DNA from: Saccharothrix sp. NRRL B-16314
GTDB taxonomy: Bacteria > Actinomycetota > Actinomycetes > Mycobacteriales > Pseudonocardiaceae
DNA: 64,000 nucleotides
Reading direction: 5' to 3'
Assembly: GCF_000716595.1 (NCBI RefSeq)
Contig: NZ_JNXC01000001.1
Coordinates: 248,001 to 312,000 of the forward strand
Positions 1 to 64,000 of the stretch are shown piece by piece. Below the pieces are notes generated by a model. It was not told the DNA's origin. It searched no databases and was given only the letters and a program-made list of their open reading frames with translations. The first letter of the stretch is position 1. Each line of letters begins with the position of its first letter. Made by a program: the position numbers and the translations under genes.

Positions 1-219
1 GCGCTTCGCCTGCTCCCGCATCTGCTCCATGAGGTCGGGGCCCATGATGCCGTCGCGGAAACCGGGGTAGTTCTCGACTTCGGTCGTGGTCATCAGCGCG
101 CCGCCGTACTGCGAGCCCTCGAACACCAGCGGTTCGAGCTGGGCCCGTGCGGCGTAGACCGCCGCGGTGTACCCGGCGGGCCCCGATCCCACGACGATCA
201 GGTTCCGAACGTCCGACAC
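1..219 (-). CDS. trxB: Thioredoxin reductase, N-terminal part (gene runs off the left edge)
   Basis: The 73 codons inside the window give the N-terminus of an FAD/NADPH thioredoxin reductase, the cytosolic enzyme that reduces thioredoxin. Visible are the dinucleotide-binding motif [16 protein letters not shown] (about residues 10-25) and the family's [11 protein letters not shown] segment that contacts FAD. The CxxC redox pair would lie outside the window. The GTG start has GGAGG six bases upstream. It follows the anti-sigma gene on the same strand, as in the mycobacterial sigM-rsmA-trxB2 order, where trxA and the par/oriC region come next; I infer that oriC lies to the left. Confidence 0.95.
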
Positions 220-243
220 CCTCGACCTCCGTTAGTCGCCTGC

Positions 244-306
244 GGGCCGGGATCAACCCGGCCCGGCACTTCGCACAACGGATCGTAGGGCGCGGGAATT
301 CCGCGC
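244..306 (-). terminator. Two hairpins between the anti-sigma gene and trxB
   Basis: An 8-bp stem GGGCCGGG/CCCGGCCC with loop ATCAA (244-264) and a 6-bp stem GCGCGG/CCGCGC (290-306) lie in the 103-nt gap. No U-run follows, so they could be a weak terminator or a processing/attenuation structure separating trxB from the sigM operon. The function is inferred from position only. Confidence 0.4.
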
Positions 307-322
307 ACGGGAGTGAGCTGGG

Positions 323-1072
323 CTACGGGCTGATGACGCTGTTCGCCAGCACGCCGTCGGGGTTGTCCGGACCGCACGTGGCCGGGTCGACCACCACGAT
401 CCGGTACGCGCCGGGCGAGCCGCCGGGCAGGATCGCCATCACGGCCGGCTTGTCGTCCAGCGTGATCGGGCTGACCCCGAGCGGCTTGCCCGCCGTGACG
501 TTCGCGCCGCGCAGGCAGCCGGCCAGCTGGTCCTGGTTCTCCAGGGGGCCGTAGTTCTGGGCCTTGAGCACGTCGCCGACGACCGGGCCGAAGTTCTGGC
601 CGCGCACCGCGGGCATCCGGTCCTCGGGCGCCGCGCTGCCCGCGACCGGGGTCGACGTCCGGTCTTCCTGGGCGATACCGCCGTCACCCGCGGTCGGGTT
701 CTGCGGGATCGCCACCACGGCCACACCGATGGCTACGGCGGCCGTGGCGAGGAAACCGGCGCCCCAGCCGAGGCGCTTGTTGCGGCGGGCCTTGGCCTGC
801 GCGAAGTCGATCACCGGTGCGGTCGGGCGCGCCTCGTCGGCGAGTGCCGCGTCGATCCGGTCGGCCACGTGGCGCGGCATGGGGATCGGCGGCAGGTCGT
901 GCAGGTCTTCGAGCGTCGCGTCGAGGGCGGCCAGGATCTCCCGCGCCTCGGGGTCGTTCTCGACCAGTGGCCGGAGCTCGGCCTCGGTCCGCGGGTCCAG
1001 AGCCCCCGCGTGCAGATCAGCCAGCAGGTCGACGGACCACGGCGGCCCTGAACGCCGCGCATTGCCGGTCAT
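323..1072 (-). CDS. rsmA: Anti-sigma-M factor, single-pass membrane protein
   Basis: A 249-residue protein with an N-terminal cytosolic domain (residues 1-95, helical, acidic), one transmembrane helix (about 102-123, AGFLATAAVAIGVAVVAI) and an extracytoplasmic C-terminal domain. This is the architecture of an ECF anti-sigma factor that holds SigM at the membrane. I do not see the HxxxCxxC zinc motif, so it is not a ZAS-type anti-sigma factor. Its ATG overlaps the sigM stop by 4 nt (ATGA), indicating translational coupling and a matched regulator pair. Position and orientation match mycobacterial RsmA (Rv3912). The name rests on synteny rather than strong sequence similarity. Confidence 0.85.
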   Translation of the reverse strand: MTGNARRSGPPWSVDLLADLHAGALDPRTEAELRPLVENDPEAREILAALDATLEDLHDLPPIPMPRHVADRIDAALADEARPTAPVIDFAQAKARRNKRLGWGAGFLATAAVAIGVAVVAIPQNPTAGDGGIAQEDRTSTPVAGSAAPEDRMPAVRGQNFGPVVGDVLKAQNYGPLENQDQLAGCLRGANVTAGKPLGVSPITLDDKPAVMAILPGGSPGAYRIVVVDPATCGPDNPDGVLANSVISP

Positions 1073-1686
1073 CGTTCCTCCAACTGACGTCCCTGTTGCA
1101 CCTGCACATCGTTCATTGGGACGTTCGCATCTGCACTCCGGTTCCGGAGGTGACCCAGAACTTTGGCCAGCTTGGCCCGTCCACGGGCGCAGCGCGACTT
1201 GACCGTGCCCTCCGCGATGCCCAGGAGCTGGGCGGTTTCGGCGACGGAGTAGCCCTCGACGTCGACCAGCACGATCGGGGCGCGCTGCTCCTCGGGGAGT
1301 TCGAGGAGGGCTGCCTGGACGACCAGCCGGGTCTCCCGCTCGGCCATCGCGTCCCTGGGTGCGACGGGCTCACCAGGGCCTGCCTCGGGCAGCGGTACCG
1401 TCGGCCTGGTCTGGCGCCGGCGCATCCGGTCCAGGCAGGCGTTCACGACTATTCGGTGCAGCCACGTGGTCACCTGCGACTCGGCGCGGAAGCTCGCCGC
1501 CGCCCGGAAGGCCGAGATGAACGCCTCCTGGAGGGCGTCCGCGGCCTCTTCGGGATCGCGCAGGGTGCGCAGCGCGACCGCCCACATGCGATCCCGGTGT
1601 CTGCGCACGAGCTCGGAGAAGGCGTGTGGGTCACCCGCGGCGTGCGCCGCGATGAGGTCTGCGTCCGAGCTGGCTGCGGCGGTCAC
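1069..1686 (-). CDS. sigM: RNA polymerase ECF sigma factor SigM
   Basis: 205 residues with the two ECF domains: sigma2 at about 22-88 (AFSELVRRHRDRMWAVALR through TTWLHRIVVNACLDRMRR) and sigma4 at about 128-178 (ELPEEQRAPIVLVDVEGYSVAETAQLLGI, a helix-turn-helix, then EGTVKSRCARGRAKL). It directs RNA polymerase to envelope- or redox-stress promoters. The GTG start at 1686 has no Shine-Dalgarno but a TAGGCT hexamer six bases upstream, so the transcript may be leaderless. The next gene is its anti-sigma factor and then trxB, as in mycobacteria. Confidence 0.93.
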   Translation of the reverse strand: MTAAASSDADLIAAHAAGDPHAFSELVRRHRDRMWAVALRTLRDPEEAADALQEAFISAFRAAASFRAESQVTTWLHRIVVNACLDRMRRRQTRPTVPLPEAGPGEPVAPRDAMAERETRLVVQAALLELPEEQRAPIVLVDVEGYSVAETAQLLGIAEGTVKSRCARGRAKLAKVLGHLRNRSADANVPMNDVQVQQGRQLEER

Positions 1687-1698
1687 GCAGGGAGCCTA
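1687..1698 (-). promoter_or_regulatory. Candidate leaderless -10 element of sigM
   Basis: On the minus strand TAGGCT (1693-1698) is followed by 6 nt and then the GTG of sigM. This puts the predicted transcript start at or next to the start codon. No clear TTGACA-like -35 is present, as expected if an alternative sigma factor contributes. Confidence 0.45.
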
Positions 1699-1733
1699 TC
1701 GGTCCCGGGCAACCCTGCTCCGGTCACCTGTAC

Positions 1734-1764
1734 GGGCGAGTGCCGTTGCCCGCGGCACTCGCCC
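1734..1764 (-). terminator. Stem-loop terminator after the VOC gene
   Basis: A perfect 12-bp stem GGGCGAGTGCCG/CGGCACTCGCCC with a 7-nt loop sits just downstream of the VOC gene stop and upstream of sigM. It lacks a U-tract, as is common for terminators in this phylum. It would insulate sigM from the inserted VOC unit. Confidence 0.6.
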
Positions 1765-1778
1765 GCCACGACCCCGCG

Positions 1779-2153
1779 TCACAAGTTCGCCCACTCGACG
1801 AGCTGGACGATGACGCCATTCGGGTCGGTCACCTGGAACAGGCGCTCACCCCACGGCTCCTCGCGCAGCGGCATGGTGATCTCGATGCCCGCGGCGACGA
1901 GCCGGTCGTGCTCCGCCGCGAGGTCGTCGACCGTGAAGGCGACGATCAGGCCGGCCGCGTGCTGGTCGCGGAAGCCCTCGGGCAGCACTTCGATGCCCCG
2001 GCGCAGCAGCACGATGTCGACCGCGCCCTCGTGGCCCAGCGACGCGAAGCCGTCGTCCGCCATCTGCCGGGTGTAGCCGAAGTGGGTGGTGAAGAAGTCG
2101 CTCGACGCGGTGACGTCGTCGACGTTCAGGGACAGCGTGGACTTGGTGATCAA
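1779..2153 (-). CDS. VOC (glyoxalase/bleomycin-resistance fold) family protein
   Basis: A 124-residue single-domain vicinal-oxygen-chelate protein: LSLNVDDVTASSDFFTTHFGY opens the first beta-alpha-beta-beta-beta module, and FQVTDPNGVIVQLVEW closes the second with the typical DPNG(x)xxxL/VE end. Candidate metal ligands include the late glutamate of QLVEW. Substrate unknown: members include glyoxalase I, dioxygenases and drug-binding resistance proteins. The start is TTG with AGGAGA six bases upstream. It is preceded by a small Arg-rich reading frame and a strong promoter that overlaps a probable operator for the divergent TetR gene, so it is probably an inducible detoxification gene. Confidence 0.85.
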   Translation of the reverse strand: MITKSTLSLNVDDVTASSDFFTTHFGYTRQMADDGFASLGHEGAVDIVLLRRGIEVLPEGFRDQHAAGLIVAFTVDDLAAEHDRLVAAGIEITMPLREEPWGERLFQVTDPNGVIVQLVEWANL

Positions 2154-2184
2154 GGGTTCTCCTCCGGTGGGGGTCGGGGGTGGG

Positions 2185-2304
2185 TCAGTACGAGCGGCGG
2201 CGCGGCACGCCGGTGGCCCGGGTGGGCCTGGTCGGTTGCTGCTTGCCGGGGAACGGCTGGTGGGTGACGCGGGTGGGGCGGCGGCCCTGGTGCTCTCGGC
2301 GCAA
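2185..2304 (-). CDS. Possible 39-residue arginine-rich small protein
   Basis: A short frame starts at a TTG with GAGGAG six bases upstream, the same start configuration as the VOC gene that begins 31 nt after its stop. The product is rich in Arg, Pro, Thr and Gln (it ends VPRRRSY) and has no recognisable domain. It begins about 30 nt after the predicted transcript start of the strong promoter at 2340-2367. It could be a leader peptide or small basic protein; it could equally be chance. The evidence is only the ribosome-binding site and position. Confidence 0.3.
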   Translation of the reverse strand: MRREHQGRRPTRVTHQPFPGKQQPTRPTRATGVPRRRSY

Positions 2305-2339
2305 GGTGTTCTCCTCGGTGGTTGCTTGCTACGAGTGTA

Positions 2340-2367
2340 ATTATAGTTCGGTACTACTAAAAGTCAA
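2340..2367 (-). promoter_or_regulatory. Near-consensus sigma-A promoter with overlapping TetR-type operator
   Basis: Read on the minus strand: -35 TTGACT (2362-2367), a 16-bp spacer and -10 TATAAT (2340-2345), unusually close to consensus for this genome. The imperfect palindrome TAGTACCGAACTA (2344-2356) covers the spacer and part of the -10. The TetR gene begins 44 nt away in the opposite direction. I infer that this repressor blocks the promoter of the VOC unit. Confidence 0.7.
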
Positions 2368-2410
2368 GAGGAAGTTTGCTCCCGACGTAAAAATCTGCGA
2401 GGCTAACGTC

Positions 2411-3049
2411 ATGACCAGCACAAACCCCGGCCTGCGAGAGCTGAAGAAGCAGGAGACGCGCCAGTTGATCTCCGACCACGCCACCCGGCTGTTCATCGAG
2501 CGGGGGTTCGAGGAGACGACCATCGCGGACATCGCGGAGGCGGCGAGGGTGGCGAAGAAGACCGTCACCAACTACTTCGCCCGCAAGGAGGACCTGGCCC
2601 TCGACCAGCACGAGGAGTTCACCGCCGGCCTGGCGCGCGCGGTCGCCGGGCGTGCCGTCGGCGAGTCGGCGCTGGCCGCGCTGCGGGCGGCGTTCCTGCG
2701 GTCGGTGGCCGGGCACGACCCGGTGATCGGCTTCTCGGGTCAGCCGTTCGCCCGGATGATCGTGGACAGCCCGACCCTCACCGCGCGCCTGCGTGAGCTG
2801 CACGAGGCGCGCGAGGACGCCCTCGCCGCCACCCTGACCACCGAAACCGCCGCCGAGCCCGACGACATCACCCCGAGGGCGGTCGCCACCCAGCTGGGGG
2901 CGGCGCACCGGCTGCTGTTCGGGGAGGTCCTGCGGCTGACCGTGGCGGGACACGACAACGCCGGCATCGCCGCCACCGTCACCCGTGCCGCGGAGCGCGT
3001 CTTCGACCTGCTCGAACCGGCCCTCGGCGACTACGCGACCCGCACCTGA
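2411..3049 (+). CDS. TetR/AcrR family transcriptional repressor
   Basis: 212 residues. The N-terminal helix-turn-helix is clear (about residues 15-60: ISDHATRLFIERGFEETTIADIAEAARVAKKTVTNYFARKEDL), followed by an all-helical ligand domain of no recognisable ligand class. I chose the ATG at 2411 because the TetR domain begins right after it and GAGG lies eight bases upstream; longer in-frame extensions run through the divergent promoter. It faces the VOC gene, whose promoter overlaps a palindrome, so it most likely represses that unit. The pair sits between murJ and sigM, which are adjacent in mycobacteria, and looks like an insertion. Confidence 0.9.
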   Translation: MTSTNPGLRELKKQETRQLISDHATRLFIERGFEETTIADIAEAARVAKKTVTNYFARKEDLALDQHEEFTAGLARAVAGRAVGESALAALRAAFLRSVAGHDPVIGFSGQPFARMIVDSPTLTARLRELHEAREDALAATLTTETAAEPDDITPRAVATQLGAAHRLLFGEVLRLTVAGHDNAGIAATVTRAAERVFDLLEPALGDYATRT

Positions 3050-3070
3050 ACCACGGGCGCCGAGGTCGGG

Positions 3071-4600
3071 CTACTGGGCGCGGGTGTAGACGAGTTCCGC
3101 GATCTCGGACTTGTTGTTCTTGCCGCTGCCCGAGAGCTTCGTGATCCACACCAGCACGTGCTGCGTCGGGTCGTGGTCGTTGAGCTGGATCTGGGTCTGC
3201 CCGGCGGACAGGGTCGCGGTGGCGATGACCTTGGTCTCGTTCAGCGGCGCGCCCTGCGCGCCGGCGACCCGGATCTCCACCATGGTGTCGGCGCTGGGCG
3301 ACGTGATCGTCACCGACGCGAGCTTCACCGGCTCGGCGAACCCGGCCATCAGCCCGATCCCCGGCTTCAACGCGGGGAACGGCTGGAAGTAGTTCTCCGT
3401 CTGCCACACCGTGGTCGGGTTGTTGTCGGCCGCGCGGCTCGCCCGGTTGGCGTTGTCCGGCTGGTTGGTCACGTCGTACACGCCCACCGACGCGGGCTGC
3501 ACGGGACCGGCCGGCTGGGGCGCGGGCGGCGCGGGCTGGCCGCTCTCCCCCGGCGGGTTGGACTGGCCGATCACGACCGTCGGCCCGCCGCCGCGGGACG
3601 GCTCGTCGCTGAAGAAGCTCACGATCTGCACGCCGAGCCAGACGATCACGGCCAGCGTCGCCACCGCGAGCACCGCCACGCTGATCAGCAGCTTCCGCTT
3701 GCGGCCCTTGTCGCGCGCCGGCCGCTGCGTGGTCCACACCGCGCCGTCGTCCGACCCGTCGTCCTGGACCGGCCGGATCAGCGCGGTCTGGGCTTCGGAC
3801 TGGGCGATCTGGTCCAGCACCTGGAGGATCGCCGCGCTCGTCCGGATGCCGCCGACGCTGGTGTCCTCGAGGCTCCGCACGGCGACCGACGACAGCTCGT
3901 GCGGCACGTACGGGTGCAGCGCGCTCGGCGGGAGCACCGAACCGTCCGGCGCCGTCGGCGCCACCGGCACGCCGTCCGGGCCGTCCGGCAGCGCCCACTT
4001 CCCGGTCAGCAGCAGGTACAGGATCGCGCCGAGGCCCTTGACGTCGTCGCGCGCGATCGCGTCCGGCCGCGGGCCGGGGAACGCCAGCCGCAGCCGGCCG
4101 TCGGACGTCACGCGGATGCGGTGCGGGTGGTCCGCGCCCAGCACCAGGCCGGCGTGGTGCGCGCCCTCGATCGCCGCGCCCAACGGCTCCAGCAGCCGCG
4201 TCGCCGCGCCGGCCGGCAACGGGCCCTCGGCGATCAGGTCCATCAGGTCGGTGCCCTGGGTCCACTCGGCCACGATCACGCCGAGGATGCCCTCCTCGGG
4301 CTTGATCCCGGCGCCGGGCGTCAGCACGTCGATCACCCGGGACACACCGGGGTGCGTGAAGCTGGCCGCGTGCATCGCGCGTTCCGCGGTCCGCTTGGCC
4401 CGCGCCGCCGCGGCGTGGTCGGCCGGGTTGCCCACCAGGACGGTCAGCGCCACGTCCCGGTTGAGCTGCCCGTCCCGGGCCCGCCACAGGTGCGCGTCGC
4501 ACCTGCGGTCCACACCGGACTGCGCCAGCAGCCGGTACCGGCCGTCGCCGATCACCCCGCCGGGTACCAGCGAGGTGTTCTGGATCGGACCGCTGCTCAC
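3071..4600 (-). CDS. Membrane pseudokinase, MurJ-associated
   Basis: 509 residues: a cytosolic protein-kinase-like fold (about 15-290), a juxtamembrane basic stretch (KGRKRK), one transmembrane helix (about 313-333), a Pro/Gly-rich linker and an extracytoplasmic beta-sandwich-like domain (about 385-505, with DNNPTTVWQTENY resembling discoidin/F5-8 folds). The catalytic HRD is replaced (GADHPHRIRVTSDGRLRL) and no DFG is seen, so it should not phosphorylate. In M. tuberculosis the equivalent pseudokinase is fused to MviN/MurJ and binds an FHA protein; here it is a separate gene 37 nt after murJ. It probably regulates lipid II flipping or peptidoglycan synthesis. Confidence 0.85.
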   Translation of the reverse strand: MSSGPIQNTSLVPGGVIGDGRYRLLAQSGVDRRCDAHLWRARDGQLNRDVALTVLVGNPADHAAAARAKRTAERAMHAASFTHPGVSRVIDVLTPGAGIKPEEGILGVIVAEWTQGTDLMDLIAEGPLPAGAATRLLEPLGAAIEGAHHAGLVLGADHPHRIRVTSDGRLRLAFPGPRPDAIARDDVKGLGAILYLLLTGKWALPDGPDGVPVAPTAPDGSVLPPSALHPYVPHELSSVAVRSLEDTSVGGIRTSAAILQVLDQIAQSEAQTALIRPVQDDGSDDGAVWTTQRPARDKGRKRKLLISVAVLAVATLAVIVWLGVQIVSFFSDEPSRGGGPTVVIGQSNPPGESGQPAPPAPQPAGPVQPASVGVYDVTNQPDNANRASRAADNNPTTVWQTENYFQPFPALKPGIGLMAGFAEPVKLASVTITSPSADTMVEIRVAGAQGAPLNETKVIATATLSAGQTQIQLNDHDPTQHVLVWITKLSGSGKNNKSEIAELVYTRAQ

Positions 4601-4637
4601 GGGGCCGAGGGTACGTGAACGGAGCGTGCCGCAGGGG

Positions 4638-6272
4638 TCATCGGCGGCCCACCAAACGACTGATCTTGGCGACGGCCGGCTTCACCTCGGGTACTCGGAA
4701 CAGTGCCAGCAGCAGGAAGCTCAGCGGTAGTCCGACGATCGTCTGGATCAGGACTTCCACCCACGCACCCACGAAGCGGGACTCGATTCCCACCACGCGG
4801 ACGGCGAGCCAGGCCAGTCCGGTCGCTGCTCCGAACGCGATCGCGGACGCCACGACCGTGAGGCAGATCGTCCACGCTGTGTAACCGGTGCGCAGTCGGC
4901 CGAGCCGGAAGCGCAGCCACACCTGGCCCACCAGCGCGCCGACCACGAAGCTGAGCGACATCGCGATCGACACCCCCACCGCGAGCTTCCCGGGCGGCGA
5001 GAACGCCAGGAACCCGTACAGCAGCGCGATCCGCACCACCACGATGACCGCCTGGATCAGCGTCGGCGTCCGGGCGTCCTTCATCGCGTAGAACACCCGG
5101 AGCTGGAGCAGCGTGATCGCGTAGGGCACCAGGCCGAACGCGGACAGCGCCAGCGCCGTGCCGATCGCCTCGCCGCCGTCGTTGCCGGACGCGCCGAACG
5201 AGAACAGGGCCAGGCCGATCGACACACCGGCGACCGTCATCAAGGCGCTGAACGGCATCAGCAGGATCGCCGACATCCGGTTGCCGAACGACAGGTCGCC
5301 CACCAGCGAGTCCTTGTCGTCCGCCGCCGCCGCGCGGCTCATCTTCGGCATCAACGCGGTCAGCAGCGACACACCGAGCACGCCGTACGGCACCTGGGCG
5401 ATCAACCACTGCATGTTGTACGCCGTGATCGCGCCGTCGTCGTGGGTCGCGACCCTGGTCAGCACCATCATGCTGACGAAACCGAGGGCCACGTACAGCA
5501 GCACCCAGAACGCCAGGCCGCCGAACTCCGACAGCCGCCGGTCCCAGCCCCACCGCCAGCGGAACCGGAAACCGGTCCGCCGCAGCGCGGGCAGCAGCAC
5601 GGCGGCCTGCACGCCGACGCCCAGCATCGTGCCGAGGCCGAGGACCAGCAGCTTCGGCTCGCCCATCCGCACCGGGTCGAGCGAGACCTCCCCCGGCATC
5701 AGCCAGTAGACGCCGAGCGTCACGATCACCACGACGTTGTTCAGCACCGGCGCCCACGTGGGCAGGCCGAACACGTGCCGGGTGTTGAGGATCGCGCCGA
5801 GCATCGCCGACAGCCCGTAGAACACGATGCCGGGCAGCACCAGGTACGCGAACGCGGTGACCAGCGCCGGGTTGGCCTGCGACGACCCGATGAACATCGC
5901 CGTCAGCAGCGGCGCGCACGCGACCGCGACGACCGTGCCGATGCCCAGCACCACCGCCGACATGGTGATCATCCACTGGGCGTACGACTCGCCGCCGTCG
6001 CCGTCCTCCTTCTCGGCGCGCACCAGCAGCGGGATGGCCACGCTGGTCAGCACGCCGCCGAGCAGCAGCTCGTTGATCATCGTCGGCAGCGTGGTGGCGA
6101 CCTGGTAGGAGTCGCTCAGCACGTCCACGCCGATGATCGTGATCAGCAGCAGCTTGGACAGCAGACCGGACGCCCGGCTGACGATGGTGGCGATGGCCAT
6201 GGAACCGCTGGCGCGCGCCAGCGACGGGCCTTGCTGCTGCTGCTCCTGGGCCACCGTGCTCGTTCCGCTCAA
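4638..6272 (-). CDS. murJ: Lipid II flippase MurJ (MviN)
   Basis: 544 residues forming a polytopic MOP-superfamily membrane protein that flips lipid II across the plasma membrane for peptidoglycan synthesis. The N-terminal SMAIATIVSRASGLLSKLLLI segment is the hallmark of MviN, followed by about 14 hydrophobic segments. Conserved charged spots include RATHDDG- and RVFYAMKDARTPT-like loops (RVFYAMKDARTP is a family signature). The ATG overlaps the stop of the upstream DUF6049 gene by 4 nt, so the pair is translationally coupled. Order NUDIX-DUF6049-murJ matches Rv3908-Rv3910. The pseudokinase domain that is fused in mycobacteria is encoded separately downstream. Confidence 0.95.
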   Translation of the reverse strand: MSGTSTVAQEQQQQGPSLARASGSMAIATIVSRASGLLSKLLLITIIGVDVLSDSYQVATTLPTMINELLLGGVLTSVAIPLLVRAEKEDGDGGESYAQWMITMSAVVLGIGTVVAVACAPLLTAMFIGSSQANPALVTAFAYLVLPGIVFYGLSAMLGAILNTRHVFGLPTWAPVLNNVVVIVTLGVYWLMPGEVSLDPVRMGEPKLLVLGLGTMLGVGVQAAVLLPALRRTGFRFRWRWGWDRRLSEFGGLAFWVLLYVALGFVSMMVLTRVATHDDGAITAYNMQWLIAQVPYGVLGVSLLTALMPKMSRAAAADDKDSLVGDLSFGNRMSAILLMPFSALMTVAGVSIGLALFSFGASGNDGGEAIGTALALSAFGLVPYAITLLQLRVFYAMKDARTPTLIQAVIVVVRIALLYGFLAFSPPGKLAVGVSIAMSLSFVVGALVGQVWLRFRLGRLRTGYTAWTICLTVVASAIAFGAATGLAWLAVRVVGIESRFVGAWVEVLIQTIVGLPLSFLLLALFRVPEVKPAVAKISRLVGRR

Positions 6273-8536
6273 CTCGTGCTCGACCTCTCCGGCGGCGTGA
6301 CCCCGCTGGCGTCGTCCGGCACCTGCGCGGCGGCGGCCTTCGCCGCCCGCAGACGACGGTAGATGCGCCGGGCGGACAGCAGTACCAGCGCGGCGCCGGC
6401 CAGGCAGGTGATGACGACGGTGATGGTCCCGTACGCGGAGGACGACACCTCCAGCCGGGCCCGTCCGCCCAGCTCCACCCCGCTCGGCGTGACCAGCCTG
6501 ACGTGCACCGGGAACCGCCCGGACCGCTGCACCTCGACCGGGATGCGCACCAGGCGGTCGCCGCGCGCGGGCAGTTCGATGTTCGTCGACTCCTGGGCCA
6601 CGATGCCGGGGGTGTCCTCGATCACGATCCGCACGGTGACCCGCACGTCCAGCCGGTTCTTGATCGACAGCGGGATGGGGCTGTCGCCGGAGCCGAGCAG
6701 GATCGGGCTGTTCGGCTCGGTCACCGAGACCTGGCTCTGCAACTCGTCGATCCGCGCGCGGCCGATCGCCAGGGAGGCGCGAGCCTCGTCCTCGTCACCG
6801 CGCCACGCCCCGGACGCCGCGCGCAGCAGGTCCAGTCGCAGCGGGCCGACCAGGTCACCGGGGTCGGTGGACGCCGCGTCCTCCTGCCGCATGGCGTCGG
6901 ACAGCTGCTGCACCCGCCGCCACGATTCGCCGATCGCGGCGGTCACCGTGGGCGGCACCTCGCGCGCGCCGGACTCGACGGGGTAGCTCAACATCGCCTG
7001 CTGCTGCGGCGTGGCCTCCAGCAGCGAGCCGAGGGCCGCCGGGGCGGCGAACCTGTCGTCGATCAGCGCGTTCGTGGTCTGGAGCAGCGTGCGCAGCTCG
7101 CCGGTCGGCGCGTTCCACCGGCGCGGCGGTGCGATGACCACGTTCTGGCCGGTGTCCTGGAACCCGGCCCGGAAGGTCAGCGCGGCCAGCGCGTTCTGCA
7201 CCGACACCGGCCGGGTCTCGCTCGGCGTGGTCACGCCCGCGACCGGCCGGGTCGCCGCCGCACCGCGCAGCGCGTCGGACACCATGCCGTCGACGCGCAC
7301 CGCCGTGACCGGCCGGTCGGCCGCCGCGTCGAGCCGGACGGGCCCGGTGCCGGGCGTGCCGGCGACGGCCGACTGGTCGATCACCAGCGACGTGACGCCC
7401 TGCGTGGTGAGGGAGGCCAGCGTCTGCTCGTCGAGCACGCCGTCCTCGGGCCAGGTCAGGCCCTGGGTCGGCTGCACGCCGAGGATCTGGCGGACCACGT
7501 CGGCGCCGTTCAGCGCGAGGCCGCTCAGCTCGGTGAGCTGGGCCCGGGACAGCGCGACCAGGTCGGCGTCCGCGTCGGGCAGCGCGATCACGCAGCGGCC
7601 GGCGACGAGGAGGCGCAGCTGGGCCAGCCACAGCCCGGCCTCGTTCGCGCCCTTGCCCGCGCCCTGTCCGCGCACCTCGTAGCCCTCGCCCATCGCGGCG
7701 ACCGTGCGCAGCAGGTCCGGGTCGACGGCCAGGCAGACGCCCGCGCCCAACGGGCTGGTCAGCGCCGATTCGTACGCCTTGAGCAGGCCGTACAGCCGGC
7801 CGCCCATGGCGACCGAGCCCGCCAGCTCGTCGTCGGTGAGCACGGTGGGGCCGGTGGAGACGAGCCGAGGCCGGTCGGCCAGCGGCCACAGCAGGGTGAT
7901 CTTGGCCGGGTTCGCGGGCGCGGGCGGCGGCGTGCCGCCCGGCATCGCGAGCACGGGGAGGAGGGTGCTCAACGCGGCCAGCCGGGCCCGGCCGCCGTAG
8001 TCGGGCACGCCGTTGATGTTGGCCAGGATGGGGTAGATGCCCGGCTCGCTGATCCGCAGCGCGGTCGGGTCGGCGCCGCCGCGCAGCGGGACGGTGAGCG
8101 TGAACGGCTTCGACTCGTTGCGGTCGAGGCGGTCCGCGATCCGGGTGAAGTACGGCTGCACGACCTCCGCGTCGGTCGGTTCGCGCAGCGCCTTGCGGAC
8201 CTCGTCCTCGCTGGTCAGCGGGTCGCCGCGCTCCAGGCGCAGCTCGATGTCCTTGATCGTCCGGTCGCTGACGTTGACCACCTGGCCGGCGATGGTGATC
8301 GTCTCCGGCCCGTCCGCGGTGATCACCCGGGGGGTCATCTCCTCGACGTCCAGGCGCAGGAAGACCTGCGACTGCTGACCTGGTTGGCCGGACAGCGCCC
8401 TGGTCGACCACACCTGGGTCGCGGGCGCCGGCCTGACCGGCAACCGCTCGCCGTCGGAGGGCGCCGCCTGGGCCGGGGTTCCCGTCGTCACGACGAGGAC
8501 CCCCGCCGCCGCGAGTGCGGCCAGCAGCCGTTTCAC
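6269..8536 (-). CDS. DUF6049 family secreted/membrane-anchored protein
   Basis: 755 residues starting at a GTG that overlaps the NUDIX stop by 4 nt (GTGA). A signal peptide is evident ([24 protein letters not shown], cleavage near residue 25). The body contains Ig-like beta segments near both ends and a central alpha/beta region. It ends with one transmembrane helix (about 700-725, [19 protein letters not shown]) and a short basic tail. It is the counterpart of M. tuberculosis Rv3909 by order and size. Function is unknown; coupling to murJ suggests a periplasmic or cell-wall role. A longer in-frame upstream extension was rejected because it runs through the NUDIX gene and lacks a signal peptide. 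Confidence 0.88.
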
Positions 8537-9051
8537 GCCGACTCCGCCCCGTCCGTCTGGTACTCGGAGAGCAGTTCGGCGGCTCGGCGCACCAGTCGAC
8601 GCTCGTCCGCGTAGGCGAGCCGGTCGTCCAGTTCGCCAAGGGGCACCCACGCCACCTCGGTGACCTCCACGTCTTCGTCGGAAAGCTCGCCGCCCAGCGC
8701 TTCCAGGAGGAAGTGGTGGACGGTCTTGTGCACCCGCCGGTCCTCGGCCACGAACCAGTAGTCGATCGAACCGAGGGGTCGCAGCACCCTGCTATGAATA
8801 CCGGTCTCCTCGGCGACCTCGCGCACCGCGGTCTGTTCCGCGGTCTCACCAGCTTCGATGTGCCCCTTGGGCAGCGACCACAACAACCGGCCGCGTCGGT
8901 CGAGCCGCCCGATCACCGCGGCGACGTGCTGCTCGAAGTCCAGCACCAGTCCGCCCGCCGAGGTCTCGTCGACGGTCTTCAGCCGCCGGCCGCGACGCCT
9001 GTTCCGGCGCCTCGGCTTGGGACCGCCGGAGCGACCGGACGACTGGGGCAT
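8533..9051 (-). CDS. NUDIX hydrolase (MutT4-like)
   Basis: 172 residues with a complete Nudix box GX5EX7REUXEEXGU at about 63-85 ([23 protein letters not shown]), which binds Mg2+ and hydrolyses a nucleoside diphosphate linked to another moiety. A basic N-terminal tail (about 10-24, [13 protein letters not shown]) precedes the fold. By position it corresponds to mycobacterial MutT4 (Rv3908); the substrate cannot be read from sequence. It is the first gene of the coupled NUDIX-DUF6049-murJ unit and is divergent from pcnA. Confidence 0.9.
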
Positions 9052-9100
9052 GCCCTGATGGTAGTGGCGACCTGCAATTACGGGACGTGACAGCCCTGTA

Positions 9101-9145
9101 GCGATCAGTGATCGCCGTTACCCGTGGGTGCTCCTCTGTGGACAA
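9101..9145. promoter_or_regulatory. Palindrome and DnaA box in the NUDIX/pcnA divergent region
   Basis: GCGATCA-G-TGATCGC (9101-9115) is a perfect 7+1+7 palindrome, typical of a dimeric repressor site. TGTGGACAA (9137-9145) is a perfect reverse-orientation match to the actinobacterial DnaA box TTGTCCACA. Both lie between the two divergent start codons. Regulator identity and DnaA binding are inferred. Confidence 0.5.
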
Positions 9146-9187
9146 CTCGTTCGGGTGGCCCGCCCCCGACCAGTAGGCTGGCTCCTC

Positions 9188-10654
9188 GTGTCCGGACCCG
9201 TCACCTCCACCGCCGCTGGGCAGGACAATGCCGTGGTGGAACTGCTGAGCGCCCTCCCCGTCGCCGAAGACCTGGCCGCCCGCTTCACCGCGGCCGGTCA
9301 TCGCCTCTACCTGGTGGGCGGCAGCGTGCGGGACGCGATGCTCGGCCGGCTCTCCGGCGACCTGGACTTCACCACCGACGCCCGCCCGCCGCAGATCATG
9401 GCGCTGGTCAAGGGCTGGGCGGATGCGATCTGGGACACCGGCATCGCGTTCGGCACGGTCGGCGCGACCAAGCACGGGCAGACCGTCGAGATCACCACGT
9501 TCCGCGCCGACGCCTACGACGGCGTGACCCGCAACCCCGAGGTGACGTTCGGCGACACCATCGAGGGCGACCTGGTCCGCCGCGACTTCACCGTCAACGC
9601 GATGGCGTACGACGTGGTCGAACGGCGGCTCATCGACCCGACCGGCGGGCGTGCGGCGCTGGAGGCCAAGGTCCTGGACACCCCCGCGACGCCGCAGGAG
9701 TCGTTCTCCGACGACCCGCTGCGGATGCTGCGCGCGGCCCGGTTCGTGTCCCAGATCGGCTTCACCGTGGCGCCCCGCGTCCTCGACGCGATGACCGCCA
9801 TGGCCGGCGAGCTGACCCGCATCACCGCCGAACGCGTGCAGGTGGAGCTGTCCAAGCTGCTCACCGGCGCGCACCCGCGCGCGGGCGTCGAGCTGATGGT
9901 GGAGGCCGGGCTCGCCGACGTCGTGCTGCCCGAGCTGCCCGCGATGAAGCTGGAGATCGACGAGCACCACCAGCACAAGGACGTGTTCCACCACTCGCTG
10001 GTCGTGCTCGACCAGGCCATCGACCTGGAGGCCGCGGACCCGGCGAGCGGGCCGGAACCGGACCTGGTCCTCCGGCTGGCCGCGCTGCTGCACGACATCG
10101 GCAAGCCGGACACCCGGCGGTTCGAGGAGGGCGGCGGTGTGTCGTTCCACCACCACGAGGTGGTCGGCGCGAAGATGGTCCGCAAGCGTTTGCGCGCCCT
10201 CAAGTACTCGAAGGAGATCATCGAGGACGTCGCCAACCTCGTGTACCTCCACCTGCGGTTCCACGGCTACGGCAGCGGTGAGTGGACGGACTCGGCGGTG
10301 CGCCGGTACGTCACCGACGCCGATCACCTGCTGACGCGGCTGCACAAGCTCGTCCGGGCCGACTGCACCACCCGGAACAAGCGGAAGGCCAACGCGCTCC
10401 AGCGGACGTACGACGACCTGGAGCGCCGGATCGAGCGGATCGCCGCCGAGGAGGACCTGAACCGGGTCCGGCCGGACCTCGACGGCAACGAGATCATGCG
10501 GCTGCTGGGGCTGCCGCCCGGCCCGATGGTCGGCAAGGCGTGGAAGTTCCTCAAGGAGTTGCGCCTGGACCGGGGTCCGCTGGACCACGACGAGGCGGTG
10601 GCCGAACTGCTCGCGTGGGCGCGTGCGGAGGGCGTCCGGCCGCCTGGTGATTGA
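9188..10654 (+). CDS. pcnA: CCA tRNA nucleotidyltransferase / polynucleotide adenylyltransferase
   Basis: 488 residues. The class II nucleotidyltransferase head shows GGSVRD (about 44-49) and catalytic DLDF (about 58-61), then RRDFTVNAMA and the RNA/ATP-binding DDPLRMLRAARF motif. A C-terminal HD domain carries LLHDIGKP (about 300-306) and HHHEVVGAKM. It adds or repairs the 3' CCA end of tRNAs and is close in motif order to mycobacterial PcnA (Rv3907c). I chose GTG 9188: TAGGCT ends 8 nt upstream, consistent with a leaderless transcript, and the family starts near here. A further-upstream ATG at 9128 overlaps the DnaA box and adds an unlikely tail. Confidence 0.95.
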   Translation: MSGPVTSTAAGQDNAVVELLSALPVAEDLAARFTAAGHRLYLVGGSVRDAMLGRLSGDLDFTTDARPPQIMALVKGWADAIWDTGIAFGTVGATKHGQTVEITTFRADAYDGVTRNPEVTFGDTIEGDLVRRDFTVNAMAYDVVERRLIDPTGGRAALEAKVLDTPATPQESFSDDPLRMLRAARFVSQIGFTVAPRVLDAMTAMAGELTRITAERVQVELSKLLTGAHPRAGVELMVEAGLADVVLPELPAMKLEIDEHHQHKDVFHHSLVVLDQAIDLEAADPASGPEPDLVLRLAALLHDIGKPDTRRFEEGGGVSFHHHEVVGAKMVRKRLRALKYSKEIIEDVANLVYLHLRFHGYGSGEWTDSAVRRYVTDADHLLTRLHKLVRADCTTRNKRKANALQRTYDDLERRIERIAAEEDLNRVRPDLDGNEIMRLLGLPPGPMVGKAWKFLKELRLDRGPLDHDEAVAELLAWARAEGVRPPGD

Positions 10655-10751
10655 CACCAACTGCCCAATCTCGGGCTTACGGCTTGGCCAGTGACAGCCT
10701 GTTGCGAGACCATGACTGTGTGCGTCGCACGCGCACTGGGGGTGGTGTCGT

Positions 10752-11009
10752 ATGAATGCTTGGGGATTGTCCGAGGGGGGCACCCGGGCACAGGGGTTGG
10801 ACGCGTTGACCGACCGGCAGCGCGCGGTGCTGCGCTGCCTGGCCAGAGGGCTCGCCGACCACGAGATAGCGAGGGTGCTGGCGCTGAGCCAGCACCAGGT
10901 GGGCGCGGTGGTGTCCGAGATCCTGCGGGCGCTGAACCTGCGCGACCGGATGGCCGCGGTGGTCTACGCCCACGAGACCGGGATCATCCGGTTGCCGCTA
11001 CCGCGGTGA
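10752..11009 (+). CDS. Small LuxR-type helix-turn-helix protein
   Basis: 85 residues consisting almost only of a LuxR/GerE DNA-binding domain: LTDRQRAVLRCLARGLADHEIARVLALSQHQVGAVVSEILRALNLRDRMAAVVYA (about 19-72). No receiver or ligand domain is present, so it resembles stand-alone HTH regulators of actinomycetes. The ATG is preceded by a G-rich stretch. It lies 97 nt after pcnA and converges on the MFS gene, with their 3' ends overlapping by 12 nt. Target genes unknown. Confidence 0.8.
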   Translation: MNAWGLSEGGTRAQGLDALTDRQRAVLRCLARGLADHEIARVLALSQHQVGAVVSEILRALNLRDRMAAVVYAHETGIIRLPLPR

Positions 11010-12293
11010 CCGCTTGGTCAGCACGAGGTAGCCGAGCAGGCCGAGCAGGTACGCCACCGTCGCGGCGATCACCAGACCCGGTGAGCGGCCGTCCAGCGGC
11101 ACGACGGCCGCCGCGGCGGTGACGGCGGCCACCTGCGTGACGTTGAACAGCGTGTCGTACAGGGCGAACACCCGGCCGCGGACCTCGTCGCCGATGTCGC
11201 CCTGCACGGCCGCGTCCACGCACAGCTTGACCACCTGACCCGCGAACGTGAGGAAGAACGACGCGGCCAGGATGGTCGGCAGCAGCATGGGCAGGCCGAG
11301 GCCGAGCTGGGTCGCCGAGGCCAGCAGCAGCGCGCCGCAGACCGTGCCGCGCCGGCCGAGCACGTCCACCACGCGGTCGGTCACGAGTCCCGCCAGCAGG
11401 ATGCCCGCGCCGCCCGCGATCGCGACCTCGCCGAGCCCCGCCATGCCCGCCTTGAACGGCCCGAAGTCGGTGAGCGAGTTGCGCATCAGCAGCAGCGTGA
11501 GCAGCAGCGACACCCCGAACCCGGCCCGGTGCGCGAGCAGCGCCAGCAGGGCGGCGGCGACGCTGGGAGCGCGCCACGCGGCCCGCGCGCCGTCCAGCAG
11601 GCCCATGGCGACGGCCGTGACCGTCCGGCTGGGCTCGTCCACCTCGTCCGGCCCGAGGACGCCACGCGCGAACCGGGACGCGAGGAAAGCGGCGCCGAGC
11701 GACCCCGCGACGGCGAACGTCGTGGTCCAGGCCGAGCCGCCGTCCCCCGAGCCCAGGAGCGCCCGCAACCCGACCGCGCACCCCGCGCCGAGCACGGCGG
11801 TCAACGCGCCGAGCGTGGTGACGAACGCGTTCGCCTCGACCAGGTGGTCGCCGTCGACGACGTGCGGCAGGGACGCGGACAGGCCGGAGCCGACGAACCG
11901 GCTCACCCCCGTGACGAACAGCGCCGAGGCGTACAGCGGCACGCCGTCCAGCCCGGCGCCGACGGCCGCGGCGGTGAGCAGGATGAAGAGCCCGCGGGTG
12001 AGGTTCGCCACGACCAGCACCCGGCGGCGGTCCCACCGGTCCAACAGGGCACCCGCGAACGGCCCCACCAGGGAGTACGGGAGCAGCAGCACGGCGAACC
12101 CGGCCGCGACGGCGAGCGGGTCGGCGTGGCGCTCCGGGTTGAACAGGACCGCGCCCGCGAGACCCGCCTGGAACAGGCCGTCGCCCCACTGGGCCGCCAG
12201 CCGGGAGGCCAGCAACCTGCGGAAATCGGCGACCGCGAGGAGCTTCCGGACACCGAGGTGGTGCTTCGCCGCGGTGCTGCCGGCAGTGGTCAC
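10998..12293 (-). CDS. MFS transporter
   Basis: 431 residues with about 12 hydrophobic helices and the MFS loop motif LLDRWDRRRVLVVANL (about 84-99) between helices 2 and 3; the second half has the equivalent LVTDRVVDVLGRRGTVCG. It resembles the drug-efflux type MFS_1/MFS_3 and matches Rv0037c by neighbourhood (next to the YqgE gene). Substrate unknown. The GTG start lies 7 nt after a TAGGCT hexamer (12301-12306 on the minus strand) and has no Shine-Dalgarno, so it is probably leaderless. Confidence 0.88.
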   Translation of the reverse strand: MTTAGSTAAKHHLGVRKLLAVADFRRLLASRLAAQWGDGLFQAGLAGAVLFNPERHADPLAVAAGFAVLLLPYSLVGPFAGALLDRWDRRRVLVVANLTRGLFILLTAAAVGAGLDGVPLYASALFVTGVSRFVGSGLSASLPHVVDGDHLVEANAFVTTLGALTAVLGAGCAVGLRALLGSGDGGSAWTTTFAVAGSLGAAFLASRFARGVLGPDEVDEPSRTVTAVAMGLLDGARAAWRAPSVAAALLALLAHRAGFGVSLLLTLLLMRNSLTDFGPFKAGMAGLGEVAIAGGAGILLAGLVTDRVVDVLGRRGTVCGALLLASATQLGLGLPMLLPTILAASFFLTFAGQVVKLCVDAAVQGDIGDEVRGRVFALYDTLFNVTQVAAVTAAAAVVPLDGRSPGLVIAATVAYLLGLLGYLVLTKRSPR

Positions 12294-12610
12294 GTCGGTG
12301 AGCCTATGCCTCGACGTGCGCGCACGACGTGCCGGGAAGGGAAGCGGAACGCCAACGGTGCGGGAACCCCGGGAACCACGAAGGCCGGACCCGAACGGGT
12401 CCGGCCTCCCTGGCGCCAGGCGCCCGGTCGCCTCTCGGCGGGTGGCACTACGCGGCTCCAGCCGAACGGTGTTCCGCGCAGGCTGTGAAGTGGGCCCGGG
12501 GGACTCGATGGCGCCTGACGCTCCCTACAACGAACACGGTAGCCCGGATGTTCCGCCCATGACGCCTTGGACGTGCTGCGCGGCGGGGATGGCGGGCGCC
12601 GTCTGGGATC
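12294..12610. other. 317-nt divergent intergenic region with a strong hairpin
   Basis: This gap between the MFS and YqgE genes holds the MFS leaderless promoter (TAGGCT, 12301-12306) and a perfect 12-bp stem AGGCCGGACCCG/CGGGTCCGGCCT with an AA spacer (12382-12407). The hairpin does not follow any recognised gene, so it may be a transcription barrier between divergent promoters or the end of an unannotated small RNA. No tRNA or convincing small reading frame was seen. Confidence 0.45.
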
Positions 12611-13192
12611 ATGCACACCGTGCGCCCTGATGCCGACGTCGAACCGGGTTCCCTGCTGGTCGCGGCACCCAGCCTGACCGACGCCAACTTCCGCCGGACC
12701 GTGGTCTACATCATCGACCACCGGGGCGAAGGCACCCTCGGGGTGGTGTTGAACCGGCCGAGCGAGGTCGCCGTGCACGACGTCCTGCCCGCGTGGGGGC
12801 CGCACGTGACCCGGCCGCAGGCGGTGTACATCGGCGGGCCGGTGGAGCAGAAGACGGCGCTGTGCCTGGCCGCGTTGCGCACCGGCGAGAACCTGGCGTC
12901 ACTCGACGGTGTGGTCGGCGTACACGGTCCGGTGGCGTTGGTCGACCTGGACGCGGACCCGGACGCCCTGGTGGCGAAGGTGCGCGGGATGCGCGTGTTC
13001 GCGGGCTACTCGGGCTGGGGCGAGGGCCAGCTGGGCAACGAGATCGCCCGCGGTGACTGGATCGTGGTGAAGGGCCTGCCGGACGACGTCCTCACCCCGC
13101 CGAACGTCGACCTGTGGGGTCGCGTGCTGCGCCGTCAGGGCATGCCGACCGCCCTGCTGGCGACCTACCCCACCGACACCCGCCGCAACTAG
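12611..13192 (+). CDS. YqgE/AlgH family protein (UPF0301)
   Basis: 193 residues with the family landmarks: GSLLVAAPSLTDANFRRTVVYIIDH near the N-terminus, GTLGVVLNRPS, YIGGPV, and the central FAGYSGWGEGQLGNEIARGDW. The fold is known but the molecular function is not; AlgH in Pseudomonas was linked to transcription of alginate genes. The gene corresponds to Rv0038 beside the MFS gene Rv0037c and upstream of leuS. I kept the ATG at 12611; the in-frame GTG at 12620 is an alternative. Confidence 0.92.
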   Translation: MHTVRPDADVEPGSLLVAAPSLTDANFRRTVVYIIDHRGEGTLGVVLNRPSEVAVHDVLPAWGPHVTRPQAVYIGGPVEQKTALCLAALRTGENLASLDGVVGVHGPVALVDLDADPDALVAKVRGMRVFAGYSGWGEGQLGNEIARGDWIVVKGLPDDVLTPPNVDLWGRVLRRQGMPTALLATYPTDTRRN

Positions 13193-13231
13193 CCGATCCG
13201 GCGACCCGGCGACCCCGGCGTCGCGAACGGC

Positions 13232-13636
13232 TCAGGCGCGGGTCAGCACTCCGCAGCCGCCACCGGTGGAGCACGCGCAGCCGCCGCAACCCGCGGGCGC
13301 CTGCGCGGGCATGGCCTCGGCCGCGCGGTGGCCCAGCACGCCGCCCGCACCCGCGAGCACCAGGCTGCCGACCAGCCCGACCAGGCCCATCACCAGCGCC
13401 GACCCGGGGGTCACCGCCGCCGCAACGGCCGCCACCAGGGCGATCGCGCCCGCGGTCACGTTCGGCACACCGGCGACCTTGTTGGCCAGCGCGAACGTCT
13501 CGTCGTCACGCAGCGCGGCCTTGGTGCGCACGCCGAAGAAGCGGTTGCGGTGCAGCAGGCCCCGCACGCCCAGGAAACCGATCGTCCCGAAGGCGACGCC
13601 GATCAGACCCAGCACCACTGGCAGCACGATGTTCAC
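13232..13636 (-). CDS. SdpI-like small membrane protein with Cys-rich tail
   Basis: 134 residues: three hydrophobic segments (about 2-24, 58-79 and 85-105). The loop LLHRNRFFGVRTKAALRDDETFALANKVAG resembles the SdpI/YhfL C-terminal domain found in immunity-type membrane proteins. A cysteine/glycine-rich tail (GCGGCACSTGGGCG) could bind metal. The GTG at 13636 is favoured because TACCCT lies 7 nt upstream (leaderless) and the membrane helix begins at once; an upstream ATG at 13690 would add a charged extension through the promoter. It sits where mycobacteria have a small membrane protein (Rv0039c). Function unknown. Confidence 0.75.
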   Translation of the reverse strand: MNIVLPVVLGLIGVAFGTIGFLGVRGLLHRNRFFGVRTKAALRDDETFALANKVAGVPNVTAGAIALVAAVAAAVTPGSALVMGLVGLVGSLVLAGAGGVLGHRAAEAMPAQAPAGCGGCACSTGGGCGVLTRA

Positions 13637-13738
13637 CCTGCCGAGGGTAGGCGGGTCTTTCGATCTTGGTCGAACCAGCCCCGGCTTCACCCGAAGGTGC
13701 TCTTACGGTCGGACTTCCCGCTCGGCAAGCTCAGCACA

Positions 13739-14854
13739 ATGAAGCTTCGATCTTGCTTGGCCGCGGTGGGCGTCGCGGCGGCGTTGGTATCGGCCGCTCC
13801 GGCCGCAGGCGCCGCGCCGCAGGTCCGCTTCCTCGGCCAGACGACCCTCCCGCACGGCCTCCAGTTCCAGGGCACCACGGTCGGCGGCCTGTCCGGCGTC
13901 GACCGCGACCCGCGCACCGGCGAGTACGTCCTGATCAGCGACGACCGCTCGTACACGAACCCGGCCCGCTTCTACACCGCCGAACTCGCCGTCGACGACT
14001 CCGGCGTGCACGACGTCCGCATCACCGGCACCCGGGCGCTCCTGCACCCGGACGGGAACACCTACTCGCTGCCGCCGCTGGACGACGGCCGCACGGTGGA
14101 CCCGGAGGAGATCCGGATCGACCCGGTGACCGGTGACTACTGGTGGAGCCAGGAGGGCGAGCGGCCCAAGACCACCGGTCCGGCCGTGGTCCAGCCGTCC
14201 ATCCAGCAGGCCCGCCGGGACGGCTCGTACGCGGGCAGCCTGCCGTTGCCCGCGAACTACGCCATCACCCCGGACCGCGGCCCGCGCCGCAACCTCGCCC
14301 TCGAAGCGATCACGTTCTCCGCCCGCGGCGCGCTCGTCACCAGCGTGGTCGAGGGTCCGCTCCTGCAGGACGGCGACCTGCCCACCGCGGACCGCGGCGC
14401 GCTCACCCGCCTCACCGTGCAGGGCCGCGACGGCGCCGTCCTCGCCCAGCACGCCTACCCGCTGGAGCCGCTGTTCGCCGAGCCCGAGCCCGGCCCGTGG
14501 GGCCCGGACACCGGCGTGCCCGCGATCCTCGCCGACCAGCAGGTGCCCGGCCGGTACTACGCGCTCGAACGCAGCTGGGTGCCCGGCGCCGACTACAAGG
14601 TCCGCCTCTTCCAGGTGGACATCGCGGGCGCGTCGGACGTGCGCGACCAGGACGTCCTGGAAGACGGAGTGCGCCCGGTCCGCAAGAGGCTCCTCGCCGA
14701 CCTGCACGACTTCCCGCTACCCGTGATCGACAACGTCGAAGGCCTGACCTGGGGCCCGCGGCTGCGCACCGGCGAGCGCACCTTGCTACTGGTCAGCGAC
14801 GACAACTTCGCGGCCGAGGAGTTCACCCGGTTCATCGCACTTGCGGTGCGCTGA
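13739..14854 (+). CDS. Secreted esterase-like/phytase-like beta-propeller protein
   Basis: 371 residues with a Sec signal peptide (MKLRSCLAAVGVAAALVSAAPAAGA, cleavage near 25). The mature part matches the pattern of the esterase-like activity of phytase family: GGLSGVDRDPRTGEYVLISDDRS, then DPEEIRIDPVTGDYWWSQEGE, NLALEAITF and DNVEGLTWGP, with paired acidic residues on propeller strands. It is probably an extracellular phosphoesterase or calcium-binding propeller; the substrate is unknown. It ends 13 nt before the leuS leader peptide, so leuS expression depends on a promoter inside or ahead of this gene's end. Confidence 0.82.
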   Translation: MKLRSCLAAVGVAAALVSAAPAAGAAPQVRFLGQTTLPHGLQFQGTTVGGLSGVDRDPRTGEYVLISDDRSYTNPARFYTAELAVDDSGVHDVRITGTRALLHPDGNTYSLPPLDDGRTVDPEEIRIDPVTGDYWWSQEGERPKTTGPAVVQPSIQQARRDGSYAGSLPLPANYAITPDRGPRRNLALEAITFSARGALVTSVVEGPLLQDGDLPTADRGALTRLTVQGRDGAVLAQHAYPLEPLFAEPEPGPWGPDTGVPAILADQQVPGRYYALERSWVPGADYKVRLFQVDIAGASDVRDQDVLEDGVRPVRKRLLADLHDFPLPVIDNVEGLTWGPRLRTGERTLLLVSDDNFAAEEFTRFIALAVR

Positions 14855-14867
14855 TACCGTTGACGGC

Positions 14868-14897
14868 ATGAGCAAGGCCCGCCTGCTCCTTAGCTAG
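14868..14897 (+). CDS. leuS leader peptide
   Basis: A nine-residue peptide, MSKARLLLS, with three consecutive leucine codons (CTG CTC CTT) just before the stop, followed immediately by a strong hairpin and a terminator-like hairpin. Stalling of the ribosome at these Leu codons when charged leucyl-tRNA is scarce would change RNA folding. This is the classical arrangement for transcription attenuation of an aminoacyl-tRNA synthetase or leucine biosynthesis gene. Confidence 0.75.
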
Positions 14898-14964
14898 CCG
14901 CGCAGACCTCGTCAACCAGGTCCGCGCGGCAACCCCTCACGCCCTTCCGGGCTGGGGGGTTTCG
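14898..14964 (+). promoter_or_regulatory. Transcription attenuator upstream of leuS
   Basis: First stem: CCGCGCAGACCT (14898-14909) pairs with AGGTCCGCGCGG (14918-14929), 12 bp with one mismatch. Second stem: AACCCC (14931-14936) and GCCC (14941-14944) pair with GGGC (14949-14952) and GGGGTT (14956-14961), then a short T-rich end. The first structure starts right at the leader peptide stop, so a stalled ribosome would occlude it. Which alternative pairings form when the ribosome stalls cannot be settled by eye. Confidence 0.7.
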
Positions 14965-15003
14965 TCATGTCAGGGGCAGGTACCGATGGAGAGGGACATC
15001 CCG

Positions 15004-17802
15004 ATGAGCACCGACGCGGCGGACGCGACGCCCGCCTTCCGCTACACCGCCGAACTGGCGGGCGAGATCGAGCAGCGGTGGCAGCAGCACTGGGAGGAGC
15101 ACGGCACCTTCCACGCGCCGAACCCGGTCGGGCCGCTCGAGGGTGACGTCCCGGCCGACAAGCTGTTCGTGCAGGACATGTTCCCGTACCCGTCGGGCGC
15201 CGGCCTGCACGTCGGCCACCCGCTGGGCTTCATCGGCACCGACGTGTTCGCCCGGTACCACCGGATGACCGGCCGCAACGTGCTGCACACGATGGGCTTC
15301 GACGCGTTCGGCCTGCCCGCCGAGCAGTACGCGGTGCGGACCGGCCAGCACCCGCGCAAGACCACCGAGGAGAACATCCAGACCTACCTGCGGCAGATCC
15401 GCTCGCTGGGTCTGGGCCACGACGAGCGCCGCCGGATCTCCACCATCGACCCGGGCTACTACAAGTGGACCCAGTGGATCTTCCTGCAGATCTTCAACTC
15501 CTGGTACGACACCGCGGCGGGCAAGGCCCGGCCGATCGCCGAGCTGGAGGCGGAGTTCGCCTCGGGTGAGCGGCCGACGCCGGGCGAGCCGTGGGCCGAG
15601 CTGACGGGCGTGGAGCGGCAGAAGCTGCTGGGGCAGTACCGCCTGGCGTACCTGTCCGAGGCACCGGTGAACTGGTGCCCCGGTCTGGGCACCGTGCTGG
15701 CGAACGAGGAAGTCACCGCGGACGGCCGCAGCGAGCGCGGCAACTTCCCGGTGTTCCGGCGTTCCCTGCGCCAGTGGATGATGCGGATCACCGCGTACTC
15801 GGACCGGCTGATCGACGACCTGGACCGGCTGGACTGGCCGGAGAAGGTCAAGGCCATGCAGCGCAACTGGATCGGGCGCTCGCACGGCGCGCGGGTCAAG
15901 TTCGCGGTCGAGGGCTCGTCCCTGGACATCGAGGTGTTCACCACCCGGCCCGACACGCTGTTCGGCGCGACGTACATGGTGCTGGCGCCCGAGCACCCGC
16001 TGCTGGACGTGATCGCGTCCGCCGATCGGGTCGAGGAGATCGCGGCGTACCGGCGCGAGGTGGCCCGCAAGTCCGAACTGGACCGGCAGGAGAACAAGGA
16101 GAAGACCGGCGTCTTCACCGGCGCGCACGCGGTGAACCCGGTCAACGGCGCGCGGATCCCGGTGTACGTCGCGGACTACGTGCTGATGGGGTACGGCACC
16201 GGCGCGATCATGGCGGTGCCGGGCCAGGACCAGCGCGACTGGGACTTCGCGAAGGCGTTCGACCTGCCGATCATCCGGACCGTGCAGCCGTCGGCGGACT
16301 TCGAGGGCGAGGCGTACACCGGCGTCGGGCCCGCGATCAACTCCAGCCACGAGAGCAGCGTCAGCCTGGACGGGCTGGACGTCGCCGAGGCGAAGAAGAA
16401 GATCATCGCCTGGCTGGAGGAGCAGGGCCGGGGCGAGGGCACCGTGCAGTACAAGCTGCGCGACTGGCTGTTCTCGCGCCAGCGGTACTGGGGCGAGCCG
16501 TTCCCGATCGTGTACGACGAGGACGGCGCGCCGATCGCCGTGCCGGAGTCGATGCTGCCCATCGAACTGCCCGACGTGGACGACTACTCGCCGCGGACGT
16601 TCGACCCGGAGGACGCGAACTCCGAGCCGTCGCCGCCGCTGTCCCGGGCGCAGGACTGGATCACCGTCGAGCTGGACCTGGGCGACGGGCCGCGGAAGTA
16701 CCGGCGCGAGACCAACACCATGCCCAACTGGGCGGGCTCGTGCTGGTACCAGCTGCGGTACGTGGACCCCACGGAGACGGAGCGGTTCGTCAACCCGGAG
16801 AACGAGCGGTACTGGCTGGGCCCGCGCACCGGCGAGCACGGCGGGTCCGACCCGGGCGGCGTCGACCTGTACATCGGTGGTGTGGAGCACGCGGTGCTGC
16901 ACCTGCTGTACTCGCGGTTCTGGCAGAAGGTGCTGTTCGACCTGGGGCACGTGTCCGGTGACGAGCCGTACCGGCGGCTGTTCAACCAGGGCTACATCGA
17001 GGCGTACGCGTACACCGACGCGCGCGGGACGTACGTGCCCGCCGAGCACGTCGAGGAGCGCGACGGCAAGTTCTTCTTCGAGGGCGAAGAGGTGCGCCGC
17101 GAGTACGGCAAGATGGGCAAGACCCTGCGGAACGTCGTGACGCCGGACGACATGTGCGCGAAGTACGGCGCGGACACGTTCCGGCTGTACGAGATGTCGA
17201 TGGGCCCGATGGACGTGTCGCGGCCGTGGGCGACGAAGGACGTCGTCGGCGCGCAGCGGTTCCTGCAGCGGCTGTGGCGGAACCTGGTCGACGAGAGCAC
17301 GGGCTCGGTGCGGGTCACCGATGCGGACCCGGGCGAGGAAGCGCTGCGGCTGCTGCACAAGACGATCGCCGGTGTGCACGAGGACTTCGTGAACCTGCGG
17401 TACAACACGGCGGGCGCGAAGCTGATCGAGCTGAACAACTACGTCACCAAGCACTTCTCCGGTGGCGCGCCGCGCGTCCTGGCCGAGCCGCTGGTGCTGA
17501 TGCTGGCGCCGTTGAGCCCGCACATCGCCGAGGAGCTGTGGTCGAAGCTGGGTCACGGCGAGTCGTTGGCGCACGGCCCGTTCCCGAAGGCGGACGAGAA
17601 GTACCTGGTCGAGGACACGGTGGAGTACCCGGTCCAGGTCAACGGCAAGGTGAAGGCGCGGGTCGTGGTGTCCGCGTCGGCGTCCGTCGACGAGGTGCAG
17701 GCGGCGGCGCTGGCGGAGGAGAAGGTGGCCGAGCTGCTGAACGGCGGCACGCCGCGCAAGGTGATCGTGGTGCCGGGCCGGCTGGTGAACCTGGTGCTGT
17801 GA
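15004..17802 (+). CDS. leuS: Leucyl-tRNA synthetase
   Basis: 932 residues (class Ia synthetase) charging tRNA-Leu with leucine in the cytosol. The HIGH signature appears as [15 protein letters not shown] (HVGH at about 66-69). The CP1 editing domain is in the middle ([44 protein letters not shown]). The KMSKS loop is KMGKT (about 703-707), a common actinobacterial variant. GSCWYQLRY and [18 protein letters not shown] are further family blocks. I prefer ATG 15004, which has GGAGAGGG eight bases upstream; an in-frame ATG at 14986 would add six residues. Expression is probably controlled by the leader peptide/attenuator. Confidence 0.96.
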
Positions 17803-17823
17803 GGCGGTTCGCCAGGACGAGGA

Positions 17824-18477
17824 CTACGGACGCGGCAACTGGGCGGCGACTTCGGTCATGGCGTCGAGCAGGTCCGGCTCGACGTGCCCGGTTGCCGGTT
17901 CGGCCTCGGCGATGGTGATCGTCGTGTCCTTGGTCTCCGACGAGTAGTGCCGGGCGGTGAACTGGACGTCCGGCAGTCCGACGACCGCACCGCCCAACGG
18001 TTTCACGTCACCCGAACCGGCCACGTCGATGACCCGGTCGAACTGCCGCGCCTGGTTGCGGCCGGGGAACGTCACCCACGCCACCGACACGATCGCCGCG
18101 TTGCCCGCCCGGTCGCCGACCGCCAGCAGCAGGCGGTCCAGCGAGGTGCACGGGGTGCGGAGGAAGAAGTCGCGCACCTGGCCGAACGAGTTCTCCGCGC
18201 AGTCGAGCTCCTGCTTGAGCGCCTGCTTGGTGATCGCGACGCCCAGGTGACCCATGGCGCGTTCGGTGTCACCGCTGCGCGCGGCGCGCTTGGCGTCCCA
18301 CTTGCGGACGCCGATGCTCTCCGCCGCTGCCGGCGCCGCGCCACCGCCGCCGCTCGCGCCCGAGTTCATCGCCGCGCCGCCCGCGCCGCCCGCCGCGGCG
18401 AGCACGACCAGCACCGCGGCGGCGAACGCCACACCGCCTGATCCCTTGTCGGACCCGCCTGCCTTCCGCGCCACCAC
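17824..18477 (-). CDS. Membrane-anchored protein of unknown function
   Basis: About 217 residues. A short basic N-terminus is followed by one hydrophobic helix (about 15-36, GGVAFAAAVLVVLAAAGGAGGAA), a glycine/alanine-rich linker and an extracytoplasmic domain of about 150 residues with two cysteines (LDCAENSF, RTPCTSLD) that could form a disulfide. The start GTG has a tandem GTG and GGGGGA just ahead, so either may be used. It converges on leuS with a 21-nt gap. I do not recognise a family. Confidence 0.7.
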   Translation of the reverse strand: MVARKAGGSDKGSGGVAFAAAVLVVLAAAGGAGGAAMNSGASGGGGAAPAAAESIGVRKWDAKRAARSGDTERAMGHLGVAITKQALKQELDCAENSFGQVRDFFLRTPCTSLDRLLLAVGDRAGNAAIVSVAWVTFPGRNQARQFDRVIDVAGSGDVKPLGGAVVGLPDVQFTARHYSSETKDTTITIAEAEPATGHVEPDLLDAMTEVAAQLPRP

Positions 18478-18601
18478 TCCCCCGGTCCCGGACGTCCTCG
18501 CCTTCGCGGACGCCCCATGGAACCGTCATCACGGGCACAAGTTGCCCCGGGAGGGTGAAAAGCCCTCGAACGGCCCATCAGGTGTGCCCGGAAGTCGCAG
18601 C

Positions 18602-19348
18602 TCATGGTTGCGGAGGGAAACCCAATTCGCCGAGGATCTGCGCCAGCATGCTGTCGTACATGGGCTCCGGGTTCGACACGGCGAACGGGAAGCGGCCGAA
18701 CACCTCCAGTGCCACGTGCCCGTAGATGCGGACCCACGACTGCGTCATGTGGTAGACCGCGCCGAGCGGCAGGCCCTGCTCGTCCACGGCGACCCCGCGG
18801 TCGTTGACGGTGGCGAGCAGGATCTGCTGGAACTCCGCCAGGTCGGCGTGCAGGTTCTCCGGCACGTCCGCGCCGATGCCGGTCGGCAGCGGGTGGCTCG
18901 CGATCAGCCGGCCCGCGACCTCCAGGAACACCCGGCCGAACTGGTCGCCGACGTGGCCGCGCTCGCCGTCCGGCCCGCAGCTGCCCAGGGTGTCCTCTGT
19001 GGACGCGAACACCAGCGCGAACTCCTGCGGGTGCGCGAGGGCCCAGCGCCGGAAGCCGCGGCACACCGAGTAGACCTGCGCGCTGATGTCGTCCTCGCCG
19101 ATCTGCCGGAGGTCGGCGTTCAGCTCCGCGGCGAGGTCGGTGCAGATGTCGTCGGCGAGCCGGCGGAGCAGGTCCTCCCGCGAGTCGTAGTACCGGTACA
19201 GCGCGGGAGCGGTGATGCCCAGCTCGCGCGCGATGGCACGGAGCGTCACGGCGTCTCTACCGCGCGCGACGAGCAGGGCACGGGCCTGTCGCCGGATGTC
19301 GCGCTCGGTCTCAGCGCGTAGCCGCTCTCGGCGAGTGGCCTCGGTCAT
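18602..19348 (-). CDS. TetR family repressor of the MMPL transporter
   Basis: 248 residues: N-terminal TetR helix-turn-helix (about 17-65, ARALLVARGRDAVTLRAIARELGITAPALYRYYDSREDLLRRL) and a C-terminal ligand domain of the WHG type (ALAHPQEFALVFAS). It is divergent from an MMPL transporter. Two near-identical inverted repeats lie between the start codons, the usual layout for a TetR repressor controlling itself and an efflux gene. The ligand is unknown, probably a lipid or a hydrophobic drug. Confidence 0.9.
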   Translation of the reverse strand: MTEATRRERLRAETERDIRRQARALLVARGRDAVTLRAIARELGITAPALYRYYDSREDLLRRLADDICTDLAAELNADLRQIGEDDISAQVYSVCRGFRRWALAHPQEFALVFASTEDTLGSCGPDGERGHVGDQFGRVFLEVAGRLIASHPLPTGIGADVPENLHADLAEFQQILLATVNDRGVAVDEQGLPLGAVYHMTQSWVRIYGHVALEVFGRFPFAVSNPEPMYDSMLAQILGELGFPPQP

Positions 19349-19366
19349 ATGTCACCCAATCGAGTT

Positions 19367-19419
19367 GTAAACGGTGTTCACCGGGTATAGCTTCGGAACT
19401 GTCGGTGAACGCCGTTTAC
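19367..19419. promoter_or_regulatory. Two TetR operators in the divergent promoter
   Basis: GTAAACGGTGTTCAC (19367-19381) and GTGAACGCCGTTTAC (19405-19419) are 15-bp palindromes that are reverse complements of each other with one mismatch, centred 38 bp apart. The first overlaps a possible -35 (TTGTAA, 19365-19370) with -10 TAGCTT (19388-19393) for the MMPL gene. The second lies at or just after the predicted transcript start. Binding by the adjacent TetR protein is inferred. Confidence 0.8.
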
Positions 19420-19470
19420 GAAGTTGACGCCATTCACCCAAACGGTAACGCATCAGTCCTGGGAGGACGC

Positions 19471-21600
19471 GTGTTCGCGAAGTGGGGATCGCTGGCGTAC
19501 CGCCGCAGATGGGTGGTGCTCGTCGCGACAGTGGCCCTGGCGGTGGTCGGCGGCATCTGGGGCCTCGGCGTGTTCGACCGCCTCGGCCAGGGCGGCTACG
19601 AAGCCCCTGACAGCGAGGCCGCGCGCGCCAACCAGGTCGCCCAGGACGCGTTCGGCCGCCAGGGCGGCGACGTCCTCGTGGTCTACAACACCGTTGAACC
19701 CACGCAGCTCCAGAAGATCACCGATCAGCTGTCCGGTCTGCCGACCGACGCCGTGCTGAAGGTGCAGCCGCTGTTCCCGTCACCGGACAGCGGCAAGTCG
19801 CTCGCGGTGATCACGCTGCGGTCGAGTTCCCCGAACGCGCAGATCGAGCAGTACGAGCGGATCTCCGGCCAACTTCCGGTCGACGGGTTGGAAACGCAGG
19901 TCGGCGGCCTCGTGCCGACCCAGAAGGCGATCAACGACCTCTCCGCCTCCGACCTCGCCAAGGCCGAGACGGTCTCGCTGCCGATCGTGCTGGTGCTGCT
20001 GATCATCATCTTCGGCGGCCTGGTCGCGGCGTCGCTCCCGGTGCTCGTCGGCGGCCTGGCGATCATGGGCTCGCTCGGCGTGCTGCACGCCATCTCGTAC
20101 GCGTCCGACGTGAACACGTTCGCGGTGAACGTGGCCAGCCTGCTCGGCCTCGGCATGGCGATCGACTACGGGTTGTTCATGGTGGGGCGGTTCCGCGAGG
20201 AACTGGCCGCGGGTCGCAGCACGCCGGACGCGGTGCGCCGCACCGTCATGTCGGCGGGACGCACCGTGATGTTCTCGGCCACGCTGCTGGTCATCGCGCT
20301 CGCCGGGCTGCTGCTGTTCCCGCAGGGCTTCCTGAAGTCCCTCAGCTACGGCGGCATGGCCGCGGTGGCGATCGCGGCGATCGTGTCGCTGACCCTGCTC
20401 CCCGCCCTGCTGGGCATCCTCGGCCACCGCGTGGACAAGTTCGCCATGCCGTGGCGCAAGAAGAAGCCGCCGTCGGAGGCGGGCTGGCGCCGGCTGGCCG
20501 GCCGCGTGATGAAGCGCCCCGTGCTGTTCGCGCTGCCGATCGTCCTGGTGCTGCTCGCGCTCGGCACTCCGTTCCTGGGCGTGAAGTTCGGCGAGGTCAC
20601 CGAGAAGGTGCTGCCGGAGGGCCACGCCGCGCGCGTCGCCGTCGAGACCGTCAACTCCGACTTCGCCGCGCTGTCCAACTCCGGCTTCAAGATCGTGATC
20701 ACCGGCGACCCGTCGCCCGCCGACGTGCAGGAGTTCGTCGGTGACGTGAGCGCGGTGCCCGGTGTGGGCGAAGCGCAGATCAGCGCCGAGCCCGCCAACG
20801 GCGTCTGGCTGATCAACGCCGGGCTGGACCAGGACGCGTTCGGCGACAAGTCGAAGCAGGCGCTGCGGGACGTGCGCGCGTTGCCCGCGCCGGGCAGCGA
20901 AGTGCTCGTCGGCGGCAGCACGGCGCTGGTGACCGACAGCCTCGACGCGATCGGCGAGAAGCTGCCGTGGATGGTGCTGCTGCTGGTCGGCGCGACGTTC
21001 GTGCTGATGTTCCTGGCGTTCGGCTCGGTGCTGCTGCCGATCAAGGCCGTGCTGATGAGCACGCTGAGCCTGGCCGCGACGTTCGGCGTGCTGGTGTGGG
21101 TGTTCCAGGAGGGCCACGGCACTTCGCTGCTCGGCATCACGCCCGCGCCGCTGGAGTCCGGGATCGTGGTGCTGATGGCGGCCATGGTCTTCGGGTTGTC
21201 CACGGACTACGAGGTGTTCCTGCTGTCCCGGATGGTCGAGGCGCGCGGTCGCGGCGCGTCGACCGAGGAGGCGGTGACCACCGGCCTGGCCAAGACCGGG
21301 CGGGTGATCACGGCGGCGGCGCTGCTGCTGATCGTGGTGACCGGCGCGTTCGCGTTCTCGCAGATCACGCTCATGCGGTTCGTCGGCGTCGGCATGATCC
21401 TGGCGCTCGCGCTGGACGCCACCGTGGTCCGGATGCTGCTGGTGCCCGCCGTGCTGAAGGTGCTCGGCGACGCGGTGTGGTGGGCTCCGGGACCGCTGCG
21501 GCGGATCCAGGAGCGGATGGCGATCCACGAGGAAGCGCCGGTGGAGGACGAGAACGCCGGTGGCGAAGGCGGTCACACCAAGGTGCCGCAACGGGTCTAG
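19471..21600 (+). CDS. MMPL family RND transporter
   Basis: 709 residues with two repeats of the RND/MMPL fold: helix 1 at about 12-34, an extracytoplasmic porter domain, helices 2-6 (SLPIVLVLLIIIFGGLVAASLPVLVGGLA and following), then a second porter domain and helices 7-12 (KLPWMVLLLVGATFVLMFLAFGSVLLP). Proton-relay type residues are visible in GLGMAIDYGLFMVGRFREE and VFGLSTDYEVFLLSRMVEA, both family signatures. It probably exports a lipid or hydrophobic compound. I chose GTG 19471, with GGGAGGA five bases upstream, over an earlier ATG (19405) that lies inside the second operator. The cytosolic tail is acidic. Confidence 0.92.
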   Translation: MFAKWGSLAYRRRWVVLVATVALAVVGGIWGLGVFDRLGQGGYEAPDSEAARANQVAQDAFGRQGGDVLVVYNTVEPTQLQKITDQLSGLPTDAVLKVQPLFPSPDSGKSLAVITLRSSSPNAQIEQYERISGQLPVDGLETQVGGLVPTQKAINDLSASDLAKAETVSLPIVLVLLIIIFGGLVAASLPVLVGGLAIMGSLGVLHAISYASDVNTFAVNVASLLGLGMAIDYGLFMVGRFREELAAGRSTPDAVRRTVMSAGRTVMFSATLLVIALAGLLLFPQGFLKSLSYGGMAAVAIAAIVSLTLLPALLGILGHRVDKFAMPWRKKKPPSEAGWRRLAGRVMKRPVLFALPIVLVLLALGTPFLGVKFGEVTEKVLPEGHAARVAVETVNSDFAALSNSGFKIVITGDPSPADVQEFVGDVSAVPGVGEAQISAEPANGVWLINAGLDQDAFGDKSKQALRDVRALPAPGSEVLVGGSTALVTDSLDAIGEKLPWMVLLLVGATFVLMFLAFGSVLLPIKAVLMSTLSLAATFGVLVWVFQEGHGTSLLGITPAPLESGIVVLMAAMVFGLSTDYEVFLLSRMVEARGRGASTEEAVTTGLAKTGRVITAAALLLIVVTGAFAFSQITLMRFVGVGMILALALDATVVRMLLVPAVLKVLGDAVWWAPGPLRRIQERMAIHEEAPVEDENAGGEGGHTKVPQRV

Positions 21601-21608
21601 CCCGGGGT

Positions 21609-22625
21609 CTAGGACACGTACTCGGGTGGTTCGAACGCGATGGCCGCGGCTGCGAAGCCGCGGCCATCGCCGTCCAGGCCGCTCAGCTGGAACGTCGTCA
21701 GCACCTCGTTGTCGGCGCTGTCCAGCACGGTGATGCTGTTGCCGGTGGCCAGGAACACGCGGCGGTCGGCGGGCGCGATGGCCAACGTCCTGGCGGTGAA
21801 CGGCAGGGTCTCGGTGGTGTGGGTCGCCGTGTCGAGCACGGCGACCCCGCGGTCGAGCGCGACGTAGACGTGCCGCCCGTCGGGGGTGACGGCGATGCTG
21901 CCCGCGCCCTTGCCGACGGGCGTCGACCAGCGGAGCTCGTCGGTGCGCGGGTCGATCGCGGACACCGTGCCGGTGCCCTCGGTGAGGTCGAGCGAGCTGA
22001 CGTAGACCGCGTCGCCGTCCGGGCTGATCGCGACGTTCTGCGGCAGGCCGCCGATGTCGATCGTGGTCTTGGGGCTGGCGGTCCTCGTGTCGAGCACGCT
22101 CACCGTGCCGTCCTGCGCGTTGGCCACGTACAGGCGCAGCCCGTCCGGGGTGACCGCGATGCCCTGCGGCTGACCGCCCACCCGGATCACCGCGATCAGG
22201 CGGAACGTCACCGGGTCGACCACGGCGACCGCGCCGCTCCCGGTGACGTAGAGGCGTTCGCCGTCCGGCCGCAGCACCGCCTGGGCGAGTCGCGCGCCGG
22301 CGTCGATGCGCCCGACGACCTTGCCCTCCGCCGAGTCGATCGCGGTGATCAGCCCCGCCCAGCCGTTGACCACGTACACCCGGCGGCGGTCCGGTCCGAC
22401 CGCGGCGCCGGTCGCCCACGCCCCGGTGCTCACGCCGGCGAGGGTTTTGCCGTCGGTCGTGTCGAGCAGCTGCATGCGGCCGTTGTGGGCGATGACGTAC
22501 GCCTTGGGCGCGGGGCTGCCGGTGGTGGTGATCAGGTGTGGTCGGGGCTGGCCGGCGGCGGCGACCGCGGCGGTGATCAGGAGGGCGGCGGTGCCGAGGG
22601 CTGCGATGCGTCGTCGTCCCCACAT
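21609..22625 (-). CDS. Secreted YncE-like beta-propeller (YVTN repeat) protein
   Basis: 338 residues: signal peptide (RRRIAALGTAALLITAAVAAAG), then seven-bladed propeller repeats with the recurring pattern of a D/R-x-VYV strand, a GxxxxxIDxxxGKxxG turn and TPDGxxLYV (for example VTPDGLRLYVANAQDGTVSVLDT). Related proteins bind DNA or surface partners, or are of unknown role. It converges on the MMPL gene with only 8 nt between stops, and no terminator is seen. Function cannot be assigned. Confidence 0.82.
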   Translation of the reverse strand: MWGRRRIAALGTAALLITAAVAAAGQPRPHLITTTGSPAPKAYVIAHNGRMQLLDTTDGKTLAGVSTGAWATGAAVGPDRRRVYVVNGWAGLITAIDSAEGKVVGRIDAGARLAQAVLRPDGERLYVTGSGAVAVVDPVTFRLIAVIRVGGQPQGIAVTPDGLRLYVANAQDGTVSVLDTRTASPKTTIDIGGLPQNVAISPDGDAVYVSSLDLTEGTGTVSAIDPRTDELRWSTPVGKGAGSIAVTPDGRHVYVALDRGVAVLDTATHTTETLPFTARTLAIAPADRRVFLATGNSITVLDSADNEVLTTFQLSGLDGDGRGFAAAAIAFEPPEYVS

Positions 22626-22811
22626 GGCTGGATGGGAACACCGTCGCGTGATCGGCTTCTACCCTCGTCCTACGGACGGGTGCCATGTGTGCCGGACCGG
22701 GTGACCCGCACCGCGGCCGGCTGCCGCCCGCGACGGCGGTACGGGCGGCAGCGGGGTTGTCTGCCCGGCGCCGGTCGCTCGGGGGGCGAAACGACCGACG
22801 CCGGACACCTC

Positions 22812-22828
22812 CCGGTGCGATGCACCGG
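22812..22828. promoter_or_regulatory. Palindrome in the 272-nt gap before the beta-propeller gene
   Basis: CCGGTGC-GAT-GCACCGG is a perfect 7+3+7 inverted repeat in the gap at 22626-22897, downstream of the DUF2339 gene and upstream of the YncE-like gene. It could be a terminator stem or an operator. The remainder of the gap shows no gene. Confidence 0.35.
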
Positions 22829-22897
22829 TGGTCGCACCCCGACGACTTAGAACTACCACCAGGTTGACGTAATTCGTGCCGTTTTGGATCCCGAGAG

Positions 22898-25216
22898 CTA
22901 CGAATCAACCGAAATTCGTCGAGTTGCCACCAGCTTGGCGTAACGGGTGCCCGCTGTCAGGAGGACGAGACCGGCGCCGATGAACGCGAGCACGCGGGCG
23001 ATGCCGTCCAACGCGGCCATGTCGAACAGGAGCAGCTTCGCCACCGCTGCTCCGACCAGCACCAATCCGGCCACCCGCAGGGATTTCCGGTCGATGCCGC
23101 GTACCAGCAGGACCAGCGCGGCGACCGTCCACGACACCGTCACGATCGAGTGACCGAAGAGGAACCCGGTCACGTCCTGCGACACCAGCAGCGCCGCGCA
23201 CAACACGACACCGGCCGCCGCGTACAGCAGGACGACACCGCCCACGACCCACGGGAACGGGTGCCTGCCAAGGACGTTGAGGCTGGTCGCCACCCACGGC
23301 AGCACCACCATCAGGACACCGAGGACCAGTGAGGTCAGCATGCCGGACACGAGGAAACCGGCACTGTCCACGCGCCACGGTTCGTCCAGGATCAACCGCG
23401 GCGGCACGGCTTGCGAAGCGGTGAGCAGGAACCCGATGGCGCCGAACACGGCGGAACCGAGCAGCGGACCGCGCGACGAGAGGACCTTGGCCAGGAACGC
23501 CAACAACAAGGCTTCGGCCAGCACCACGGCGGCACGCGTGCTGCCGTCCAAGGCGAGTGAAGTCGCCTGGAACAACGCGAACACACCGACACCGCCGACC
23601 GCCGCGCTGAACTTCGCCGGCAACGCGCGCCGTCCGGCCGCCCACAGGGCCATCATCATCACCGCGACCGCGCCGGCGACCGCGGCGCCGAGGAAGCGGT
23701 CCAGGACGGCGGTGGTGAGCAGGGCGGGCATCGGTGAGCCGACGGCGAGGGCGAGGGCGGTGAAGTCGTTCGGCCGTGCCCTGATCGTGAGGACAGCGGC
23801 GGCCACGCCGATCACGGCGGCCAGCAGGGCGATGCCCGCGAGCGTGTACTGGTCGGTGCGCCCGATGACGAGGACCGAGGTGAGCAGCGGGGGGACACCG
23901 GCGGTGACGGCGAGCCACGGCCAGTCCTTCTTGAGGTGGACGGGACTGGCCGCGATCTTCAGGACAAGCAGGAACGCGACGAGCAGTGGTGTGAAGCCCT
24001 GGGTGAGGACGGGGGCGCACACGGCACAGGCGGCGACGACGCCGATGGCCAGCAGGTCCGAATCCCAGCGCAGCGCGAGGAGCAGCCCACCACCCGCGAT
24101 GAGCAGACCGGCGACCAGGCCACCGCCCGCGGGCAGGTACTCGTAGATCGAGGTGGCCGCGATGACGTCCAGGTAGAGGACGGCGATGCCGGTGGCGGCG
24201 AGGGCGAACGCGCCGGTGCGGCCGGCGGGGGTGCGGTGCAGCCAGAGGCCGAGGCCGACCAGCACACCGCCGAGCGCCGCGCCGCCGAGGACGCGGGGCA
24301 GCGGGCCGAGGTAGCCGCGTTGCACGGCGAGGACCAGGAGGAGGACGACACCGAGCAGGGTGACCGCGCCGCCGACCCAGGCGAGGAGCTTGCTGCCCGC
24401 GCCGTCCTGGCCGAGGCGGTCGAAGAGGGAGGGGCGGGGCGGCTGCGGAGGAGCCGGTGTCCAGGGTGCGGCCCAGGTCTGGTTGGGCTGCGGCGGCGGG
24501 TAGGCGGCCGGGCCGGCCTGGCCGGTGGGGTATCCGGTCGGGTATCCGGTGGTGCCGGGCTGTCCTGTGGTGTGCCCGGTCGGGACGGTCTGGCCGGTGG
24601 CATGTCCGGTGGCGCCGGGGTGGCCTGCGGTGTGCCCGGCGGTGCCGGGCTGTCCTGCGGTGTGTGCGGTGGTGCCGGGCTGTCCTGCGGTGTGTGCGGT
24701 GGTGCCGGGCTGGCCTGCGGTGTGCCCGGTGGGGTTGGGCTGGCCGGTGGCGCCGGGGTGGCCCGGGATGGCGGCGGCTTGGCTCTGCGCGTGTCCGGTC
24801 GGGCCGGTCTGGCTCGCGGTCTGTGCGGTTGAGCCGGCCTGGCTCGGGGCGTGCCCGGTCGGGTTGGCCAGGGCTGCGGTGTGCGTGGTCGGGCTGATGG
24901 GCCGGGTTGCCGCCTGTGCCGCGCCGGCTTGGCTTGCGGCATGGGCGTGTGCGGCGGCGTCGGGCTGCGCCGGGGTGGGTTGCGCCGGGGTGTCTTGCCG
25001 ATCGGCGTCCAGCCTGGCCGGCCCTGGCTCACCGGCGGTGCTGGTGGCTGCGGCGCTAATGGTGGCGGTGCTGGTGGAGGCCGGGTGCGGCAAGGTGGCC
25101 ACCGACTGGGCGCTGCTCACCCGGTGCAACTCCTGCCCCACCGCCTCCAAGCGGCGGCCCAGGTGGCCGAGTTCGTCTGCCAGCCTTATCAGAGGTTCCT
25201 GCCCAGTCCCGGTCAT
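22898..25216 (-). CDS. DUF2339 family polytopic membrane protein with repeat-rich N-terminus
   Basis: 772 residues. A short helical start (residues 1-35, LADELGHLGRRLEAVGQELHRV, coiled-coil-like) is followed by an extended Ala/Thr/Gly/Pro/Gln/His-rich region to about 250 with decapeptide repeats of the type TAGQPGTTAH. Around twenty transmembrane helices then fill the rest (for example LLAWVGGAVTLLGVVLLLVL), as in DUF2339 membrane proteins. The GxxLWLHR and ASTSIYEYLP-like positions fit that family. I took the ATG at 25216 because the amphipathic domain begins there. Function unknown; possibly a cell-envelope sensor or transporter. Confidence 0.82.
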   Translation of the reverse strand: MTGTGQEPLIRLADELGHLGRRLEAVGQELHRVSSAQSVATLPHPASTSTATISAAATSTAGEPGPARLDADRQDTPAQPTPAQPDAAAHAHAASQAGAAQAATRPISPTTHTAALANPTGHAPSQAGSTAQTASQTGPTGHAQSQAAAIPGHPGATGQPNPTGHTAGQPGTTAHTAGQPGTTAHTAGQPGTAGHTAGHPGATGHATGQTVPTGHTTGQPGTTGYPTGYPTGQAGPAAYPPPQPNQTWAAPWTPAPPQPPRPSLFDRLGQDGAGSKLLAWVGGAVTLLGVVLLLVLAVQRGYLGPLPRVLGGAALGGVLVGLGLWLHRTPAGRTGAFALAATGIAVLYLDVIAATSIYEYLPAGGGLVAGLLIAGGGLLLALRWDSDLLAIGVVAACAVCAPVLTQGFTPLLVAFLLVLKIAASPVHLKKDWPWLAVTAGVPPLLTSVLVIGRTDQYTLAGIALLAAVIGVAAAVLTIRARPNDFTALALAVGSPMPALLTTAVLDRFLGAAVAGAVAVMMMALWAAGRRALPAKFSAAVGGVGVFALFQATSLALDGSTRAAVVLAEALLLAFLAKVLSSRGPLLGSAVFGAIGFLLTASQAVPPRLILDEPWRVDSAGFLVSGMLTSLVLGVLMVVLPWVATSLNVLGRHPFPWVVGGVVLLYAAAGVVLCAALLVSQDVTGFLFGHSIVTVSWTVAALVLLVRGIDRKSLRVAGLVLVGAAVAKLLLFDMAALDGIARVLAFIGAGLVLLTAGTRYAKLVATRRISVDS
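24511..24870 (-). repeat. 30-bp tandem repeats encoding a decapeptide (TAGQPGTTAH type)
   Basis: About eleven 30-nt units, the best preserved at 24631-24720, encode successive ten-residue repeats in the cytosolic or wall-spanning N-terminal region of the DUF2339 protein. Units near the edges are more diverged. The reading frame is kept throughout, so copy number could change by slippage without breaking the gene. Confidence 0.8.
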
Positions 25217-25312
25217 GTGACCAGAATTGCCGCTCGCGCGGGTATCCGGAATCCGTACCACTACTCAACCCGGTACCGAACAGGTCACGCCGGGACCTGG
25301 CAGAGTTCCCCC

Positions 25313-26176
25313 GTGACGGTTCTCGTGCTCGGTTCGGCCAACGCCGACCTCGTCGTGTCCGTGCCACGCCGCCCCGCCGGCGGTGAGACGGTGCTCGGCG
25401 GCGACACGGTCGTGCTGCCCGGCGGCAAGGGCGCCAACACCGCCGTCGCCGCCGCCCGGCTCGGCGCCCCGGTCGGGTTCGTCGGCGCGGTCGGCGCGGA
25501 CCAGTACGGCGACCTGCTGCTGTCCTCGCTGTCGTCGTCGGGCGTCCGGACGGACTTCGTGCGCCGGTCGTCCCGACCGACCGGCATCGCCTACATCACC
25601 GTGACGCCGGACGGCGAGAACTCGATCGTCGTCGCGCCCGGCGCGAACTCGGACGTCACCGCGTCCGATGTGGACGCCCTGACCTGGGACGACGTGACGG
25701 TGCTGGTGTGCTCGCTCGAAGTGCCGGTGCCGACGGTGTCGCACGCCGTGCGGGTGGCGGCTTCGCGTGGGGTGCGGCCGGTGCTGAACCTGTCGCCGGT
25801 GGTCGAGGTGCCGGCCGACACGCTGGCCCTGCTGGACCCGCTGATCGTGAACGAGCACGAGGCCGCGTCGCTGGCGTCGTCGTACGAAGGCCTGCTGGAG
25901 CTGGGTCCGCGGTCTGCCGTGGTCACGTTGGGCGCGCTCGGCGCGGCCGTGGTCACGTCGTCCGGTGTGGTGGAGGTGGGCGCGCCGGAAGTGTCCGTTG
26001 TGGACACGACCGGTGCCGGTGACGCGTTCGCGGGCGCGCTGGCGTTCGGCCTGTCGTCCGGCTCGTCGTTGGCGGACGCCGCCGGGTTCGCCGCCCGCGT
26101 GGCCGCCCTGTCGGTGACGTCCGCCGGCGCGCAGCCGTCGTACCCGACGCTGGAGCAGGTCCGGAAAACCAGGTGA
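25313..26176 (+). CDS. rbsK: Ribokinase / PfkB family carbohydrate kinase
   Basis: 287 residues. PfkB signature 1 is GGKGANTAVAAARLGAPVGFVGAVGAD (about 37-63). Signature 2 with the catalytic Asp is DTTGAGDAFAGALAFGL (about 234-250). NADLVVSVPRRPAGGETV near the N-terminus and NEHEAASL fit ribokinase. It phosphorylates ribose or a related sugar with ATP. Length is close to the usual 300. I chose GTG 25313 because the beta-strand VLVLGSANAD starts at once; no other sugar genes are adjacent, so the substrate is unproven. Confidence 0.88.
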   Translation: MTVLVLGSANADLVVSVPRRPAGGETVLGGDTVVLPGGKGANTAVAAARLGAPVGFVGAVGADQYGDLLLSSLSSSGVRTDFVRRSSRPTGIAYITVTPDGENSIVVAPGANSDVTASDVDALTWDDVTVLVCSLEVPVPTVSHAVRVAASRGVRPVLNLSPVVEVPADTLALLDPLIVNEHEAASLASSYEGLLELGPRSAVVTLGALGAAVVTSSGVVEVGAPEVSVVDTTGAGDAFAGALAFGLSSGSSLADAAGFAARVAALSVTSAGAQPSYPTLEQVRKTR

Positions 26177-26204
26177 CCTGCGACCGCGCGAGCCGGACCA
26201 TCGT

Positions 26205-26520
26205 GTGGAAGGCATCGGCGGCAACCGGTCGACCTGGGCACAGGTGCCCGCAGAGGTCCGTGCCGCGATCGTGGACGGCATCGGTCGGCGGTCGTCCGGG
26301 CGGTGAACTGCGCGGGCGGGTTCTCGCCGAGGCCGGCGTCACGGCCGGAGCCGGCCGACGGGCGGCGGGTGTTCGCGAAGGCAGTCGGGACGTCCGCCAA
26401 CCCGCACAGCCCGGCCATGTACCGGAGTGCCGAGGTCGCCGCCATCGTGCCCGGACGCCGCGGGCGTTCCAGGCGGCGCAGGGAGTGCCGGCGTTGCGGT
26501 GGCTGAAGCAGCGGATGGGG
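26205..26520 (+). pseudogene. Remnant of an aminoglycoside-phosphotransferase (APH) family gene
   Basis: Frame fragments line up with the N-lobe of APH-type kinases. STWAQVPAEVRAAIVDGIG (from 26205) is in one frame. GGFSPRPASRPEPADGRR and VFAKAVGTSANPHSP (around 26310-26410) continue in a second frame, and VPALRWL (around 26490) in a third. The order matches the usual start of such proteins (a GGFSPG loop, then the xVFVKAV lysine strand). At least two frameshifts and loss of the remaining two thirds show that it is dead. This accounts for most of the 415-nt gap between rbsK and ptsI. Confidence 0.6.
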
Positions 26521-26578
26521 TAGCGGGTTCGCGCGGAGTGGCGTTGGCTTGACCTTCACGTCCTGTCGACGGGGAGGG

Positions 26579-26594
26579 TATGGTCTAGACCATG
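26579..26594 (+). promoter_or_regulatory. DasR-type (dre) operator overlapping the ptsI start
   Basis: TATGGTCTAGACCATG contains the perfect 14-bp palindrome ATGGTCTAGACCAT (26580-26593) whose core TGGTCTAGACCA is the DasR-responsive element known from Streptomyces. TATGGT also sits 7 nt before the ATG, so it may be the -10 of a leaderless transcript with TTCACG (26555-26560) as -35. A bound GntR-family repressor would block transcription. DasR itself is not in the window. Confidence 0.8.
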
Positions 26595-28223
26595 TCGAGC
26601 GCGCGGCTGAGCGGTGTCGGTGTGAGTTCCGGTCGGGCTTCCGGTCCGGTGGTCCGGGTGGCCGAGCCGCTGGGTGAGCCACCCGCGGTGCCCGCGCCGG
26701 CGGACCCTGCGGCCGAGGCGGCGCGGATCAGGCCCGCCGCGGACGTGGTGGTGGCCCGGTTGCACGCGCGGGCGGCCAACGCGAGCGGTGACGCCAAGGA
26801 CGTGCTGGAGACGACCGCGGCGATGGCGGCCGACCCGGCGCTGCTGTCCCAGGCCGAGAAGCTGGTGACGTCCGAGTCGTTGCCCGCCGCACGGGCCGTG
26901 CACCAGGCCGCCGCCGGGTTCATCTCGGCCCTGGAGGCGGCCGGCGGGTACATGGCCGAACGCGCCCGTGACGTGCGGGACGTGCGGGACCGGCTGGTGG
27001 CCGAACTGCTCGGCGTCGCCGCGCCCGGTGTGCCGTCGTTGACGTCGCCGTCCGTGCTGGTGGCCCGCGACCTCGCGCCGGCCGACACCGCCGGGCTCGA
27101 CCCGACCAAGGTGTTGGCGCTGGTCACGGAGGAAGGCGGCCCCACCTCGCACACCGCGATCCTGGCCCGTTCGCTCGGCATCCCGGCCGTGGTCGCGTGC
27201 CGGGGCGTGCTGGACCTGGAGGCGTCGGCGCTCTCCGTCGACGGTGACACCGGTGTGGTGGACGTGTCCGACGGGACGGTGCGGGCGGCGCACGTGGCCG
27301 GTCGCGCGTCGTGGAACGGCGTCGGCGTGCTGCGCGACGGGCACCGGGTGAAGGTGCTCGGCAACGTCGGCTCGGCCGCGGACGCGGTGGCCGCCGCCGC
27401 TGGCGGTGCGGAAGGCGTCGGGCTGTTCCGGACCGAGTTCTGCTTCCTGTCGGCGTCGTCGGAGCCGTCGGTGGACGCGCAGCGGGCGGCGTACGTCGCG
27501 GTGCTCGCGCCGTTCGAGGGCAAGCCCGTGGTGGTGCGGACCCTGGACGCCGGCGCGGACAAGCCCCTGGCGTTCCTGTCCCCCGAGCCGGAGCCGAACC
27601 CGGCGCTCGGCGTGCGCGGCCTGCGGGTCGCCTTCGACCGCCCGGACGTGCTGGAACGCCAGCTCGAAGCGATCGCGTCGGCCGGCGCGGAGACCGGGGC
27701 CGAGGTGTCCGTGATGGCGCCGATGGTCGCCACCGCCGCCGAGGCCGCGTGGTTCGTGGAACGGGCGCGTGCGGCGGGTCTGCGGCGCGCGGGCGTGATG
27801 ATCGAGATCCCGGCGGCGGCGCTCGTCGCCCGCGAGATCCTGGCCGTGGTCGACTTCGCGTCCATCGGCACCAACGACCTGGCGCAGTACGTCTTCGCGG
27901 CGGACCGGCAGGTCGGCGCGGTGGCCGCCCTCAACGACCCGTGGCAGCCCGCGCTGCTCCGGCTGATCAAGCTCGTCGGCGACGCCGGCACGGCCCTGGG
28001 CAAGCCCGTCGGCGTGTGCGGTGAAGCCGCCGCCGACCCGCTGCTGGCGTGCGTGCTGACCGGGCTGGGCGTCACCAGCCTGTCGATGAACCACACCGCG
28101 CTGGCGGGCGTCGGCGCGAAGCTCGCGTCCACCAGCTTCGACCTGTGCCAGCTGGCCGCCGCCGGCGCCCTCGCCGCCGCCGACCCGGCCTCAGCGAAGC
28201 TCGCCGCCCGCGCCCCCCACTAG
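26592..28223 (+). CDS. ptsI: PTS enzyme I (phosphoenolpyruvate-protein phosphotransferase)
   Basis: 543 residues. The phosphorylated histidine lies in GGPTSHTAI (His at about 187). The PEP-binding barrel shows GVGLFRTEFCFL, VVVRTLDAGADKPL, NPALGVRGLR, MIEIPAAAL and FASIGTNDLAQY. The catalytic cysteine is in GVCGEAAADPLLACV near the C-terminus. It transfers phosphate from PEP to HPr to drive PTS sugar uptake, for example N-acetylglucosamine in actinomycetes. The ATG coincides with a dre palindrome. No HPr or EII genes are adjacent. Confidence 0.95.
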   Translation: MSSARLSGVGVSSGRASGPVVRVAEPLGEPPAVPAPADPAAEAARIRPAADVVVARLHARAANASGDAKDVLETTAAMAADPALLSQAEKLVTSESLPAARAVHQAAAGFISALEAAGGYMAERARDVRDVRDRLVAELLGVAAPGVPSLTSPSVLVARDLAPADTAGLDPTKVLALVTEEGGPTSHTAILARSLGIPAVVACRGVLDLEASALSVDGDTGVVDVSDGTVRAAHVAGRASWNGVGVLRDGHRVKVLGNVGSAADAVAAAAGGAEGVGLFRTEFCFLSASSEPSVDAQRAAYVAVLAPFEGKPVVVRTLDAGADKPLAFLSPEPEPNPALGVRGLRVAFDRPDVLERQLEAIASAGAETGAEVSVMAPMVATAAEAAWFVERARAAGLRRAGVMIEIPAAALVAREILAVVDFASIGTNDLAQYVFAADRQVGAVAALNDPWQPALLRLIKLVGDAGTALGKPVGVCGEAAADPLLACVLTGLGVTSLSMNHTALAGVGAKLASTSFDLCQLAAAGALAAADPASAKLAARAPH

Positions 28224-28303
28224 GGATCGAGTCCAGTTCATCGCAGCTCCTTCGCCCGCTCGGCGGTCAGGCTGATCCGGACGCACGGTGACCGCCCCGC
28301 GCA

Positions 28304-29173
28304 CTAGCGCACGGCGTCCAGCAGCGCGTCGCGCACCAGCCTGATCAACGGGTGCTCCTCGCTGCCCCGCCGCACCGCCGCGACCACCCGCCGCAGCGGG
28401 GCCGTGCCGCAGACGGGCACGCCTCGCACCGCGTTGCGCGGTACCAAGGCAACGCCGGCACCGGCGCGCACCAACGCGCCGATGGCCCGGAAGTCGTCGG
28501 ACGTGTGCGTGATCCGCGGCGCGAAGCCGGCGTGCTCGCAGGCCTGCTGCACGACGTCCCGCACCGGGTTGCCGGGCAGCGTCACCACCCAGTCGTCGTC
28601 GGCCAGCTCCGCCAGGTCGACGTCCGGCTGCCCCTCCAACCGGTGCTCCGGCGGCAGGACCACGTCGAACGGCTCGGTGTACAGGGGGAACCGGGTCAGC
28701 CGCCGGTCGTCCGTCCGCAGCCGGTACTCCTCGGTGATGGCCAGGTCGATCTCGCCGTCCAGCAGCAGCGGCACGCTGGCGTGCCCCTCCACGTCCCGCA
28801 CCCGCAGCGTCACGCCCGGCGCGGCCACCCGCAACGCCGCCAGCGCGGGCGCCACCACCTGCGTGATCGCGGACGCGAAGCTGCCCACCTCCACCGGCCC
28901 GGTGCTGCCCGACGTGAACGCGGCCAACGTCGCCTCGGCCCGTTCCAGCTCCGCCGCCACCGCGTTGGCGTGCCGGACCAGCAGCTCACCGGCCGCCGTC
29001 AACGACACCCGCCGCCCACGCCGCCGCAGCAGCGACTGCCCCACCTCGGACTCCAACGCCGCCAACTGCTGCGACACCGCGGACGGCGTGAGGTGCAACG
29101 CCTGCGCCGCCGCGGTCACGGTGCCGTGGTCGGCGAGCGCGCGCAGCACCCGGAGCCGTCGTGGGTCGATCAC
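28304..29173 (-). CDS. LysR family transcriptional regulator
   Basis: 289 residues: LysR winged helix-turn-helix (about 4-62, LRVLRALADHGTVTAAAQALHLTPSAVSQQLAALESEVG) and a periplasmic-binding-like effector domain (about 88-285). I chose GTG 29173, with GAGGA seven bases upstream, over a GTG 18 nt earlier. It is divergent from a methyltransferase gene, its likely neighbour target by LysR convention; the effector is unknown. Confidence 0.88.
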   Translation of the reverse strand: MIDPRRLRVLRALADHGTVTAAAQALHLTPSAVSQQLAALESEVGQSLLRRRGRRVSLTAAGELLVRHANAVAAELERAEATLAAFTSGSTGPVEVGSFASAITQVVAPALAALRVAAPGVTLRVRDVEGHASVPLLLDGEIDLAITEEYRLRTDDRRLTRFPLYTEPFDVVLPPEHRLEGQPDVDLAELADDDWVVTLPGNPVRDVVQQACEHAGFAPRITHTSDDFRAIGALVRAGAGVALVPRNAVRGVPVCGTAPLRRVVAAVRRGSEEHPLIRLVRDALLDAVR

Positions 29174-29238
29174 CGGCACATCCTCACCCACGGCGAAATG
29201 CCGGTGCGGGGGAAACCGCCACCTGCCACCCTCGTGCC

Positions 29239-29988
29239 ATGCCGACGTTCGAGGACCTCGTCGCCGAGGGCGAAGCAGTGCCGACCGAGGGCTGGGACTT
29301 CTCCTGGTTCACGGGTCGCGCGACGGAGCAGCGACCGTCGTGGGGTTACGCGCGCCTGCTCGCCGACCGGATGGCGAAGGCCGGGGCGGCGCTCGACCTC
29401 CAGACCGGCGGCGGCGAGGTGCTGGCCGCGATCCCGGTGGCGCCACCGGTCCTGGCGGCGACCGAGTCCTGGCCGCCGAACCTCGACATCGCCCGGCGCG
29501 CGCTGGCGAAGTTCGACGCCGACGTGCGCGAGGTCGACGACGCGGCGGACCTGCCGTTCCCGTCCGACCACTTCGACCTGGTGGTCGCCAGGCACCCGGT
29601 GCTGACCCGCTGGGACGAGGTGCGCCGGGTGCTGCGGCCGGGCGGCGCCCACCTGTCCCAGCAGGTCGGCGCGGGCTCGGTGCGGGAGCTGACCGACCTC
29701 ATGATGGGCCCGCAGCCGGTGGACCCCGGCCGGAGCCCGCTGGTGCTCGTGGCCCAGGCGGAGGAGGCCGGGCTGGAGGTCGTCGACGTGCGCCAGGAAG
29801 CCCTCCGGATGGAGTTCCACGACATCGCGGCGGTGGTCCACTTCCTGCGCAAGGTCATCTGGATCGTCCCCGGCTTCACCGCGGACGCCTACCGCGACCG
29901 CCTGGCCCGGCTGCACGACTTCATCGAGCGCCACGGCCCGTTCGTGGCGCACTCCCAGCGGATTTTGATCGAGGCCGTCAAGCGGTAG
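29239..29988 (+). CDS. Class I SAM-dependent methyltransferase
   Basis: 249 residues. The SAM-binding motif I is degenerate but visible (ALDLQTGGGEVLA, about 53-65), followed by ADLPFPSDHFDLVVARHPV (motif IV region) and EVRRVLRPGGAHLSQQVG (post-motif). This layout is a Methyltransf_11-type small-molecule methyltransferase; the substrate is unknown. The ATG at 29239 fits the fold start. It is divergent from the LysR gene. Confidence 0.85.
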   Translation: MPTFEDLVAEGEAVPTEGWDFSWFTGRATEQRPSWGYARLLADRMAKAGAALDLQTGGGEVLAAIPVAPPVLAATESWPPNLDIARRALAKFDADVREVDDAADLPFPSDHFDLVVARHPVLTRWDEVRRVLRPGGAHLSQQVGAGSVRELTDLMMGPQPVDPGRSPLVLVAQAEEAGLEVVDVRQEALRMEFHDIAAVVHFLRKVIWIVPGFTADAYRDRLARLHDFIERHGPFVAHSQRILIEAVKR

Positions 29989-30013
29989 CGCGCCGGGTGC
30001 GGTACCAAGGGGC

Positions 30014-30199
30014 ATGCGTCGGAACCGCACCCCGGAATTGGTCATCACGGGCCTCGGCCTGCTGGTCCTGGTCGTGTTCGGGATCGTCTGGCCCAGCATC
30101 CGGGCGGGCGGGTTCGCGGTGAGCGGCGCGGTGGTCATCGGCGCGATCATCGTGCCCGCGATCCTGCTCGTGTTCCTCGGCATCTGGGGCAGGCGCTAG
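30014..30199 (+). CDS. Small two-helix membrane protein
   Basis: 61 residues with a basic N-terminus (MRRNRTPE), two hydrophobic helices (about 9-27 and 34-57) and a WGRR end. The coding bias matches its neighbours. It lies 25 nt after the methyltransferase and its stop almost touches that of kbl (1 nt apart). No family recognised. Confidence 0.6.
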   Translation: MRRNRTPELVITGLGLLVLVVFGIVWPSIRAGGFAVSGAVVIGAIIVPAILLVFLGIWGRR

Positions 30200-30200
30200 C

Positions 30201-31379
30201 TCACATGTGGGCTCGTGCGGCCACGAACGCGTCCACCGCCCGGTTCACGTCGTCGGTCGTGTGCGCGGCCGACATCTGCGTCCGGATCCTCGCCTTGCCG
30301 TGCGGCACGACCGGGTACGAGAAGCCGATCACGTAGATGCCCCGCTCCAGCAGCAGGTCGGCCATCCGGGACGCCTTCGCCGCGTCACCGATCATCACCG
30401 GGATGATCGGGTGCTCCCCCGGCAGCAGGTCGAAGCCCTCTTCGGTCATCCGCGACCGGAACAGGGCGGTGTTCTCGCGCAGCCGGGTCAGCAGCTCACC
30501 GGACGAGCTGAGCAGGTCGAGCGCGGTGATCGCGGCGGCCGTGATCGACGGCGCCAGCGAGTTGGAGAACAGGTACGGCCGTGACCGCTGCCGCAGCATC
30601 TCCACGATCTCCGCCCGCCCGGACGTGTACCCGCCGCTGGCGCCGCCGAGCGCCTTGCCGAGCGTGCCGGTGACGATGTCCACCCGGTCCTGGACGCCGA
30701 ACAGCTCCGGCGTGCCGCGGCCGTTCGGGCCGGTGAAGCCGACGGCGTGCGAGTCGTCCACCATCACCAGCGCGTCGTACCGGTCGGCCAGGTCGCAGAT
30801 CTCGTCCAGCGGGGCCAGGTAGCCGTCCATCGAGAACACGCCGTCGGTGGCGATCAGCCGGTACCGGGCGTCGGCGGAGTCCTTGAGCTGCCGCTCCAGG
30901 TCGTCCATGTCCCGGTTCTTGTACCGGTACCGCCGGGCCTTCGCCAGCCGCACGCCGTCGATGATCGACGCGTGGTTCAGCTCGTCGGAGATGATCGCGT
31001 CGTCGGCGCCGAGCAGGGTCTCGAACAGGCCGCCGTTGGCGTCGAAGCAGGAGCTGTAGAGGATGGTGTCCTCGGTGCCGAGGAATTCGGAGAGCCGCAG
31101 CTCCAGCTCCTTGTGCGGCTCCTGCGTGCCGCAGATGAACCGCACCGACGCCATGCCGAAGCCCCACCGGTCCAACGCCTCGTGCGCGGCCTCCACCAGG
31201 CGCGGGTGGTCGGCCAGGCCCAGGTAGTTGTTGGCGCAGAAGTTCAGCACCTCGGCGCCGGAGCCGACGCGGACGGCGGCGTTCTGCGGCGTGCCGATCA
31301 CCCGTTCCGCCTTGTAGAGCCCGGCCGCCCGGATCTCGTCCAGGCCGGTCCGCAGGTCCTCGCGCATCGCGCCGTACAT
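30201..31379 (-). CDS. kbl: 2-amino-3-ketobutyrate CoA ligase (glycine C-acetyltransferase)
   Basis: 392 residues, a PLP fold-type I enzyme of the alpha-oxoamine synthase family. Landmarks: [54 protein letters not shown], and the PLP lysine in [15 protein letters not shown]. It cleaves 2-amino-3-ketobutyrate with CoA to glycine and acetyl-CoA, the second step of threonine catabolism. The ATG at 31379 overlaps the tdh stop (TGATG), so the pair is translationally coupled. A longer in-frame extension passes through tdh and was rejected. Confidence 0.95.
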
Positions 31380-32413
31380 CAGTGAGCTCCCGTCCAGTCG
31401 AGGATGACCTTGCCGCACTTGCCCTCGCGAGCCGTCGCGAACGCCTCTTCGAACGCCGTGAAGTCGAACCGGTGCGTGATCACCGGGGTCAGGTCGAGGC
31501 CGCGTTGCAGCAGGACCGACATCGAGTACCAGGTCTCGAACATCTCCCGGCCGTAGATGCCCTTGATCTGGAGCATCTTCAGCACGACGCTGCTCCAGTC
31601 GACCGCGAACTCCTCGGCGGGCAGGCCCAGCATCGCGATCCGGCCGCCGTGCGTCATGTTGGCGATCATGTCCCGCAGGGCGACGGGCTTGCCGGACATC
31701 TCCATGCCGACGTCGAAGCCCTCGGACAGGCCGAGTTCGGTCTGCGCTTCGGCGATGGTGCGCTCGGCGACGTTCAGCGCGAGGTCGACGCCGACCTTCC
31801 GGGCCAGGTCGAGCCGGTGCTCGCTGATGTCGGTGATCACGACGTTGCGCGCGCCGGCGTGCTTGGCCACGGCCGCCGCCATGATCCCGATCGGGCCGGC
31901 GCCGGTGATCAGCACGTCCTCGCCGATGACCGGGAACGACAGCGCGGTGTGCACGGCGTTGCCGAACGGGTCGAAGATCGCCGCCACGTCGAGGTCGACG
32001 GCGGTGCGGTGCACCCAGGCGTTCTGCTCGGGCAGCACCACGTACTGCGCGAACGCGCCGTCGCTGTGCACGCCGAGGCCGCGCGTGTTGGCGCACAGGT
32101 GGCGGCGGCCGGCCTTGCAGTTCCGGCACGTGCCGCAGACCAGGTGCCCCTCGCCGCTGACGAGGTCCCCGACCTTCACCCCGGTCACCGAGGCGCCGGT
32201 CTCCACCACCTCGCCGACGAACTCGTGCCCGAGCACGAGCGGCGCCTTGATGTTGTGCGCGGCCCAGTCGTCCCACGAGTCGATGTGCAGGTCGGTGCCG
32301 CAGATGCCGGCGCGCAGCACCCGCACCACGACGTCACCCGGGCCGGGGGTGGGGTCCGGGACGTCGGTCAAGGACAGTCCCGGCCCGGCGGTCGCCTTGA
32401 CCAGTGCCTTCAT
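31379..32413 (-). CDS. tdh: L-threonine 3-dehydrogenase
   Basis: 344 residues, a zinc medium-chain dehydrogenase. Catalytic zinc ligands are in GICGTDLHI and GHEFVGEV. The structural zinc site is [15 protein letters not shown]. The NAD-binding GAGPIG lies at about 170, and [26 protein letters not shown] is characteristic of Tdh. It oxidises L-threonine to 2-amino-3-ketobutyrate, the substrate of Kbl encoded next. A short second copy of part of this gene is found at 33960-34055. Confidence 0.95.
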
Positions 32414-32449
32414 GCCGGCGAGTGTGCCCGCGCACGCTTGTGCAGTCCA

Positions 32450-33913
32450 TCAGGACTTTCTGAATTCACTCGTAAGCGCAGCTTCACTGGCGATGTTGCG
32501 GGCCATGCCGCCGAACACCACACCGTGGAACGGCCACACCAGCCACCAGTACACGTGCCCGGCCAGCCCGCGCGGCACGAACACCGCCCGCTGCCGGTAG
32601 GTCGACCCGCCGCCGTCCGCCGCCGTGACCCGCAGCTCCAGCCAGGCCGACCCCGGCACCCGCATCTCCGCGCGCAACCGCAGCAGCCGCCCGCGGTCGA
32701 GCTCCTCCACCCGCCAGAAGTCCAGCGCCTCGCCCACGTGCAGGCGCCGGGGATCACGCCGCCCGCGCCGCAGACCGACCCCGCCGACCAACCGGTCCAG
32801 CCACCCGCGCACCGCCCAGGCCAGCGGGAACGAGTACCAGCCGTGCTCGCCGCCGATGCCCTCCACGACCTGCCACAGCCGTTCCGGTGAGGCGGCGGTC
32901 CGCCGTTCCCGCACGTCGACGTACGAGGAGCCGCCGGACCACTCGGGGTCCGTCGGCAGCGGGTCGGCGGGCGCGCCCGGCACCGACGCGCCCGACCAGC
33001 GGGTCTCCACGTCCGCGTCGCGGACCTTCGTCAGCGCGGAGGCCACCGCCTGGTCGTAGCCGGTGTTCCCGCCCGGCAGGAACGTCTCGATGTCGTGCTC
33101 CCGGCACACCACCTCGTGCACCAGCGACTCGATCAACGGCGCGGCGATCGAGCGCGGCACGGGCGTGACCAGGTTGACCCAGTGGGCGGACAGGCGCGGC
33201 GTGAGCACCGGCACGGGCAGGACGCGCCGCCGGCGCAGGCCGGCCACCTCGGCGTACCGGAGCATCATGTCCAGGTAGGTCAGCACGTCCGGGCCGCCGA
33301 TGTCGAACGTCCGGTTCACCTCGGCCGGCAGCCCCACCGCCTCGACCAGGTACCGCAGCACGTCCCGCACCGCGATCGGCTGGACCCGGTTGCGCACCCA
33401 GCGCGGCGTGATCATGACCGGCAGCCGTTCGGCGAGGTAGCGCAGCATCTCGAAGCTCGCCGAACCAGACCCGATGACCACGGCCGCTTGCAGCACCACG
33501 GAGGGCACCGGGCTGCGCAGGAACACGTCCCCGACCTCTTTGCGCGAGGCGAGGTGGGGCGACAACGCCACCCCCGGCGGGTGCAGCCCGCCCAGGTAGA
33601 CGATCCGCTGCACCCCCGCGTCCGCCGCAGCGCGTGCTGTGTTCTCCGCAGCACGCCGGTCCGCGTCGGCGAAGTTCGGATCGCTCAACGAGTGCACTAG
33701 GTAGTGCACGACGTCGACGTCGCGCATCGCCGCGTCCAGGGACGCCGGGTCGAGCACGTCGCCGCGCACGACCTCCACCTGCCCCGCCCACGGCACGTCC
33801 CGCAGCTTGCGCGGGTCGCGGACCAGGCACCTGACCCGGTGGCCCGCCGCGACCAGCCGGGGCACGAGCCGTCCGCCGAGGTAGCCGGTCGCGCCGGTGA
33901 CGAGGCAGTGCAC
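32450..33913 (-). CDS. SDR-type NAD(P)-binding protein with C-terminal DUF2867
   Basis: 487 residues. An atypical short-chain dehydrogenase domain begins at residue 1 (CLVTGATGYLGGRLVPRLVAAGHRV, glycine motif at about 7-13), with YLGGLHPPG and the DVLRYLVEAVGLP region typical of NmrA/SDR proteins. The last 180 residues (from about 310, RTAASPERLWQVVEGIGGEHGWYSFPLAWAVRGWLDRL) form a DUF2867 domain. Such fusions are common in actinobacteria; the substrate is unknown. The start is GTG. Confidence 0.88.
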   Translation of the reverse strand: MHCLVTGATGYLGGRLVPRLVAAGHRVRCLVRDPRKLRDVPWAGQVEVVRGDVLDPASLDAAMRDVDVVHYLVHSLSDPNFADADRRAAENTARAAADAGVQRIVYLGGLHPPGVALSPHLASRKEVGDVFLRSPVPSVVLQAAVVIGSGSASFEMLRYLAERLPVMITPRWVRNRVQPIAVRDVLRYLVEAVGLPAEVNRTFDIGGPDVLTYLDMMLRYAEVAGLRRRRVLPVPVLTPRLSAHWVNLVTPVPRSIAAPLIESLVHEVVCREHDIETFLPGGNTGYDQAVASALTKVRDADVETRWSGASVPGAPADPLPTDPEWSGGSSYVDVRERRTAASPERLWQVVEGIGGEHGWYSFPLAWAVRGWLDRLVGGVGLRRGRRDPRRLHVGEALDFWRVEELDRGRLLRLRAEMRVPGSAWLELRVTAADGGGSTYRQRAVFVPRGLAGHVYWWLVWPFHGVVFGGMARNIASEAALTSEFRKS

Positions 33914-33959
33914 GTCACGATCCTCGCCGGACCGCGGTCACCTCGCACGGCGGGAAAGC

Positions 33960-34055
33960 GGTGGTCACGAGGAACGGCAGGGCGGTGTGCACGGTGTCGC
34001 AGAACGGGTCGAAGATCGCCGCAACGCCCAGGTCGACGGCGTCGGCCTCGATGTT
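33960..34055 (-). pseudogene. Fragment of a second tdh-like gene
   Basis: The minus strand encodes [20 protein letters not shown] within this segment, clearly homologous to [20 protein letters not shown] of the intact tdh (31930-32010); the DNA is also similar, including GAACGGGTCGAAGATCGCCG in both (plus strand). Homology stops abruptly on both sides and no zinc sites remain. It is probably what is left of a partial duplication or a replaced paralog, adjacent to the toxin-antitoxin pair. Confidence 0.7.
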
Positions 34056-34111
34056 GTGCGGCCCGGTCGAGGACGGTTTCGGCCTGGCGCAGGTGATCGG
34101 GCAGCCCCCTG

Positions 34112-34612
34112 TCAGCCGAATGCCCGTCGAATCGTCGCGATCTTGATCACCAGCCGGTGGGGGGTGTCGGCTACGGGTGTGAACTGGTACTTCCGGTAGA
34201 ACGCTGCGGCGCTCTCGTCGATCGCGTCCACGACGAGCAGTCGTCCGGACGCGAGATCGGCGACCTGCGCGACCCGGCTCAGCGCGTCGTAAAGGAGCTC
34301 CGCGCCATGCCCCCTGCCGTGCAGGGTTTTGTCGAGAGCGAGTTTGGCCAGCAGGTATCCGGGCACCGAGGCGTTGACGCCACCCGCGAGCGCGCTTGTC
34401 AGCCCTCTCCTCGCCGCCAAATACGGGGTGAGTGAGTAGTAGGCCACGACCCGGTTGTTGCCGAGCGGGGTCCACACATGTGTGCGTGCTGTACCTCGTC
34501 GGTCCGCGTCGATGGCATGGGTCTTGAGCCAGTGGTCGAGCACCGGCACACCGCAGCCGAACTCGGTCGGATCGTGTTCCGGCGTCAGTGCCGTCGAGTT
34601 CCAGTCGATCAC
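34112..34612 (-). CDS. GNAT-fold toxin (TacT/AtaT-like acetyltransferase)
   Basis: 166 residues. The acetyl-CoA pyrophosphate loop is HGRGHGAELL (about 98-107), and the late tyrosine of AAAFYRKYQF (Y139) is where TacT-type toxins place their catalytic Tyr. DPTEFGCGVPVLDHWLKTHA at the N-terminus is the usual opening of this toxin class. Known relatives acetylate aminoacyl-tRNA to stop translation. The GTG start overlaps the antitoxin stop by 4 nt (GTGA), so antitoxin is translated first. Confidence 0.85.
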   Translation of the reverse strand: MIDWNSTALTPEHDPTEFGCGVPVLDHWLKTHAIDADRRGTARTHVWTPLGNNRVVAYYSLTPYLAARRGLTSALAGGVNASVPGYLLAKLALDKTLHGRGHGAELLYDALSRVAQVADLASGRLLVVDAIDESAAAFYRKYQFTPVADTPHRLVIKIATIRRAFG

Positions 34613-34878
34613 TTGCGCGTGAACCTGCGCGACCTGGTGGCCAGTTCGGCGAGTGCGGGAGCGTCGTCCGGGATGTCCAAGGTGGCCATGAGCTCGTCGA
34701 ACTGCTCGGCAGGCATCATCGTCACGTTGGTGTGCCCGAGCACCTTCTCCGCAGCGGCGATCGCGGCTCCGAGGACGAAGGCGCTGGTGGATTGTCGGGT
34801 CAACTCGGCTGCCTCTTCGAGTTGCGCTTTGGTGACGGGATCGAGTCGAAGCTCTAGACGGGCATCTTTGTGCGACAC
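34609..34878 (-). CDS. DUF1778 ribbon-helix-helix antitoxin (TacA-like)
   Basis: 89 residues. The ribbon-helix-helix DNA-binding part is at the N-terminus (ARLELRLDPVTKAQLEEAAELTRQSTSAFVLGAAIAAAEKVL); the C-terminal tail (EQFDELMATLDIPDDAPALAEL) would wrap the toxin. The chosen GTG at 34878 follows a TACATT hexamer by 6 nt and begins right at the RHH; an upstream ATG would run through the promoter. Antitoxin-first order with 4-nt overlap is typical of type II systems. Confidence 0.85.
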   Translation of the reverse strand: MSHKDARLELRLDPVTKAQLEEAAELTRQSTSAFVLGAAIAAAEKVLGHTNVTMMPAEQFDELMATLDIPDDAPALAELATRSRRFTRK

Positions 34879-34884
34879 GCCGCC

Positions 34885-34895
34885 AATGTACGTAC
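34885..34895 (-). promoter_or_regulatory. Toxin-antitoxin promoter and GTACGTAC palindrome
   Basis: On the minus strand TACATT (34885-34890) sits 6 nt before the antitoxin GTG, suggesting a leaderless transcript, and overlaps the perfect palindrome GTACGTAC (34888-34895). This is the expected place for autorepression by the RHH antitoxin. Confidence 0.5.
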
Positions 34896-34947
34896 TTCGT
34901 CCGGACGGCGCGACTGCGGTGGTGATCAACCACCCGATCGTGCGAGG

Positions 34948-35535
34948 TCACGCGCTCCGGAGCCAGCGGGCCTTCTTCTTCTTGATCTCCACGTTGCCCG
35001 CGCGCACGTGACCGTGCACCACGAAGTGCGGCCGGCCGTTCGAGCCCGTGCCCACCTTGTCCTTCAGGGTGCTCGCGGCCAGCTCGACGCCGTCCGCGTC
35101 CACCGTCGCGCCCTCCGGCAGCACCAGCTTCACCGACCCGGCCGTCACGTCCAGCTCGATGTCCACCACCGAGTGCGGGATGGAGGCTTCGCGGAAGTCC
35201 AGGTCCGTCGTCCCCATCCGGCTGCGCACGACGAGCTGCCGCGGCACCGCCCACGCACCCTTGCGGTTGACGGTGGACATGGTGGCCTTCAGCTCCTGCC
35301 GGTCCTGCGGCACGGGCATCACCTGCTCGTGGTTCACCACGCCCGGCAGGTCCAGCAGCACCGAGTTCAGCTGCCCCCGCGTCCGCGCCGCCAGCGCCGT
35401 GTCGGTGCGCTCGGTGAACTCGTCCAACGTGATCAGCCCCCGGCCGATCGCCTTCTGCAGGATCTCGACGACGTGCTCGCGCTCGCCGTCGGACACCCGG
35501 TAGTCCTTCGGATCGGTCATCGCGGGTTCGGTCAT
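34948..35535 (-). CDS. DUF1707 domain protein (SHOCT-like, envelope-associated)
   Basis: 195 residues. DUF1707 at about 10-62 (YRVSDGEREHVVEILQKAIGRGLITLDEFTERTDTALAARTRGQL), then a beta-rich domain of the LiaF/cell-wall-active-antibiotic-response type (about 90-185, VVDIELDVTAGSVKLVLPEGATVDADGVE). It ends KKKKARWLRSA. The ATG has GGAGGG seven bases upstream and begins 3 nt after the response-regulator stop, so it belongs to the histidine-kinase operon. It may report envelope status to it; this role is an inference. Confidence 0.85.
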   Translation of the reverse strand: MTEPAMTDPKDYRVSDGEREHVVEILQKAIGRGLITLDEFTERTDTALAARTRGQLNSVLLDLPGVVNHEQVMPVPQDRQELKATMSTVNRKGAWAVPRQLVVRSRMGTTDLDFREASIPHSVVDIELDVTAGSVKLVLPEGATVDADGVELAASTLKDKVGTGSNGRPHFVVHGHVRAGNVEIKKKKARWLRSA

Positions 35536-35538
35536 GGC

Positions 35539-36189
35539 TCAGCCCTCCGGCTCGACGTCCAGTCCGTGCTCGATCGCGTACCGCGCCAGCTCGACGCGGT
35601 TGTGCAGTTGAAGCTTGCGCAGGGTGGACTGCACGTGGTTCTCCACCGTCCGGTGCGAGATGACCAGCCGGTTCGCGATCTGCCGCGCCGTCAGCCCCTT
35701 CGCCACCAGCCGCAGCACCTCGGTCTCCCGCTCGGTGAGCTGCGGCTTGTCCTCGTCCGGCGTGGCGGCCATCCGCCGGTACTCGCCGAGCACCAGCCCG
35801 GCCAGGCCGGCGGTGAACACCGCGTCACCGGCCGCCGTCCGGTTCACCGCCTCCACCAGCTCCTCGGCCGACGCCGACTTCACCAGGTAGCCGGACGCGC
35901 CCGCCTTCACCGCCTCCAGCACGTCGCTGTGCTCACCGCTGGCCGACAGCACCAGCACCCTGGTGCCCTCCAGCGCGCCGGTGATCATCGTGGTCGCCTC
36001 GACCCCCGTGGTCTCACCGAGGTTCAGGTCCATCAGCACCACGTCCGGCCGCACCGCGCGGGCGATCCGCACCGCCGACGCGGCGTCACCGGCCGTCGCG
36101 ACGACCTCGAAGCCGCGTTCGGCCAAGTCGCGCGCGACACCGTCACGCCACAGTGGGTGGTCGTCCACCACCATCACGGAAACGCTCAT
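35539..36189 (-). CDS. LuxR-type (NarL family) response regulator
   Basis: 216 residues: receiver domain with VVDD (7-10) and the phospho-acceptor D54 in VVLMDLNLGETTG, then a LuxR helix-turn-helix (about 148-205, LTERETEVLRLVAKGLTARQIANRLVISHRTVENHV). The ATG overlaps the kinase stop by 4 nt (ATGA), coupling the pair. Target genes unknown; the downstream DUF1707 gene is in the same operon. Confidence 0.94.
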   Translation of the reverse strand: MSVSVMVVDDHPLWRDGVARDLAERGFEVVATAGDAASAVRIARAVRPDVVLMDLNLGETTGVEATTMITGALEGTRVLVLSASGEHSDVLEAVKAGASGYLVKSASAEELVEAVNRTAAGDAVFTAGLAGLVLGEYRRMAATPDEDKPQLTERETEVLRLVAKGLTARQIANRLVISHRTVENHVQSTLRKLQLHNRVELARYAIEHGLDVEPEG

Positions 36190-37328
36190 CGGTAGACCCG
36201 CACCTCCCACTCGGTGCCCTCCCCCGGCCCCGTTTGCAGCTCCAGGGTCCCACGAAGCGCCTCCACCCGGCCCCGGATGGACTGGGCGACACCCATTCGC
36301 CCTTCCGCCTCGGCGGACGCGAGCCGACCGTCGGGGATGCCGGGGCCGTCGTCGCGGATGCTCAGCACGACCTCTTCGCCGAGGTCTTCGAGCAGCACCC
36401 ACGCCCGCGCGTCCGCTCCCGCGTGCTTGTCCACGTTGGACAAAGCCTCCCGCACGACGGCGGTCAGCTCGAACGCCGTCGCGGCCGGCAGCATCACCTG
36501 CGTGGCCGGCGTGGACACCTGGACCCGGGGGGTGGCGAGCAGTTGCAGCGCCGGCCGCAGGTCCGCGTCGCCGTCCACAGTGGACTCGGTCGGCGCGGCG
36601 GCCACCAGCGACCGCAGCGCCACCTCCTGCTCACCGGCCAGCTCGGCGAGTTCCGCCGCCTCACCGCCGAGCTCGCTACCGCGCTTGCGCACCCGCGCCA
36701 GCACCTGCAGCACACCGTCGTGAATGGACCGGGCCAGCCGTTCCCGCTCCGCCGTCGCCGCCTCGGTCCGCAACGCCTGCGCCAACCGCACCGCCGAACG
36801 ACGCGCCGTGGTCGACGCCATGCCGACCACGAAACCCGCGGCGGTCAGCAGCACCACGTCCCGCACCAGGTCGACGGTGAGCCCGGCGCGGTTGAGGTAC
36901 GTGCTCAACCCCACCGCGAACCCGGACAGCGCGCCCGCGACCTGCCCGCCGAGCGCACCCGCCGCCACCGGCGGCCCGGCCGCCCAGATGGTGGTGATCA
37001 GCGGGACGTTGAAGAGGAACTGGGAGTCCGTCATGATCAACGGCGACAGGGACATCAGCCCGCACGCCACCAGCAGGTCCGCGACCACGACCCACGGCCG
37101 CCGCCCGCTCTCCCGGCTGTAGGCGTGGACGGTGAACGCCGACCACAGGACCATCGCCCCGACCGCCGACCACGCGAGCCACTCGCGCTCGTAGTCGTCG
37201 CGCTGGACCAGGACGTTCCCCAGGGCGAACAGGAACGTCACTATGCGTAGAGCAACCGTTCCCCGCCAGAGGTGCGCGACCGGGTCCTCCATCACCGATG
37301 GAGCCTGATCGGTTGGCTTTGTGTGCAC
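36186..37328 (-). CDS. Sensor histidine kinase of the NarL/DesK type (MacS-like)
   Basis: 380 residues: five to six membrane helices in the first 170 residues, a coiled-coil linker and the HisKA_3-like dimerisation segment ERERLARSIHDGVLQVLARV (His at about 203). An HATPase domain follows with VREALSNVDKHAG (N box), IRDDGPGIP (G1) and GRMGVAQSIRGRV (G2). MacS-type kinases share this layout. I favour GTG 37328 because GAAGGGAG lies six bases upstream; a GTG 18 nt earlier also fits. Signal unknown. Confidence 0.9.
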   Translation of the reverse strand: MHTKPTDQAPSVMEDPVAHLWRGTVALRIVTFLFALGNVLVQRDDYEREWLAWSAVGAMVLWSAFTVHAYSRESGRRPWVVVADLLVACGLMSLSPLIMTDSQFLFNVPLITTIWAAGPPVAAGALGGQVAGALSGFAVGLSTYLNRAGLTVDLVRDVVLLTAAGFVVGMASTTARRSAVRLAQALRTEAATAERERLARSIHDGVLQVLARVRKRGSELGGEAAELAELAGEQEVALRSLVAAAPTESTVDGDADLRPALQLLATPRVQVSTPATQVMLPAATAFELTAVVREALSNVDKHAGADARAWVLLEDLGEEVVLSIRDDGPGIPDGRLASAEAEGRMGVAQSIRGRVEALRGTLELQTGPGEGTEWEVRVYR

Positions 37329-37429
37329 AGTGTGCTCCCTTCGCACCCAATCTTGCCGTGTCCGAGTGGCGTGGCTAACCCCCAGGTGGCCGTCTGTTCC
37401 GACATCGACATCTGTGGAAGGCTGACGGA

Positions 37430-37483
37430 GGTCACGGAGCGTGACCTCGGGGGAGGGGACGCTCGCAGGCTGCTGCTGGCGAG
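37430..37483 (+). other. Two hairpins in the leader of the diguanylate cyclase gene
   Basis: GGTCACG-GAG-CGTGACC (37430-37446) is a perfect 7-bp hairpin, and CTCGC/GCGAG (37462-37483) pairs around a 12-nt loop just ahead of the ribosome-binding site. They could form a regulatory leader, but no known riboswitch consensus was recognised. Confidence 0.3.
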
Positions 37484-37495
37484 GGAGGGCTCAGC

Positions 37496-38692
37496 GTGCG
37501 CCGCTGGCCACTGTGGACGCTCAAGCGGTCCGCGCTGGTCTACTGGCTGCTCGTCGACCTCGGCGCACTGGCCGTCGTCGTCTTCGCGATCGTGTCGTCA
37601 CCCCAGCCGACACCGGCTGAGATCGGCCGGTTCGCGGCCGTCGCGGGCACCGCCGGCGCCGTGATCATCGGCAGTTCGATCTACAGCCACCGGGTGGGCG
37701 AGCCCGAGCGGAACCCGTGGGCCGCGCACCTCTGCTACCTGACCGCGGGCCTGGTGGCGTTGCCGAGCAACCTGCTCGTGCTGCTGCTCTTCGGCCCCGC
37801 GCTGCACGGCGTGCTGGCGCAACGCCCCGAGTCGCACCGCTGGGTGTTCACCCTCTCCGCGACCGCGCTGGCCGTGTTCAGCACCCGCTACGTCATCGGC
37901 TGGGCCCAGCCGAGCACGGACCTGGCGGTCATGGTGCTCGGCGCGACGGTGCTGCTGGTGGTCCGGGCGGGCGTGATCGCGCTCGGCCTGAAGCTGCGCA
38001 ACCCGAGCGCGCCCGGCGAGGAGGTCGTCGGCGAGCCGATCGACGTCGTGCTGGGCATCGTCGCGGTGAGCATCGGCGGCCTGATGGGCTTCTCCTCCGC
38101 CACCACCGCGGTCCACGCGCTGATGGCCGGGCCGCCGCTGGCCCTGCTGGAACGCGCCGCGCAGCTGCCGCACTGGCGGCGTTCCGCGCAGCGCGACGCG
38201 AAGACCGGCCTGGCCAACGCCGTGCACTGGGACGGCCGCGCGCGGTACGAGCTGTCGAAGGCGCGGACCCGCAGCCGGCCGATGGCCGTGATGCTGCTCG
38301 ACCTCGACCACTTCAAGCGGGTGAACGACGAGGTCGGCCACCTCGCGGGCGACTCGGCGCTGAGCGCGGTGGCGCTGCTGCTCACCAACACCGTCCGCAG
38401 CGGCGACCTGGTCGGGCGGTTCGGCGGTGAGGAGTTCGTCGTGCTGCTGCCCGACGCGGAACCGGCCATCGCGCGTTCCGTGGCGCAACGCGTGCGGCAC
38501 GCCGTGGCCGACCTGGCCGTGCCCACGGTCGGCACGGACGGCAGGGAACACCTGCTCACGGGGCTGACGGTGAGCATCGGCGTGGCCACCACCCAGCGGT
38601 TCGGCTACGAGCTGCCGGACCTGCTGGTCGCGGCCGACGCCGCGCTGCTCGCCGCCAAGGGCTACGGCCGCAACCTGGTCGAGATGGCCTGA
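37496..38692 (+). CDS. Membrane diguanylate cyclase (GGDEF)
   Basis: 398 residues. About six membrane helices (residues 12-210) are followed by a complete GGDEF domain: DLDHFKRVNDEVGHLAGDSAL, GGEEF at 310-314, and the inhibitory I-site RSGD five residues before it (RSGDLVGRF then GGEEF). Intact A- and I-sites predict an active, product-inhibited c-di-GMP synthase. In actinomycetes c-di-GMP controls development through BldD. The GTG start has GGGAGGG seven bases upstream. It converges on the AI-2E gene with almost no gap. Confidence 0.93.
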   Translation: MRRWPLWTLKRSALVYWLLVDLGALAVVVFAIVSSPQPTPAEIGRFAAVAGTAGAVIIGSSIYSHRVGEPERNPWAAHLCYLTAGLVALPSNLLVLLLFGPALHGVLAQRPESHRWVFTLSATALAVFSTRYVIGWAQPSTDLAVMVLGATVLLVVRAGVIALGLKLRNPSAPGEEVVGEPIDVVLGIVAVSIGGLMGFSSATTAVHALMAGPPLALLERAAQLPHWRRSAQRDAKTGLANAVHWDGRARYELSKARTRSRPMAVMLLDLDHFKRVNDEVGHLAGDSALSAVALLLTNTVRSGDLVGRFGGEEFVVLLPDAEPAIARSVAQRVRHAVADLAVPTVGTDGREHLLTGLTVSIGVATTQRFGYELPDLLVAADAALLAAKGYGRNLVEMA

Positions 38693-38693
38693 C

Positions 38694-39887
38694 CTACTGC
38701 TTCCCGCTGTGGTCCGAGTCGGGTTCCTCCCGGTCGTCGACGTCCTCGACCCGTTCACCGCCGGTGTCCACGGGACCGCTCTCCTGCGGTTCGAGGACGT
38801 CGACCTGGCGCGGCTCGACGGCCCGGTCCGACTCCGACAGCAACGACCTGATCCCCGAGTTCAGCACCGCCAGCAGCGGCACGGACAGCAACGCGCCCGC
38901 GATGCCGCTGACGACCAAGCCGGCGGTGATCGCCAGCACCACCGCCAACGGGTGCAGCTTCACCGCGCGTCCCAGCAGCAGCGGTTGCAGCACGTGGCTC
39001 TCCAGCTGCATCACCCCGATGAGCACCGCCAGGATGATCAACGCCTCCAGTGGCCCGTTGGCCACCAGCGCCACCAGCACCGCCACCGCGCCGGTGATCA
39101 CCGCGCCCACGATCGGGATGAACGCGCCGAGGAAGACCAGCGCCGACAGCGGCACCACCAGCGGGACGTCCACGATCCACAGGCCGATGCCCACGCCGAC
39201 CGCGTCCACCACCGCGACCAGCGCCGTTGCGCGCACGTACGACACGAGCGAGGAGAACCCGCGCCGCCCCGCCACGTCGGCCCGCTCGCGCACGTCGCGC
39301 GGCACGATCCGGATCATGAACTTCCAGATCCCGTCGCCGTCGTGCAGGAAGAAGATGAGCGTGAAGAGCGCGAGGATGAACCCGGTCAGCAGCTCGCCGA
39401 CGGTGGCGGCCGTGGTGAGCGCGCCGGACGTGATCTCGGACTGGTTCTCCTTGACCGTCTCGACGACCTTGTCGAGGTACTGCTGGAGCTGGAGGTCGCT
39501 CAGGTGCAGCGGGCCGTCCTTGAGCCAGCCGCGGATCGTGTCGAGGCTCGCGCTGACCTGCTCCTGCAGCTGCGGCAGGCCCTTGGAGAACTCGGTGATG
39601 ACGAACGTGAGCACACCGCCGACGACCGCGATGCCGCCGACCAGCACCACGCCCGTGGCCAGCCCGCGCGGCATGCCGGACCGGGTCAGCTGCGAGACCG
39701 CCGGCGACAGCAACGCCGCCAGCAACAGCGCCACCCCGGTCGGGATGACGATCGTGGCCAGGAACCCGACCACCTGGAACACCACGTAGAGGGCGGCGAC
39801 CACCGCCACGAACCGCCAGCTCAACGCCGCTGACACCCGCAGCAGTCGCGGCACCCTCTTGCCGATCTCCGCTTCCGTCCCCGTCAC
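38694..39887 (-). CDS. AI-2E (PerM/TqsA-like) family transporter
   Basis: 397 residues with eight predicted membrane helices and the family's cytosolic amphipathic region (LPQLQEQVSASLDTIRGWL). VFLGAFIPIVGAVITGAVAVLVALV and VLQPLLLGRAVKLHPLAVVLAI are the conserved C-terminal blocks. Relatives export autoinducer-2 or act as cation/proton antiporters; the substrate is unknown. The tail is acidic (VEDVDDREEPDSDHS). The GTG at 39887 follows TACCGT (39895-39900) by 7 nt, a leaderless start; longer in-frame versions extend into the divergent gene. Confidence 0.9.
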   Translation of the reverse strand: MTGTEAEIGKRVPRLLRVSAALSWRFVAVVAALYVVFQVVGFLATIVIPTGVALLLAALLSPAVSQLTRSGMPRGLATGVVLVGGIAVVGGVLTFVITEFSKGLPQLQEQVSASLDTIRGWLKDGPLHLSDLQLQQYLDKVVETVKENQSEITSGALTTAATVGELLTGFILALFTLIFFLHDGDGIWKFMIRIVPRDVRERADVAGRRGFSSLVSYVRATALVAVVDAVGVGIGLWIVDVPLVVPLSALVFLGAFIPIVGAVITGAVAVLVALVANGPLEALIILAVLIGVMQLESHVLQPLLLGRAVKLHPLAVVLAITAGLVVSGIAGALLSVPLLAVLNSGIRSLLSESDRAVEPRQVDVLEPQESGPVDTGGERVEDVDDREEPDSDHSGKQ

Positions 39888-40027
39888 GCCGATCACGGTA
39901 GCCCGCACCGACCGCGAGAGTGTGCTGGTCGGACATGGCGGGTGTCGCGTCGGGGCATGTCGAACCACACGTTTCGGCTTCCGGCAAACCCTGGCGCGAC
40001 CCACGCCACGAGTGATCGGATCGCACC

Positions 40028-42394
40028 GTGACCGCCGACGACCCCGCCAACACCGCCGCGACCGTCGACGCCGAGCCCGCCGCAGCCGCCGAGCCCGCAG
40101 ACATCGCCAAGCCCGCAGACACCCCCGTTGCGGTCGAACCCGCCCGGATCGCCGCCGCCACCGCCCCGTCCGCCGCCACCGCCCCGTCCGCCACCACCAG
40201 ACGAGCCGCCGCCACCCCTCGGAGCGTCGAAGACGCCGTGCGCGCCGCGTTCGCCGCCGGACGCCCGCTGCGGTTCGACCCGAAGGCACCCAAGCGCGAG
40301 CGCACCGTCCGGGGCGAACTCCTGTCGTCCCTCCTCGCCGACGGCCCCCGGAACGCCGCCCTCCGCCTGGTCGGCGCGAACGTCGTCGGCCTGTTCGCGG
40401 TCGAGGGTGCTCGGGTCGAGCACGTGATCGACTTCCTCGACTGCACCTTCGAACGGCCACCGGACCTCCGGATGGCACGCCTGATCGGCCTGCGGATGCG
40501 CGGCTGCAAGGTGCCCGGCCTGTGGGGTCGGAACCTGCGCGTCGCCAGCGACCTGGTGCTGGAGGCCGGTTTCACCAGCGACGGCGTGGTCGACCTGACC
40601 GACGCCACGGTCGACGGCACGTTCCGGCTGGCCGGCGCCGTGCTGCGGAGCAAGGGCGGCGACCACGCCCTGCTCGCCGCCCGCATCCGGCTGTCCGGCT
40701 CCCTCCAGGCCATCGCGCTGCGCGCGGGCGGTGAGGTGCGGTTGCGCGGCGCGAACGTCGGCGGGAACGTGCACCTCGGCGGCGCGCGCCTGCTCAACGC
40801 CGGCCAGAACGCCCTCGACGCCACCGGCGCCACCATCGCGGGCAACCTGTTCTGCGACGCCGAGGGCGGCCGGTTCACCGCCGAGGGCCGCATCCTGCTC
40901 GACGGCGCGCGCGTCGGTGGCAGCGTCGTGTTCTCCGGCGCCCGCCTGCACGCCAGCGTGGTCGACCGCCCGGTCCTGGTGATCCCGCGCGGCACGGCCG
41001 ACGAGGCCGCCGCGCTCGTCGCCGACCGCCTCCGGGTCGACGGCAACGTGGAACTGGACGACGGCTTCACCTCGTCCGGCACGGTCCGCCTGCCCAACGC
41101 CGACATCGGCGGCTACCTGCGGCTGTCCGGCGCGGTGATCGGCCGGAAGGACGTGGTGCGGGAGCAGACCGATCACACCGGCGACCAGCGCATCCCGGTG
41201 GCCCTGCACGCCGACGGCATCCGGGTGCGGGGCGACCTCGAAGCGCGCGGCGCGGTCGACGGCGGCTTCAAGGGCGACGGCGAACGCGACTCCGCCCTGT
41301 GCGCGTACGGGCAGGTGCGCCTGGTGGACGCGCACGTGCGGGGCAGCGCGTCGCTCTCCGGCGTCCAGCTGCACGGCCCCGGCATCGACGTCCTGTTCGC
41401 CGACCGCCTCCGGGTCGGCGGCACCCTGTTCCTCCGCGACCTGCGCGCCCGCGGCTCACTGCGCCTCCAGAACGCCGAGATCGGCTCCACCCTCGACTGC
41501 TCCGGCGCGTCCCTGCTCGCACCGCGCCGCCGCCCGGACGGCACCGTGAAACCGTCGCTGGACGCCCGCGTCGCCACCATCGGCAAGGACTTCCTGTGCA
41601 GCCACGGCTTCACCGCCGTCGGCGGCGTGCGGACCAGGCTGGCCGAGGTCGGCAAGATGGCCACGTTCGCCGGTGCCCGGCTGGGCGGTCCGGGCAGCGA
41701 CATCGCGCTGAACGCCTACGGGCTCACGGTGAGCCAGCTCGTGCTGCGGCTGTCCGAGGACCGCACCCCGGTCGGCCGGGTCGTGCTGACCAGGGTGCGC
41801 GCGACGACGGTGCTGGACGGGCCGGGCCTGTGGGCCGCGACGGGCGGTGTGGACGTGGAGGACTTCACGTTCAGCTCGATCTCGTCCACGCCGCACGTCG
41901 GCGTGCGCACCCGGCTGCGGTGGCTGCGCGAGGTGCAGCCGGACTTCGCGCCGGGACCGTACGAGCAGCTGGCGGCGGTGTACCGGGACGGCGGCGAGGA
42001 GGAGCTGGCGCAGGCCGTGCAGCTGGAGAAGCAGCACCGGCGCTACTCGGAACTCGGTGTCGCGGGCCGGGTGTGGGGCTTCCTCCAGCGCTGGACGGTC
42101 GGCTACGGCTACCGGCCGTGGCTCGCGATCGCCTGGCTGGCCGCGTTCTGGCTGGCCGGCTCGGGGTGGTTCCTCGGCCACGAGATGCCGAAGCTGAACG
42201 AGGACGAGTCGCCGTCGTGGAACGCGTGGCTGCTGTCGATGGACCTGCTGATCCCGATCGTGGACCTCGGCCAGGACGGCAAGTGGCGGTTCAGCGGCGC
42301 CTCGCAGTGGATCTCCAGCACGCTGATCGCGGTGGGCTGGATCCTGGCGTCCACGGCCGCCGCCGGCGCGGCACGGGTGCTCAAGCGCGTCTGA
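40028..42394 (+). CDS. Large beta-helix membrane protein (bactofilin-like repeats, C-terminal helices)
   Basis: 788 residues. A disordered Ala/Pro-rich start (1-70) leads into about 20 short beta-turn repeats (residues 110-600) with the pattern hVxGxhxhxGAxhxxxGxxAL, for example VDGTFRLAGAVLRSKGGDHAL and IGGYLRLSGAVIG, likely a right-handed beta-helix. The region around 640-690 is helical (QLAAVYRDGGEEELAQAVQLEKQHR), and two or three transmembrane helices end the protein (about 700-788). Streptomyces homologs are labelled membrane-associated oxidoreductase, but I see no redox cofactor motif. Starts at GTG. Function unknown. Confidence 0.8.
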   Translation: MTADDPANTAATVDAEPAAAAEPADIAKPADTPVAVEPARIAAATAPSAATAPSATTRRAAATPRSVEDAVRAAFAAGRPLRFDPKAPKRERTVRGELLSSLLADGPRNAALRLVGANVVGLFAVEGARVEHVIDFLDCTFERPPDLRMARLIGLRMRGCKVPGLWGRNLRVASDLVLEAGFTSDGVVDLTDATVDGTFRLAGAVLRSKGGDHALLAARIRLSGSLQAIALRAGGEVRLRGANVGGNVHLGGARLLNAGQNALDATGATIAGNLFCDAEGGRFTAEGRILLDGARVGGSVVFSGARLHASVVDRPVLVIPRGTADEAAALVADRLRVDGNVELDDGFTSSGTVRLPNADIGGYLRLSGAVIGRKDVVREQTDHTGDQRIPVALHADGIRVRGDLEARGAVDGGFKGDGERDSALCAYGQVRLVDAHVRGSASLSGVQLHGPGIDVLFADRLRVGGTLFLRDLRARGSLRLQNAEIGSTLDCSGASLLAPRRRPDGTVKPSLDARVATIGKDFLCSHGFTAVGGVRTRLAEVGKMATFAGARLGGPGSDIALNAYGLTVSQLVLRLSEDRTPVGRVVLTRVRATTVLDGPGLWAATGGVDVEDFTFSSISSTPHVGVRTRLRWLREVQPDFAPGPYEQLAAVYRDGGEEELAQAVQLEKQHRRYSELGVAGRVWGFLQRWTVGYGYRPWLAIAWLAAFWLAGSGWFLGHEMPKLNEDESPSWNAWLLSMDLLIPIVDLGQDGKWRFSGASQWISSTLIAVGWILASTAAAGAARVLKRV

Positions 42395-42562
42395 TCACAC
42401 GCCGTGACGGTCGACAACACGGAGTGTTCGTCACACGATACGGCGAACAGGGCGGCGATCGAGTGCGCCGGCGACGCACCTACTGGCACGCTCTCGTCGT
42501 CGGCTTGATCACCGGATCACGTCGCCGGCGAAACCCAGGGCTTCCAGGCGGAGGTAGCAGCG

Positions 42563-43417
42563 ATGTCGCACGTCGACCAGCGAGAGGGATCGGGGGCGAG
42601 CCGCGTTCGGCGGCTGCTCTCCCGCGCCCTGCTGGTCGTCGGCGGCACGCTGGCCGGCTCCGCCGCCGCCTGGGCGCTGGCCGCGGCTCCGGCGTCGGCG
42701 CAGGAACCGGTCGACCAGGTCACCGGCACCACCTCGCTCACCGATGTCACGGTGGCGCGGCACAACCCGTTCGAGGCCACGCTCGACGAGGCCACCCGGA
42801 CGCCGGTCGGCCGAACCCCGGTCACGCTGGACCAGGTCGTGCCGGTCCCCGTCGGCGAAGCCGTGCGAGAGCTCGACACCACGATCCGCACCCCACGGGT
42901 GCGCGAATCCGGCCCGCCTGACATCGGCCGCGTCACCGGAGACCTCCGCGACGCCGTCGAGAACTTCGGCGGCTGGTTCCAGACGCGCACGTCCGAGCAG
43001 TCGACCACCGAAGCGGTGGCCGGCGGCGACTCGGCGCAGCGCGTCACCGAGGCCACCCCGGCCGCCACCGCCGCGCCGGTTCCCGCCGGTACCCCGGTGG
43101 TGCAAGGGGTGTCCCGCAAGGCCGGCCCGATGTGGCTGGACCTGACCCGGCAGGCGAACACCGCGCTGCCGGCCGACACCGGTTCGTCGCTGCCCGGCGG
43201 CCCCTCCGGAATGCCGTTGATGCCGTTCGCGCCGCTCGGCGCGCCGGTCCACTGCTCCTGCGGTGGCGACGCTTCCGGTTCCTCCGGCGGCGGCAACGGC
43301 CCGTTCTCGGCCGTCTCGACCGACCGTTTCGACGCCGCGGTGGCCAGGGCTCTGTTCCCCGCCACCGAGCGGAACGTCGTGGCACCGGGCAAGCAGCCCG
43401 GCACCACGCCCGACTGA
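42563..43417 (+). CDS. Secreted protein of unknown function (partner of the repeat protein?)
   Basis: 284 residues: twin-basic N-terminus (RVRRLLSRALL), signal peptide ending ASAQE (about 47), then a low-complexity extracellular protein with conserved-looking VTLDQVVPVPVGEAVRELD and a PVHCSCGGDASGSSGGG segment near 230. No enzyme motif. It lies 199 nt upstream of the chaplin-like gene on the same strand. Both are exported, Cys-poor and rich in small residues, so they may act together at the surface (inference). Confidence 0.65.
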   Translation: MSHVDQREGSGASRVRRLLSRALLVVGGTLAGSAAAWALAAAPASAQEPVDQVTGTTSLTDVTVARHNPFEATLDEATRTPVGRTPVTLDQVVPVPVGEAVRELDTTIRTPRVRESGPPDIGRVTGDLRDAVENFGGWFQTRTSEQSTTEAVAGGDSAQRVTEATPAATAAPVPAGTPVVQGVSRKAGPMWLDLTRQANTALPADTGSSLPGGPSGMPLMPFAPLGAPVHCSCGGDASGSSGGGNGPFSAVSTDRFDAAVARALFPATERNVVAPGKQPGTTPD

Positions 43418-43616
43418 CCACAGCGCGCGGTCCGCGGCAGCTCGTCCACGAGCTGACCCGGTGATCGACCGGCGCGCTGTTCGTCTGCGCTGCCTTCCCG
43501 GTCGACGTGCCGCGCCTTCCACGCCCCCCGATCAGGGTGGTCGTCCGTCTGTGACGCGGTTTCCGCGTCCGACCACCCCTCACCTCCCGCAAGGGACACC
43601 GAAAGAAGGAGAACTC

Positions 43617-46600
43617 ATGCAAACCTGGGCCAAGCGCGGTCTCCAGACCGCACTTGTCACTGGTGGTTTGCTGATGCTCGGTACGGGCATCGCTTCAGCC
43701 CAGGACAACGTCAACCCCGACGCACCGCCGAACCCGCTCGACGCGAAGGTGCGCATCCCGGTCGACGTCGACCACAACAACCTGGGCACCCCGGCGGGCA
43801 ACCGCGACCTGCCGACGATCCACCGCGAGATCGCCACGCCGACCGTCGCGGGCCTGCTCCCCGGCCGCGCCGCCGCACCGGCCAACCCCCTGGTCCGCGG
43901 CGCGCAGCACCGGCTGGACTCGGTGGACACGTCGCACCTCACCCGCGGCAACACCGCCGACGCCGACGTGGTCGTGCCGGTCAGCGCGTGCGGCAACGCG
44001 ATCGCGGCGGGCGGCGACGCCTACAGCGACAACACCTGCACCCGGTCCGTCTCGAGCACCGGCGACACCAAGACCGACGGCTCGTACGGCACCCTGGCCG
44101 GCAACGTGGCGCAAGGCGCTGCGGCGGTCTCACCGCAGGTCGACGGCAACGCGATCGCCGCGCTGGCCAACGCCGAGGCCCGCGGCTCCTCCGAGCAGCG
44201 GGCGGTCGCGGGCGGTGACGTCCAGACCTCCGGCCAGGACGGCTCGCTGTCCGGCAACATCGCCGCGGTCCAGGGCGCCGTGCCGGTCCAGGTGACCGAC
44301 AACGCGGTCGCCGCGGGCGGCAACTCGCACACCGACGCCTCGGCGTCCAACAGCACCGCCGCCGGCGGCTCGCTGACCACCACCGGTGACCGCAGCTCCG
44401 GCGGCGGCAACGTCCTCGGCGCGCCGCTCGCCCCGATCGTCGCGGTCAGTGGCAACGGTGTCGCCGCCGCGGGCACCGCCGACGCGATCGCCGAGAACCA
44501 GGCGTCCGCCGACGCGGGCGACACCCGCGTGAACCGCTACGGCACGCCGATGTGGTCCACCACCTCCGGCAACGGGAGCACCCTCGCCGGCAACACCGTC
44601 CAGCCCGCCTTCGCCGGTCCCGTCGCCACCGGCGGCAACGCCCTGACCGGCGGTGGCCTCGCCCGGGTCGACAACTCGATGGAGCACACCGCCGAAGCCG
44701 GCGGCAACAGCTCCACCTCCGGCCAGGACTCGGTGCTGTCCGGTAACTTCGCCGACTCGCCGGTGGCGTTGCCGGTGTCCAACGCGGGCAACGCGACGTC
44801 CGGCGTCGGCACCACCACGGCCCGGCACTCGAACGAGGCCACCGCGACCGCGGGCGGCGACACGTTCACCAACGGCGACCGGTCCGTCCTGTCGTCCAAC
44901 GGTGCGCACCTGCCCCCGGCCGGCGCGGTCGACCTGTGCGGCAACGGCACCACCGCGGGCGGCATCGCCGAGGGCGGCTGCCGCAACGACGTCATCGCGG
45001 ACTCCGGCGGCTACAACGGCACGACCGGCAACGACGCGGTCGGCTCGGGCAACGTCGGCCAGGTCCCGATCGGCGCGCCCGCCGAGGCGTTCGGCAACGG
45101 CACCGGCGCGGTGGGCACCCCGTCGGGCCGGGCCACCGAGACCAAGGTCATCCGCTCGGGCCGCGTGCCGACCAGCATCGACGACAACGGCACGGTGTCC
45201 AGCAACGTCGTGTCCACCCCGACCGCCCTGGGCGGCCAGGTGTTCGGCAACTCGGGCGGCGCGGTCGCCAACCCGACGTCGCGGACCGACAGCGACACCA
45301 CGATCGACCTCGGCAACCCGCCGAGCGCCAACGGCCGCCACGGATCGGTGTCGGGCAACGTCGTGCACGCGCCCACCTCGAACCCGGCGCAGGTCTTCGG
45401 CGACTCCGTCGTCGGCGTCGGCAACGGCGCGTCCGCCACGAACAACCGGCTCGACTCCCGCTCGGGCGGTTCGGCCATGACCACCGGCGACGAGGGCTCG
45501 CTCTCGGGCAACGTGGTGTCGCTGCCGGAATCGTCGTCCCCGCAGGTGTTCGGCAGCGCGGTCGGCGCGGGCGGCAACGCCCGGTCCGACAGCACCAACG
45601 ACTTCGCCTCCCGCTCCGGTGGCGACGTGCAGACCTCCGGTGACGACGGCTCGTTCTCGGGCAACGGCGTCGGCGCCCAGCCGGCGGTTCCGCTCCAGGT
45701 GTTCGGCGACGCCGTCTCGGTCGCCGGCAACGGCACGTCCCGGACGGACAACAAGGCCGGCCTGACCGCCGGCGGCCGGCACCTGACGTCGGGCGAGGAC
45801 AGCGCGTGGTCCGGCAACCTGGTCACCGCGCCCGCGGGCGTGTCGCCGGCGGTGCACGGTGACGCGGTCAGCGTCGGCGGCCTCGCCGACACCGCGACCG
45901 GCAGCCGGTCGTCCAGCCGGTCCGGTGGCGAGACCACCACGTCCGGCTACGGCGCCGCCAGCGCGCGGGACATCGAGGTGCCCACCGAGGCGTTCGCCCG
46001 CCTGTTCGGCATCCCGCTGGACGTGCTCGGCACCGCCACCGCCAACACGCAGGACCGCAACGACGTGCGGACCGGCGCGGACAGGGCGGGCGAGGCACCG
46101 GCCGTCGGCGTGACCCGGGGCATCGAGCTGCCGGCCTCGGTCGACAGCCTCTTGGGCGCCACCGAGCTGCCGAGCCTGGACATGCTGCAAACGCTGCCGG
46201 GGTACCTGATGACGCTCCACACGCCGCGCCTCGGCGGGCTCGAAGGCCTGCCGGTCAAGGGCCTGGCGGGCGTCGACCCGGCGACCCGCGCGGTGGTGGC
46301 GCAGGCGCCGAAGCCCGCCGTTGCCGGGCCGACCTCCGGCCTGGACGACGCGACCGCCGTGCTGCCGAAGCTGGAGCTGCCGACCGAGCAGCTGCCCGCC
46401 GTGCCGCAGGTGGACGCTCTCGCGCCCGTCACCGACCAGCTGCCGCAGGTCGGTGTGATCGACCCGCTCGGCAAGGTCGAGGACACCCGGCACGCGCTGC
46501 CGACGATCGTGGACCGGCTGAGCGGCGTCACCCGTGAGCTGCCCGTCGTGTCCGCGGTGTCGGGCGTGTCCCGCGCCGCGGCGACGCGTTCCGGGATGTC

Positions 46601-46997
46601 CGGTGCCGAGCTGTCCCGCGCCGCGCGGGCCGACGCCGCCGAGGACCGTTCGTTCGGCGGCACCCTGCCGCTGGTCGGCGACCTGGGCGCCACGCCCGGT
46701 CTGCAGCAGCAGCTGCCGCTGAACAGCGTGCCGGTCGTCGGCCGGATCGCCCGCGGCGCGTCCGTCGCGGTCCCGGCCGCGCTGCCGTTCGTGCTGCCGA
46801 CGCCGGGTCTGGCCCAGCCGCGCACCGCGGCCCCGGCCATGCCGCAGATGGCGTTGACCGGCCTGAACGTCAACCCGCACCAGGGTCTGCGGACGAACGA
46901 CCTCACGAACCGCACCCAGGCGCCCGCGCTGGCCGGCATCGACGCCCGCACCGTGTTCAACTCGCTCGAGGACACGACCGTGATGCCGCGCATCTGA
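43617..46997 (+). CDS. Large secreted chaplin-like beta-repeat surface protein
   Basis: 1126 residues with a signal peptide (MQTWAKRGLQTALVTGGLLMLGTGIASAQD, cleavage near 28). From about 105 to 778 there are some thirteen repeats of the form SGNVV-x-P-x-VFGNAV-x-GGNA, resembling the chaplin motif of Streptomyces (SGN, then P, then CGN). Repeats from 320 onward have an exact 51-residue period. Cysteine pairs remain in only two of them (C125/C141, C441/C455). The C-terminal third (780-1126) is Pro/Leu-rich and unfamiliar; no LPXTG or membrane anchor is seen. The ATG has AAGGAG about 7 nt upstream. It likely forms or coats the hyphal surface; PE-PGRS-like annotation is possible but the repeat is different. 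Confidence 0.8.
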   Translation: MQTWAKRGLQTALVTGGLLMLGTGIASAQDNVNPDAPPNPLDAKVRIPVDVDHNNLGTPAGNRDLPTIHREIATPTVAGLLPGRAAAPANPLVRGAQHRLDSVDTSHLTRGNTADADVVVPVSACGNAIAAGGDAYSDNTCTRSVSSTGDTKTDGSYGTLAGNVAQGAAAVSPQVDGNAIAALANAEARGSSEQRAVAGGDVQTSGQDGSLSGNIAAVQGAVPVQVTDNAVAAGGNSHTDASASNSTAAGGSLTTTGDRSSGGGNVLGAPLAPIVAVSGNGVAAAGTADAIAENQASADAGDTRVNRYGTPMWSTTSGNGSTLAGNTVQPAFAGPVATGGNALTGGGLARVDNSMEHTAEAGGNSSTSGQDSVLSGNFADSPVALPVSNAGNATSGVGTTTARHSNEATATAGGDTFTNGDRSVLSSNGAHLPPAGAVDLCGNGTTAGGIAEGGCRNDVIADSGGYNGTTGNDAVGSGNVGQVPIGAPAEAFGNGTGAVGTPSGRATETKVIRSGRVPTSIDDNGTVSSNVVSTPTALGGQVFGNSGGAVANPTSRTDSDTTIDLGNPPSANGRHGSVSGNVVHAPTSNPAQVFGDSVVGVGNGASATNNRLDSRSGGSAMTTGDEGSLSGNVVSLPESSSPQVFGSAVGAGGNARSDSTNDFASRSGGDVQTSGDDGSFSGNGVGAQPAVPLQVFGDAVSVAGNGTSRTDNKAGLTAGGRHLTSGEDSAWSGNLVTAPAGVSPAVHGDAVSVGGLADTATGSRSSSRSGGETTTSGYGAASARDIEVPTEAFARLFGIPLDVLGTATANTQDRNDVRTGADRAGEAPAVGVTRGIELPASVDSLLGATELPSLDMLQTLPGYLMTLHTPRLGGLEGLPVKGLAGVDPATRAVVAQAPKPAVAGPTSGLDDATAVLPKLELPTEQLPAVPQVDALAPVTDQLPQVGVIDPLGKVEDTRHALPTIVDRLSGVTRELPVVSAVSGVSRAAATRSGMSGAELSRAARADAAEDRSFGGTLPLVGDLGATPGLQQQLPLNSVPVVGRIARGASVAVPAALPFVLPTPGLAQPRTAAPAMPQMALTGLNVNPHQGLRTNDLTNRTQAPALAGIDARTVFNSLEDTTVMPRI
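44574..45950 (+). repeat. Nine 51-codon (153-nt) repeats of the surface protein
   Basis: Units begin at residues 320, 371, 422, 473, 524, 575, 626, 677 and 728. Each starts near a DGS-x-SGN motif and ends in a GGD-x-x-TSG motif. Spacing is exactly 51 residues while the sequence between anchors has diverged, implying an old duplication kept in register by structure. Confidence 0.85.
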
Positions 46998-47013
46998 TCC
47001 ACCACCCTCCCGC

Positions 47014-47050
47014 GACAGGGCCCCTGGCACGACGTGCCAGGGGCCCTGTC
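47014..47050. terminator. Bidirectional terminator between convergent genes
   Basis: A perfect inverted repeat of 18+1+18 bases (arm GACAGGGCCCCTGGCACG) lies 17 nt after the surface-protein stop and 11 nt from the PAS-GGDEF stop. It can terminate transcripts from both sides and is the longest perfect hairpin seen in the window. Confidence 0.85.
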
Positions 47051-47060
47051 CCGTGTCGGG

Positions 47061-47843
47061 TCAGGTGCGCAGGCGTTCCTCGACGTGCGCGACCACCGAG
47101 TGCGGCGGCGCGTCACCGTCACTGGTCACCCAGCACACCCGCACGCCGGGCCGCACCCGCGCGCCGCCGAGCCGCACCGCGCGACCGGCCAGCTCGTGCA
47201 CCCGTTCCGCGACCGCCTCACCGCTGCCGTCCGGGTGCTCCGCGACCACGGCGAACGAATCACCGCCGTACCGCGCCACCGTGTAGTCCGCCCGCAAGCC
47301 CTCCCGCAGCCGGCGGGCCAGCACCGCGAGCAGCTCGTCACCGCGCCGGAAGCCGTGGGCCGCGTTCACCGCCGCCATCCGGTGCACGTCCACCAGCACC
47401 AGCGTCGCCAGCGTCCCCTGCGTCCGGGCGCGGATCAACGCCTGGTCCAGCCGGTCGAGCAGCAGCGCCCGCCCCGGCAGCCCGGTCAGCGCGTCGAGCA
47501 GCCCGGCGCTGTGCGGCACGTCCGACTGCACCGGTCGCAGCAGCACCAGGACCTGGCTGCGCGAGGTGATCGGGTGGTAGTCGGCCCAGACCTGGGCGTG
47601 CGGCAGCACCACCGGGATCGTCAGCGGCGACCCGGTGCGCAGCACCTGCGCGGCCAGCTCGGCGCAACTGGGCAACGGCGCACCGGAGTCGTCACGGGCC
47701 GAGGCGTCGCCGAGCAGCGTCGACGCCAGCCGGTTCGCCGCGAGGACCACGCCGTTCTCGTCCTGGAGCAGCACCCCGACCGGCAGCGCGGAGACGAATT
47801 CGTCCCACACCGCAAGCGAAGCCGTCATCTGCACGGTACTCAT
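47061..47843 (-). CDS. PAS-GGDEF protein with a degenerate active site
   Basis: 260 residues: PAS-like sensor (about 12-105, SALPVGVLLQDENGVVLAANRLASTLLG) then a shortened GGDEF domain (LDALTGLPGRALLLDRLDQAL...). The signature is GGDSF (193-197) instead of GG(D/E)EF, and no RxxD I-site precedes it. Cyclase activity is therefore doubtful; it may bind GTP or c-di-GMP or act as a sensor. It is convergent with the surface-protein gene. Confidence 0.85.
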   Translation of the reverse strand: MSTVQMTASLAVWDEFVSALPVGVLLQDENGVVLAANRLASTLLGDASARDDSGAPLPSCAELAAQVLRTGSPLTIPVVLPHAQVWADYHPITSRSQVLVLLRPVQSDVPHSAGLLDALTGLPGRALLLDRLDQALIRARTQGTLATLVLVDVHRMAAVNAAHGFRRGDELLAVLARRLREGLRADYTVARYGGDSFAVVAEHPDGSGEAVAERVHELAGRAVRLGGARVRPGVRVCWVTSDGDAPPHSVVAHVEERLRT

Positions 47844-47892
47844 GGGCTCGTGCCTTCCGCCGAGCGCAGCGCCTGTCCGTGAAGAGCCTCCA

Positions 47893-47923
47893 CTCGGGCC
47901 ACGGGCTTTTCAATAGGCCCGAG
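47893..47923 (-). terminator. Stem-loop at the end of the exonuclease gene
   Basis: CTCGGGCC/GGCCCGAG, an 8-bp stem with a 15-nt loop, overlaps the exonuclease stop codon region and precedes the PAS-GGDEF gene on the same strand. No U-run, so termination is likely but not certain. Confidence 0.45.
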
Positions 47924-48794
47924 GCCACCCGGTCCGGTGATCTTTGGCCGGCGGTGTAACACCCAGGCTGCCGAGCATCCCGGCGAAGTCCACCTCGGAC
48001 ACGATCGGCACCCGGTACGCCCGCGCCCGCTGCGCCTTGCTCGACAACGTGAACGGGTCCGCGGCCACGAGCACCCTGGTCGCCTTGGTCACGTACCCCT
48101 GGCTGACCAGCCCGAGCGCCGCCGCCCGGTCGATCCACTCGTCGCGCGGCGAGCGCATCTGCCCGGTGAACACCACCCGGTCACCGCGGGCCAGCGTGAC
48201 CGACTCCGACCGTCGCCGCGGCACCGCCGCCGCCCCGCGTCGCACCTCGGCGACATCCCCGCGCAGCGGCACGTCCGGCACCGGCTCGGCGTCCGGCACG
48301 CCGAAGCCGACGTAGTGGGCGAACAACCGGGCCGTGGCGCGGGCGTCGTGCAACGCGGAGTGCGCCGATTCGAGCACCACCCCGGCCGCCTCGCAGCACG
48401 CCCTCAGCGAACGCCCGACCCGCTCCGGCAGGTACCGGGCGGCGAGCCGCATCGTGCACAGCCCGCCCACCGGCAGGTCCACCCCGATGCGGGCGAACTC
48501 GGCGGTCAGGAACCGGGCGTCGAAGGACAGGTTGTGCGCGACGACCACCCGCCCCGCGAGCCGCGCCGCCAACGCGCCGGCCGCGTCCGCGAACGTCGGC
48601 GCGTGCCACACGTCCGCCGCCCGGATCCGGTGCACGTGCTGCGGCCCGAGGTCACGTCCGGGGTTGAGCAGGGTGCACCACTCGCCGGTCACCCGACCGG
48701 CGGAATCCAGCTGCACGACGGCGACTTCGACGATCCGGTCCGAACCACGCGCGGCGAAGCCGGTCGTCTCCACGTCGACCACGGCGTACTCCAT
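47910..48794 (-). CDS. DnaQ-like 3'-5' exonuclease with BRCT domain
   Basis: 294 residues. DEDDh exonuclease fold: ExoI VVDVETTGF (D7, E9), ExoII VVAHNLSFDARFL, ExoIII HSALHDARATARL with the His-Asp pair. A BRCT domain follows (about 200-285, GDRVVFTGQMRSPRDEWIDRAAALGLVSQGYVTKATRVLVAAD). Related to the epsilon subunit of DNA polymerase III; stand-alone actinobacterial versions probably act in repair. The nicked-DNA binding role of the BRCT is known for the family and inferred here. Confidence 0.9.
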   Translation of the reverse strand: MEYAVVDVETTGFAARGSDRIVEVAVVQLDSAGRVTGEWCTLLNPGRDLGPQHVHRIRAADVWHAPTFADAAGALAARLAGRVVVAHNLSFDARFLTAEFARIGVDLPVGGLCTMRLAARYLPERVGRSLRACCEAAGVVLESAHSALHDARATARLFAHYVGFGVPDAEPVPDVPLRGDVAEVRRGAAAVPRRRSESVTLARGDRVVFTGQMRSPRDEWIDRAAALGLVSQGYVTKATRVLVAADPFTLSSKAQRARAYRVPIVSEVDFAGMLGSLGVTPPAKDHRTGWPRAY

Positions 48795-48813
48795 GATCGG
48801 CGAAGACTACCGA

Positions 48814-49377
48814 TCATGGTCGTTCCCTCAGCGCGCGGAGCACGAGATCGACGATCGCGTCGACGAAGTCACCGGTCAACGGCGCGGTCCGGAGCAACCA
48901 GCGCTGGTAGACCGGCCCCAGCAGCAACTCCACCGCCGCCGACACGTCGACGTCGACCCGCACCTCGCCCGACCGCTTGGCCGCGAGCAGCCGTTCCTCC
49001 AGCACCACCCGGCGCGGCATCAGCAGCAACGTCACCAGGTCGGTGCGGGACTCGTGCACCAGCACCCGGCACACCTGGTCGAACCGCCGTTCCGCCGATT
49101 CCTCCACCGCGACCAGCAACTCGCGCTTGAGGTCGGCGGCCAGGTCCCCACTGGGCACCGCGTCCGCCCACGCCGGTCCCAGCTCCACGAACGCCTCGAA
49201 CAGCAGCGGACCCTTGGACGGCCACCACCGGTAGATCGTCTGCTTGCCGACCCCGGCTCGGGCGGCCACCGCCTCGATGGTCAACTTCGAGTAGCCGAGC
49301 GCCTCGACCAGTTCCAGCGCGGCCACGAGGATCGCCCGCCTCGAACGGTCGCTGCGCCGCGCCGCGTCGGGTGGCAT
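48814..49377 (-). CDS. TetR/AcrR family transcriptional regulator
   Basis: 187 residues. N-terminal helix-turn-helix at about 12-58 (ILVAALELVEALGYSKLTIEAVAARAGVGKQTIYRWWPSKGPLLFEAF), with the IYRWWPSK variant and a TetR_C_16-like C-terminal half. The ATG is 6 nt after TACGAT (49384-49389), a probable leaderless start. It has no divergent partner that looks regulated, so its target is unknown; the exonuclease gene lies 19 nt downstream on the same strand. Confidence 0.88.
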   Translation of the reverse strand: MPPDAARRSDRSRRAILVAALELVEALGYSKLTIEAVAARAGVGKQTIYRWWPSKGPLLFEAFVELGPAWADAVPSGDLAADLKRELLVAVEESAERRFDQVCRVLVHESRTDLVTLLLMPRRVVLEERLLAAKRSGEVRVDVDVSAAVELLLGPVYQRWLLRTAPLTGDFVDAIVDLVLRALRERP

Positions 49378-49502
49378 CCCTTGATCGTATGCGCACTTCT
49401 GCGGTCCGGGAACGCTTCGGACTTGAGCTGTCCAGTGCCCGACACCGGGTCGTGCGCCGGATCCCGGGAGCAGTTCGAGTCAGGGCAACGGGTTCGTGCG
49501 CG

Positions 49503-50060
49503 TCACAGCCCGGCGGCTTCGACCAGGTAATCGCGTTCGTAGTCGCGCAGCTCCGCGCCTTCCGGCAGTCCGTCGTCGGCCGGCAGCCGGCGCACCCACT
49601 CCGCGTCGGCTGCGAACGCCGCCCGGCACAGGGCTCGTTCGGGGTGGTCCTCCTCCCGACCACTCATCGCCAGGGCCGCCGCGTTGTCGGGGTCGGTCGG
49701 CTCGGACAGGGCCGCGGCCACCAGCACGACGTCGAACAGACGACCACGGCGGGGCACCGAGGGGTCGGCCGCGAGTCGCAGCAGGAACGGCACGACCGCC
49801 GGCATCACGGCACTGATGCGCATCGGCCCTGACATCACCAGCAGGCTCAGCGCGCGCTCGGCTTCCTCGGCCGTGTCGGGATCGAGCAGGCCGCGCAGCA
49901 CGACCGGGACGTCCTCCGGGCAGCCGGGGATCGCCGACCACGCCACGTCCTCGCACCCCACCAGCGCGAGGTGCCGGGGAGGCTCCCGCACGAGGTGCGG
50001 GTACGCCACAGTCAGCTCCGCGACCGCCGCGACCGCCGCCTCATGATCTACTTCGCACAC
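49503..50060 (-). CDS. Hypothetical protein, helical (HEAT-like)
   Basis: 185 residues from a GTG with GAGAGG seven bases upstream. The sequence is mostly helical: EAERALSLLVMSG, MPAVVPFLLRLAADPSVPRRGRLFDVVLVAAAL, and EELRDYERDYLVEAA-like end. The PFLLRLAADP pattern recalls HEAT-type repeat proteins of actinomycetes. Longer upstream extension overlaps the divergent GNAT gene and was rejected. Function unknown. Confidence 0.7.
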   Translation of the reverse strand: MCEVDHEAAVAAVAELTVAYPHLVREPPRHLALVGCEDVAWSAIPGCPEDVPVVLRGLLDPDTAEEAERALSLLVMSGPMRISAVMPAVVPFLLRLAADPSVPRRGRLFDVVLVAAALSEPTDPDNAAALAMSGREEDHPERALCRAAFAADAEWVRRLPADDGLPEGAELRDYERDYLVEAAGL

Positions 50061-50130
50061 CGGGACACCTCTCCACCCACCACCGCGGTGATGGCGTTCG
50101 CGGGCTTCCGACCATGAAAGCATCGGCAGC

Positions 50131-50655
50131 GTGGTCGAGCTCCGAGACGCGACGCAAGCCGACGCCCACGCCATCGCCGACGTGCTCGTGCGGTCCTGGC
50201 GCGCCGCGTACCGAGGTCTGCTCCCCGACGACGTGCTGGCCGGCCTGTCCGTCCCCGAGCGGGAGGAGTTCTGGTCGAAGGTCCTCACCGCCCGCGCTCC
50301 GCGCACCGGCGCGGTCGTCGCCACGATCGCCGACGCCGTCGTCGGCTTCGCCTCGACCGGCCCGCCGCTCGTGCCCGCCGACCGCGCCGACCCAGCGCTC
50401 GGCGACCTCTACGCGCTGTACCTGGCACCCGACGTCTGGCGACGCGGCATCGGCACCCTGCTCCACGCCGCCGCCCTCGACCGGCTCCGGTCCGCCGGCT
50501 TCACCCACGCCGGCTTGTGGGTCCTCGACACCAACGAACCCGCCCTGCGCTTCTACCACCGCAACGGCTGGACGGACACCGGACGTTCCCAGCTCGACCG
50601 CGGACCCGGCGGCACCGAGCTGACCGAACTGCGCCTCCACCACGACCTGACCTGA
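50131..50655 (+). CDS. GNAT family N-acetyltransferase
   Basis: 174 residues from a GTG. N-terminal VELRDATQADAHAIADVLVRSWRAAYRGLLPDDVL, acetyl-CoA loop VWRRGIGTLLHAAALDRL (about 108-125), and ALRFYHRNGWTDTG near the end define the fold. The substrate (amine or N-terminus) cannot be assigned. It is divergent from the helical hypothetical gene. Confidence 0.88.
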   Translation: MVELRDATQADAHAIADVLVRSWRAAYRGLLPDDVLAGLSVPEREEFWSKVLTARAPRTGAVVATIADAVVGFASTGPPLVPADRADPALGDLYALYLAPDVWRRGIGTLLHAAALDRLRSAGFTHAGLWVLDTNEPALRFYHRNGWTDTGRSQLDRGPGGTELTELRLHHDLT

Positions 50656-50685
50656 CCGACAGCGGAGGGAACGACGGCAAGCCCC

Positions 50686-50805
50686 GGTGACGTCGACGCG
50701 CTGCTGCGCATCATGCCCGCCGACTTCGGCGCCGACGAACGGGTCGACTGGGCAGCGGTCGAGGCGGGACTGGGCACCTCCCTGCCCACCGACCATGGGG
50801 ACGTG
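50686..50805 (+). pseudogene. N-terminal remnant of an SMI1/KNR4-like gene
   Basis: The frame reads GDVDALLRIMPADFGADERVDWAAVEAGLGTSLPTDH, the usual opening of SMI1/KNR4 family proteins (VDWxxVExxLGxxLPxD), then loses similarity after about 40 residues and runs into the antisense end of dnaB. The missing remainder (over 100 residues) shows that it is truncated. Family assignment rests on this short motif only. Confidence 0.45.
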
Positions 50806-50859
50806 CGGGCGCCTTCGTCCACCACCAAGAGCAGCAACGGCGGTTCGACGCCGGTCCCG

Positions 50860-53271
50860 TCAGCCCTGGGCGAGGTCGGCGAAACGGCTGTAGTGCAGCT
50901 GGTGGGCGACGGTGATGGTGGCGGTGGGGCCGGCGCGGTGCTTGGCGATGATCAGGTCCGCCTCGCCGGCCCGCGGGTCGTCCCGCTCCCACGCGTCCGG
51001 GCGGTTGATCAGGATCACCATGTCGGCGTCCTGCTCCAGCGAACCGGATTCACGCAGGTCGGACAGCTGCGGACGCTTGTCGGTGCGTTGTTCCGGGCCA
51101 CGGTTCAGCTGGCTGATCGCGATGACCGGCACCTCCAGCTCCTTGGCGATGAGCTTCAGGTTCCGGGAGAACTCGGACACCTCCTGCTGCCGCGACTCGG
51201 TCCGCTTGCCCGACGACATCAGCTGGAGGTAGTCGACGACCACCAGCCGCAGGTCGTGGCGCTGCTTCAACCGCCTCGCCTTGGCCCGGATCTCCATCAT
51301 GGTCAGGTTCGGCGAGTCGTCCACGAACAGCGGCGCCTCGCTGATCTCGCTCATCCGCCGGGCGAGCCTCGTCCAGTCGTCATCGCTCATCCGCCCACCG
51401 CGCATGTCACCGAGCCTGATCCGCGCCTCGGCGGACAGCATGCGCATGACGATCTCGGTCCGCGACATTTCCAGCGAGAAGATCGCACTGGTCAACCCGT
51501 GCTTCACCGAGCACGACCGCGCGAAGTCGAGTCCCAGGGTCGAGTTGTGGGTCGGGATCATCGACCGGCCGGCGAGGTAGAGGTGGTCGGCGTTGTCCAC
51601 CTCGACGCAGCGCACCGGCACACTCGGGATCGGGCGGACGTCGACGATGAACCGCGACCCGGTTCGGACCGCGCTCCGGCTGCGCCGCCGTTCCTTGAGC
51701 ACCAGTCGCTTCCGCTCCAGGTGGAACACGTCGTCGTCGGTGCCGAAGGTCAGGACGTAGGCGGTGGAAGTGAGCTCGCCGCGCCCGCGAACCCGCTTGG
51801 TGGTGGTCGAGCACCGGTAGCCGAGGCTCACCACCAATTCACGGACGTCTTCGGCGAGGCGCCGGTCGGTCACCGCGAACTGCACGGACCCGCCGGCCGT
51901 CACCGTGCCGTCGGTGTCGAGCAGCCCCGCCAGCAGCGCCCGCCGTTGTGCGACGGATGCCCGCAGGTAAGTCGTCGGGATGTGCTTGTCCCCCAGCACG
52001 CCGAGGCCGCGCAGAAGCGCCTGCACCGGGCTCGACGTGGGCGAACCGGGAACGGGCAGCTCGATGTCGTGGAGCAGTCCGCCCCGAGGCACGACGTCGT
52101 AGCCCTCGGCCTCGATGTTCCACGCGATCTCGGGATCCGCCGCGGTGAACCTGGAGCTCGCGGGGTGTCCGTCACCCAACCACGCGCCGAGCGTGTACGG
52201 ACCGATGGGCAGCGACGCGTCCGGCAGGTCCAGCGGTCGGGTGGTGGACACCGAGTGGTTGAGCCGTCGGTCCGCCGTCTCGCAGCGCAGGCTCGCGGCG
52301 ATCTCCTGCGTCGTGCGGACACCACCGATGGCGCGCTGTCGCCCCACCTCGGTCTCCCGTGCCGAACGGCGTGACGCCCTGGTCTCGGTGAGCCACTGGT
52401 GTTCGCCATCGGCCACCAGCACCGAGCCGTCGGAGAACTCGACCTCGTAGCACGGCCTGCCACGCATCACCTCGGTCGCGGCCACCACCGTCGTGGGCCG
52501 GCCGTCGGCGCCGATGAGCCGGTCGCCCACGGCGACCTCGCCCATGGTCGTCCACCCGGTGGGGGTGACGAGAGGGGTGTCGAGCGCGAGGGCCTTGCCC
52601 ACACCCGGCCGGGCCGCGACGATGATCATCTGCCCGGGGTGGAGGCCGTTGGTCAGCTCGTCCAGGTCGGCGAAGCCGGTGGGGATGCCGAGGGACGAGC
52701 CGCCGCGCGAGGCGATGGCGTCGATCTCGTCCATGGTCGGCTGGAGCAGCTCCTCCAGCACCACGTAGTCCTCGGTGGTGCGGCGCTCGGTGACCTCGTA
52801 GATCGCGGCCTGCGCCCGGTCGACCACCTCGTCCACGTCGGCGCCCTCGGCGCCGTTGTAGCCCAGCTGGACGATCCGCGTCCCGGCCTCGACCAACCGC
52901 CGCAGCACCGCCTTCTCCGCCACGATCTCGGCGTAGTAGGACGCGTTCGCGGCCGTCGGCACGGTGGCGATGAGGGTGTGCAGGTACGGGGCGCCGCCGA
53001 CGCGCAGCAGCTCACCCCGGCGCTCCAGCTCGGCCGACACCGTGATCGGGTCCGCCGGCTCACCCCGCCCGTACAGGTCGAGGACGCAGTCGTACACGGC
53101 CTGGTGAGCGGGCCGGTAGAAGTCGTTGGGCGCCAGGACCTCGACCACGTCGGCGATCGCGTCCTTGCTCAGCAGCATCCCGCCCAGCACCGACTGCTCG
53201 GCGGCGAGGTCCTGCGGCGGCTGCCGTTCGAAGCCGGGCTCGGCCATGCCCCGGTCGTCCACCAGCGCCAC
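50860..53271 (-). CDS. dnaB: Replicative DNA helicase DnaB with intein
   Basis: 803 residues: N-terminal DnaB domain (about 18-120, PPQDLAAEQSVLGGMLLSKDAIADVVEVL), RecA-like motor interrupted by an intein after GVGK (226), and the continuation STLGLDFARS with FSLEMSR, VVVDYLQLMSS and AISQLNRGPEQRTDKRPQLSDLRESGSLEQDAD. Without the intein the protein is about 453 residues, normal for DnaB. It unwinds DNA ahead of the replisome as a hexamer; the intein sits in the ATP-binding loop and must be spliced out. The chosen GTG gives MALVDDRG; a GTG three codons and an ATG eight codons later are alternatives. It lies after rplI with a 412-nt gap full of DnaA boxes. Confidence 0.95.
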   Translation of the reverse strand: MALVDDRGMAEPGFERQPPQDLAAEQSVLGGMLLSKDAIADVVEVLAPNDFYRPAHQAVYDCVLDLYGRGEPADPITVSAELERRGELLRVGGAPYLHTLIATVPTAANASYYAEIVAEKAVLRRLVEAGTRIVQLGYNGAEGADVDEVVDRAQAAIYEVTERRTTEDYVVLEELLQPTMDEIDAIASRGGSSLGIPTGFADLDELTNGLHPGQMIIVAARPGVGKALALDTPLVTPTGWTTMGEVAVGDRLIGADGRPTTVVAATEVMRGRPCYEVEFSDGSVLVADGEHQWLTETRASRRSARETEVGRQRAIGGVRTTQEIAASLRCETADRRLNHSVSTTRPLDLPDASLPIGPYTLGAWLGDGHPASSRFTAADPEIAWNIEAEGYDVVPRGGLLHDIELPVPGSPTSSPVQALLRGLGVLGDKHIPTTYLRASVAQRRALLAGLLDTDGTVTAGGSVQFAVTDRRLAEDVRELVVSLGYRCSTTTKRVRGRGELTSTAYVLTFGTDDDVFHLERKRLVLKERRRSRSAVRTGSRFIVDVRPIPSVPVRCVEVDNADHLYLAGRSMIPTHNSTLGLDFARSCSVKHGLTSAIFSLEMSRTEIVMRMLSAEARIRLGDMRGGRMSDDDWTRLARRMSEISEAPLFVDDSPNLTMMEIRAKARRLKQRHDLRLVVVDYLQLMSSGKRTESRQQEVSEFSRNLKLIAKELEVPVIAISQLNRGPEQRTDKRPQLSDLRESGSLEQDADMVILINRPDAWERDDPRAGEADLIIAKHRAGPTATITVAHQLHYSRFADLAQG
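51544..52593 (-). mobile_element. Class 3 DnaB intein with LAGLIDADG endonuclease
   Basis: 350 residues (227-576 of the precursor), inserted inside Walker A of DnaB (GVGK|A...N|STLGL). Residue 1 is Ala, not Cys/Ser, so it cannot start splicing the standard way. The class 3 WCT set is present: W293 (GEHQWLT), C555 (PVRCVEV) and T574 in IPTHN, with final His-Asn and Ser +1. Two LAGLIDADG-like motifs (LGAWLGDGHP, LLAGLLDTDGT) suggest an endonuclease that may still home. Start and end were placed from the conserved splice blocks. Confidence 0.9.
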
Positions 53272-53395
53272 CGTGAGCTCACCCCATTCTGCTGCCGTGC
53301 GGATGTTGTACCCCGTGGGTCCGACAATTTCGGCTAGGCCACGCCCGGCGATCCAGCGACGCTAGAGCCACCTGGATGGCGTAGGCAAACGAGCC

Positions 53396-53619
53396 TGTGG
53401 ACAAGCCGGTGGACAGCTTGGGGATGGTCGCGCCGAGCTGACCACAGGCCTGGGGAAAGCTGTGGACAACCTGGGTACAACTCGGCCCTGAACAAAAGTA
53501 TCCGCAGGTCAAACCCTGTGGATAAGTTTGTGGAAAAGTAGTGGGTCACACCTTCGGCGTGTCGCGTGTGACCGTCGGCACGGCGTGTCGCGGTCCACCC
53601 GTCACAAGGGTTGTCCACA
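53396..53619. promoter_or_regulatory. Cluster of DnaA boxes between dnaB and rplI
   Basis: TGTGGACAA occurs at 53396-53404 and 53461-53469, TGTGGATAA (E. coli consensus, reversed) at 53517-53525, a weaker TGTGGAAAA at 53529-53537, and TTGTCCACA (opposite orientation) at 53611-53619. The 412-nt gap (53272-53683) contains these but no gene. Between 53490 and 53540 it is relatively AT-rich. It could serve DnaA-controlled expression of dnaB or titration of DnaA; it is not the canonical dnaA-dnaN origin. Confidence 0.75.
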
Positions 53620-53683
53620 GCCGAACGCACGAAAGCGCCGTCCGACCAGAACACCTGGTCGAACGGCGCTTCCGGTGGAAACG

Positions 53684-54139
53684 TCAGCCCGCGTTCGCGA
53701 CCTCGACGGAGAGCGACACGGTGACCTCCGGGTGGAGCCGGACGCTCACCGAGTGCTTGCCGAGGGTCTTGATGTGACCCGCGATCTCGACGGCCCGCTT
53801 GTCCAGCGTCGGGCCGCCGGCCGCACGCACGGCCGACACGACGTCGGACGAGGTGACGGAGCCGAACAGCTTCTTCGAGCCCGCCGCGGCCTTGGCCTTC
53901 AGCGTCACGGAGCCGAGGCCCTCGAGCGAGGCCTTGATCTCCTTGGCGTGGTCGAGGTCGCGGACCCGGCGGTTGTCCTGCGCCCGGCGGATGACCTCGA
54001 CCTGCTTGGCCGCGCCCTTGGTGGCGACGATCGCCAGGCCGCGGGGCAGCAGGTAGTTGCGGCCGTAGCCGTCCTTGACCTCGACGATGTCGCCGGGGCC
54101 GCCGAGGCCGGTCACGTCAGCGGTGAGGATGAGCTTCAC
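53684..54139 (-). CDS. rplI: 50S ribosomal protein L9
   Basis: 151 residues: N-terminal domain [36 protein letters not shown], long connecting helix, and C-terminal [14 protein letters not shown]. The GTG start (54139) has GGGGAGGG about 5 nt upstream. Last gene of the rpsF-ssb-rpsR-rplI operon, 16 nt after rpsR. Confidence 0.96.
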
Positions 54140-54155
54140 GATGCCCTCCCCTTTC

Positions 54156-54395
54156 TCAGCGAGCGGTCGAGGTGTAGGGCAGCAGCGCCATCTCGCGGGC
54201 GTTCTTGACGGCGACCGCGACGTCGCGCTGGTGCTGGGAGCAGTTGCCGGTGACCCGGCGGGCGCGGATCTTGCCCCGGTCCGAGATGTACTTCCGGAGC
54301 AGGGTGGTGTCCTTGTAGTCGATGAGGTTGGCGTTCTTGTCCTTGCAGAACGCGCAGACCTTCTTCTTGGGCTTGCGCACAGGCGGCTTGGCCAT
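54156..54395 (-). CDS. rpsR: 30S ribosomal protein S18 (Cys-containing type)
   Basis: 79 residues. [22 protein letters not shown] is the S18 signature; VCAFCK near the N-terminus and CSQH give the metal-binding C+ form, in which zinc is likely held. This is the housekeeping operon copy, between ssb and rplI. Confidence 0.95.
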
Positions 54396-54446
54396 GTGTG
54401 GACTCCTGGTATTACGCAGTGAAGTGTGGAGTGGACCGGTGCCGGT

Positions 54447-54944
54447 CTAGAAGGGGGGCTCGTCGGCGAAGCCACCGGAGCCGGCCGGGGGCGCGGAGCC
54501 CCACGGGTCGTCGGCCGGGGCGCTGCCGCCGCCACCGCGAGACTGACCGCCGCCGCCGAAGCCGCCGCCGCCGTCCCCGCGGCTCACCTTGTTGACCTTC
54601 GCGGTCGCGTAGCGCAGCGAGGGGCCGATCTCGTCGACCTCAAGCTCGATGACGGTGCGCTTCTCGCCTTCCTTCGTCTCGAAGGAACGCTGGCGCAGCC
54701 GCCCGGAAACGAGCACGCGCGAACCGCGGGTGAGCGACTCGGCCACGTTCTCCGCGACCTGACGCCACACGTTGCACCGCAGGAACAGCGCTTCGCCGTC
54801 CTTCCACTCGCCGCTCGCCTTGTCGAACGTGCGAGGGGTGGATGCCACGGTGAAGCTCGCCACCGCGGCGCCGGACTGGGTGAAGCGCAGCTCGGGATCG
54901 GCGGTCAGGTTCCCGACCACCGTGATCGTCGTCTCGCCAGCCAT
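54447..54944 (-). CDS. ssb: Single-stranded DNA-binding protein
   Basis: 165 residues: OB fold (1-110, [34 protein letters not shown]), a Gly-rich flexible linker ([18 protein letters not shown]) and the acidic C-terminal tip DEPPF that recruits replication proteins. It coats single-stranded DNA. It follows rpsF by 12 nt in the ribosomal operon. Confidence 0.96.
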
Positions 54945-54956
54945 GGTGAGCGGCTC

Positions 54957-55310
54957 CTAAGCCTTCTTGGCAGCCTTGACCGCGGCCTTGGCGGCGATCC
55001 TCGCCGCGACCTTCGCGGCCTTGGCGGGCTCGCGGCGGATGACCTTGGTCCGGAGCACCGTCTCCTGGAGGCCCAGCTGGCGGTCCAGTTCCTTCACTGC
55101 TTCCGGGCTGGAGATCAGGTCGAGGACGGCGTAGATGCCCTCGGGGTTCTTGTTGATCTCGAAGCTCAGCCTGCGCTTGCCCCACACCTCGACCTTCTCC
55201 ACGTTGCCACCCGTGGTGCGGATGACGTTGAGGAACGTGTCGAGGGACGGCGCGATCGTGCGCTCGTCGAGACTGGGGTCGAGGATGACCATCACTTCGT
55301 AATGACGCAT
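54957..55310 (-). CDS. rpsF: 30S ribosomal protein S6
   Basis: 117 residues: [57 protein letters not shown] and a Lys/Ala-rich C-terminal tail ([12 protein letters not shown]), as usual for actinobacterial S6. The ATG at 55310 is preferred; an in-frame GTG three codons earlier would leave only 3 nt after the Shine-Dalgarno. The mRNA leader carries an S6:S18-type structure that would sequester this Shine-Dalgarno. Confidence 0.95.
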
Positions 55311-55322
55311 GAAGACCACTCA

Positions 55323-55365
55323 CCTCCTGTGGACTCGGCGGCCACGGACGTTCCGTGGCAGGAGG
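55323..55365 (-). promoter_or_regulatory. S6:S18-type autoregulatory leader of rpsF
   Basis: On the mRNA (minus strand): CCUCCUG pairs with CAGGAGG (which contains the Shine-Dalgarno AGGAGG), enclosing a hairpin CCACGGA-ACG-UCCGUGG and a 3' bulge CCGCCGAGUCCA. A hairpin and a stem flanking a CCG-containing bulge match the described S6:S18 recognition motif. Binding would lock the ribosome-binding site. The layout is seen directly; the protein binding is inferred. Confidence 0.75.
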
Positions 55366-55467
55366 GTCGTCGCGTCAGCAACTCCACGAAGGGTAACAGG
55401 CCCCGGACGTGCTCTTTACCTGGCCTCGGAGCCGACCGGGTGTTCGAGCCGGGTGTTCGAGCGGGGT

Positions 55468-56466
55468 TCAGGCCACCGCGCGCCGCAGCACCCACGTCCG
55501 CACGAGCGCGCCCGTCACGCAGGACAGCAGCAGCACGGCGAGCAACACGGGCGCCGCGACGCCACCGCCCATCCGGCCGATGCCGGGCAGCGCCTGGGCA
55601 CGGCCCGCGGTCTGCACGCCGTCCGAGTCGTCCGCGCCGGGCAGCCCGTGTCCGGGCCGGTAGCCGCTCACCCCGCCGCCGTAGCGCACGCCCGGTGCCG
55701 GCGCGTACCGGCCGGGGATGGCGAACGGCAGGGAGCCGTAGCCGAACAGCGGCACGCGGCCGAAGTTGCCGCCCCACGGGTTCGAGCCGTACAGCGGCAC
55801 GTCCAGCCGCCCGTCGACACCGCCGACCGGGGCGAGCGGGTCCTGCCGCTCGGTCGGGGCGCCGGGGTTCGGGGTGCCCGGTTCGCCCGGCTTCCCCGCC
55901 TGCGGCGGTTCGGTCGGTGACGGCTTGGCGCCGGGCAGGCCGGGGATCGCGCCGACGACCTGCTGCGAGCCGTCCGCGATCGCTTTCGACCCGTCCTGGA
56001 CGGGCGCGACGGCGGTGTTGACGCCCTGCACCGCGACGCCGCACAGCTTGGTCAGCTCGGTGCGCACGCCGGTGGAGAGGGTGACGATGATCGGCCCGAG
56101 CAGCGGCAGCTTGACCAGCTCGGCGTTGACCTTGTCCGCGATCTCGCCGCCGGTGATCACACCGGTGCCGGTGGGGATCACCCCGATCGGGATGGGCGGC
56201 AGGGCCGAGAACGCCTGCTGGAACGGGTCCGCGAGCGGCGGACCGAGCAGCGGGATGGCCCGGATCAGGTCGACCACCGGGTCGAGCACGGCGGTCGTGC
56301 TCAGCGACACGGGCGTGCCCGGCGCGCCCTGCACGGTGGTCGCGCAGCTGCCCACGACGACGGGTTCGGCCGCCACGGCGGCTCCGGACCCGGCTGCGGC
56401 CCCCGCCGCGCCGACCGCGAAGACGACGGCGCCCGCGCTCAGCAGTCGGGTGAGCCGGGTCCGCAT
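55468..56466 (-). CDS. Secreted or anchored protein of unknown function
   Basis: 332 residues: signal peptide (MRTRLTRLLSAGAVVFAVGAAGAAAGSGAAVAA), a first domain with hydrophobic helices (VVDLIRAIPLLGPPLADPFQQAFSAL, LVKLPLLGPIIVTLSTGVRTEL) and one cysteine pair (GSCATTV, LCGVAV), and a Pro/Gly-rich linker (TEPPQAGKPGEPGTPNPG). It ends with one transmembrane helix (about 305-325) and a basic tail. ATG 56466 has AGGAGG seven bases upstream. No family recognised; divergent from nfo, with a palindrome between. Confidence 0.7.
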   Translation of the reverse strand: MRTRLTRLLSAGAVVFAVGAAGAAAGSGAAVAAEPVVVGSCATTVQGAPGTPVSLSTTAVLDPVVDLIRAIPLLGPPLADPFQQAFSALPPIPIGVIPTGTGVITGGEIADKVNAELVKLPLLGPIIVTLSTGVRTELTKLCGVAVQGVNTAVAPVQDGSKAIADGSQQVVGAIPGLPGAKPSPTEPPQAGKPGEPGTPNPGAPTERQDPLAPVGGVDGRLDVPLYGSNPWGGNFGRVPLFGYGSLPFAIPGRYAPAPGVRYGGGVSGYRPGHGLPGADDSDGVQTAGRAQALPGIGRMGGGVAAPVLLAVLLLSCVTGALVRTWVLRRAVA

Positions 56467-56522
56467 GTCTGGCCTCCTGGCAGTGCCTGGTCCGGGTTCC
56501 GAACCGTGCGAGCACGGGTACC

Positions 56523-56534
56523 TACTTGCAAGTA
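56523..56534. promoter_or_regulatory. Perfect 12-bp palindrome TACTTGCAAGTA
   Basis: Sits between the divergent start codons of the secreted-protein gene and nfo. A dimeric repressor (TetR, MarR or similar) could bind; the regulator is not identifiable here. Confidence 0.45.
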
Positions 56535-56640
56535 ACGAGCGTAGGTGCTGATGGTGACGCGAACCACCCCCGCGCGGTGACATATTTCGTATCGGCGGCC
56601 GTCGGCGGTGCGTTGCACCGCCCGACTACCCTGCACAGTC

Positions 56641-57411
56641 ATGCGCATCGGGGCCCACGTCCGCGACGACGACCCGCTCGGCGCCGCGGTCGAGCGCGGT
56701 GCCGACGTGGTCCAGTTCTTCCTGGCCGACCCGCAGGGTTGGAAGGCGCCCGCACCACACCCGCAGACCGACGGGCTGCTGGCGTCCGACCTGGACGTCT
56801 TCATCCACGCGCCGTACCTGGCGAACGTCGCGTCGCTGAACAACCGGATCCGGATACCGTCCCGGAAGATCGTGCTCCAGCACGCCGAGGCGGCGGCCAA
56901 GGTCGGCGCCAAGGGCCTGATCGTGCACGGCGGCCACGTCACCAAGGGCGAGGACCCGGCCGCCGGCATCGCGAACTGGCGGAAGATGTTCGAGCGGCAG
57001 GCGGAGAGCGGCGGTTTCGCCGTGCCGATCCTGATCGAGAACACCGCGGGCGGCGACAACGCCATGGCGCGCACGTTCGACATGCTCGGCAGGCTGTGGG
57101 ACGCGGTCGGCGAGTTCGGCGCCGGGTTCTGCCTCGACACGTGCCACGCGTTCGCCTCCGGCGAGGACCTGGTCGGCATCGTCGACCGGGTGAAGGCCAT
57201 CACCGGCCGGGTCGACCTGGTCCACCTGAACAGCTCGCGCGACGAGTTCGGCTCGGCGCGCGACCGGCACGCCAACATCGCGTCCGGCACGATCGACCCG
57301 GAGCAACTGGTCGCGGTGGCCGCCGCCGCCGGTTCGCCGGTGCTGGTCGAGACACCGGACGAGGGCCAGGCCGCGGACATCGCGTTCCTCCGCGAGCACT
57401 TGGGCCGATGA
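56641..57411 (+). CDS. nfo: Deoxyribonuclease IV (apurinic endonuclease, Nfo family)
   Basis: 256 residues of the TIM-barrel AP endonuclease 2 family. Zinc-site motifs: FIHAPYLANVAS, IVHGGH, ILIENTAGGDNAMARTFDML, GFCLDTCHAFASGEDL and VHLNSSRDEFGSARDRHANI, the standard Nfo set. It cleaves DNA at abasic sites. The ATG follows TACCCT (56627-56632) by 8 nt, so it may be leaderless. The stop overlaps the next ATG by 4 nt. Confidence 0.92.
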   Translation: MRIGAHVRDDDPLGAAVERGADVVQFFLADPQGWKAPAPHPQTDGLLASDLDVFIHAPYLANVASLNNRIRIPSRKIVLQHAEAAAKVGAKGLIVHGGHVTKGEDPAAGIANWRKMFERQAESGGFAVPILIENTAGGDNAMARTFDMLGRLWDAVGEFGAGFCLDTCHAFASGEDLVGIVDRVKAITGRVDLVHLNSSRDEFGSARDRHANIASGTIDPEQLVAVAAAAGSPVLVETPDEGQAADIAFLREHLGR

Positions 57412-58817
57412 GCGTGACACGGGAGGTGGTGGCCGTGCCCGAGCGCGCGGACGCCGGGTCGCGGTTGCCGCGGTTCGGTCGGGTCGCGCTCGCCGCGGTC
57501 GTCCTCCTGTGCGGGCTGACGATGTTCGTCGGCTTCCTGAACAAGGACCGCTGCACCGGCCCGGAGTTCGACCAGTGGGGCCGCAGCGCGCCGGACTACG
57601 AGGAGCGCAACAAGGCCGAAGTCTGCTACTCGGACATCCAGCACCTGTGGATCGGGCGTGACGTCGACCGGCACGTGTTCCCGTACGTGCACGGCAGCAT
57701 CAACAGCAAGGGCGTGCTGGTCGGGGGCGTGGTCGAGTACCCGGTGCTGACCGGGCTGCTGATCTGGGCGGGTGCGATCTTCGCGCAGACCGACGCGGCG
57801 TTCCTGCTGTTCTCGGCGCTGCTGATGGCGCCGTTCGGGCTGGCCACCGGGTGGCTGCTGGGCAAGCTGAGCCGGTGGCGGGCGCTGATCTGGGCGCTCG
57901 GCCCGCCGATGGTGCTGTACGCGTTCCACAACTGGGACCTGCCGGTCGTGTTCTGCGCGGTGGCGGCGGTGTACGTCGTGCACCGGGGCTGGGGACGGCG
58001 TGAGCGTCCGTTGGTGGACCGCGCGGTGGCCGCGTCGGTGCTGCTGGGCATCGGGTTCGCGTTCAAGATCTACCCGGCGATCTTCGTGCTGCCGCTGTGC
58101 CTGTACGTGCTGACCGGCGGTCCCGGTGGGCGAGGGCTGCCGCGCGGGACGCGGTACGACTTCGTCGGCGCGGCACGGGTGGCGCTGGCGTCCGTGCTGA
58201 CCGTGGTGCTGATCAACCTGCCGTTCGTGGTGGTCGGGTTGGAGGGCTGGAAGGCGTCGTTCGCGTTCCAGGGCCTGCGGCGGGTGGACATCACCACGAA
58301 CTCGGTCTGGTTCTGGTCGATGCGCCCGTTCATGTCGGACCTGACCATGCAGACGGTGGTCGGCGTGCTGTCCCCGGTGGGGATCGTGGCGTCGTTCGCG
58401 CTGGCGTGCTGGATCGGGTGGCGGCGGTACCTGCGCGAGGGCACGTACCCGTGGGTGCCGGTGTCGGCGGCGATGCTGTGCGGGTTCCTGCTGCTGCACA
58501 AGGTGCACTCGCCGCAGTACACGCTGTGGCTGGTGCCGATGTTCGTGCTGCTGCGGGTGAACTGGGGTTGGGTCGCGGCGTACTTCGCGGCCGACTTCGC
58601 GATGGGCGTCGGCATCTTCCGGTGGTACTACGCGATCGAGTTCGGTGAGCCGTCGGGCATCTACGACGGGTTCTCGGCGCAGGCCGTGGTGATCGGCGTG
58701 TGGGGTCGTGCGGCGCTCCTGGTGGCCCTGTTCTTCGTCTTCCTCCGCTCCGAGGTCACTTTCAAGGACCGGAAACCCGCCCTCCGCCGACGTTCCGCTT
58801 CCACACCCGCCGCCTGA
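57408..58817 (+). CDS. GT87 (DUF2029)-type membrane glycosyltransferase
   Basis: 469 residues with about 11-12 membrane helices. After helix 1 the long loop carries CYSDIQHLWIGRDVDRHVFPYVHG, in the place of the catalytic acidic motif of GT-C enzymes, and VEYPVLTG follows. In mycobacteria this neighbourhood (Rv0051, next to ponA1 and rpsF) has a homologous membrane protein. It probably uses a polyprenyl-phosphate sugar to build wall polysaccharide; donor and acceptor are unknown. It is translationally coupled to nfo (ATGA). Confidence 0.85.
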   Translation: MSVTREVVAVPERADAGSRLPRFGRVALAAVVLLCGLTMFVGFLNKDRCTGPEFDQWGRSAPDYEERNKAEVCYSDIQHLWIGRDVDRHVFPYVHGSINSKGVLVGGVVEYPVLTGLLIWAGAIFAQTDAAFLLFSALLMAPFGLATGWLLGKLSRWRALIWALGPPMVLYAFHNWDLPVVFCAVAAVYVVHRGWGRRERPLVDRAVAASVLLGIGFAFKIYPAIFVLPLCLYVLTGGPGGRGLPRGTRYDFVGAARVALASVLTVVLINLPFVVVGLEGWKASFAFQGLRRVDITTNSVWFWSMRPFMSDLTMQTVVGVLSPVGIVASFALACWIGWRRYLREGTYPWVPVSAAMLCGFLLLHKVHSPQYTLWLVPMFVLLRVNWGWVAAYFAADFAMGVGIFRWYYAIEFGEPSGIYDGFSAQAVVIGVWGRAALLVALFFVFLRSEVTFKDRKPALRRRSASTPAA

Positions 58818-58838
58818 TCGACCAGGGGGTCGACGCCG

Positions 58839-60422
58839 ATGGACGACGAGTTCACCGCGGCGGAGGTCGTGGGTTCGGTGCTCGTGCGGTGGGACGCGCT
58901 GCGGCATGAGTCGGGGCCGCGGGTCGGTGACGAGCGGTTCCTGGACTGGTTCTTCGACACCTTGTCGGCGCACGGCGATCCGGACACCTTCGCGTTCCTG
59001 GGGTTCGAGGTCGCGGTGGAGCTGTTCGACCGCGGGCGCGGCGGTGATGCGTTCCTCGTGCTGGGCAGGCTGGGGCGGCACGTCGCCCGCGGCGTCGAGC
59101 CCGACCTGACGGCCCGCGCGATCATGGCGCTGACCGACACCTGCGCCGGGCGGGCGGTCGACCGGGGGACGACCGCCCGCGCGGTCGGCGTGCTGCGTGA
59201 GGCGGTCGACGCCGTCCGCGGCCCGGTCGACGTGCGGGTGGAGCGGGCGGTGTGCCGGGCGTTGTCCGGCCTCGTGCAGCTGAGCGGCAGGTCCGCCGCG
59301 CTCGACCAGGCCAAGACCCGCGAACTGGCCGCGCTCTGGCGGGAGCTCGCCGGGCGGTGCCGCGGCAGCGACGACCCCGAGCTGCGCGGGTGGCGGGCGC
59401 ACGCGTTGGGCAACGAGGCGCTGCTGTGGCTGCAGGTCGACCGCGAAACCGACGCGCGTCGGCGGTTCGCCGAGATCACCGCGGAGTTCGGTGCGGACGC
59501 GCCGGGCGCGTCGCCGGACGTGGACCGGTGGGTCGGCCGCGCGCGGCACGCCGTCGGCGTGCTGGACCGGTTCGACGTGGGCGAGGCCGAGCTGAAGCTC
59601 GACTACCTGGAGCGCCAGCGGTACTGGGACCGTCGGCGTCGGTTCAAGGGCCTCGGGTTCGTGCACTGGCTGCTGGCGGGTGCGCCGCGCAACCGGATGC
59701 GGCAGCTGGCCCGGGAGGCCCGTGATCGGCACCGGAGGTCCGTCGGTCAGGTGCGTGCGTGGTTGTGCGCCGGCGAGCCGTTCGTCCTGCTGCTCCGCAA
59801 CTTCGAGCTGACCGAGCGGTCCGGGATCGCGGCGTCGCCGCCCTTCGGGGAAGACCCGGACGACGTGCCCGCGGACCACGTGCAGGTGATCAACTTCAGT
59901 CCCGGCGCGTCCGCGCTGAGCGAACTGGCCGCGGCGGTACCACTGGTCCTCGTGGCCAGCACCACGGCGGCCGAGTTGGAGCTGGGGCAGGACTTCGGCC
60001 AGTTCACCGCGCCGGTCCGGTTATACCTGCCGGACGAGACGTGGTTCGACACCGTCTCGACGCTGATCGGGGTCGCCGACCAGGTGATCGTCTGGGCGGC
60101 CGAGCTGAGCCCCGGCCTCGCGCGCGAACTCGACGCCCTGGTCGCCGAACGGCGGACCGACGACACGCTCGTGGTGCTCGACGCCCCGGGCTCCGACCCG
60201 TTCTCGCGGGTGTTGCTGCCGCGCGCCGACAACGAGCCGCTGACCCGCGGCCACCCGGCGCTCGCCCCGTTCCCGCACGTCGTGGACGCGGCCGAGCTGG
60301 GGCGGGCGGTAGCGGAGAGCCCGGCGCTGCTGGACGTGCTCGACCGGCTCGACGCCGTGCACGCGGTGCCGACCGACCAGCGGCTCGCCGGTCTCCGCGC
60401 TCGCCTGGACGGGCACCGGTGA
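58839..60422 (+). CDS. Unknown 527-residue soluble protein with TPR-like N-terminal half
   Basis: Residues 20-260 are helical pairs reminiscent of tetratricopeptide repeats (FLDWFFDTLSAHGDPDTFAFLGFEVAVELFDRGRGGDAFLVLGRLG). The second half is alpha/beta, with VRAWLCAGEPFVLLLRNFELTER and later DQVIVWAAELSPGLARELDALVAERRTDDTLVVLDAPG, suggesting a nucleotide- or TIR-like fold. No catalytic motif is clear. It starts 21 nt after the GT87 gene. I do not recognise a family. Confidence 0.75.
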   Translation: MDDEFTAAEVVGSVLVRWDALRHESGPRVGDERFLDWFFDTLSAHGDPDTFAFLGFEVAVELFDRGRGGDAFLVLGRLGRHVARGVEPDLTARAIMALTDTCAGRAVDRGTTARAVGVLREAVDAVRGPVDVRVERAVCRALSGLVQLSGRSAALDQAKTRELAALWRELAGRCRGSDDPELRGWRAHALGNEALLWLQVDRETDARRRFAEITAEFGADAPGASPDVDRWVGRARHAVGVLDRFDVGEAELKLDYLERQRYWDRRRRFKGLGFVHWLLAGAPRNRMRQLAREARDRHRRSVGQVRAWLCAGEPFVLLLRNFELTERSGIAASPPFGEDPDDVPADHVQVINFSPGASALSELAAAVPLVLVASTTAAELELGQDFGQFTAPVRLYLPDETWFDTVSTLIGVADQVIVWAAELSPGLARELDALVAERRTDDTLVVLDAPGSDPFSRVLLPRADNEPLTRGHPALAPFPHVVDAAELGRAVAESPALLDVLDRLDAVHAVPTDQRLAGLRARLDGHR

Positions 60423-60467
60423 CTCCAGGTCGGCAACCCCGGGTCGGTACCTCCGGGGCGTAACTCC

Positions 60468-60504
60468 GGAATATGCCAGAGGAATATCGCTCACCATCGG
60501 GTGA
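60468..60504. promoter_or_regulatory. Direct and inverted repeats upstream of the XRE gene
   Basis: GGAATAT occurs at 60468-60474 and 60481-60487 (13-bp spacing). TCACC/GGTGA flank ATCG at 60491-60504. These fall 90-125 nt before the XRE start and could be regulator sites. Nothing else is recognised in the 169-nt gap. Confidence 0.4.
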
Positions 60505-60591
60505 ACCTGTGCGGTCCGGCTGGTCGTCGGTGGCGCCCCCGGGCCAGGGTGGCGGTCATCCCAATCCTGTCCTGACGGAGGCATCATCAGC

Positions 60592-61464
60592 ATGACCGCG
60601 CCACGGGGGAGCACCTTGCGCCGACGGCGACTCGGGCACGAGTTGCGCCGACTCCGCGAAGAGGCGAACCGCACGCACATCGACATCTCGAAGGTCCTCG
60701 ACTGCACCCAGGGGCGGATCTCCAAGATCGAAGCCGGGTTCCTCGCCATCCGGCCGATGGAGGTCAAGGTGGTGCTCGACTACCTGGCCGTTCCGGAGCC
60801 CGAGTGGGAGCCGCTGATCGCCCTGGCCAAGGAGGCCCGCGAGCAGGGTCGCTGGCACAAGCACGCGAGCGTGATGACGTCCAAGTTCATCACCTACGCC
60901 AACCTCGAAGCCGAGGCCACTCGGATCTGCACCTATGAGGCCGAAGTGGTACCCGGCCTGATGCAGACCGAGGCTTACGCCAATGCCGTCAACCACGTCA
61001 CTCGCCCACGGGACGACATCGATGCCGAGCGCTACACCGAGGTGCGGCTGGCTCGGCAGGAGCGGGTCCTCAACGGCGAGTTGAACCTCTGGGTGGTGTT
61101 GAACGAGTCGGCCATCCGGAGGGTGGTCGGCGGTGAGCGGGTGATGCGCGAGCAGTTGCAGCACTTGTTGGAGCTGGCGCACCAACCATCGGTGACGTTG
61201 CAGGTGCTGCCGTTCTCCGCCGGACAGCACCCGGCGATGAGCGGTCCGTTCGTGATCACCCGGTTCGAGGATCGCCGGCAGGACCCCGACGTGATCTATT
61301 TGGAGAACCAGACCGGTGGCCTCTACCTGGAGGACAAAGCCGACATCGAGCGGTACAACCTCACGTTCGACCGGTTGATCGCGGACGCGCTGGACGTCGG
61401 GCGCTCGGCGAAGCTGATCGGTCAGGTGATCGACGAGCTGTCGGGGGAGACCATCCCCTACTGA
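60592..61464 (+). CDS. XRE-family regulator with DUF5753 (Scr1/WhiJ-like)
   Basis: 290 residues: helix-turn-helix at about 10-66 (LRRRRLGHELRRLREEANRTHIDISKVLDCTQGRISKIEAGF) and the C-terminal DUF5753 ligand-like domain (about 105-285, ICTYEAEVVPGLMQTEAYANAV, GPFVITRFEDRRQDPDVIYLENQTGGLYLED). Such proteins are numerous in filamentous actinomycetes and act with a DUF397 partner, encoded next. The ATG has GGAGG about 10 nt upstream. Confidence 0.93.
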   Translation: MTAPRGSTLRRRRLGHELRRLREEANRTHIDISKVLDCTQGRISKIEAGFLAIRPMEVKVVLDYLAVPEPEWEPLIALAKEAREQGRWHKHASVMTSKFITYANLEAEATRICTYEAEVVPGLMQTEAYANAVNHVTRPRDDIDAERYTEVRLARQERVLNGELNLWVVLNESAIRRVVGGERVMREQLQHLLELAHQPSVTLQVLPFSAGQHPAMSGPFVITRFEDRRQDPDVIYLENQTGGLYLEDKADIERYNLTFDRLIADALDVGRSAKLIGQVIDELSGETIPY

Positions 61465-61478
61465 CCAGAGGGGCAGAC

Positions 61479-61646
61479 ATGACCTTGACCTGGCGTACTA
61501 GCAGCTACAGCACTGCGGGCCAGAACTGCGTCGAGGTCGCGCACGGCGAGCGGGTGGTCGGCCTTCGGGATTCCAAGAACCCCGAAGGCCACCGGCTCGC
61601 CGTCAGCCCGCAGGCGTGGCGGAGCTTCCTGACGACGGTGCGCTGA
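61479..61646 (+). CDS. DUF397 domain protein (partner of the XRE regulator)
   Basis: 55 residues, all within the DUF397 fold: TWRTSSYSTAGQNCVEVAHG, then VGLRDSKNPEGHRLAVSPQAW and FLTTVR. It lies 14 nt after the XRE gene and is probably in the same operon. In Streptomyces, DUF397 proteins modulate the neighbouring XRE protein (WhiJ/BldB type pairs). GGGG lies just upstream of the ATG. Confidence 0.9.
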   Translation: MTLTWRTSSYSTAGQNCVEVAHGERVVGLRDSKNPEGHRLAVSPQAWRSFLTTVR

Positions 61647-61657
61647 CCGGCGCACCG

Positions 61658-61915
61658 TCAGTCGTTGCGCCGGACCAGCAGCGCGCCGAGCCGGACGAAC
61701 ACCACCAGCACTCCCGGCCCGACGACCGCGCACGCCAGGACGAGGTCGTCGGACGCGCCGAACTCGGCGGCGGTCGCCGTCACCGCCCAAGCGGACAGCC
61801 CGAGGTGCACGGCGAACAGGGCCAGCCGCGCCGGCACGTTCCGCACCGGCGCGAGCGCCACCGCGAACCAGATACCCGCGGCGACGAACGCCAACGCGAC
61901 CACGATCAGCCCCAC
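61658..61915 (-). CDS. Small membrane protein
   Basis: 85 residues with three hydrophobic segments (about 2-20, 30-48, 57-80) and a basic end (VRRND). Starts at an ATG; converges on the DUF397 gene. No family recognised. Neighbour of the large secreted protein gene 16 nt upstream. Confidence 0.6.
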   Translation of the reverse strand: MGLIVVALAFVAAGIWFAVALAPVRNVPARLALFAVHLGLSAWAVTATAAEFGASDDLVLACAVVGPGVLVVFVRLGALLVRRND

Positions 61916-61931
61916 TCGTCCATCCTCCCGA

Positions 61932-64000
61932 TCAGCCGCTGTGCCCTGGATCGGGTACCAGTGTCCCGAGCGAGCAGAACTTCTTGAACGGCGGGTTGAT
62001 CCCGGGGTCGGTCGGGACCATCGGGTTGATCTGCCACGGGTTGCCCAGCCGCTCCTGCGACGAAACCGCGCTGCACAGGCCGTACCCGGTTTCCGACGAG
62101 AACTCGGGCACGGCGGCGAACCGGAAGAAGTCCCCCTTGGCGACGGGCTGGTTGCTGCCGGAGTAGCGACCGGTCCGGTCCATCGCCCGCCCGTTGTGGT
62201 AGAGGTACTGGTCGGGCATCAGGCTGCTGACCAGCACCGGAGTTTGCGATCGGGCAGGCTGCACGGAGCCGTCCGCGCACGCCTTGAAGTACAGCTCCTG
62301 CCAGATGGGCGGCGCGTCGGCGAAGATCGACGCGGTCACGCCGGACACCCAGCCCCGGTTGAAGAACATGTCGCGGAGGTCCGCCGCGAGCCGCTTCACC
62401 GGTTCGGCGACCCGGCTGTCCTGCGCCAGCCGCTCCGCCCACGCCGTCATGTTGTCGGCCGGACCGGACGCGGCCAGCATCGGCCGGTACGCGATGGAGC
62501 CGCCCGCGCCCGTCACCGCCTGCACGCACACCGCGTTGGTGGTGGTCTGCGCGCCGGACGCGTCGAGCAGCACCGGCGCGGTGCCGCCCGAGGAGTACGC
62601 CCGACCCGGCGCGATGCCCTTCGCCAACGGGTCCACCGAGGTCCACGCGCCGTCGTGCGCGTTGAGGTCCGGCAGCCGGAACCTCAGGTCGGGCGCGGGG
62701 ATCGCGTAGTCCTGCTGCACGGCCCGGATCAGCTCCACCATGATCTTCGGCAGGTGGGTGTTCCCCGTCCGGTTCTCGTAGTAGGCGGCCTCGCTGCCGG
62801 GGATGATCTTGCCGTCGGGACCGGTCACGAACGTGACCGTGGCCTTCGTGCGGATCTTGTACCGGTCGTCGTCGCTGAAGTGCGCCGGCCGCTGGTCGGT
62901 CGTCGGGCGGTCGGTGTAGGGCTGGGCGAACCCGATCCACAGCGGTCCGCTGGCACCGTCCGGGTGGTTCACCGCCTCGCTGCCCGCCGCCAGCACCTCG
63001 TCGCGCCACCGGGAAGCCGCCGCCTTCGTCGCCGGGGGCAGGCAACCGCTCGTCGCGGTCGAGCAACCCGACAGCGCCATCATGTCGCCGGACGACTTGA
63101 CGCCCCAGTCGTACAGCTTGACCCGGTCGCCGAGGGTGCCCGCCAGCCATGACGCCACCAGCGGGGTGTCGATGTTCTGGTCCTCGTCGAACACGGCCAC
63201 GGCCTCCACGGTCTCCTCGTGGAAGTCGCCGCTGATCGGCACGAAGGCGACCGCGTCGAAGGCGATGTCCTCGGTGCCGTTCCCGTTGGGGGTCACCGAG
63301 TCCAGGACCACCTCGGGCACGCCGTTGAACATGAACGAACCCAACCGCACCCAGCGGTTGCCCGTGCCGGGCTGCTTGACGGTGCGCGTCACGTCGCCCC
63401 GCGCGGTCTTCACCACGTAGGACGCCAGGTTGGTGTGCGCGCCGTGGTCGGGCAGGGCCACCAGCACCGACATCGGGCCGGTGTGGGCGTTGGCCAGCCG
63501 CCAGCCGGCACGGACCCGCAGCTTGCCGCCCTCGTCCGCGGCGGTCCTGGTGTGGGTGAACCAGAAGTGGCCGCCGAAGCCGCCGCCGATCTGGTGGGTG
63601 TCGATCTTGCCGGGGTGGTGGCCCGTGCCGTCGTCGGCGAAGGTGAACTGGAACGTGCCCGCGTTGGTGAACGGCTTCGGGCAGTTCGGGCGCACCACCG
63701 GGGCGTTGTCCGGTACGTCGTCGACGATCCTCGCGCCGGACGGCAGGCCGCTCAGCGTGCACTGCGGCGGGTAGGACGTGCCGTCGTCCTGGTACGCCCA
63801 GCCCGGGTCGAACCGGAGCAGCTCGTTGCCGCAGGTGTAGTCGCAGTCGGCCTTCCACGTGCTCGACCGGTGGTACCAGCACTTGAGGTCGTACTGGCCC
63901 GAGGCGTTCTTGTGGGCGCACGGCCCGGCGGGCTCGCCGATCACCTCCGGCGCGTCGGGCGTGTGCCGGGCACCCGGCTCGCACGAGTTGGACGAGTCGC
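61932..64000 (-). CDS. Large secreted protein with golvesin-like domain (start outside window)
   Basis: At least 689 residues; no start codon is needed inside the window, since the frame stays open to the right edge. Cysteine-rich N-terminal part (WKADCDYTCGNELLRFDPGWAYQDD), then a beta-sandwich with VRAGWRLANAHTGPMSVLVALP and RWVRLGSFMFNG, like the golvesin C-terminal/CBM-like domain. A long domain of unknown type follows (GYGLCSAVSSQERLGNPW near the end). Cysteines suggest export. An in-frame GTG at 63944 is not the start because coding sequence continues beyond it. Confidence 0.7.
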   Translation of the reverse strand, partial: DSSNSCEPGARHTPDAPEVIGEPAGPCAHKNASGQYDLKCWYHRSSTWKADCDYTCGNELLRFDPGWAYQDDGTSYPPQCTLSGLPSGARIVDDVPDNAPVVRPNCPKPFTNAGTFQFTFADDGTGHHPGKIDTHQIGGGFGGHFWFTHTRTAADEGGKLRVRAGWRLANAHTGPMSVLVALPDHGAHTNLASYVVKTARGDVTRTVKQPGTGNRWVRLGSFMFNGVPEVVLDSVTPNGNGTEDIAFDAVAFVPISGDFHEETVEAVAVFDEDQNIDTPLVASWLAGTLGDRVKLYDWGVKSSGDMMALSGCSTATSGCLPPATKAAASRWRDEVLAAGSEAVNHPDGASGPLWIGFAQPYTDRPTTDQRPAHFSDDDRYKIRTKATVTFVTGPDGKIIPGSEAAYYENRTGNTHLPKIMVELIRAVQQDYAIPAPDLRFRLPDLNAHDGAWTSVDPLAKGIAPGRAYSSGGTAPVLLDASGAQTTTNAVCVQAVTGAGGSIAYRPMLAASGPADNMTAWAERLAQDSRVAEPVKRLAADLRDMFFNRGWVSGVTASIFADAPPIWQELYFKACADGSVQPARSQTPVLVSSLMPDQYLYHNGRAMDRTGRYSGSNQPVAKGDFFRFAAVPEFSSETGYGLCSAVSSQERLGNPWQINPMVPTDPGINPPFKKFCSLGTLVPDPGHSG

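Follow-up and report, generated by a model that had tools for sequence, protein, structure and literature searches.

We found that a gene in the window (the whole stretch of 64,000 nucleotides that was analysed, from the filamentous soil bacterium Saccharothrix sp. NRRL B-16314) encodes a giant secreted protein of chaplin-type units with a 51-residue period, and that this gene is conserved together with the gene for a secreted partner (Table 1). The best explanation, which we hold with moderate confidence, is that the product is a covalently stacked chaplin amyloid rod, made with the secreted partner and serving as a surface fibre of Pseudonocardiaceae. The product would then be a giant poly-chaplin, for the most part free of cysteine, whose ≈13 PF03777-type units would fold after secretion so that each 51-residue unit forms one rung, and the rungs would stack as an in-register, parallel beta-solenoid with the glycine–asparagine turns arranged in ladders. 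Short chaplins would reach a cross-beta arrangement by assembling separate molecules; such a rod would be its covalently pre-stacked form. The dedicated partner (ending QPGxTPD) would be produced together with the giant protein, which would serve as an extracellular amyloid-like rod or fibre, presumably on the hyphal surface.

Table 1. Features of the giant chaplin-unit locus, in window positions.
Feature	Position	Strand	Basis
Secreted partner protein, 284 aa	42563..43417	+	ORF; 75 homologues
Partner C-terminal motif, Q-[PA]-G-x-[TNA]-P-D then stop in relatives	43394..43417	+	79/80 named loci
199-base gap, predicted hairpins and conserved ribosome-binding site	43418..43616	+	Partner–giant spacer
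Giant chaplin-unit protein, 1126 aa	43617..46997	+	ORF, translation, PF03777 E 1.5e-9, 120 listed homologues aligned
Signal peptide, residues 1–28 (KR, hydrophobic core, ASA|Q)	43617..43700	+	Sequence; predicted cleavage site
N-terminal strand-rich cap, residues 37–80	43725..43856	+	AlphaFold2
Predicted beta-solenoid of chaplin units, residues 108–820	43938..46076	+	AlphaFold2 and covariation
Cysteine pair 1, C125–C141	43989..44039	+	Each Cys in 112/120 listed homologues
Irregular interval, residues 263–323, 61 not 51 residues	44403..44585	+	Unit anchoring
Nine units in exact 51-residue register, residues 324–782	44586..45962	+	Unit anchoring
Cysteine pair 2, C441–C455	44937..44981	+	Each Cys in 114/120 listed homologues
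C-terminal tail, residues 830–1126, Leu/Pro-rich	46104..46994	+	pLDDT 28–46; sequence

A preliminary description of this DNA had proposed a chaplin relative, and the Pfam profile bore this out, matching at 38 bits (cut-off 21); five stretches of the protein matched PF03777 at E up to 1. In precomputed annotation, the family was assigned to 88 of the 120 listed homologues, the giant protein included. Profile–profile comparison of its units with canonical domains gave a score of 32.3, and none of 100 column-shuffled decoys exceeded 14.2, although this score is partly anchored by both sets having been collected with patterns containing the GN spacing (the unit regex gave 1009 units in 120 proteins, below the HMM yield); the Pfam match is free of that bias. 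The unit and canonical consensus sequences aligned without gaps in an identical SGN-x12-xGN register. Judged by its sequence, the giant protein is thus almost certainly a chaplin homologue. The excerpted text of PMC13251363 describes the chaplin domain as having three GN motifs at fixed spacing; the first two GN of the giant units match the canonical register, and the third (24–25) lies closer than in chaplins.

Chaplins are highly hydrophobic, with two cysteines per domain; they have one or two domains, and the long forms are sortase-anchored. They assemble into amyloid at interfaces and have a role in aerial growth, and the chaplin unit coats Streptomyces spores. Like the Streptomyces chaplins ChpA-H, the giant protein is secreted, has the SGN-x12-xGN spacing and GN turns, and contains two cysteine-paired units. 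Unlike them, it has 13 units rather than one or two, each 51 residues long and on average hydrophilic and acidic. It is a chaplin-domain homologue and not a textbook chaplin, because the cysteine pair is missing from 11 of the 13 units, the region of repeats is hydrophilic (GRAVY −0.23, pI 4.4), and there is no sortase motif. The mean GRAVY was +0.30 for 61 canonical chaplin domains (range −0.46 to 0.79), −0.09 for the other listed giants and +0.02 for poly-chaplins. The preliminary description had also called the protein mostly cysteine-free, which agrees with a total of four cysteines in 13 units; 107 of the 120 listed homologues likewise have exactly four. On re-inspection the ORF, its start, the signal peptide and cysteines 125, 141, 441 and 455 were the same, and signal peptide residues 20–28 are almost invariant in the alignment of the 120 listed homologues. 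An LPxTG/LAxTG sortase motif occurred within the last 60 residues of only one of these, and the tail of the giant protein has no evident membrane helix by sequence.

The claim of about thirteen units, many at exactly 51-residue spacing, held up, with 12–13 units and 10 of 11 steps equal to 51. Anchoring on [SAG][GS]N placed unit starts at residues 161, 212, 263, 324, 375, 426, 477, 528, 579, 630, 681 and 732, giving successive steps of 51, 51, 61 and then eight times 51. A unit HMM, trained on the protein's own units, gave 13 matches, including one more unit ahead of the anchored twelve at about residue 111. Mean identity between units was 27%. Residue autocorrelation over residues 105–800 reached 0.33, 0.28 and 0.22 at lags of 51, 102 and 153, respectively, and the maximum over all lags in 500 shuffles was 0.155. 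Among the 120 listed homologues, the 51-residue step was free of indels at 7 of 11 intervals, all seven of them (exactly 51 residues in 120 of 120) within residues 324–782; the irregular interval 263–323 was 51 residues long in 54 and 61 in 35. The HMM matched 13–14 times in 113 of the 120, and the unit number is thus nearly fixed. Glycine or asparagine exceeded 50% at unit positions 2, 3, 17, 24, 25, 32, 39, 40 and 46. Tandem Repeats Finder detected only two short DNA arrays in 42000–48000, both outside the repeat region, which at the DNA level is thus no tandem repeat.

AlphaFold2 predicted a confident all-beta stack, with pLDDT mostly above 90, falling to 81–89 towards the end. The folded stack extends to about residue 820, a correction to the preliminary description, and the tail from residue 830, which we took to be disordered on the basis of the model, is separate from it. 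At the other end, the cap (residues 41–70, pLDDT 92–96; strands 41–52, 55–58, 61–64 and 68–73) is possibly a degenerate first unit. No convincing second copy of the 104-residue N-terminus was found in the same genome (best other E 0.57). Covariation (221 aligned rows, 184 after dropping the partial protein P0038 and duplicates) peaked at separations of 51, 49 and 53. Separations of 23–28 together were at expectation, with 25 alone contributing 4 of the top 300 pairs against 1.3 expected. The peaks, with none near 25, fit parallel strands stacked in register, each unit making one rung, a conclusion that is strongly supported. Together, the model and the covariation bear out the stacked beta fold suggested beforehand. 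Profile autocorrelation, also computed without P0038, was 0.22 at 51, 0.046 at 22 and negative at 24–27; two rungs per unit were rejected on this lack of a 25–26-residue signal and on the covariation at 23–28. Gene conversion alone is disfavoured as an explanation of the covariation at 51, since pairs less than 20% identical behaved alike and since side peaks occur at 49 and 53.

The best match of the giant model among solved structures was the curli amyloid subunit CsgA (Pontibacter korlensis R15.5, PDB 8c50), with adhesins and other non-amyloid solenoids also among the matches; all Foldseek rows had E above 0.1 and were not taken as evidence of relationship. CsgA was likewise the best match of a Nonomuraea poly-chaplin model (mean pLDDT 66), built from 109 of 120 listed poly-chaplins after 11, mostly shorter, were dropped by eye. 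The giant protein resembles CsgA in its predicted beta-solenoid fold; it differs in its period of 51, against ≈23 residues for the curlin repeat in the excerpted text of PMC10192328, and had no sequence match to CsgA. Sequence searches of solved structures gave no match for the giant protein, a poly-chaplin or the canonical chaplin domain, the best row being an unrelated lectin at E 0.56, and a search of CC-licensed papers found no chaplin fibril structure. Pseudomonas FapC, as described in part of PMC12392863, has one imperfect repeat per cross-beta layer, with layers at residues 45–96 and 110–161 (52 residues) and a third at 173–234. The giant protein is proposed to share the one repeat per layer, whereas FapC has three repeats with linkers and a Greek-key layer; FapC was not among the structural matches listed.

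That the chaplin likeness and the period merely reflect composition in a Gly/Ser/Asn-rich low-complexity protein is a reading to which we give almost no weight. A, G, T, S and N do make up 53% of the residues, but the autocorrelation and the profile score were out of reach of the shuffles and the shuffled-column decoys, and the position-specific, indel-free conservation and the covariation likewise rule it out. A hydrophobic surfactant coat protein that raises aerial hyphae exactly as Streptomyces chaplins do is very unlikely. Such a protein would share the PF03777 unit, and the giant protein does occur in mycelial genera; the hydrophilic, acidic repeat region and the missing sortase motif argue against it. 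So does the absence from 11 of the 13 units of the cysteine pair, reported in the excerpt of PMC7766987 to be essential in ChpH, although among chaplins ChpE and the second ChpB domain are described as lacking it too (PMC13251363, PMC7766987).

A stronger competitor, though still rather unlikely, is a stable, non-polymerising monomeric beta-solenoid rod (an adhesin, spacer or surface scaffold), in which cap and tail protect the ends and chaplin ancestry supplied the fold only. The confident strand-rich cap, the 300-residue tail, the acidic, hydrophilic surface and the non-amyloid solenoids among the structural matches all favour it, and the nearly fixed unit number is expected of a defined rod. 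CsgA was nevertheless first in both models, and chaplin domains form amyloid in Streptomyces, according to the excerpted text of PMC5618241. Within the stacked amyloid rod that we prefer, we consider the chances about even that the protein is an extracellular structural fibre or coat, and head-to-tail polymerisation is doubtful. A little less probable still is a reading in which every chaplin domain forms one cross-beta rung and the giant family is the same amyloid fused into a single chain, a genetically fixed 13-rung fibre segment with defined ends. In that reading the partner's QPGxTPD would act as a docking or processing signal, and the giant protein would replace short chaplins in Pseudonocardiaceae.

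The preliminary description had named no described protein with as many units, but rarity of the unit number is not supported: the protein database holds at least 477 relatives of the giant protein and at least 462 poly-chaplins, both lower bounds because only candidates sharing most words were scored (120 were listed in each search). Saccharothrix, Lentzea, Amycolatopsis and Kutzneria, all mycelial, are among the genera with giant-type genes. Canonical chaplins were nearly absent from Pseudonocardiaceae in PF03777 genome searches that scored a capped number of candidates per genome, and the giant family is the main chaplin-type protein there. The cysteine-paired poly-chaplins ("chaplin family protein"), frequent in Nonomuraea and relatives such as Actinomadura and Microbispora, are likewise secreted single chains with many units of the PF03777 type. 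By regex, 80 of the 120 listed had seven cysteine-bearing units, and each of two that were scanned, P0246 and P0196, had eight PF03777 stretches. They share a Leu/Pro-rich linker with the giant protein and start with an MRTWAK-like sequence, compared with MQTWAK. Unlike it, they have cysteine pairs in most units, steps of mostly 53–56 residues (15 shown), and a C-terminal hydrophobic helix with a basic end (consensus of 109). None of the 120 listed had an LPxTG/LAxTG motif. Literature searches, covering CC-licensed papers, found no published description of either type.

The upstream gene had been suggested as a partner. Immediately before the giant gene, 79 of the 80 named loci (the best 80 among 161 relatives) indeed carry a gene ending in QPGxTPD, with a spacer of 145–247 bases in the 79. 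In the Saccharothrix genome, the DNA pattern of the motif's T form followed by a TAA or TGA stop had one match. Searches of Pfam and NCBIfam up to E 1 assigned the partner protein to no family. Hairpin folding of the gap gave a z of −2.07, with 7 of 200 shuffles equally stable. A riboswitch ahead of the giant gene was rejected, since up to E 1 no Rfam family matched, and no BldN-like or WhiG-like developmental promoter motif was seen upstream of either gene with loosened consensus sequences. Six scanned neighbour genes matched AI-2E, pentapeptide, GGDEF (two), exonuclease and TetR families.

What is new is structural, the stacked reading with one unit per rung. If true, the giant protein would be a direct template for the unsolved chaplin amyloid structure, because its unit boundaries are fixed. 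Crystallography or imaging, difficult with a fibril, could succeed with a single folded chain of chaplin units, making the rung model directly testable, and through the giant rod the fold of the whole chaplin coat-protein class would become testable. The giant protein comes with a partner gene named by neither Pfam nor NCBIfam, and it suggests that Pseudonocardiaceae, a large group of filamentous actinomycetes nearly without canonical chaplins, may use covalently stacked ones.

The giant gene is a single open reading frame encoding 1126 residues, with a conserved ribosome-binding site ahead of its start. Clear unit starts in the product are separated by exactly 51 residues in 10 of the 11 steps and by 61 in the remaining one, and the residue autocorrelation has its peaks at lags of 51, 102 and 153, higher than in all 500 shuffles. 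The units share a mean identity of only 27%, and no tandem repeat was found in the DNA of the repeat region, so the period does not look like the outcome of a recent duplication but like an old one that selection has maintained. The 51-residue step was free of indels in all 120 homologues at 7 of the 11 intervals; only the interval at residues 263–323 varied much in length.

Features of the giant protein and of its neighborhood in the window
Feature	Position	Strand	Description
GGDEF (diguanylate cyclase) gene	37496–38692	+	
788-aa gene	40028–42394	+	Directly upstream of partner; weak pentapeptide-repeat match, C-terminal hydrophobic segments
Partner gene	42563–43417	+	Secreted protein; signal-peptide-like N-terminus
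Gap, partner to giant gene	43418–43616	+	Long predicted hairpins, z −2.07
Giant gene	43617–46997	+	
GGDEF (diguanylate cyclase) gene	47061–47843	−	
dnaB	50860–53271	−	Replicative helicase, 803 aa; LAGLIDADG homing-endonuclease-type insertion in C-terminal domain
Signal peptide	N-terminal end of giant protein		≈28 residues
Cap	residues 37–80		Short, strand-rich
Repeat region	residues 108–820		≈13 related units
Clear unit starts	residues 161, 212, 263, 324, 375, 426, 477, 528, 579, 630, 681, 732		
Tail	residues 830–1126		Leu/Pro-rich

The chaplin profile PF03777 matched the giant protein at 38 bits (cut-off 21); an NCBIfam search gave no match up to E = 1. A unit profile built from 120 homologues was then compared with a profile of 61 chaplin domains, taken from 27 loci with best matches at 95–106 bits. 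The two aligned without gaps over 33 columns with a score of 32.3, compared to a maximum of 14.2 for 100 column-shuffled decoys. Based on the PF03777 match and an alignment scoring above every decoy, the units are homologous to chaplin domains. However, three usual chaplin traits fail: the cysteine pair is kept in only 2 of 13 units (exceptions among chaplins are ChpE and the second ChpB domain; PMC13251363, PMC7766987), the repeats make up a hydrophilic, acidic region, and the sortase motif is absent. The giant protein is thus a chaplin-unit protein rather than a chaplin.

A database search returned at least 477 proteins. The 120 matches listed include proteins of Saccharothrix, Lentzea, Actinosynnema, Umezawaea, Kutzneria and Kibdelosporangium, and several bear the annotation "beta strand repeat-containing" or "chaplin family" protein. 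The named relatives place the window in Pseudonocardiaceae. Three relatives (L013, L014 and L025) have one in-frame TGA each, reflecting either a broken gene or a sequencing error. The family alignment matched 119 of 150 Pseudonocardiaceae genomes (E 0.001), and in 83 of these the match reached at least E 1e-90. Some weaker matches cover pieces only, such as the N-terminus. In genomes G205, G264, G268, G224 and G168, the matches listed span just the first 60–85 alignment positions, plus the C-terminal part in G168; since they are mainly N-terminal, this region may be present on other secreted proteins too.

PF03777 was found at 83 places in 54 of the 150 genomes, with 74 in frames of at least 938 residues and nine in frames of less than 600. 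Only one of these nine was of canonical strength (G192:C10:42589-42717, 76 bits, 87-residue frame), and it was possibly acquired. The single place in the Saccharothrix sp. NRRL B-16314 genome is the giant gene; in a class-wide sample, genomes of family f33, where the strong chaplins occur, had 5–15 matches each. On these counts, the giant protein is the main chaplin-type protein of Pseudonocardiaceae. In a 2013 survey that covered the genomes of 100 actinobacteria, chaplin-like genes outside Streptomyces are listed for Kitasatospora, Catenulispora, Stackebrandtia, Thermobifida, Streptosporangium, Nocardiopsis and Arthrobacter, a list in which Pseudonocardiaceae is not named (PMC4255298).

The preliminary description had taken the number of units to be unmatched among described proteins. 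This stands for described proteins within the literature searched, where reviews give chaplins one or two domains each (PMC5618241, PMC7766987), but not for the databases, given the relatives above and the many-unit "poly-chaplins". One of these, L169, which comes from a different family in the order, had at least 462 relatives; among the 120 listed, many belong to Nonomuraea, Actinomadura and Microbispora, and a regex counted seven units with cysteines in 80 of them. Two poly-chaplins that were scanned contain eight PF03777 stretches apiece. L169 and L170, from one genome, have nine and six regularly spaced, mostly cysteine-paired units, respectively (regex), and a C-terminal hydrophobic helix, preceded by LPVTG in L169. 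They may be intermediate between the canonical chaplins and the giant type.

The giant gene is linked to that of its partner. Of the 80 named loci (the best 80 of 161 relatives), 79 have a frame with the C-terminus Q-[PA]-G-x-[TNA]-P-D that ends 145–247 bases upstream (69 with a cruder first pattern), the exception being L111, where the sequence is cut off. The QPGxTPD-form DNA pattern occurs once in the whole Saccharothrix sp. NRRL B-16314 genome. No Pfam or NCBIfam family was found for the partner, and the gap has no Rfam match. The body of the protein diverges fast (tblastn match in 47/80 loci), so the C-terminus is its constrained part. Within 6 kb, an AI-2E transporter gene recurs upstream (76/80) and dnaB downstream (55/80), so the locus of the pair appears to be chromosomal and stable rather than mobile. 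The DnaB insertion is probably an intein, and differing match lengths suggest that its presence varies among relatives. Relatives of the 788-aa gene occur in 43 of the 80 loci. The two GGDEF genes had tblastn matches within 6 kb in 33 and 38 loci, respectively. They flank the pair on either side, and as cyclic di-GMP controls Streptomyces development, a link is possible.

Covariation within residues 324–782 was calculated without a structure model, as mutual information with average-product correction, from 184 aligned sequences (effective number 72). Separations 49–53 held 62 of the top 300 couplings, compared to 6 expected (10, 5, 36, 3 and 8, respectively; 1.2 expected each), while separations 23–28 held 6, against 7.6 expected, with 4 at separation 25. 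Mean coupling was greatest at 51, followed by 102, 49, 53 and 153, and 47, 49, 51, 53 and 55 exceeded 48, 50, 52 and 54. This odd-number comb is what parallel in-register β-strands give, because side chains alternate faces. The separation-51 signal also alternated along the unit: positions 18, 20, 22, 25, 27, 29, 31, 33, 35 and 37 exceeded their neighbors across positions 18–37, and positions 3, 42 and 43 were strong as well. Pairs with less than 20% identical residues were equally affected (16.8% vs. 13.7% in the top 1%), evidence against homogenization of the units as the source of the covariation. Permuting rows unit by unit abolished the effect (0 in 20 runs), a weak control that removes shared lineage too. 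Prediction and covariation support a model with one unit per rung. In the solved structure of FapC, too, each cross-β layer is made by one imperfect repeat; two layers span 52 residues each and one up to 62 (PMC12392863). The main rival to an amyloid-like fibre is a monomeric solenoid rod.

In the amyloid-like model, the giant protein would be a covalent rod in which every unit makes one rung, equivalent to a fibre segment that short chaplins would assemble from separate molecules. The rod would be released to the cell surface together with the partner, and there it may form fibres and play a role in surface or aerial growth.
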